From: a virus | Strand: one strand, 5' to 3' | Length of the DNA stretch: 20,341 nt | Virus record (IMG/VR): IMGVR_UViG_3300034066_002280 | Coordinates: 1-20,341 of that record | Part shown: in pieces, positions 1 through 20,341 of the stretch | Layout of the letters: every line of letters begins with the position of its first letter | Numbering within the stretch: position 1 is the stretch's first letter | Notes under the pieces: generated by a model | Told to the model about the DNA's origin: nothing | Database searches by the model: none | The model's input: only the letters and a program-made list of their open reading frames with translations | Program-made: the position numbers and the translations under genes

Positions 1-347
1 AAATCACTTGCTTCTATTGATATTTCAAATCCATCTTTTGGCTTTATTGCTGTTCCAAATAGAGTTTTAGGTACATTTATTACAAAAGACCCTGTTGTTA
101 GTTCTCTAGACTGTGATTGATGTAGTGCTGTTTGTGGGTAGTAATCAAAGCTACTACTAGGAGCGCTTCCTGATATCTTAGTTGGATAGTATAATTGTTG
201 TAGGCTATTAAGAGTTACACCCTGTACGTAGTTATTAGTAGTAACTCCATAGGTACTAAATTGGCTACCGGACATTGCCCATTGTTTATGGGCAACATAG
301 GTAGTTATATAAGCGTCTTGTTTGTTTAGTTTTTTGTAAGCACTCAT
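1..347 (-). CDS. Probable virion structural protein (N-terminal part, cut by window edge)
   Basis: The reading frame begins at ATG 347-345 and stays open to base 1, giving about 115 residues starting MSAYKKLNKQDAYITTYVAH; the C-terminus lies outside the window. The start sits just past the TAA of the preceding gene. An ATG at 351-349 overlapping that stop is in another frame that closes after about 20 codons, so it was not chosen. The protein is rich in Ser, Thr, Tyr, Gln and Asn with no charged repeats or membrane segment, like the other tail proteins here. As the last visible member of the baseplate/tail gene run it is inferred to be a virion component; no specific function is recognised. 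Confidence 0.75.
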   Translation of the reverse strand, partial: MSAYKKLNKQDAYITTYVAHKQWAMSGSQFSTYGVTTNNYVQGVTLNSLQQLYYPTKISGSAPSSSFDYYPQTALHQSQSRELTTGSFVINVPKTLFGTAIKPKDGFEISIEASD

Positions 348-350
348 TCA

Positions 351-1367
351 TTAATAATCCAACTTGATTCTTACTAAAGCTTCTTTTGTAAAATCTTTTA
401 ATAGAGGTCTTGATAATTTTGCAACTCCTAATAAATCGTTACTGTCATTATATAATCCAACTGTTGTAACATATGTTTGAGGGTTATTAATCATTACATC
501 ATGTCTTAATTCTCCTGATCCTGTTATGTTTGATGGATTAGTAGAGTAGTTAAATTCACTATTTCTAACTCGGATAAATACATAGTTCGAAGAAATAGTT
601 TCTTCAGATCTTACTGAGAATAAACTTCCCTGTGTTAACATAGAGTAAAATAAGTCTAGATTACTCGGCGTATCACTGTTATTACTTTCGTTTAATATTG
701 CTGCTATTCCTCCGCCAACTGCTGGAGCTTTTAAAGCTTCTCCGTTAAGTACTATAAGCCCTACGTCTGGTAAAAATTTACCGTATGAACCTGAATTAGG
801 TGTAAACCCTGTTGTTGTTAATCCTGTGAACGCACTTCCGTCTGATCCTGATACTATATCGTAAACTCTTCCTGAATCTGTATAAGATACTGTTGTTAAG
901 TCTTTACTGTTATCGGTAAGTTTGATTGCATTAGAACCAGATACTAGTGTCAAGTTAAGTGTACCTGGCTGTAATTTCTCCTTATATCGAGCTCTATTTA
1001 CAGACAGTACATATACAGAATTTGGAATGGTTGTTCCAAAAGTGAAATCTGTATCTTCATCCCCGTTAACCAGTGTTCTATACTGTCCATAGGTTATAGC
1101 AGAAGGTGATTTTCCTGCAATTCCGTTTATATTTACCGAACCTGACCCTACTCTGTTACCGTAAGCTGCAGCAAATTGTACTGCTGTTCCTGTAGCGGTT
1201 GGGCTTAGGTTATATATACTGTAATAATAGTTACCTGTATTACTTGCTACTTGGTCTGAAGAAGTGAAGAAAGCGGTTAATTGTGTTTGCTGTCCTGACC
1301 ATGCTGGTGCTACTACTGATTCAGCACTTATTGTAATATCTTCTGGGTCTAATCTTTTGAATGACAT
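351..1367 (-). CDS. Probable tail/baseplate-associated virion structural protein (338 aa)
   Basis: A complete 338-aa frame, Ser/Thr/Gly/Asn-rich and predicted beta-rich, with no signal peptide or membrane segment. The C-terminal part (about residues 290-338) has the pattern TYVTTVGLYNDSNDLLGVAK followed by a short strand ending in KLDY. I associate that ending with conserved structural proteins of marine T4-like phages, but this is from memory and not a database match. It follows the 219-aa gene by 6 bases and precedes the partial gene by 3, so it is probably cotranscribed with both. Role as a wedge, tail or fibre-attachment protein is inferred from position downstream of the gp25/gp6/gp7-like cluster. 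Confidence 0.8.
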   Translation of the reverse strand: MSFKRLDPEDITISAESVVAPAWSGQQTQLTAFFTSSDQVASNTGNYYYSIYNLSPTATGTAVQFAAAYGNRVGSGSVNINGIAGKSPSAITYGQYRTLVNGDEDTDFTFGTTIPNSVYVLSVNRARYKEKLQPGTLNLTLVSGSNAIKLTDNSKDLTTVSYTDSGRVYDIVSGSDGSAFTGLTTTGFTPNSGSYGKFLPDVGLIVLNGEALKAPAVGGGIAAILNESNNSDTPSNLDLFYSMLTQGSLFSVRSEETISSNYVFIRVRNSEFNYSTNPSNITGSGELRHDVMINNPQTYVTTVGLYNDSNDLLGVAKLSRPLLKDFTKEALVRIKLDY

Positions 1368-1373
1368 ATCTTA

Positions 1374-2033
1374 TTATTGATTTACTTTTACAATAGTTAC
1401 AGGGATTGTTAATCTTGCTCCTGAATCTCTTCCGATTACTGTAATGGTTGTTTGTAATGTTTGATTTTCTCCAAACAATGTATTAATTGTTGTAGCTGTT
1501 AAGTTGATTGAAGTTCCAATTACTGTTTTAGAAACGTTTGTTCCTAAAGTTGTAGTTGAGTTTAGTCTTTCAGCTTCTGTAGTATTGATCCCTACCCCAT
1601 TAAATGTATTTAGAACTCTAGCATCTGCAATAGTTGCTACATATCCTCCAGCTTCAAATGCTTGAGAAGATCCTAAGTAATTTAATGTTTGAGGAGTAAT
1701 AGCAAGTGATGCTCCTTGTTTTAATCTGATTGCTGCATATCCTAAATCTAGAATTGGTAACTTAGCAGTTCCTCTTGGAAGAGTTGTAAGTTTATATTTC
1801 ATGATTTGAGTTTCATCAGGAAATGCTTCTAATAGAGGCATAGCTTCGATAGCTTCTCCGAAGAATGCAGATCCAGATGGATGGCTTGGATTATACAGTG
1901 TATAATCAATTTCATCATCTGCTAGAGCATATTGTGTGATCTTAAAAGAACCGTCTCCTCTTGCAAGTAGTTCTCTACCTTTTTTTGTTAAAATCGCATC
2001 TACTGTTACGATTGAATTATTCAAATATCCCAT
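1374..2033 (-). CDS. Probable virion structural protein (219 aa)
   Basis: A complete frame starting MGYLNNSIVTVDAILTKKGR. The N-terminal section, with a KKGRELLARGDGSF-type segment followed by an acidic ADDEIDY stretch, resembles a conserved phage structural protein seen in tail clusters of T4-like phages; the exact role is unknown to me. The C-terminal half is Thr/Asn/Gln-rich with alternating hydrophobic residues, suggesting beta structure. It is the first gene after a clear intrinsic terminator (2077-2099). Its leader carries an AT-rich box (2051-2060), so it probably starts its own late transcription unit with the two genes downstream. Confidence 0.8.
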   Translation of the reverse strand: MGYLNNSIVTVDAILTKKGRELLARGDGSFKITQYALADDEIDYTLYNPSHPSGSAFFGEAIEAMPLLEAFPDETQIMKYKLTTLPRGTAKLPILDLGYAAIRLKQGASLAITPQTLNYLGSSQAFEAGGYVATIADARVLNTFNGVGINTTEAERLNSTTTLGTNVSKTVIGTSINLTATTINTLFGENQTLQTTITVIGRDSGARLTIPVTIVKVNQ

Positions 2034-2050
2034 TGTCTATTACTTTTGTT

Positions 2051-2060
2051 AATAAATATA
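2051..2060 (-). promoter_or_regulatory. Candidate promoter box upstream of the 219-aa gene
   Basis: The minus strand reads TATATTTATT, ending 17 bases before the ATG at 2033 and lying just downstream of the terminator at 2077-2099. No TTG lies 19-20 bases upstream, unlike the four host-type promoters further right. A TATAAAAT sequence (2063-2070) lies close by and is an alternative -10 box. Read by a gp55-type late sigma is possible but inferred. Confidence 0.3.
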
Positions 2061-2076
2061 TGATTTTATACTTTCT

Positions 2077-2099
2077 AAAAAAACCCACTAAATAAGTGG
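2077..2099 (-). terminator. Intrinsic terminator overlapping a stop codon
   Basis: On the minus strand CCACT-TATTT-AGTGG forms a 5-bp stem with a 5-base loop, followed by G and seven T. The TAG stop of the 367-aa gene (2088-2090) lies in the loop and 3' stem arm. This should end transcription from the long baseplate operon, or reduce it, before the 219-aa gene. Confidence 0.7.
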
Positions 2100-3191
2100 C
2101 GGTGTACTTCCTGATATTACATAACCCAGTAGGTCTGTATACACTATATATCCTGTGTCTTTTATCCTTATCTTACCCTGTTTTACCGGGGAAGGTTTAT
2201 TTCCTTCTAATTCAAATATCCTAATACTGTTAATTTTGAAAAGGTAATTATTCACTAATATTGCCTGTTTTTCTGTATCTCCCCACCCTCTTGTTACGTT
2301 TAGTGCATATTCGTTCTGAGCATTTATCCTATACATTTCATCTACTTTTAAAACCTCAGTTCCCTCTGCTAATTCTAATAAATCTCCTGGCTGGTATTGT
2401 TTGAACGGCTTTATAAATTGATCTGGAGTTACAACAAGGTATGAGGCGGAAGGTGATGCAATTGCTGTTACAGAAAATAGTGGAGGTGTTTCTATAGAAT
2501 AAGAAGGGTATGTCTTTGGACTTGTGTGAAAATACTCCAAATAAGATCTTTCAGATACGTCTATGTTACTTATTTCTACATCTGGTGTTTGTATCGGATA
2601 ATATGTTCCTTGAAATGCTGATCCTAATATAGCGGAGTCGATACTTGAATATGTCTGACTATTTGTAATACTTCCTTCATATCTTGCATTTATCCATCCT
2701 GTATCTGAGTATAGGCTGTCTTGAACGGCTGCAAAGGTGGTTGATGTTCTTTCCAGTATGTTATCGGAAACCCTACTGTTTTGTGCTGTGTTTAAAGTCA
2801 CATTATACTCACTAACATAAAAACTTCCTCCTCTTAGGTTTGGTAGTAGTATTACTCTTCCGTCTTGTATTTGTTCGTTCTCTATAGGAGATACATACGG
2901 TGTTATTTCCCTATTCTGTACTATAAAGAAATAGTACCTAGATGGCGCTATTCCCCTAATAACCCTAGAGTTTATAATTAATTCTACTGTTGAGTTTGCA
3001 TCATTATCTACCGGAAGTGTTATAGTCTGCACTTGTTCAAGAGTACTTTCTACATTATTTGATTCGTTATCTCTGAATGGAATTGTTACTCCAAGTACTT
3101 GTACGGGGATACCTTCCGTACACCATATATTAATCTCTCCTGGGTATAGGTCTGCTATGTCTAGAAACTCCTGTTGTGTTAAGTTTGCCAT
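2088..3191 (-). CDS. Probable virion structural protein (367 aa)
   Basis: A complete frame starting MANLTQQEFLDIADLYPGEI. It is rich in Ser, Thr, Asn, Tyr and Ile, without a signal peptide or transmembrane helix, and predicted mostly beta. Residues about 255-325 contain a hydrophilic domain with FKQYQPGDLLELAEGTEVLK and a VTRGWGDTEKQAI segment, reminiscent of small beta domains of baseplate wedge proteins. It directly follows the 1414-aa gene with 33 bases between, and its stop codon lies within an intrinsic terminator. Position after the gp7-like gene would fit a gp8-like wedge role by synteny, but I see no diagnostic motif and do not assign that name. Confidence 0.8.
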   Translation of the reverse strand: MANLTQQEFLDIADLYPGEINIWCTEGIPVQVLGVTIPFRDNESNNVESTLEQVQTITLPVDNDANSTVELIINSRVIRGIAPSRYYFFIVQNREITPYVSPIENEQIQDGRVILLPNLRGGSFYVSEYNVTLNTAQNSRVSDNILERTSTTFAAVQDSLYSDTGWINARYEGSITNSQTYSSIDSAILGSAFQGTYYPIQTPDVEISNIDVSERSYLEYFHTSPKTYPSYSIETPPLFSVTAIASPSASYLVVTPDQFIKPFKQYQPGDLLELAEGTEVLKVDEMYRINAQNEYALNVTRGWGDTEKQAILVNNYLFKINSIRIFELEGNKPSPVKQGKIRIKDTGYIVYTDLLGYVISGSTPPLI

Positions 3192-3224
3192 TTTTACTTA
3201 TAGTACTTCTTATTATTTATTTAA

Positions 3225-6200
3225 TTACGGTATAGGGTTACCTAGATCAGGATCGTAGCCATCGTCGTATGAATCAGAACAGTAAGTTCGACCTGGATCG
3301 TCTTCTCCTTTATTATGTGCTAATATCCCGTTTGCATAATATGTATAATGGTTGTCCAATCCTATATTGTAAACTATTTCATACTCTCTATTTTCATCAA
3401 GATACATTGTAAGTAACTCTACCTCTAATCCTTCTTGTGTTAAAAGCATATCTCCTTCAGATAGCTGTGCAACTTCTAATTTATGGTCTCTCATAGTAAT
3501 ATCCGGAGCATATGAACTCCATCCTTTTCCTACTACCCATAGTGGGTGATTTCTAGCTGCTTCTATTTCTGTACCGTTACTTAATGTAAATTTAACGATA
3601 TCCTTCTTAGTAGGAGATGAGAATGTAACTACTTTACTAGTTAATGTTTCTCCTGTATTTTCATTATAAGACAATACTTCATCTCCTTTTTTAAGACTAT
3701 CAATACGTACTTGTGTATAGTCTGGTAATGTTACTAAAGTACTTCCTATAAAGCAGCATGGATCCTCGTTTTCGCGGATTGGTGCTGGTGGTATGAGTGT
3801 TACGTATGGTGTACAGTCTGGCGGTTGCTCGTTTGCAGTTATTCTAACACTTAACCTACCTGAGAATACTTCTTGAGCGTTTATAAATGCTGTTCCAAAG
3901 ATAGCTATAAACTCTGGTGTATATTCTATTTTAAATAACGCTACATTTCCCTGAATTTGAGGGGTGACTGTCGGTCCATACGACCAGACATACCTAAACA
4001 TATTAAATTGATAGCCAGGCATTTGAAAAAATGTACCTGTTCCGGATGTAAAGACAGTAGTACTGTTTGGCGGTGTTACGGTTGCTTCTGCTAATACACC
4101 CTCAAAAAGGCTAGATATCTGTATTTTATATTCCAGTTCATTTGGATTTACTCCTACAAAATAGGCTGCTAATCCGTAGTTATATGGTGTGAGCACTGTA
4201 GGACCGCCTTGCCCTACTATTGTTGTTCCCATATTTGTTCCTTCATACCAGATTAAGTTTCGATTTGTTGTGTCAAATTGCTGAGGGAGTACACTGCAAA
4301 TACCTGCTGAAACCGGGTAAGTATATGTACATGTTAATGGTATTTTCGTATCCTGTACTGTCAGTGTATATGTATCTGTAGAGAGTCCTGGGAAGGTTGA
4401 TGCAGTTGCATTTGAAAGTAGGTTATTGTATATTGATACCTGCCCCGGGTTCTTTACTATGGTTAGGTTCATATTTGATGAAAGATTCTGAGATCCTGTT
4501 ACAAACCATGAAGTAACGTTGTATTCCTCCGGTGCATTCTTAACACTTGTTCTAAAATTACTTGTAATATCAACATCACACACTGCAACTTGTATATTAA
4601 CAGATGATGTACATATTCCTTCTACTCCTGTATTTGAAGCAGTTAAAGAATGTGTAGTGTAGTTTGCATAATTATCTGTGTTAAAAGGAAATTGAAAACT
4701 AGCTGTAGGGATATTGCTACTAGTTATTTCATATACCATTGATGTTGCAGATAATCCTGAGAATAATGCTGCATTGCTCCAGCTTCCTGAATTTAGATAG
4801 TATGTATTGTTACTACTGCTGTAGTATATTTCTCCGTTTACATTTGTTAACGTACTATATGGTTTTAATATACAAACCCCTTCCTTATTCAACCATCTGT
4901 TTATGTCAAAGGTATTTCCAAAGAATGATGGTATCTTGAATAAGTTTGCTCTATTAAGTTCTCCATTTGTTACTGTAAGTCTACTATTTCTAAGTTCTCC
5001 GTTATAACTAGCTTGTTGATGATTAGAGGAACTAACGATAGCTATACCAAATGGTGTCTGTACATTCTGGTTGTACGATGTATTTAATTCTCCATCCACT
5101 ATCCCCTGTGTTCTAGAAATAAAAGCTCCGCCGTTCCCTCCTTCTGTAAATGCTGTATCAATTGAAGCTGTATATTCCGGTCTTGATCCTGATAGTATTA
5201 CTGATTTAGCTTTAGATCTCCCTAATAAATGTGGTTTAATTATTATACCTGTAGCTGCTGTTGATCTCGCAGGTATAAAATCTTTAACCATTTTAAAGAT
5301 AGTATTGTCAAAAAATTTAATTAATCTAACAAAATCCTGTACATTATAAGCATCTGATCCGCTCATAATTTGATCTGTTAATTGTACTAAGCTTCCTGAT
5401 ATACTCCCTGCTGGTGTGAATGTGCTATAGTTATCTGAGTATAGATTTCTTGGATCTCCTAAATAGTCGTCTATATTAAAAGAAGCTAGGGATGTTGTTG
5501 ATAGTGATTTAGAAATAATATAATTATCCACATTATCTGTAGGAGAGAATCCTAACTCAATTGAATGTAAATCATCTGTATACTTGTACTCTCTTTTAAC
5601 TACTGAGGTATATTGAGATAGTGTATTTCCTGCAACTATACTACCGGTGTTATCAAGTCTTACTTTATCTAAAGAACTTGTATAGTATCTATAATCTCCG
5701 TAGAAAGGTCTTTCGTTCACATTTCTTCCTCCATATACTTTAATATCAAAGATATCTGAAGGTATTCCAAAACAGTTAATTAATGCTCTCAAGCCTCTTT
5801 CAGTTCCTTTTGATTTTAAAAGTAAAGGAAGATTGTGGTAAATTCTTTTATAAACTTCTTTCTGGTAATTATCTACTGAGTAAGGTTGTATAGGTGTGTT
5901 AGATCCTGTAAGAGACCCTGTTATATAATTGTTTATGTCTTCACTTCCAGATTGATAAGCTTGCCCTATAAAAGTACTAAACAAGTCTTCTACTGACTTA
6001 TTTGACGTATATAGTTTAACTCCAAAATTCTTTAAAGCTTCTGCTACTAAGTCTTTTGAAATTCCTTTATCAAGTCTATTATCAGCATCATACTTATCTG
6101 TTACTGCTTTTGAGTATAGCCATAAGTTGTCGAAATGCTGACCTATCATATAGATAAATGTTAGGTAGTTTTCGTTGTTTGCATCGTCTCTAAGGTAGGT

Positions 6201-7469
6201 AGGTATGCTGTATGCTAATGAGTTGTAGTTTGTATTATCGTAATTAATTGCATTACTAATTTCATTAGAATACCATGTACTTACTACAGGGTTTGGTGTT
6301 AATGTACCTGGTAAGTATGTCTGTTCATTAATATACGGCTTAGTACTATTTACTTTTGGCCAAGAACTACTTCCTGATTCATAGTATAAGAATCTCTCGT
6401 AATGATCAAAATTACTTACAACTCCAGTCATTAAATTCTGGTAGTATTCTCTACTTCCTGATATACCCTGTAACCCTGTTGTTGCACTTGATCCTGAAGC
6501 TATACTTGCAGAGTAGCTGGTTAGTAAGTCTAGTTTATATTTGAAGTTCAATAGTCTTTCTTGTGCAGAAGAAAAATGTACGAAGTTACTAAAATCTGAG
6601 TGATCTATACTAATGTCTATACTTTTTTCACTAACTGCTGAGTATATTTGGCTATTAGTATTATTTACTGGATAGCTTAGTAGTTCATCGTAGTTGTAGT
6701 ATTTTGTTGGAATTACACTATCATCTACTAAATCAATATTAAAGTTAGGAGATCGTAGAGTAGGCGCTACAGTTGGTGGTGTTATTATCTCTGCATCTAT
6801 CTCGTAAGCTAGTGAATCAGATACTACCTCTACTATATTTAATGTACTCTTTATTCCATAGGTATCTGGTAAAGGTTCGTATAGTTTTACAACAACGACA
6901 GTTCCTGTAGGTGAATCTAAAGTATCAATGTTTATTGCAATGAATAAATCATTTTCTTGGAAATTCAACCTGAATCCTTCAAAGTATGATTGACTTTGAA
7001 GTTTAGTTTTAATTGCAGAAGTAAGTGTTAATACTTCTTCTGAAGATAGTATTAATGTTGATAGGCTTAACTCTGTTCTATCTGCCGATATATCTTGAAT
7101 ATAGAAATTTATTTTAGATCTATCTTGAGTATATAAATCGCTTAAGAAGTGGTAAAGTAATTTTACTCCACCTTCCCCGTACCCGTTAGCTTTACTATCT
7201 TCAATAGGGTCTATAGTTATAGCAGATGTTCCATCTTGTCCTGCAGACTGTGCTGCTGGTGCTTGTTTATACCCTCTGTAGTCGTAAATACTTTCTAATA
7301 ATTCATCAGAAAGAGATAGTATATGTAATTCAGAGAAATCTCTAGTTGGATTAAATGTACTATTGATCTGAAAGGAATCTACTAATGCTCTATCTTCTTG
7401 AGAATACTGTTCAAACCCGATTATACTTTCTGGTGAATCTTGATTAACTGTATAAATTATATCTGCCAT
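3225..7469 (-). CDS. Large baseplate wedge-like protein with C-terminal Hint domain (gp7-like by position)
   Basis: A 1414-aa frame, the largest here. Residues about 440-575 are helical, and the segment LPLLLKSKGTERGLRALINC (about 546-565) recalls tail proteins of the P2 gpI/baseplate type. Residues about 900-1230 are Ser/Thr/Asn-rich with scattered Cys and look like Ig-like beta domains. Residues 1239-1386 form a Hint domain, followed by an acidic 28-residue tail. Its place after gp25- and gp6-like genes matches T4 gp7, which is also very long; that assignment is synteny only. The gene lies 3 bases after the 110-aa gene. A Hint module in such a protein suggests autoproteolytic processing during or after assembly. 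It could instead be a receptor-binding protein. Confidence 0.85.
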   Translation of the reverse strand: MADIIYTVNQDSPESIIGFEQYSQEDRALVDSFQINSTFNPTRDFSELHILSLSDELLESIYDYRGYKQAPAAQSAGQDGTSAITIDPIEDSKANGYGEGGVKLLYHFLSDLYTQDRSKINFYIQDISADRTELSLSTLILSSEEVLTLTSAIKTKLQSQSYFEGFRLNFQENDLFIAINIDTLDSPTGTVVVVKLYEPLPDTYGIKSTLNIVEVVSDSLAYEIDAEIITPPTVAPTLRSPNFNIDLVDDSVIPTKYYNYDELLSYPVNNTNSQIYSAVSEKSIDISIDHSDFSNFVHFSSAQERLLNFKYKLDLLTSYSASIASGSSATTGLQGISGSREYYQNLMTGVVSNFDHYERFLYYESGSSSWPKVNSTKPYINEQTYLPGTLTPNPVVSTWYSNEISNAINYDNTNYNSLAYSIPTYLRDDANNENYLTFIYMIGQHFDNLWLYSKAVTDKYDADNRLDKGISKDLVAEALKNFGVKLYTSNKSVEDLFSTFIGQAYQSGSEDINNYITGSLTGSNTPIQPYSVDNYQKEVYKRIYHNLPLLLKSKGTERGLRALINCFGIPSDIFDIKVYGGRNVNERPFYGDYRYYTSSLDKVRLDNTGSIVAGNTLSQYTSVVKREYKYTDDLHSIELGFSPTDNVDNYIISKSLSTTSLASFNIDDYLGDPRNLYSDNYSTFTPAGSISGSLVQLTDQIMSGSDAYNVQDFVRLIKFFDNTIFKMVKDFIPARSTAATGIIIKPHLLGRSKAKSVILSGSRPEYTASIDTAFTEGGNGGAFISRTQGIVDGELNTSYNQNVQTPFGIAIVSSSNHQQASYNGELRNSRLTVTNGELNRANLFKIPSFFGNTFDINRWLNKEGVCILKPYSTLTNVNGEIYYSSSNNTYYLNSGSWSNAALFSGLSATSMVYEITSSNIPTASFQFPFNTDNYANYTTHSLTASNTGVEGICTSSVNIQVAVCDVDITSNFRTSVKNAPEEYNVTSWFVTGSQNLSSNMNLTIVKNPGQVSIYNNLLSNATASTFPGLSTDTYTLTVQDTKIPLTCTYTYPVSAGICSVLPQQFDTTNRNLIWYEGTNMGTTIVGQGGPTVLTPYNYGLAAYFVGVNPNELEYKIQISSLFEGVLAEATVTPPNSTTVFTSGTGTFFQMPGYQFNMFRYVWSYGPTVTPQIQGNVALFKIEYTPEFIAIFGTAFINAQEVFSGRLSVRITANEQPPDCTPYVTLIPPAPIRENEDPCCFIGSTLVTLPDYTQVRIDSLKKGDEVLSYNENTGETLTSKVVTFSSPTKKDIVKFTLSNGTEIEAARNHPLWVVGKGWSSYAPDITMRDHKLEVAQLSEGDMLLTQEGLEVELLTMYLDENREYEIVYNIGLDNHYTYYANGILAHNKGEDDPGRTYCSDSYDDGYDPDLGNPIP
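3312..3755 (-). other. Hint (intein / bacterial intein-like) domain within the 1414-aa protein
   Basis: This covers residues 1239-1386 of the 1414-aa protein. It starts with the catalytic-type Cys of block A (CFIGSTLVTL), itself preceded by a second Cys. A typical SLKKGDEVLSYN turn follows, then block B with a conserved His (EAARNHPLWV; the usual Thr of TxxH is Ala). It ends in blocks F/G (VYNIGLDNHYTYYANGILAH then Asn1386). About 148 residues leaves no room for a homing endonuclease. Penultimate His1385 and Asn1386 are intact, but the next residue is Lys, not Cys/Ser/Thr, so standard splicing is not expected. A bacterial-intein-like or hedgehog-type self-cleavage is inferred. Confidence 0.85.
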
Positions 7470-7472
7470 CTA

Positions 7473-7805
7473 CTATGTGTTTGCTTCTAGTTCTATTATC
7501 TGCTGATTTAGTGCTAGATTTTCTTGTCTTAATTGTGCTATCTCATCTAATAGCGGTTGTATATCTTCTGTAACTCTATCGAAGTTTATTAATTCTGAAC
7601 TCTTTCTTATTAGGTATTCGTGAGAATCTGTCTCACCCTCTACATCTATTTCGAAGTAAAGTTTCTCATATAATCTAAACAGTTCTTCTGGGGTATCTAA
7701 ATCTTCTTCAGGTACCGGTTGTGTGAAGGTTCTAAAAGTATTATCAACTACTCTACTAAAATCTGTAGCATTAAAAACTGTCTTTTGTATTTGTATATCA
7801 CTCAT
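7473..7805 (-). CDS. Small coiled-coil protein of the baseplate cluster (110 aa)
   Basis: The 110-aa product has no membrane segment. Residues about 80-108 (VTEDIQPLLDEIAQLRQENL onward to IIELEANT) show a heptad-like pattern of Leu/Ile and suggest a coiled-coil oligomerisation helix at the C-terminus. The N-terminal half is acidic and mixed. It is tightly packed between the DNRLRE-like gene (2-base gap) and the 1414-aa gene (3-base gap), so it is translated from the same message and probably acts with them as a small virion linker or assembly factor. No family is recognised. Confidence 0.8.
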   Translation of the reverse strand: MSDIQIQKTVFNATDFSRVVDNTFRTFTQPVPEEDLDTPEELFRLYEKLYFEIDVEGETDSHEYLIRKSSELINFDRVTEDIQPLLDEIAQLRQENLALNQQIIELEANT

Positions 7806-7807
7806 CG

Positions 7808-8929
7808 TTACCCATTTCTAACTACCTTAAATATATTTTGATTATCAACTACTGTTGTACTTCCATCTAAAGTCGTCTTTATTAATATACGATAATATCT
7901 CTCCGGTTGCAAGCCGTCCATATACATATCGAAATACCCTCCTTGACCATCACAACTCACTTTTGTAAAATTATTATCAAAATCAATAATCATTTCTTCT
8001 GTATTCTCATCTCTTAATCCCCAGTATGATCCTGATGGAAGTGCATAATTAGTTAAGTATACTGAACCAGTAGTAAATGTTCTTACTGGATATTTTGGTT
8101 TTGCAGAAACTCTAAATCTCTGTTTTCCTGAGTTTGTATACTTCCCTGTATTGTTTGTAATATTAATAGTTGAAATACTATTTGAAAGAACAGAAAGACT
8201 TCCCGTACTATAAACACTATCATCCCATTTAAAATCTAAATACGGAGGATAAATTGTATTCGTGTCTGCACTAAAGTATTTGAGTATTACAGAGGAAGTT
8301 GTATTAAATTCTAAAGCATCAGAGAGCTTTAGTATTAACCCGTTATTCCCGATTGTTCCTGCATTCCAAAGCTTTACAGCCGGTGTTACATTTATATCAA
8401 TATCGTATGTAGAGTTCATAGGATTTGACTGGGTGAATTCAAGGTTAGTTGCTCCTGAAGCTGTGTACCAAGTTCCTCCTCCTTGTTTAGATCCTGAGAA
8501 AGACCCTGTTACCCCTACCGGATATCCAGATGTTATCCAAGGTGTTCCTGGTCCTGATTTTTGAAAAATCCAAGAAACTCCTGATGTATTTGTAGCAACA
8601 TCTCCATACTTACCTATACCGTTATCCCATCCTCCTACTGTAGAGGAAGAGACTGGGTAGGTGTAGATTGTAGTATTTACCGGTATTTGATAAGCATCGG
8701 CAAGATATAAACCTAGAGATGCACTATAGTTATTACTTTTTACCTTATTATCGATAACATCTGCAATTTCAGTAGAGCTAAACTGTATAAGAATACGGCT
8801 TGCTTCTCCTACTCCTGTAACACCGGAGTAGCTTGCTAATTCAATTATTTCATCCAATCCTGCATTAGATGAAGAAGCTTCACTGGAGATAAATGTGTCT
8901 TTTTCGGGAAATATTCTATATACTGCCAT
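7808..8929 (-). CDS. DNRLRE-like beta protein in the baseplate cluster (373 aa)
   Basis: The first 235 residues follow the layout of DNRLRE-type domains. There is an opening strand with FPEKDTFISSEASSSNAG, an ASRILIQFSSTEI strand, a threonine/tryptophan-rich middle, then NVTPAVKLWNAGTIGNNGLI (about 178-197) and a closing strand ending YPPYLDFKWDD. DNRLRE domains are beta-sandwich modules found in extracellular, often carbohydrate-associated proteins. The C-terminal 130 residues (RFRVSAKPKYPVRTFTTGSV onward) look like a second beta domain. It lies one base after the gp6-like gene, where T4 has gp7. A peripheral baseplate or receptor-contacting role is inferred. The domain match is by eye, so moderately sure. 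Confidence 0.8.
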   Translation of the reverse strand: MAVYRIFPEKDTFISSEASSSNAGLDEIIELASYSGVTGVGEASRILIQFSSTEIADVIDNKVKSNNYSASLGLYLADAYQIPVNTTIYTYPVSSSTVGGWDNGIGKYGDVATNTSGVSWIFQKSGPGTPWITSGYPVGVTGSFSGSKQGGGTWYTASGATNLEFTQSNPMNSTYDIDINVTPAVKLWNAGTIGNNGLILKLSDALEFNTTSSVILKYFSADTNTIYPPYLDFKWDDSVYSTGSLSVLSNSISTINITNNTGKYTNSGKQRFRVSAKPKYPVRTFTTGSVYLTNYALPSGSYWGLRDENTEEMIIDFDNNFTKVSCDGQGGYFDMYMDGLQPERYYRILIKTTLDGSTTVVDNQNIFKVVRNG

Positions 8930-8930
8930 C

Positions 8931-10769
8931 TTATAATGTTGTTATTCTTCCTTTAATATCTATATCTGGGTATTTTACTTCAAATATACATGGATCATAA
9001 GAAGGGTATACTATATTATTTCTAGTTGCTCCTTCAATTCCGTATGCATATTGTGAGTAAGTTCCTCCTACATTGTTTACTATTGCTATATTCTGTACTG
9101 TCTGTACACCCTTCTCTTGATCTAGTAAAGTGTAAATACTTGACAGATTAATAGGCTGATTGATATTCCATTTTGCTATATTAAAATAATCTTTTATTCT
9201 ATTTGTACAAGCTAGCAATACATCTCTACCTGAGAAGTTTGGTTTTACTATTATATCAAAATTAATTCCTATGTTTACAATAAAAGCATCTTTTATATTA
9301 ATTGCATCCGACAGTATCATGTATTCAGATAGGTATGTTTTTAGATTACTCTTCAACGTACTGGTACTGTTTATTAAGTTTTTATTATTATCATACGATA
9401 ATGTATATAGTGATAACGATAGTGGATTACTGTCTATTATACTATCTGTACTGCTGTTAGGATTTGTCAACTGATCTTGTGTTGCATATATTTTAGCAAT
9501 TGATCCGTATTTTGTATCCATTGATAGAGCTCTAACTGTATAATCCTGTAAGGTTACTGCTCTTCCTTGTTCACTAAAAGCTCTTAATGAATTCTCTCTC
9601 AATTCATCAACTGTATCTCCATCTCTACCTCCAGCAGCTGCTAAGTTATTATTAAATGAAAGTGTACCTAATTGTACAGGACTATTTGGTGGGATTACAA
9701 TACTATCTGTAGGTTGTCCTCCTAGTGCTACAACTGTATTGATTGTATTTGCAGGAGCGTTTGCTTGTACCCCTCCTCCTATTAAATATGTGATAATGAG
9801 TGTAGTGTTTGATGGTGCAAGCCCATAAGTTCTTGTTGAAAGAAAATTACTAGGGTCAAAAGCATAATCTATTCTAGAAACTCCTTGAGTTGTACCTAAT
9901 CCAACATTTGTAGGATCTGGTGTGATAATTTCATCACCTTGTCCAGTAGTTCCTGCTCCAAATTGAATTTGTAATTCTCCGTTTGCTTTGAATCTTGTTA
10001 CGAATCTTCTAGGGACTCTTTGAAGAGTTAAGCTATATGGAACTGATTGTTTATCTGGGTCTGTGTTTGGGGTATCCACAAAGATAGTATCTTGCCCTAA
10101 AAACGGTACTTCGTACCAAGTATTACCTCCTGAATCTACTATAGACTGAATACCTATTATGTTTACATCGTCAATTGTAATTGTTTTAAACTTTTCCACA
10201 GAAGTAATAACCTCTGTTACTGTTTTAACTTCTCCTGATATTGCTTTAGCTACTTTAGTTAACCTAAACTGACTAGGATTTCCTGAGTTAAAAGTTTCTA
10301 CTTCTACATCAGTATTATCATAAGAGCTTGAAAATCTAAAATCTATAGGTTTATCTATAAAGAAGTTTACCTGGTCTGCTACTGTTGATTTTAATCTTGT
10401 GTAAGCTGGTAAGTAAAGTGCTTCATCCCAATTTGGCTCTCCTCCTGTCGCTCCTACTAAGTGAGATACTTCTATATCGACTGTAGATGGTGATGTTATC
10501 TTAGGACGGTACCCCATCATGTAAGCTAAGTTATATAGATTGGTAGGGTTTTTAGCGTGCTGTAGGTATGTTTCTTGAAGCTGTGTATCTTGGTAGAATG
10601 ATAAAACATCTCCTACATATGCAGCCATCTCGATAAACATCATACCTGGAGATGAAGGTGAGAAATCGTTGTAAGAGTCTGGGAAATAATTCTTTGCGTA
10701 CTCTATTAATTGACTTCTAAAGTCTCCAAAGTCTTTATTTAAGTATTTTATATCTCTATCTTGAGCCAT
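8931..10769 (-). CDS. Baseplate wedge protein, gp6-like (baseplate J family)
   Basis: The 612-aa product resembles T4 gp6 (660 residues), which forms the ring of wedge dimers holding the contractile baseplate together. The N-terminus has the characteristic YLNKDFGDFRSQLIEYAKNY stretch followed by SPSSPGMMFIEMAAYVGDVL and an FYQDTQLQE helix, a strong signature of gp6/baseplate J-like proteins. The middle holds a beta-rich region with QIQFGAGTTG and a conserved DTVDELRENSLRAFSEQGRA segment near residue 385, then VTLQDYTVRAL, typical of the baseplate J core. Its ATG overlaps the stop of the gp25-like gene (TAATG), indicating translational coupling, and the order 25-6 is as in T4. Confidence 0.9.
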   Translation of the reverse strand: MAQDRDIKYLNKDFGDFRSQLIEYAKNYFPDSYNDFSPSSPGMMFIEMAAYVGDVLSFYQDTQLQETYLQHAKNPTNLYNLAYMMGYRPKITSPSTVDIEVSHLVGATGGEPNWDEALYLPAYTRLKSTVADQVNFFIDKPIDFRFSSSYDNTDVEVETFNSGNPSQFRLTKVAKAISGEVKTVTEVITSVEKFKTITIDDVNIIGIQSIVDSGGNTWYEVPFLGQDTIFVDTPNTDPDKQSVPYSLTLQRVPRRFVTRFKANGELQIQFGAGTTGQGDEIITPDPTNVGLGTTQGVSRIDYAFDPSNFLSTRTYGLAPSNTTLIITYLIGGGVQANAPANTINTVVALGGQPTDSIVIPPNSPVQLGTLSFNNNLAAAGGRDGDTVDELRENSLRAFSEQGRAVTLQDYTVRALSMDTKYGSIAKIYATQDQLTNPNSSTDSIIDSNPLSLSLYTLSYDNNKNLINSTSTLKSNLKTYLSEYMILSDAINIKDAFIVNIGINFDIIVKPNFSGRDVLLACTNRIKDYFNIAKWNINQPINLSSIYTLLDQEKGVQTVQNIAIVNNVGGTYSQYAYGIEGATRNNIVYPSYDPCIFEVKYPDIDIKGRITTL

Positions 10770-11179
10770 TATTGTTCAAAATTAATTAGCAATTCGTCTT
10801 GTATGTTTGTTTGTGTAACGTTGTATTTAATGTAAACTACTACTGTATTGGAATCTGGTGAATTTACAATCCTAACCTCATTTACCTGTAAGCTAGGGAA
10901 CCAGGTTGAAATCTCTGTTCTCACTACTGCTTCTATCTCCCCTTTCTTATCTTCAGTCATCTGGTCAAAAAGAAGTCTTCTTAGTCCTGCTCCTAGATCT
11001 GGGTTTAGATACCTCTCTCCTTTTTCTGTAAGAAAGTGGTTTACTAAGTTTGACTTTAAAGCATCTTGGGTAGAATATGTAGAATTAAACACAGAAGTAG
11101 AGGAGAAAGGTAATCCCACTCCTACTGCTTTTCTAGGTTGTAAATCTAGAGGATTTATTTGCTGTATATTAAATGCCAT
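10769..11179 (-). CDS. Baseplate wedge protein, gp25-like (GPW/gp25 family)
   Basis: The 136-aa length and sequence fit the GPW/gp25 family (T4 gp25 has 132 residues), a small lysozyme-fold-like wedge protein that joins the tube, sheath start and gp6. Recognisable features are the GLPFSSTSVFNSTYSTQDAL start region, LVNHFLTEKGERYLNPDLGA with GLRRLLF following, and a C-terminal strand pair ending in a VVVYIKYNVTQ segment. The family is associated with sheath initiation in contractile injection systems. It overlaps both neighbours by one base (TAATG), linking it to the gp6-like gene and the 133-aa gene. Confidence 0.92.
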   Translation of the reverse strand: MAFNIQQINPLDLQPRKAVGVGLPFSSTSVFNSTYSTQDALKSNLVNHFLTEKGERYLNPDLGAGLRRLLFDQMTEDKKGEIEAVVRTEISTWFPSLQVNEVRIVNSPDSNTVVVYIKYNVTQTNIQDELLINFEQ

Positions 11180-11580
11180 TATGCTCCAAATCTTTCTTTA
11201 TCTTTTGCTACTGATGCTTTGTATATTGCTCCTGCATTTTTTACAAAATCCAATGTACTTAAATCTATACCTGGTTCCGGTCCTGCGTTAAAATGTTGCA
11301 TAGGATTCATTGAAGGGTGCACCATATCTGAAGTCATTGAAGCCATGTCTCTATATTCTTCCTGAGTCATACTAGCTCTTGTTTCATTTAACATGTCCAT
11401 AATAGGATCTCCTGTAGGTACCGGTCTTGATACTACTGGTTTGTAGTTTTCGTACTTTGTTACTTGCTGTACTTGTGTCTTTGCAGGAATCACACCTTCA
11501 GAGAGAACTACTGCTAACTCTTCTCGAACTGCTTCTCTTACTGCTTCTTTTATCAGTTTTTTAAAAACATCTAACTTCAT
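11179..11580 (-). CDS. Small protein of the baseplate operon, unknown function (133 aa)
   Basis: The N-terminal 35 residues (MKLDVFKKLIKEAVREAVRE onward) form a strongly amphipathic, charged helix; the remainder is Met/Pro/Gln-rich and probably extended (SMTSDMVHPSMNPMQHFNAG). It has no membrane segment. The C-terminal LDFVKNAGAIYKAS segment may be a short binding helix. Its stop overlaps the gp25 start, so it is cotranslated with the wedge genes. It may be an assembly factor or minor virion protein. I do not recognise a family. Confidence 0.8.
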   Translation of the reverse strand: MKLDVFKKLIKEAVREAVREELAVVLSEGVIPAKTQVQQVTKYENYKPVVSRPVPTGDPIMDMLNETRASMTQEEYRDMASMTSDMVHPSMNPMQHFNAGPEPGIDLSTLDFVKNAGAIYKASVAKDKERFGA

Positions 11581-11584
11581 ATTA

Positions 11585-11592
11585 ATAAATAG
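11585..11592 (-). promoter_or_regulatory. AT-rich box in the leader of the 133-aa gene
   Basis: The minus strand reads CTATTTAT, 4 bases before the ATG. It shares the TATTTAT core seen before four other minus-strand starts (2033, 14079, 18171, 18524). At this distance it is more likely part of the translation leader than a -10 box. Weak evidence. Confidence 0.15.
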
Positions 11593-11597
11593 TTATG

Positions 11598-12578
11598 TTA
11601 TGGTAATTGATTATCTATTCTAAATTTAATTTCATCTAGTAACACATCTGTAGATGAACTAAAGGATGGCGGACCTTTTAATACAGTGACTCCTCGTTTA
11701 TCTTTTGCAATAGCATACCTTCTTGGAGCTATTTTTGGTGAATTTGGATCTTGTATAATTTCTAATCTATATCCTTTATAGAAGAATCTTGGATCTGTAT
11801 CACTTAGTCCATCTAAATTAGAACCTGTGTTTCCTTTAGGTTGTGCTGTTGATAGTAGAGCTGCTAGGTCTGCTTGCGTTGAAGCTCCGTCAATACATTG
11901 CTGTATTAATGCATCTATACTTTTTAAACGATCTTCTGTTGTTTGAAGAGGCGGTTCTATTGAACCTACTACTGATGTTATTGCTCCTGATTCATCTAAT
12001 ACTTTGTCTAATATTTTGTTTAGTTTTACTAAGGAGTTACTATACTTTGTTAATAAACTTACCGGTACCCCTATTCCTCCTGACATAGGGGGTATTATTG
12101 CGGTAGGAAGCGGTATAGATGTAATTACTTTTATTAAAACTTTTGTTAGTGTAGCAGTTGTTTGTAAGGTTCTTGCAACTGTATTAAACTTCTGCACTCT
12201 TTTACGTAATCCTGTAACGTTTTTTAATAGTATATTACGTGTTTTTATTAGTTTTTGTAAGGTTTTAGGGTCTGGGCATTCTTTAGAGAATTTGTTTAAC
12301 ATCGCAAGTACGTTCTTCTGTACCTGTACTACTAGCATTGCTCTAACATTACCTACTTGAGAGGCTACTATAGCAGATATACCTCCTTTAACTGATCCTC
12401 CTGCTTTATATACTGCTTGAAGCTCTTTTAGCCTTTGCTGTATTTCTTTGGCTCTTTTTGCAGCAGCTTCTGCTTTTGCTTTTAGTTCTTCAACCTTTTT
12501 CTTCTGTTCTTCAAATTTTGCTTGAGCTTCTCTAGCTTTTTGAATTGAATCCTCTAAACCCTTATTAACATCTGCCAT
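11598..12578 (-). CDS. Coiled-coil virion or assembly protein of the baseplate operon (326 aa)
   Basis: Residues about 5-60 are almost entirely Ala/Lys/Glu/Gln/Arg with heptad spacing (KFEEQKKKVEELKAKAEAAA onward), a long coiled coil. Residues 60-230 remain helical and basic, interrupted by a Pro/Gly-rich stretch (IPLPTAIIPPMSGGIGVPVS) that could be a short membrane-active or hub-contact segment. The C-terminal 60 residues are a mixed globular region. The start overlaps the stop of the gp5-like gene (TAATG) and the product sits between hub and wedge genes. A hub, tape-like or gp53-like role is possible by position, but nothing in the sequence proves it. Confidence 0.8.
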   Translation of the reverse strand: MADVNKGLEDSIQKAREAQAKFEEQKKKVEELKAKAEAAAKRAKEIQQRLKELQAVYKAGGSVKGGISAIVASQVGNVRAMLVVQVQKNVLAMLNKFSKECPDPKTLQKLIKTRNILLKNVTGLRKRVQKFNTVARTLQTTATLTKVLIKVITSIPLPTAIIPPMSGGIGVPVSLLTKYSNSLVKLNKILDKVLDESGAITSVVGSIEPPLQTTEDRLKSIDALIQQCIDGASTQADLAALLSTAQPKGNTGSNLDGLSDTDPRFFYKGYRLEIIQDPNSPKIAPRRYAIAKDKRGVTVLKGPPSFSSSTDVLLDEIKFRIDNQLP

Positions 12579-13729
12579 TATTCTGTAAATACTTTTTTAG
12601 ATTGAAATTGTTTTATTTGTGCTTTTAAAGATCTTGCTACCGCTCGTAGTTCTGGTCCTGCAGTAACTAAATTTGTTACCGGTCCTCCACTTACTGCAGC
12701 AGCTGTAGACATAGCAGATCCTACGTTTTCTAACGTATCTAATAACGTTTCTAACCAATTCTGTAATTGAGTACCTAGGATTACTGGTTCATTCCCTGAT
12801 GATGTTCTAGCTTTTTTTCCTAAGTATATTTTCTTAGAATCTACACAGAAATAGTCTGTTGCATCTAAATTAACTGTTCTAGCATTTAATCCTATAGATT
12901 CTTTTGCTGATATAAAGGCTGAATCCTCTTTTGCATTAAAAAATAATCTCCCTCCGTTTACAACTACTTGATTACCTATATACTTATCTGCACTCAGTGG
13001 TACTACGTCGTAAGAGTCTCTCTTCTTATTTGCAGGTGTAAGTGTGGTTTTGTGATCGGATAAAAAATATAGGGAATTAGGATCTTTGTTTATATCCTCT
13101 ACTATGTAATCTATTCCGTTATCAGTCTTTATTTGACCATTACTAATCAATATAAAAGGTTTAGCATTGTTGCTTACATCTACTAATTTGTTCTGAGGTG
13201 ACATATTTCCTCCTAATCTCATAGATTGCCCTTGTCTTCCTTCTATTATAACATCTCCCGGATATGGATATAGTGGATTAATATCAGAAAGTTCTTTTAC
13301 GTCCTTACCTAATATTGTACTAAGGTCTACGTTCGGTTCCGGTAGAGCATTGTGATGACTGCTTCCCCATAGGTTAACCACTGAGGTATAGTACATGTCC
13401 CTATTAGTTACATTTGTCTGAATATCTGATGTTGGACCTTGAATTAGTATAACAACTTCGTTTAGTAATGGAAATTGTTTTATGTTTGTGAATAAAGGTA
13501 ATGCAGGGTATTCTGTTGCACTTGTTTCTTTTTCAGCTGCAATATCCCTATACATTATAGTACCTATAGGTAATGTATTTCCTTGAGGATCAAGTATTTG
13601 TGTACTTTCGTCTATAGAGATTTTCACAACCCTTCCGTATAGTGGACCTTCTTGACCTGACCCTCCTCCGTTTTGAGACTGTGCTAAACCTCCTATTCTA
13701 TTTCCTAGAAAATAATTATTACCTATCAT
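12578..13729 (-). CDS. Baseplate hub/spike protein, gp5-like, lacking the lysozyme domain
   Basis: This 383-aa protein has the layout of a tail spike. An N-terminal OB-fold-like region (about 28-135) contains GPLYGRVVKISIDES and a conserved FPLLNEVVILIQGPTSDIQ strand, the typical gp5/VgrG oligosaccharide-binding fold. A linker with GDVIIEGRQGQSMRLGG follows. Residues about 245-300 form a repeat-like beta segment (NGGRLFFNAKEDSAFISAKE, then DATDYFCVDSKKIYLGKKA) expected to build the trimeric beta-helix needle. T4 gp5 carries a lysozyme domain between OB fold and needle; no such domain is visible here. The end is helical and Ala-rich. The gene overlaps both neighbours (TAATG). Confidence 0.85.
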   Translation of the reverse strand: MIGNNYFLGNRIGGLAQSQNGGGSGQEGPLYGRVVKISIDESTQILDPQGNTLPIGTIMYRDIAAEKETSATEYPALPLFTNIKQFPLLNEVVILIQGPTSDIQTNVTNRDMYYTSVVNLWGSSHHNALPEPNVDLSTILGKDVKELSDINPLYPYPGDVIIEGRQGQSMRLGGNMSPQNKLVDVSNNAKPFILISNGQIKTDNGIDYIVEDINKDPNSLYFLSDHKTTLTPANKKRDSYDVVPLSADKYIGNQVVVNGGRLFFNAKEDSAFISAKESIGLNARTVNLDATDYFCVDSKKIYLGKKARTSSGNEPVILGTQLQNWLETLLDTLENVGSAMSTAAAVSGGPVTNLVTAGPELRAVARSLKAQIKQFQSKKVFTE

Positions 13730-14079
13730 TATTCTCCGTCTTTTTTATCTAATTGTTTTCCTAACTCTTCACTCTGTTCCATTAGCTTTGCAAGCTCTTC
13801 TGGGTTGAAGAAGTCTGTTTCAGATCCTTTACTTGTTCCTTCTAGTCTTTGAACAAGTGCTACCATTTTAATAAGATGCTCATCATTCTTTACTCCAACT
13901 TCTAAATACTCTTTTATCATAGGAACAACTAAAGTTGCATCTCCTATGTTCTCAACAAGAGGTTTTAACTCTCCGATAAGAGCGTTAATCTGTTTCTCTT
14001 TATTCTTAGAATTGTCGTAAATTTCTTTTAAAACATCAGAAACGGTCTTTTTTCCAAATATTGTTGTCTCTAATCCCAT
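13729..14079 (-). CDS. Small helical protein at the head of the baseplate operon (116 aa)
   Basis: The product is highly charged and mostly helical (KKTVSDVLKEIYDNSKNKEK, LIKMVALVQRLEG), with an acidic/basic C-terminal helix ending KLMEQSEELGKQLDKKDGE. No membrane segment or known motif is seen. It begins 33 bases after the sigma-factor gene and overlaps the gp5-like start by one base (TAATG), so it is the first gene of the tail block. A chaperone or minor virion role is a guess from position. Confidence 0.78.
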   Translation of the reverse strand: MGLETTIFGKKTVSDVLKEIYDNSKNKEKQINALIGELKPLVENIGDATLVVPMIKEYLEVGVKNDEHLIKMVALVQRLEGTSKGSETDFFNPEELAKLMEQSEELGKQLDKKDGE

Positions 14080-14092
14080 ACTTTGTTTATTT

Positions 14093-14100
14093 TATAAATA
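14093..14100 (-). promoter_or_regulatory. Candidate late-type box between sigma and baseplate genes
   Basis: The minus strand reads TATTTATA directly before AAATAAAC and the ATG at 14079. On the plus strand this is an exact TATAAATA, the T4 late promoter box, but pointing away from the genes. The 33-bp gap is the natural place for a promoter of the baseplate block. Orientation is ambiguous. Confidence 0.3.
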
Positions 14101-14112
14101 TCTGTGGTATAT

Positions 14113-14811
14113 TTATTGGATAGAGTATCCTGCTTTTTGATATTTTTGATAAACTCCGTAAAACTCTTCTTTGAGTTTATTAATTACCTTGGTTAGAGTA
14201 GGAGTCTCACATTCAGTCATTTCTCTAATATAGATGTATAAAGCTTTTTTCTTAAATATTTCTATATCGTATCGAGTTTTAAATAAGGTAAGAATAGCAT
14301 CTGCTACATTCTGTTCGTGAGATTTAGGAAAAAGTTCTCCTAAATTCACATAACTCTCTTCTACAAATTTATCTACTATAACTTTAAGAGGTATCTGCAT
14401 ACTGTTCTCTGTATCGAAATCTGATTCATAAGAATCTTCCATTTCATCAAAAGAACCAATCTGCTTTAATTTTTTATAATTCTTATTATTGTAATTGATC
14501 AACCATCTCTTAACAATGGTTTGAAAGTAAGAGAATGCTTTAGCGCCATTGGTAGGATCAAATCTATGAAGCTTCTCTTCTACTAACATGGTTACTACTT
14601 CTAATTTTAAATCCTCTATATCATTTACATCTGTATAGTAAAATTTAAAAGTATGAATTATATTCTCTGATAATTTGTAAAGAGGGAAGTATATATCTCT
14701 CTTAAATATTCTATCACGGAACACATGGTCAGAGGAAGCGTTGTATAAAACAATTGCATCCTCTGTCTCTTGTGTAAAATAGTAGTTATCTTTATTTGCT
14801 GGTTTTGCCAT
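14113..14811 (-). CDS. RNA polymerase sigma factor for late transcription, gp55-like
   Basis: The product resembles T4 gp55, the small divergent sigma that directs host RNA polymerase to late promoters. The best signature is RFDPTNGAKAFSYFQTIVKR at about residues 83-102, followed by a basic NNKNYKKLKQ segment, like sigma region 2. The first frame ATG is at 14835, but the ATG at 14811 (MAKPANKDNYYF) matches usual family starts and shortens the overlap with the upstream gene from 44 to 20 bases, so I prefer it. The C-terminal half is helical and could contain the clamp- or coactivator-binding part. It lies directly upstream of the baseplate genes it would be expected to activate. Confidence 0.85.
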   Translation of the reverse strand: MAKPANKDNYYFTQETEDAIVLYNASSDHVFRDRIFKRDIYFPLYKLSENIIHTFKFYYTDVNDIEDLKLEVVTMLVEEKLHRFDPTNGAKAFSYFQTIVKRWLINYNNKNYKKLKQIGSFDEMEDSYESDFDTENSMQIPLKVIVDKFVEESYVNLGELFPKSHEQNVADAILTLFKTRYDIEIFKKKALYIYIREMTECETPTLTKVINKLKEEFYGVYQKYQKAGYSIQ

Positions 14812-15085
14812 AATCTTCTGGGAGACGGTAGGCATTTATAGATTCCTGAATTTCTTTCATAAAGTTAAAAAAGACTCCCACTTCATCATCAGACCTAAAT
14901 ATACCTTTCTCGTCTAGTTGTTCAACGTAAATTTTTGATTCATTAATAAGGTACGCAACATTTCTTAAATAACCTATTTGATATTCTATAATCTCTTCTT
15001 GTCTTACAACCTTACGGTGAAGGTTCCAAGTTGTGTAGCTCAATATTAAAACTACTAATATTAAAATTACTAATAATATTTCCAT
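14792..15085 (-). CDS. Small single-pass membrane protein (97 aa)
   Basis: Residues about 3-19 are an uninterrupted hydrophobic helix (LLVILILVVLILSYTTW). A charged, helical, probably cytoplasmic domain follows (HRKVVRQEEIIEYQIGYLRN onward). It starts one base after the HD gene stop and its 3' end overlaps the sigma gene by 20-44 bases depending on the sigma start, so all three are one operon. The layout resembles an i-spanin or other N-in membrane protein, but no partner outer-membrane spanin lies next to it. Function not recognised. Confidence 0.78.
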   Translation of the reverse strand: MEILLVILILVVLILSYTTWNLHRKVVRQEEIIEYQIGYLRNVAYLINESKIYVEQLDEKGIFRSDDEVGVFFNFMKEIQESINAYRLPEDYGKTSK

Positions 15086-15086
15086 A

Positions 15087-15824
15087 TTAAATTCCTTTTA
15101 CTAAATTCATTAATCCTTCTGAAGCATTAACTTTTTTACCTGTTGAAGAAGTAGTTTTCTCTACTTTAGGTGTTGAAGTTCCTCCTGAGGTTTTCCAAGC
15201 ATCATATTCTATTTTAGAAGCTAGAAAATCTGCTTGATGTAAGATATAAACTATGTTAGTTCTTAGTTTAGAATCTGGATTGAATGTCATGTAATAAGGT
15301 TTATTAACATCGTCATATAATCCGTCATGTAATTTTATAGCTAAATATTCTTTCTCATTCATAGCTATACCATTTTGCTGAAGAATAAATAGGGAACGGT
15401 CTTGAATAAGCATAAAAGAAAGATCCTTATTATGTGTATAGACTTCTCCTAATTTATCTCTTCTCCAGGCATCTGTTTGAGGGAGATAGTTTGGTTGCCC
15501 TTTAAAACCTATTTTACCTAAGTCATGATTAAGAGCAGCAAAAACTAACTCTTCATCGGTAAAATCGATAGTAGAGCCCATTTCTTGCCATAGTTGTTTT
15601 GTCTTTAAAGCACAATGAACAACACGGTTGACATGGTCAATATACCCTCCGGGGAAGGCATTATGGTAGGTAGGTTTACCGGAAGCAGGAGCCATAACCA
15701 TCTCCTCTGCTAAAGAACAGTAAAGATGTGTTAATTTTTCCTTACGGTCTCCGGTAATAAAAGTATCTACTATTTTTAGATGCTTCTCCCAATTCTTTTC
15801 AATCTGTTCTGCCGAAAGATTCAT
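15087..15824 (-). CDS. HD-domain metal-dependent phosphohydrolase (245 aa)
   Basis: HD-superfamily proteins use His and Asp to bind a metal and hydrolyse phosphate esters of nucleotides. Candidate ligands are visible in order: H64 in PGGYIDHVNRVV, the H100-D101 pair in AALNHDLGKIG, H166-D167 in AIKLHDGLYDD, and D199 in HQADFLASKIEYD. The substrate is unknown; a (d)NTP or signalling nucleotide is plausible. The last 35 residues are Ser/Thr/Lys-rich and likely disordered. Similar proteins are known from marine T4-like phages. Its ATG overlaps the stop of the 57-codon gene (TAATG), and the membrane-protein and sigma genes follow, so it is probably expressed before late genes. Confidence 0.87.
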   Translation of the reverse strand: MNLSAEQIEKNWEKHLKIVDTFITGDRKEKLTHLYCSLAEEMVMAPASGKPTYHNAFPGGYIDHVNRVVHCALKTKQLWQEMGSTIDFTDEELVFAALNHDLGKIGFKGQPNYLPQTDAWRRDKLGEVYTHNKDLSFMLIQDRSLFILQQNGIAMNEKEYLAIKLHDGLYDDVNKPYYMTFNPDSKLRTNIVYILHQADFLASKIEYDAWKTSGGTSTPKVEKTTSSTGKKVNASEGLMNLVKGI

Positions 15825-15997
15825 TAGTCTTGGTGTTCTGTATTTAACAAAGTTCTAAGATCTCCTATCTTCTCTAAAAGCTCTTCAACTTTATCATAAG
15901 CGATAGCTTGTTCATTTCGGTGTATATGATACCCTATTTTCTTAACCTCTGCTTCGAAACGTTCTAATTTCTGTACGAATAAATCTTTATTTCTCAT
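15824..15997 (-). CDS. Small helical protein, 57 aa
   Basis: ATG at 15997-15995 opens a 57-codon frame starting MRNKDLFVQKLERFEAEVKK and ending in TEHQD, with TAA at 15824-15826 overlapping the ATG of the HD gene by one base. The product is almost wholly helical with Leu/Ile/Val at heptad-like spacing and looks like a compact coiled-coil protein. The stop/start overlap and phage-like codon use argue that it is real despite its length. It leads the HD-membrane protein-sigma operon. The 98 bases upstream are nearly all A/T, with no convincing promoter match. It loosely recalls small proteins encoded near recombination genes in T4-like phages, but I assign no function. Confidence 0.8.
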   Translation of the reverse strand: MRNKDLFVQKLERFEAEVKKIGYHIHRNEQAIAYDKVEELLEKIGDLRTLLNTEHQD

Positions 15998-16095
15998 TTT
16001 TATTATTTAATTAATTATTATTTATTAAAATATTTTTTATTATCTATATTATTAATAATGGTTAAGTTATGAACTTTTTTTTTAAGAAACAACTC

Positions 16096-16749
16096 TTAAG
16101 GTTCGAACACTACTCTTAACTCCTTTTTAACCGGATTAGGTAAATCACTAAAGTATACATTTATATAAATCGTAGCTGTTTCTCCTATAAAATCCGGAAA
16201 GAAAGCCATACTCTGCTGTGGAGTATACGTATACCTTGACTTAGTACTGAAATATGTCTGCAATACTGATTGATTTCCGTACCAATCTAAATGCGGTTCA
16301 ATGGTATATCCTGCTAAGTTAAAGATAGTTGTTTGATTAGACAACTGAGGAAATGTATAGGTTTGAGTTCCAATAGCGATAGGCGTATTCATCTGACTGC
16401 TTGACCAAAGCCCTAAATACGAATAAACAGGGTAGGTCCAAGTAATATTCCCTGGTAAGTAAAAGAAATTAGAATCAAAACAAGTAACCACATCAGGAAC
16501 ATTATTAATCTCTTTAGAAGGATCTAAGGGAGTTAATTGACCTTTTACAGTGAAGTAGTTTAATCCAGCATGCTTAATATGCCAAACCCCTAGATTATCT
16601 TGGTAAGTTCCAGGGTGTCCTTGGGTATCAACCCAGAAATTTGCATTACAATCCCCAGTTAAACAGGTTGGAATTTGATCTTCAGGTGCTGTACAGCTAA
16701 AGAAAAATAAAGATACTACTAATAAAAATAAAATACGTAACTGTTTCAT
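16096..16749 (-). CDS. Phage-encoded lipoprotein (217 aa)
   Basis: The N-terminus MKQLRILFLLVVSLFFFSC is a lipoprotein signal: two basic residues, a hydrophobic core, then Cys19 as the probable lipidated residue. C29 and C34 follow. The mature part is Trp/Tyr/Pro-rich with beta-type patterns (FWVDTQGHPGTYQDNLGVWH, TATIYINVYFSDLPNP) and looks like an extracellular or periplasmic beta protein. It is monocistronic in appearance, with its own host-type promoter (TTGC-N19-TATATTTA) 22 bases before the ATG. A surface role such as superinfection exclusion or host modification is inferred. An outer-membrane spanin is less likely because of its size. Confidence 0.88.
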   Translation of the reverse strand: MKQLRILFLLVVSLFFFSCTAPEDQIPTCLTGDCNANFWVDTQGHPGTYQDNLGVWHIKHAGLNYFTVKGQLTPLDPSKEINNVPDVVTCFDSNFFYLPGNITWTYPVYSYLGLWSSSQMNTPIAIGTQTYTFPQLSNQTTIFNLAGYTIEPHLDWYGNQSVLQTYFSTKSRYTYTPQQSMAFFPDFIGETATIYINVYFSDLPNPVKKELRVVFEP

Positions 16750-16771
16750 AATATGATTTTTTGATTGTACC

Positions 16772-16802
16772 TAAATATACGAAGAAAAAAGGGAGGGGGC
16801 AA
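16772..16802 (-). promoter_or_regulatory. Host-type promoter of the lipoprotein gene
   Basis: On the minus strand TTGC (16799-16802) is followed by exactly 19 bases and TATATTTAGGTA. This fits the Bacteroidota -33/-7 pattern and is identical in box sequence and spacing to three promoters at 18996-19026, 19479-19509 and 20013-20043. The ATG starts 22 bases past the box. Confidence 0.75.
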
Positions 16803-16855
16803 CTAAAATAACAATTATTTTCGAAGAATCGCCGCGCAAGATTTTTTATATATTC

Positions 16856-17488
16856 TTAATAAATAATAGGATCCCCTATCCGGAACATGTCTCCTACCTC
16901 GCGAATCTTATCAAAAGCCGTAAAAGGTGATAGGGTAAAAAACTCTCTAGAATTGCCATGGTCGGAATTTACTCTTTGTCCAGCAAAGAAAGTATGAACG
17001 GCCTGTTCAACTTCAAATGCCTTACCCTTCCTTACAGGAAGAGCAAATTTTGGAACCCACTCCTCTACCGTGGCAGTAGCGTTTATCCCTTTGACTCTCC
17101 TATGAACATCATGAACGGTCATTCCAATCTTAACCAAGGAAGGATAAGCGGGATTCACAAGGACATATACATACTCGATATTGTCTGTAGATTTCTCTTT
17201 TACCATAGCATTTTCTATACCATGGAAATATCTCCAGGAAAAAGTATTTGTATCCTCATCTACTTGTCCTTCAGATACCTCTATAAGATATCTTGCCGAA
17301 AGAAAGTCAAGGAGTTTACCTGGAGATATATGTCTGTGTTTAGATTGTAGGGTAATAAAGTTCTCTTTCCATTTCTTTCCTACCTTAGGGTAGGGCAAAA
17401 CAGACTCTGGTGAAGAATCAACAATTGTAATTTCTCCTAATAACTCAAGAGACATGGCCTCTGCCATACTAATCTTATCTCTATACAT
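16856..17488 (-). CDS. T5orf172 / GIY-YIG-like domain protein (210 aa)
   Basis: Residues about 105-195 match the T5orf172/MUG113 pattern, a divergent branch of the GIY-YIG nuclease fold. Key stretches are VYVLVNPAYPSLVKIGMT, the arginines in DVHRRVKGIN, a helix with the Glu of AFEVEQAVHTFF, and the closing NSREFFTLSPFTAF. Members are common in phages and cellular genomes as stand-alone or fused proteins; nuclease activity is assumed from the fold and rarely shown. The first 100 residues are a separate charged region without a recognised domain. It starts 15 bases after the 65-aa membrane gene and shares its GGTTATG start context. Alternative starts exist at M8 and M12. Confidence 0.85.
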   Translation of the reverse strand: MYRDKISMAEAMSLELLGEITIVDSSPESVLPYPKVGKKWKENFITLQSKHRHISPGKLLDFLSARYLIEVSEGQVDEDTNTFSWRYFHGIENAMVKEKSTDNIEYVYVLVNPAYPSLVKIGMTVHDVHRRVKGINATATVEEWVPKFALPVRKGKAFEVEQAVHTFFAGQRVNSDHGNSREFFTLSPFTAFDKIREVGDMFRIGDPIIY

Positions 17489-17503
17489 AACCGTTTTATT
17501 TTT

Positions 17504-17701
17504 TTAGTTGAAAAAATCTTCGAATACCGAAGTTAAGAAAGCACCTGCTACCAAAGGCCAAGCAATAACAGTACCTAAGATCTCCATAAGAGTGAATGGT
17601 TCACTTGATCTTGTTGCACGAATGGATAGATCCACAAATGCTGCACAAATAAATCCAATAGCACCGTATTGAATTAATACGTTTAAAATTAACGTTCCCA
17701 T
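17504..17701 (-). CDS. Small two-helix membrane protein (65 aa)
   Basis: Two hydrophobic segments are visible: about residues 5-24 (ILNVLIQYGAIGFICAAFVD) and 39-59 (MEILGTVIAWPLVAGAFLTS), separated by a polar loop with IRATRSSEPFT. The size and topology would suit a holin or another small inner-membrane phage protein, but no lysin gene lies next to it, so this is only a possibility. Upstream, TTG-N22-TATAATTT gives a weak host-type promoter within the 41-base gap. It is probably cotranscribed with the T5orf172 gene that follows. Confidence 0.78.
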   Translation of the reverse strand: MGTLILNVLIQYGAIGFICAAFVDLSIRATRSSEPFTLMEILGTVIAWPLVAGAFLTSVFEDFFN

Positions 17702-17742
17702 AACCTTTTTGTTTTTAAATTATACATAAAGATAAGAATTTA

Positions 17743-18171
17743 TTAACAATCTTCCAACTTTTTTAAGGAAAAAAGGTCGAAATATTTCTGTAAAATAGCA
17801 CATTTTTCATAATGCTCTACCGAAATAAAAGTCTCTATCATTTCTTCTAAAGCATATAATATAGCCTCCCTTCCGAATTCTTCCTCTATTATAGATAGCG
17901 TATCTGATTGTATATCCTCAATGCTCCCTACATATTCCATAAGGTCTGTAAAATACTTTAGCTTAATATTTTCTTTATTGGAGAGATACTTTTCTCCTAA
18001 CTTGTTTGTATATAAGAGATCCATCACATAATAATTACCCACACCTGATACCATTGTACCGAATCGGATAACTGGATCTTTTAGTAATTCCTCCATGCCA
18101 TGTTCTCTATATACTTCCTCATCTGTAGCAGAAAATATATCAAATATGCTGTTGCTATTTAGTCTTTTCAT
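17743..18171 (-). CDS. Acidic helical protein of unknown function (142 aa)
   Basis: The product is acidic and almost fully helical, with no membrane segment. The C-terminal part, with VEHYEKCAILQKYFDLFSLK (about residues 117-136), looks like a UVR-type motif: helical, with a conserved-style Glu-Lys-Cys/Ala-Ile-Leu pattern, as found at UvrB/UvrC interaction sites and in small phage proteins. That resemblance is by eye only. It has a complex upstream region containing two palindromes and an AT-rich TATATTTATA box 3 bases before the ATG, which suggests separate control. Confidence 0.78.
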   Translation of the reverse strand: MKRLNSNSIFDIFSATDEEVYREHGMEELLKDPVIRFGTMVSGVGNYYVMDLLYTNKLGEKYLSNKENIKLKYFTDLMEYVGSIEDIQSDTLSIIEEEFGREAILYALEEMIETFISVEHYEKCAILQKYFDLFSLKKLEDC

Positions 18172-18344
18172 CTTATATAAATATATACTTTGTTTATAAC
18201 GAAAAATTTTCCGGAAAAAATCCTGGGGGTAGTTGGAAAATTGTCCAAAAAGTTCTATATTAAATATAAGAAATAAAAGTTCATATTACAATACATGAGG
18301 TAGGTTAGGGGTATAGGTGGTAACTCGTGCTTGAAGTAAAGCAG
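18172..18344. other. Intergenic control region with two palindromes
   Basis: No gene is visible in this 173-bp stretch beyond a 13-codon frame. It holds a perfect 12-bp palindrome TTTTCCGGAAAA (18207-18218) and a near-perfect one, TTGGAAAATTGTCCAA (18233-18248, 14 of 16 positions symmetrical). A TATAAATA/TATTTATA box lies at 18176-18183 next to the 142-aa start. Repressor or activator binding is plausible, but the binding protein is unknown. Confidence 0.45.
18176..18183 (-). promoter_or_regulatory. AT-rich box before the 142-aa gene
   Basis: The minus strand reads TATTTATA inside TATATATTTATATAAG, immediately before ATG 18171. The plus strand is an exact TATAAATA. No TTG sits 19-20 bases upstream of it. 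It may be a late-type promoter or only the AT-rich leader. Confidence 0.25.
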
Positions 18345-18524
18345 CTAAAGAGGAAATGACTGATACCTGGAAGTGATTGAGGAAACCTCCTTACTTGAAA
18401 TATAGTGAGGGTAGTGGTCTAGGTGCTCTTCTAACGAAATCATACACTTAAGAAAGGAGGACACCTTGGGGAAATTAGCCTTAGAGAAATCTACAGGAAG
18501 GAAAGTAACCATAACAACATCCAT
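18345..18524 (-). CDS. Possible small protein, 59 aa
   Basis: ATG 18524-18522 opens a 59-codon frame (MDVVMVTFLPVDFSKANFPK at the start) with TAG at 18345-18347. It occupies most of the gap between the 87-aa and 142-aa genes, on the same strand as every other gene. Codon use differs from neighbours, with many TTC, TCC, CCC, AAG and GTG codons, and the segment is less AT-rich than its surroundings. It may be a recently acquired gene, or a chance frame in a structured noncoding region. An alternative ATG at residue 5 or 28 is possible. No family recognised. Confidence 0.45.
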   Translation of the reverse strand: MDVVMVTFLPVDFSKANFPKVSSFLKCMISLEEHLDHYPHYISSKEVSSITSRYQSFPL

Positions 18525-18542
18525 TTCTTTAACTGTTTAGTA

Positions 18543-18550
18543 TATAAATA
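18543..18550 (-). promoter_or_regulatory. AT-rich box before the 59-codon ORF
   Basis: The minus strand reads TATTTATA within TATATATTTATATAC, 18 bases before ATG 18524. The plus strand reads TATAAATA exactly. It matches the boxes at 14093 and 18176 but lacks the upstream TTG of the host-type promoters. Confidence 0.3.
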
Positions 18551-18640
18551 TATACCCCCATACCTCAATTTTCATCAGAAATAGATTACTCTATGTGGCG
18601 CAGAAACCCGACGGCGAACCCGTTTAAGGGAAATATACTA

Positions 18641-18684
18641 TCAACTTTCTCTCAACTTGACCTCACCGTGACGTCACCTTGACC
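18641..18684. repeat. Four 11-bp imperfect tandem repeats
   Basis: The plus strand shows TCAACTTTCTC, TCAACTTGACC, TCACCGTGACG and TCACCTTGACC end to end. Units 2 and 4 agree at 10 of 11 positions. A GTGACGTCAC palindrome (18668-18677) spans units 3 and 4. The 11-bp period is about one helical turn, as in arrays bound cooperatively by a protein on one DNA face. Confidence 0.65.
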
Positions 18685-18690
18685 TACAAG

Positions 18691-18713
18691 AAAAAAAAGA
18701 GGCCTAAGCCTCT
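18691..18713 (-). terminator. Intrinsic terminator overlapping the stop of the 87-aa gene
   Basis: On the minus strand AGAGGC-TTAG-GCCTCT forms a 6-bp stem with a 4-base loop followed by a run of T (18691-18697). The TAG stop at 18704-18706 lies in the loop and start of the 3' arm. Confidence 0.85.
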
Positions 18714-18967
18714 CTTATAAATTCTACCAAGTCTTCAAATCGATACCTAACTACTACTTTCTTCTTCATTACAAAAGCAAATGCCGTAAAGCCTACCCTT
18801 CCTATCTTTAATACATTGGCATGATGGCCTTTGTATATTACTTCTTCATCTATAGAAGATCTAGATTGTTTCATTATACAATCATCATAGTAATAAGTCT
18901 CAGCTCCCTTATAAGATGGTCCTTTTACTTTAAAGCTCACTCCAGATAAAAATTGTTCTCTTGTCAT
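18704..18967 (-). CDS. Small protein of unknown function (87 aa)
   Basis: The frame begins MTREQFLSGVSFKVKGPSYK and ends in RYRFEDLVEFIREA. It is a mixed basic protein with probable beta strands (FTAFAFVMKKKVVVRYRF) and a closing helix. Three Tyr and two Asp form a YYYDDC cluster near residue 27. It is a single-gene unit: a perfect host-type promoter lies upstream and a terminator overlaps its stop codon. This suggests early expression from host RNA polymerase, as for small host-takeover genes. Function unknown. Confidence 0.82.
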   Translation of the reverse strand: MTREQFLSGVSFKVKGPSYKGAETYYYDDCIMKQSRSSIDEEVIYKGHHANVLKIGRVGFTAFAFVMKKKVVVRYRFEDLVEFIREA

Positions 18968-18995
18968 ATTGTATCTTGTTTTAATTATTGATACC

Positions 18996-19026
18996 TAAAT
19001 ATACGAACTATTATTTAATTAAGCAA
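18996..19026 (-). promoter_or_regulatory. Host-type promoter of the 87-aa gene
   Basis: The minus strand shows TTGC (19023-19026), 19 bases, then TATATTTA (18996-19003) and the shared GGTATCAATAATTAAAAC leader. The -33 element overlaps the last codons and stop of the 76-aa gene. The box lies 28 bases before the ATG. Confidence 0.78.
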
Positions 19027-19249
19027 CTAATTTTAGAGATTGTTTTACTACTGAGATTACTTTTCCTTCTACTGTTCTTAAGACTGCTTCATCGTTCTGA
19101 TCAAACATCTCTATTAAGACTCCTATCGTTCTCTTACCAAAGAACTTATCAACTCCTTCATAAACCATCCCTACCATAGGGGCAGTAGACTTAGGAAGCT
19201 TACTAGGAGCTCTTAACTTCCACTTACCCTTTATACATTGCTCTCCCAT
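19019..19249 (-). CDS. Small basic protein of unknown function (76 aa)
   Basis: The frame starts MGEQCIKGKWKLRAPSKLPK directly after the TAG of the 66-aa gene (TAGATG, no gap), so it depends on upstream translation. It is Lys-rich at the N-terminus with strands such as TIGVLIEMFDQ and KVISVVKQSLKLVA, which suggest a small beta-barrel-like or SH3-like fold, though this is a guess. Its end overlaps the promoter of the 87-aa gene. Confidence 0.8.
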   Translation of the reverse strand: MGEQCIKGKWKLRAPSKLPKSTAPMVGMVYEGVDKFFGKRTIGVLIEMFDQNDEAVLRTVEGKVISVVKQSLKLVA

Positions 19250-19450
19250 CTATGCTGCCTCCTTCTCTAGTTCTTCTTTTACATTCTCTAATGCAATCTT
19301 ATAGCCAAAGTTAATAGCCATCTGCATTAATAATATATCCATTGAACCTCCATTAGCTTTAGCAAACTGCTCTAGATCTTCTCTAGAGTTAGGAGTTGCT
19401 ACAATACCTCTTGATAACATTTTGAACTGCTCTTCGAAAAACTTTTCCAT
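19250..19450 (-). CDS. Small helical protein of unknown function (66 aa)
   Basis: The product, starting MEKFFEEQFKMLSRGIVATP, is helical and acidic toward the end (ALENVKEELEKEAA). A Gly-Gly turn in KANGGSMDILLMQM separates two helices, a helix-turn-helix-like outline without clear DNA-binding residues. It has a perfect host-type promoter 28 bases upstream and is followed without a gap by the 76-aa gene, forming a two-gene unit. Confidence 0.8.
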   Translation of the reverse strand: MEKFFEEQFKMLSRGIVATPNSREDLEQFAKANGGSMDILLMQMAINFGYKIALENVKEELEKEAA

Positions 19451-19478
19451 AACTTTTATTGTTTTAATTATTGATACC

Positions 19479-19509
19479 TAAATATACGAACTAACTTTGT
19501 AACTAACAA
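19479..19509 (-). promoter_or_regulatory. Host-type promoter of the 66-aa/76-aa gene pair
   Basis: The minus strand shows TTGT (19506-19509), 19 bases, TATATTTA (19479-19486), then the shared GGTATCAATAATTAAAAC leader. Spacing to the ATG is 28 bases, as for the promoter of the 87-aa gene. Confidence 0.78.
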
Positions 19510-19512
19510 CTT

Positions 19513-19707
19513 TTAATTTGTAACTGTAATAAAGTATTCTAAATACTCTCCATTGTCATCCCAATAGATCTTCATTTGAGATCCTTCTTGTGTAATGATA
19601 GTAGTATAGTCGTGAAACAAATCTACAATAACATCTGCATAGTTATCATTAAATTCTTGTTGATAAGAATTCTGTGCTTGATCTAAAAAGTAATTAACAT
19701 CCATCAT
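19513..19707 (-). CDS. Small acidic protein of unknown function (64 aa)
   Basis: The frame begins with two consecutive Met (MMDVNYFLDQAQNSYQQEFN) and ends EYFITVTN. It is acidic, Tyr- and Gln-rich, probably one long helix followed by a beta hairpin (GSQMKIYWDDNGEYLEYFIT). It starts 12 bases after the 88-aa gene. The end of that gene doubles as a degenerate copy of the shared leader (GTATCAATAAATAAAAC), but the TATATTTA box is not preserved, so cotranscription with the 88-aa gene is likely. Confidence 0.78.
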   Translation of the reverse strand: MMDVNYFLDQAQNSYQQEFNDNYADVIVDLFHDYTTIITQEGSQMKIYWDDNGEYLEYFITVTN

Positions 19708-19719
19708 AACTTATATGTT

Positions 19720-19986
19720 TTATTTATTGATACTTAAATTGTTAAATGATTCAAATAATCTTCTCTCCTCATACATATACTTTAACTCTTCTATTGGCTG
19801 AGACATTATCAATTGTCTTAACATTTGATCCTCCATCCCTACCCTCTCTAGAATGTATTGCATTGTTTCTCCATCTACACAATCTCCTGTATCTGTTAAT
19901 GTTAATAGAGTTTTAACTACATCATATACTTTTAGCATTGTAGTTTGTGATTCTCTCATTTGAGCTGTTAAATGACCTGCTTTCAT
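19720..19986 (-). CDS. Small helical protein of unknown function (88 aa)
   Basis: The product starts MKAGHLTAQMRESQTTMLKV and is mainly helical, with a DTGDCVDGETMQYILERVGM segment that resembles a loop-helix. No metal or DNA-binding motif is clear. It is driven by a perfect host-type promoter 26 bases upstream. Its last codons (NLSINK and stop) are encoded by the leader-like sequence in front of the next gene, showing that coding and leader sequences are merged. Confidence 0.8.
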   Translation of the reverse strand: MKAGHLTAQMRESQTTMLKVYDVVKTLLTLTDTGDCVDGETMQYILERVGMEDQMLRQLIMSQPIEELKYMYEERRLFESFNNLSINK

Positions 19987-20012
19987 CTTTATATGTTTTA
20001 ATTATTGATACC

Positions 20013-20043
20013 TAAATATATGAACTTTATCTTTGTGAGGCAA
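20013..20043 (-). promoter_or_regulatory. Host-type promoter of the 88-aa/64-aa gene pair
   Basis: The minus strand shows TTGC (20040-20043), 19 bases, TATATTTA (20013-20020), then GGTATCAATAATTAAAAC and CATATAAAG before the ATG. It lies just downstream of the terminator at 20067-20096. Confidence 0.78.
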
Positions 20044-20066
20044 CTATTTTACAAACTATTTTAACC

Positions 20067-20096
20067 CAAAAAGGCCCCTAATAGGAGCCCTTTCTT
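20067..20096 (-). terminator. Intrinsic terminator after the rightmost gene
   Basis: On the minus strand GGCTCC-TATTA-GGGGCC pairs over 6 positions (one G-U) and is followed by TTTTT. It separates the 66-aa gene at 20114-20314 from the promoter at 20013-20043. Confidence 0.75.
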
Positions 20097-20113
20097 CGAT
20101 CAATAATTAAAAA

Positions 20114-20314
20114 CTATTCAGCTAAAGTGTGCTGAACAATATTGTCTCGTAGTCCATAAACTTGATCAATTATAGAACTAACGTTTACATTTTCTTCTCT
20201 ACTTGTAGAATTTCCTCCATAAGCAAAAGTAAATACAGCAGTAGCTTTTTTACCTGACTTAGAAAAATCAACTAACTTAATATTAATTACATTTGGAGAG
20301 TAATTAAATTTCAA
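20114..20314 (-). CDS. Small beta-rich protein of unknown function (66 aa)
   Basis: The frame starts MKFNYSPNVINIKLVDFSKS and ends NIVQHTLAE. An in-frame TGA lies upstream inside the window, so this ATG is the likely start and the gene is complete. It has alternating hydrophobic strands (VINIKLVDF, KATAVFTFAYGG) and a C-terminal helix. The basic SKSGKK loop could contact nucleic acid, but this is weak. It ends in front of a terminator, and its promoter must lie right of the window. Confidence 0.78.
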   Translation of the reverse strand: MKFNYSPNVINIKLVDFSKSGKKATAVFTFAYGGNSTSREENVNVSSIIDQVYGLRDNIVQHTLAE

Positions 20315-20341
20315 TTGAATATTCTTTCCTTTCTCAAACTG

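Follow-up and report, generated by a model that had tools for sequence, protein, structure and literature searches.

What can a Hint domain do to its host protein when it is followed by Lys and not by the Cys, Ser or Thr that ordinary protein splicing requires at the +1 position? The question is raised by an ORF of 1414 aa (3225..7469) in the window, which is the whole 20,341-nucleotide stretch of viral DNA analysed here. The ORF, encoded on the minus strand like all of its features given below, codes for a protein of the tail/baseplate region with a C-terminal Hint domain. Profile matches, alignment and AlphaFold/Foldseek place this domain at residues 1239–1386 (3312..3755), and its 148 aa contain no endonuclease. 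Cys1239 (3753..3755) occupies Hint position 1 and is the predicted thioester former; Cys stands there in all 83 aligned members of the wider group of related Hints described below. His1308 (3546..3548) is the block B:10 residue (His in 80 of 90 group members), His1374 (3348..3350) is the block F His, which is invariant in the alignment of the wedge homologues, and His1385-Asn1386 (3312..3317) form block G, the pair for Asn cyclisation (Asn in 79/79 and His in 79/80 aligned members). Block B reads A-R-N-H in the window: the usual B:7 Thr, present in 76 of 90 group members and in the homologues L167, L175 and L197 of the alignment, has become Ala1305 (3555..3557) in the window lineage. The +1 residue, Lys1387 (3309..3311), begins a 28-residue tail (residues 1387–1414; 3228..3311) that has eight Asp/Glu against two Lys/Arg, is of low confidence in the model and ends at the stop codon. 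The alignment shows a conserved Cys within it, Cys1397 (3279..3281). The positions that an earlier note on this DNA had given for Cys1239, the block B His, the terminal His-Asn, the +1 Lys and the acidic tail were all found to be correct.

The claim of a complete Hint domain at the C-terminus also held. The Pfam models Hint (36.3 bits against a cut-off of 29.7) and PT-HINT (34.6 bits against 27.7), whose use the earlier note had proposed, as well as the NCBIfam intein models TIGR01445 and TIGR01443, all scored above their cut-offs, so that the assignment is not due to chance. The AlphaFold model, in which 128 residues have a pLDDT of at least 90, agreed with this. Its best Foldseek match was 6y75, the Tetrahymena BIL2 (E 1.8e-12, TM 0.90 to the target), followed by the C. 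thermocellum BIL (2lwy) and then by inteins and Hedgehog; the best PDB matches of the domain by both sequence and fold are BILs. As a side observation, the Pfam model AXH (Ataxin-1 and HBP1 module) matched all 43 domains searched, namely the window Hint and 42 related ones, and its score for the window Hint was stronger than that of any Hint model. The Hint domains also have direct similarity to PDB chains of HBP1 and ataxin-1, and the literature searched yielded no paper joining the terms "AXH domain" and "intein".

The earlier note had called the host a gp7-like baseplate protein. Gene order supports the baseplate part: a gp6-like gene (phrog_6, phrog_219) lies three genes upstream of the host ORF and is itself preceded by a gene whose homologue in the Flavobacterium immuto phages is annotated as a baseplate assembly protein. 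For the gp7 likeness, gene order is the sole support, as the Pfam, PHROG, PDB profile and fold searches with residues 1–850 gave no match, gp7 included, and the model of this part was poor (pLDDT 51). The gp7 label is therefore only tentative. These N-terminal residues (4920..7469) match no family and are common to all homologues; conservation across the 80 viral-contig homologues that were kept extends over about 845–850 of them, and wide divergence follows. Homologue comparison delimits next a variable stem, residues 851–1238 (3756..4919), which is present in the Hint-bearing homologues and in the Hint-less proteins L222 and L230 and partly in the truncated L168 and L181; the stems of the other homologues differ. 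The nearest annotated relatives are the immuto phages, whose homologue has 1265 aa and no Hint.

A comparison of homologues for the presence of the domain, which the earlier note had suggested, found six other loci with a Hint (L160, L161, L167, L169, L175 and L197), all with Lys at +1, and L222, L230 and the immuto homologue without one. L167 and L169 are a pair. The L160 protein has the same length and C-terminus as that of the window, and the C-terminal module of L161 is near-identical to it. At the DNA level, L161 is ~53–75% identical to the window gene over the first ~1600 nt and 95–100% identical past ~2000 nt; because identity jumps in this way along the gene, we conclude that the C-terminal module was exchanged between L161 and the window lineage. 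The rise of DNA identity between L161 and window positions 3225–7469, from ~70% to 99% across nt 1400–2000 of the gene, marks a recombination inside a tail gene.

Homologues with only 62–64% Hint identity retain Cys1, the block B His, the block F His, His-Asn and the +1 Lys. Eroded catalytic Cys, His or Asn residues, which the earlier note had named as evidence against its proposal, were seen in none of the Hint-bearing homologues. The pairwise dN/dS of the Hint was 0.08–0.28, which shows that the domain is under purifying selection. Together, these conserved residues and dN/dS values support the proposal that the Hint is active and autoprocessing. Between L167 and L197, the Hint was 86% identical and the stem 45%, with dN rising from 0.08 in the Hint through 0.28 in the core to 0.52 in the stem. 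This pair suggested that the Hint had moved horizontally apart from the stem, but its synonymous divergence was only modestly lower (0.88 in the Hint versus 1.33 in the stem), so that much of the likeness is attributable to strong constraint and the idea was not adopted. Both stem and tail vary or are swapped among the homologues, which means that the Hint lies in a variable part of a protein that is not conserved, as is typical of A-type BILs.

The Hint-less proteins L222 and L230 (1316 aa) indicate where the domain sits in relation to its host. They have the stem in common with the Hint-bearing proteins up to approximately residue 1230 (~380 preceding residues; E about 1e-115); a Cys follows, and then a 26-aa tail that contains a second Cys. 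When the Hint was removed from the other proteins, the pre-Hint Cys paired with the Cys of L222/L230 and the second Cys lay at a similar short distance. The similarity of the tails exceeded that of shuffled sequences for L167 (p 0.0005 against L230 and 0.004 against L222) and likewise for L175 (p 0.004 and 0.03, respectively). Meanwhile, the tail of the window protein itself was no better than shuffles against L222/L230 (p about 0.5), and its direct similarity to them was dropped as stand-alone evidence; it aligns with the tails of L167 and L175, through which the link to L222/L230 runs. Another scan for stems lacking a Hint added none to these. Because in L222 and L230 the corresponding Cys is immediately followed by a similar tail, we regard the Hint as an insertion after this conserved residue. 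Cys1238 (3756..3758, position −1), which the earlier note had flagged as unusual, is thereby explained: it is a Cys of the host tail, identified in the joined-flank alignments and found also in the Hint-less relatives, and the Hint is inserted right after it. It should be noted that relatives of the L222/L230 type could also result from a precise deletion of the Hint, and that the same pattern would be seen whether or not the Hint splices.

As judged from their sequences, two other tail-protein families of the group also have Hint-less homologues. The L016 protein (2723 aa) is a homologue of the window protein (E about 1e-86). Its His-Asn-Lys Hint is internal, at residues 2086–2219, and about 500 conserved residues lie downstream of the Hint in the L016 family. 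Hints of the L016 type with Lys at +1 are carried by L413–L416, and in L411, L417 and L419 the L016-type flanks are adjacent, with no Hint between them. For the L308-type tail protein, which has His-Asn-Arg, the joined flanks matched 1527 isolate phage records, 792 of them with at least 80% of the query covered. Single-piece matches were frequent among the best, e.g., that in Pelagibacter phage Mosig, in which the matched span is too short to accommodate a Hint.

To count the residues at +1, we used a profile made from the alignment of His-Asn-Lys Hints and trimmed before +1; the count therefore describes Hints like those members. A separate DNA pattern scan selected for Lys and was for this reason left out of the count. 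The profile scan gave 96 distinct phage domains with 63 Lys and 12 Arg at +1 (75/96 basic), and after clustering at 60% identity Lys or Arg was found in 37 of the 50 clusters, compared with a Lys+Arg background of 9.6% in the same ORFs. A contrast scan for ends of the ANG[ILV]L[VAG]HN type, made without selection at +1, showed Cys, Ser or Thr as the next residue in 114 of 120 cases, most of which were in ORFs resembling enzymes such as terminases and helicases. In the isolate phage collection, protein searches with the window Hint and one other member brought up chiefly inteins located in enzyme genes, together with a few matches that were hypothetical or unannotated, so that isolates with this Hint may exist. 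Genomes of Bacteroidota also contain similar Hints, and many of these have Lys at +1. As read from these alignments, Lys at +1 is a signature of the whole phage/Bacteroidota Hint group, whose phage members lie in tail proteins and in other proteins, and is not peculiar to the window protein. The catalytic residues are almost invariant across the group at about 25–40% identity.

Several further observations concern individual members. A similar Hint with His-Asn-Lys (L338) is present in Flavobacterium sp. LMO8, the strain that serves as host of the immuto phages. The related phage Hints L296, L304, L277 and L273 have Cys1 and end near the expected place of His-Asn without having this pair. Two or three tandem Hints are found in the phage proteins L276, L278, L285, L283, L293, L268, L272, L269 and L279. 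In these, the N-terminal part has ~460–480 residues and possibly ends in a degenerate Hint itself, and the last His-Asn is followed by one Lys, with which the protein ends.

We consider the chance about even that the Hint of the window protein is an active element like the A-type BILs, inserted into the tail after the conserved Cys and probably rejoining the tail to the stem. In the folded Hint, Cys1239 would attack the 1238/1239 bond to give a thioester, and cyclisation of Asn1386 in the His1385-Asn1386 pair would release the tail starting at Lys1387. The freed amino group of Lys1387 could then attack the thioester, whereby Cys1238 would be rejoined to Lys1387, the 148 residues removed and a Cys-x10-Cys tail restored. 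The same route, with a thioester, Asn cyclisation and attack by the freed amino group, is described for A-type BILs, which are reported to be able to splice without a +1 nucleophile and in which cleavage dominates (PMC4031507); some molecules of the window protein may likewise end as N- or C-terminal cleavage products. The earlier note had taken Lys at +1 to imply cleavage and not splicing. Cleavage stands as a possible outcome, but the argument against splicing is weakened by these BILs and by the tail of the Hint-less relatives. Points against the splicing reading include the replacement of the B:7 Thr by Ala, the few group members that end without His-Asn and the failure of the window protein's own tail to exceed shuffles against L222/L230.

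Rejoining competes with the release of the parts. If the Hint only cleaves, the Hint itself and/or the 28-residue tail would be released, and the mature virion protein would end at Cys1238 after hydrolysis of the thioester. We regard this as somewhat unlikely, in spite of the mostly cleavage products that characterised BILs yield (PMC4031507, PMC7664689). Many group members also lie at the extreme C-terminus with short tails, some of only 1–4 residues, so that rejoining would gain little there, and the four Hints without His-Asn point the same way. However, the tail Cys is conserved in both Hint-bearing and Hint-less forms, and a protein of the L016 family would pay a high price for losing its C-terminal part. 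Rejoining is judged likelier than release since the tail seems to belong to the protein itself and since ~500 conserved residues come after the L016-family Hint.

The preference for Lys raises the idea that the N-terminal part is transferred through an isopeptide bond to a lysine, either the side chain of Lys1387 or that of another virion or host-surface protein, as in BIL2. BIL2 is the nearest solved structure by sequence and fold, and isopeptide bonds to Lys are reported for it (PMC8616854); Lys is also the commonest +1 residue in the group. Arg, which is incapable of an isopeptide bond, makes up 12 of the 75 basic +1 residues, which disfavours the Lys side chain as a general +1 nucleophile, and we consider such a transfer very doubtful. 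A covalent link of the tail protein to other molecules is, by analogy, possible. An inactive or purely structural Hint fold, retained as surface decoration, would agree with the loss of the B:7 Thr in the window lineage. This seems improbable given the near-invariance of the catalytic residues across the group, the low dN/dS and the existence of natural forms without the Hint.

Returning to the favoured reading of an active BIL-like insertion, the closest known systems include the A-type BILs (e.g., that of Clostridium thermocellum, PDB 2lwy). They likewise have the Hint fold, Cys1 and a terminal His-Asn, no Cys, Ser or Thr at +1, and a location in variable parts of non-enzyme proteins. The phage domains differ from them in the largely consistent Lys/Arg at +1 and in their placement in tail proteins that have Hint-less homologues. 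BIL2 from the BUBL1 locus of Tetrahymena thermophila (6y75, 6tmm), the top PDB match, has the same Cys1 and His-Asn chemistry, and its reported product also involves lysine. It belongs, however, to a eukaryotic polyubiquitin locus, has ubiquitin-like flanks and is zinc-activated, whereas the flanks of the window Hint gave no Pfam match to a ubiquitin-like domain. The class 1 mini-inteins (DnaB, gp41-1) resemble the window Hint in the fold, in blocks A, B, F and G with Cys1, the B:10 His and His-Asn, and in being insertions with an empty-site counterpart, represented here by Hint-less homologues with the same flanks (L222/L230, with the tail linked via L167/L175). They differ in that the window domain has Lys at +1 and sits in a variable tail rather than in the active site of an enzyme; Thr at B:7, where the window has Ala1305, is common but not absolute in class 1 inteins. 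The pretoxin HINT model (PF07591) matched above the cut-off, but the 28-residue tail stands in place of a toxin. The Hedgehog C-terminal (Hog) domain has the Pfam Hint match and the Cys1 thioester chemistry in common with the window Hint, which, however, has His-Asn and, with so short a tail, no room for a sterol-recognition region. Membership of these two families was rejected, as only profiles matched.

More tentatively, and with the odds against it, the group may be a distinct phage-tail type of Hint in which a conserved basic residue takes the place of the nucleophile at +1 and allows splicing or lysine conjugation, so that tail proteins would be remodelled or joined after translation. To our knowledge, few proteins are known to splice without a +1 nucleophile, and the natural use of such splicing is unclear. 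Each of the components is known; a mostly basic +1 position and a location in phage tails are undescribed as far as the literature was searched. That search, which covered few subscription papers and may have missed an earlier description, found no account of the group among the tail proteins of phages. Natural test cases are offered by phage proteins whose catalytic residues are conserved, whose +1 residue is mostly basic and whose homologues occur both with and without the Hint. If the domain is active, autoprocessing of a tail protein would be an added step in the making of contractile-tailed phages, and the group may yield new ligation tools. Elsewhere in the window, at 16096–16749, lies an ORF starting MKQLRILFLLVVSLFFFSC, which resembles a lipoprotein signal in a phage genome.
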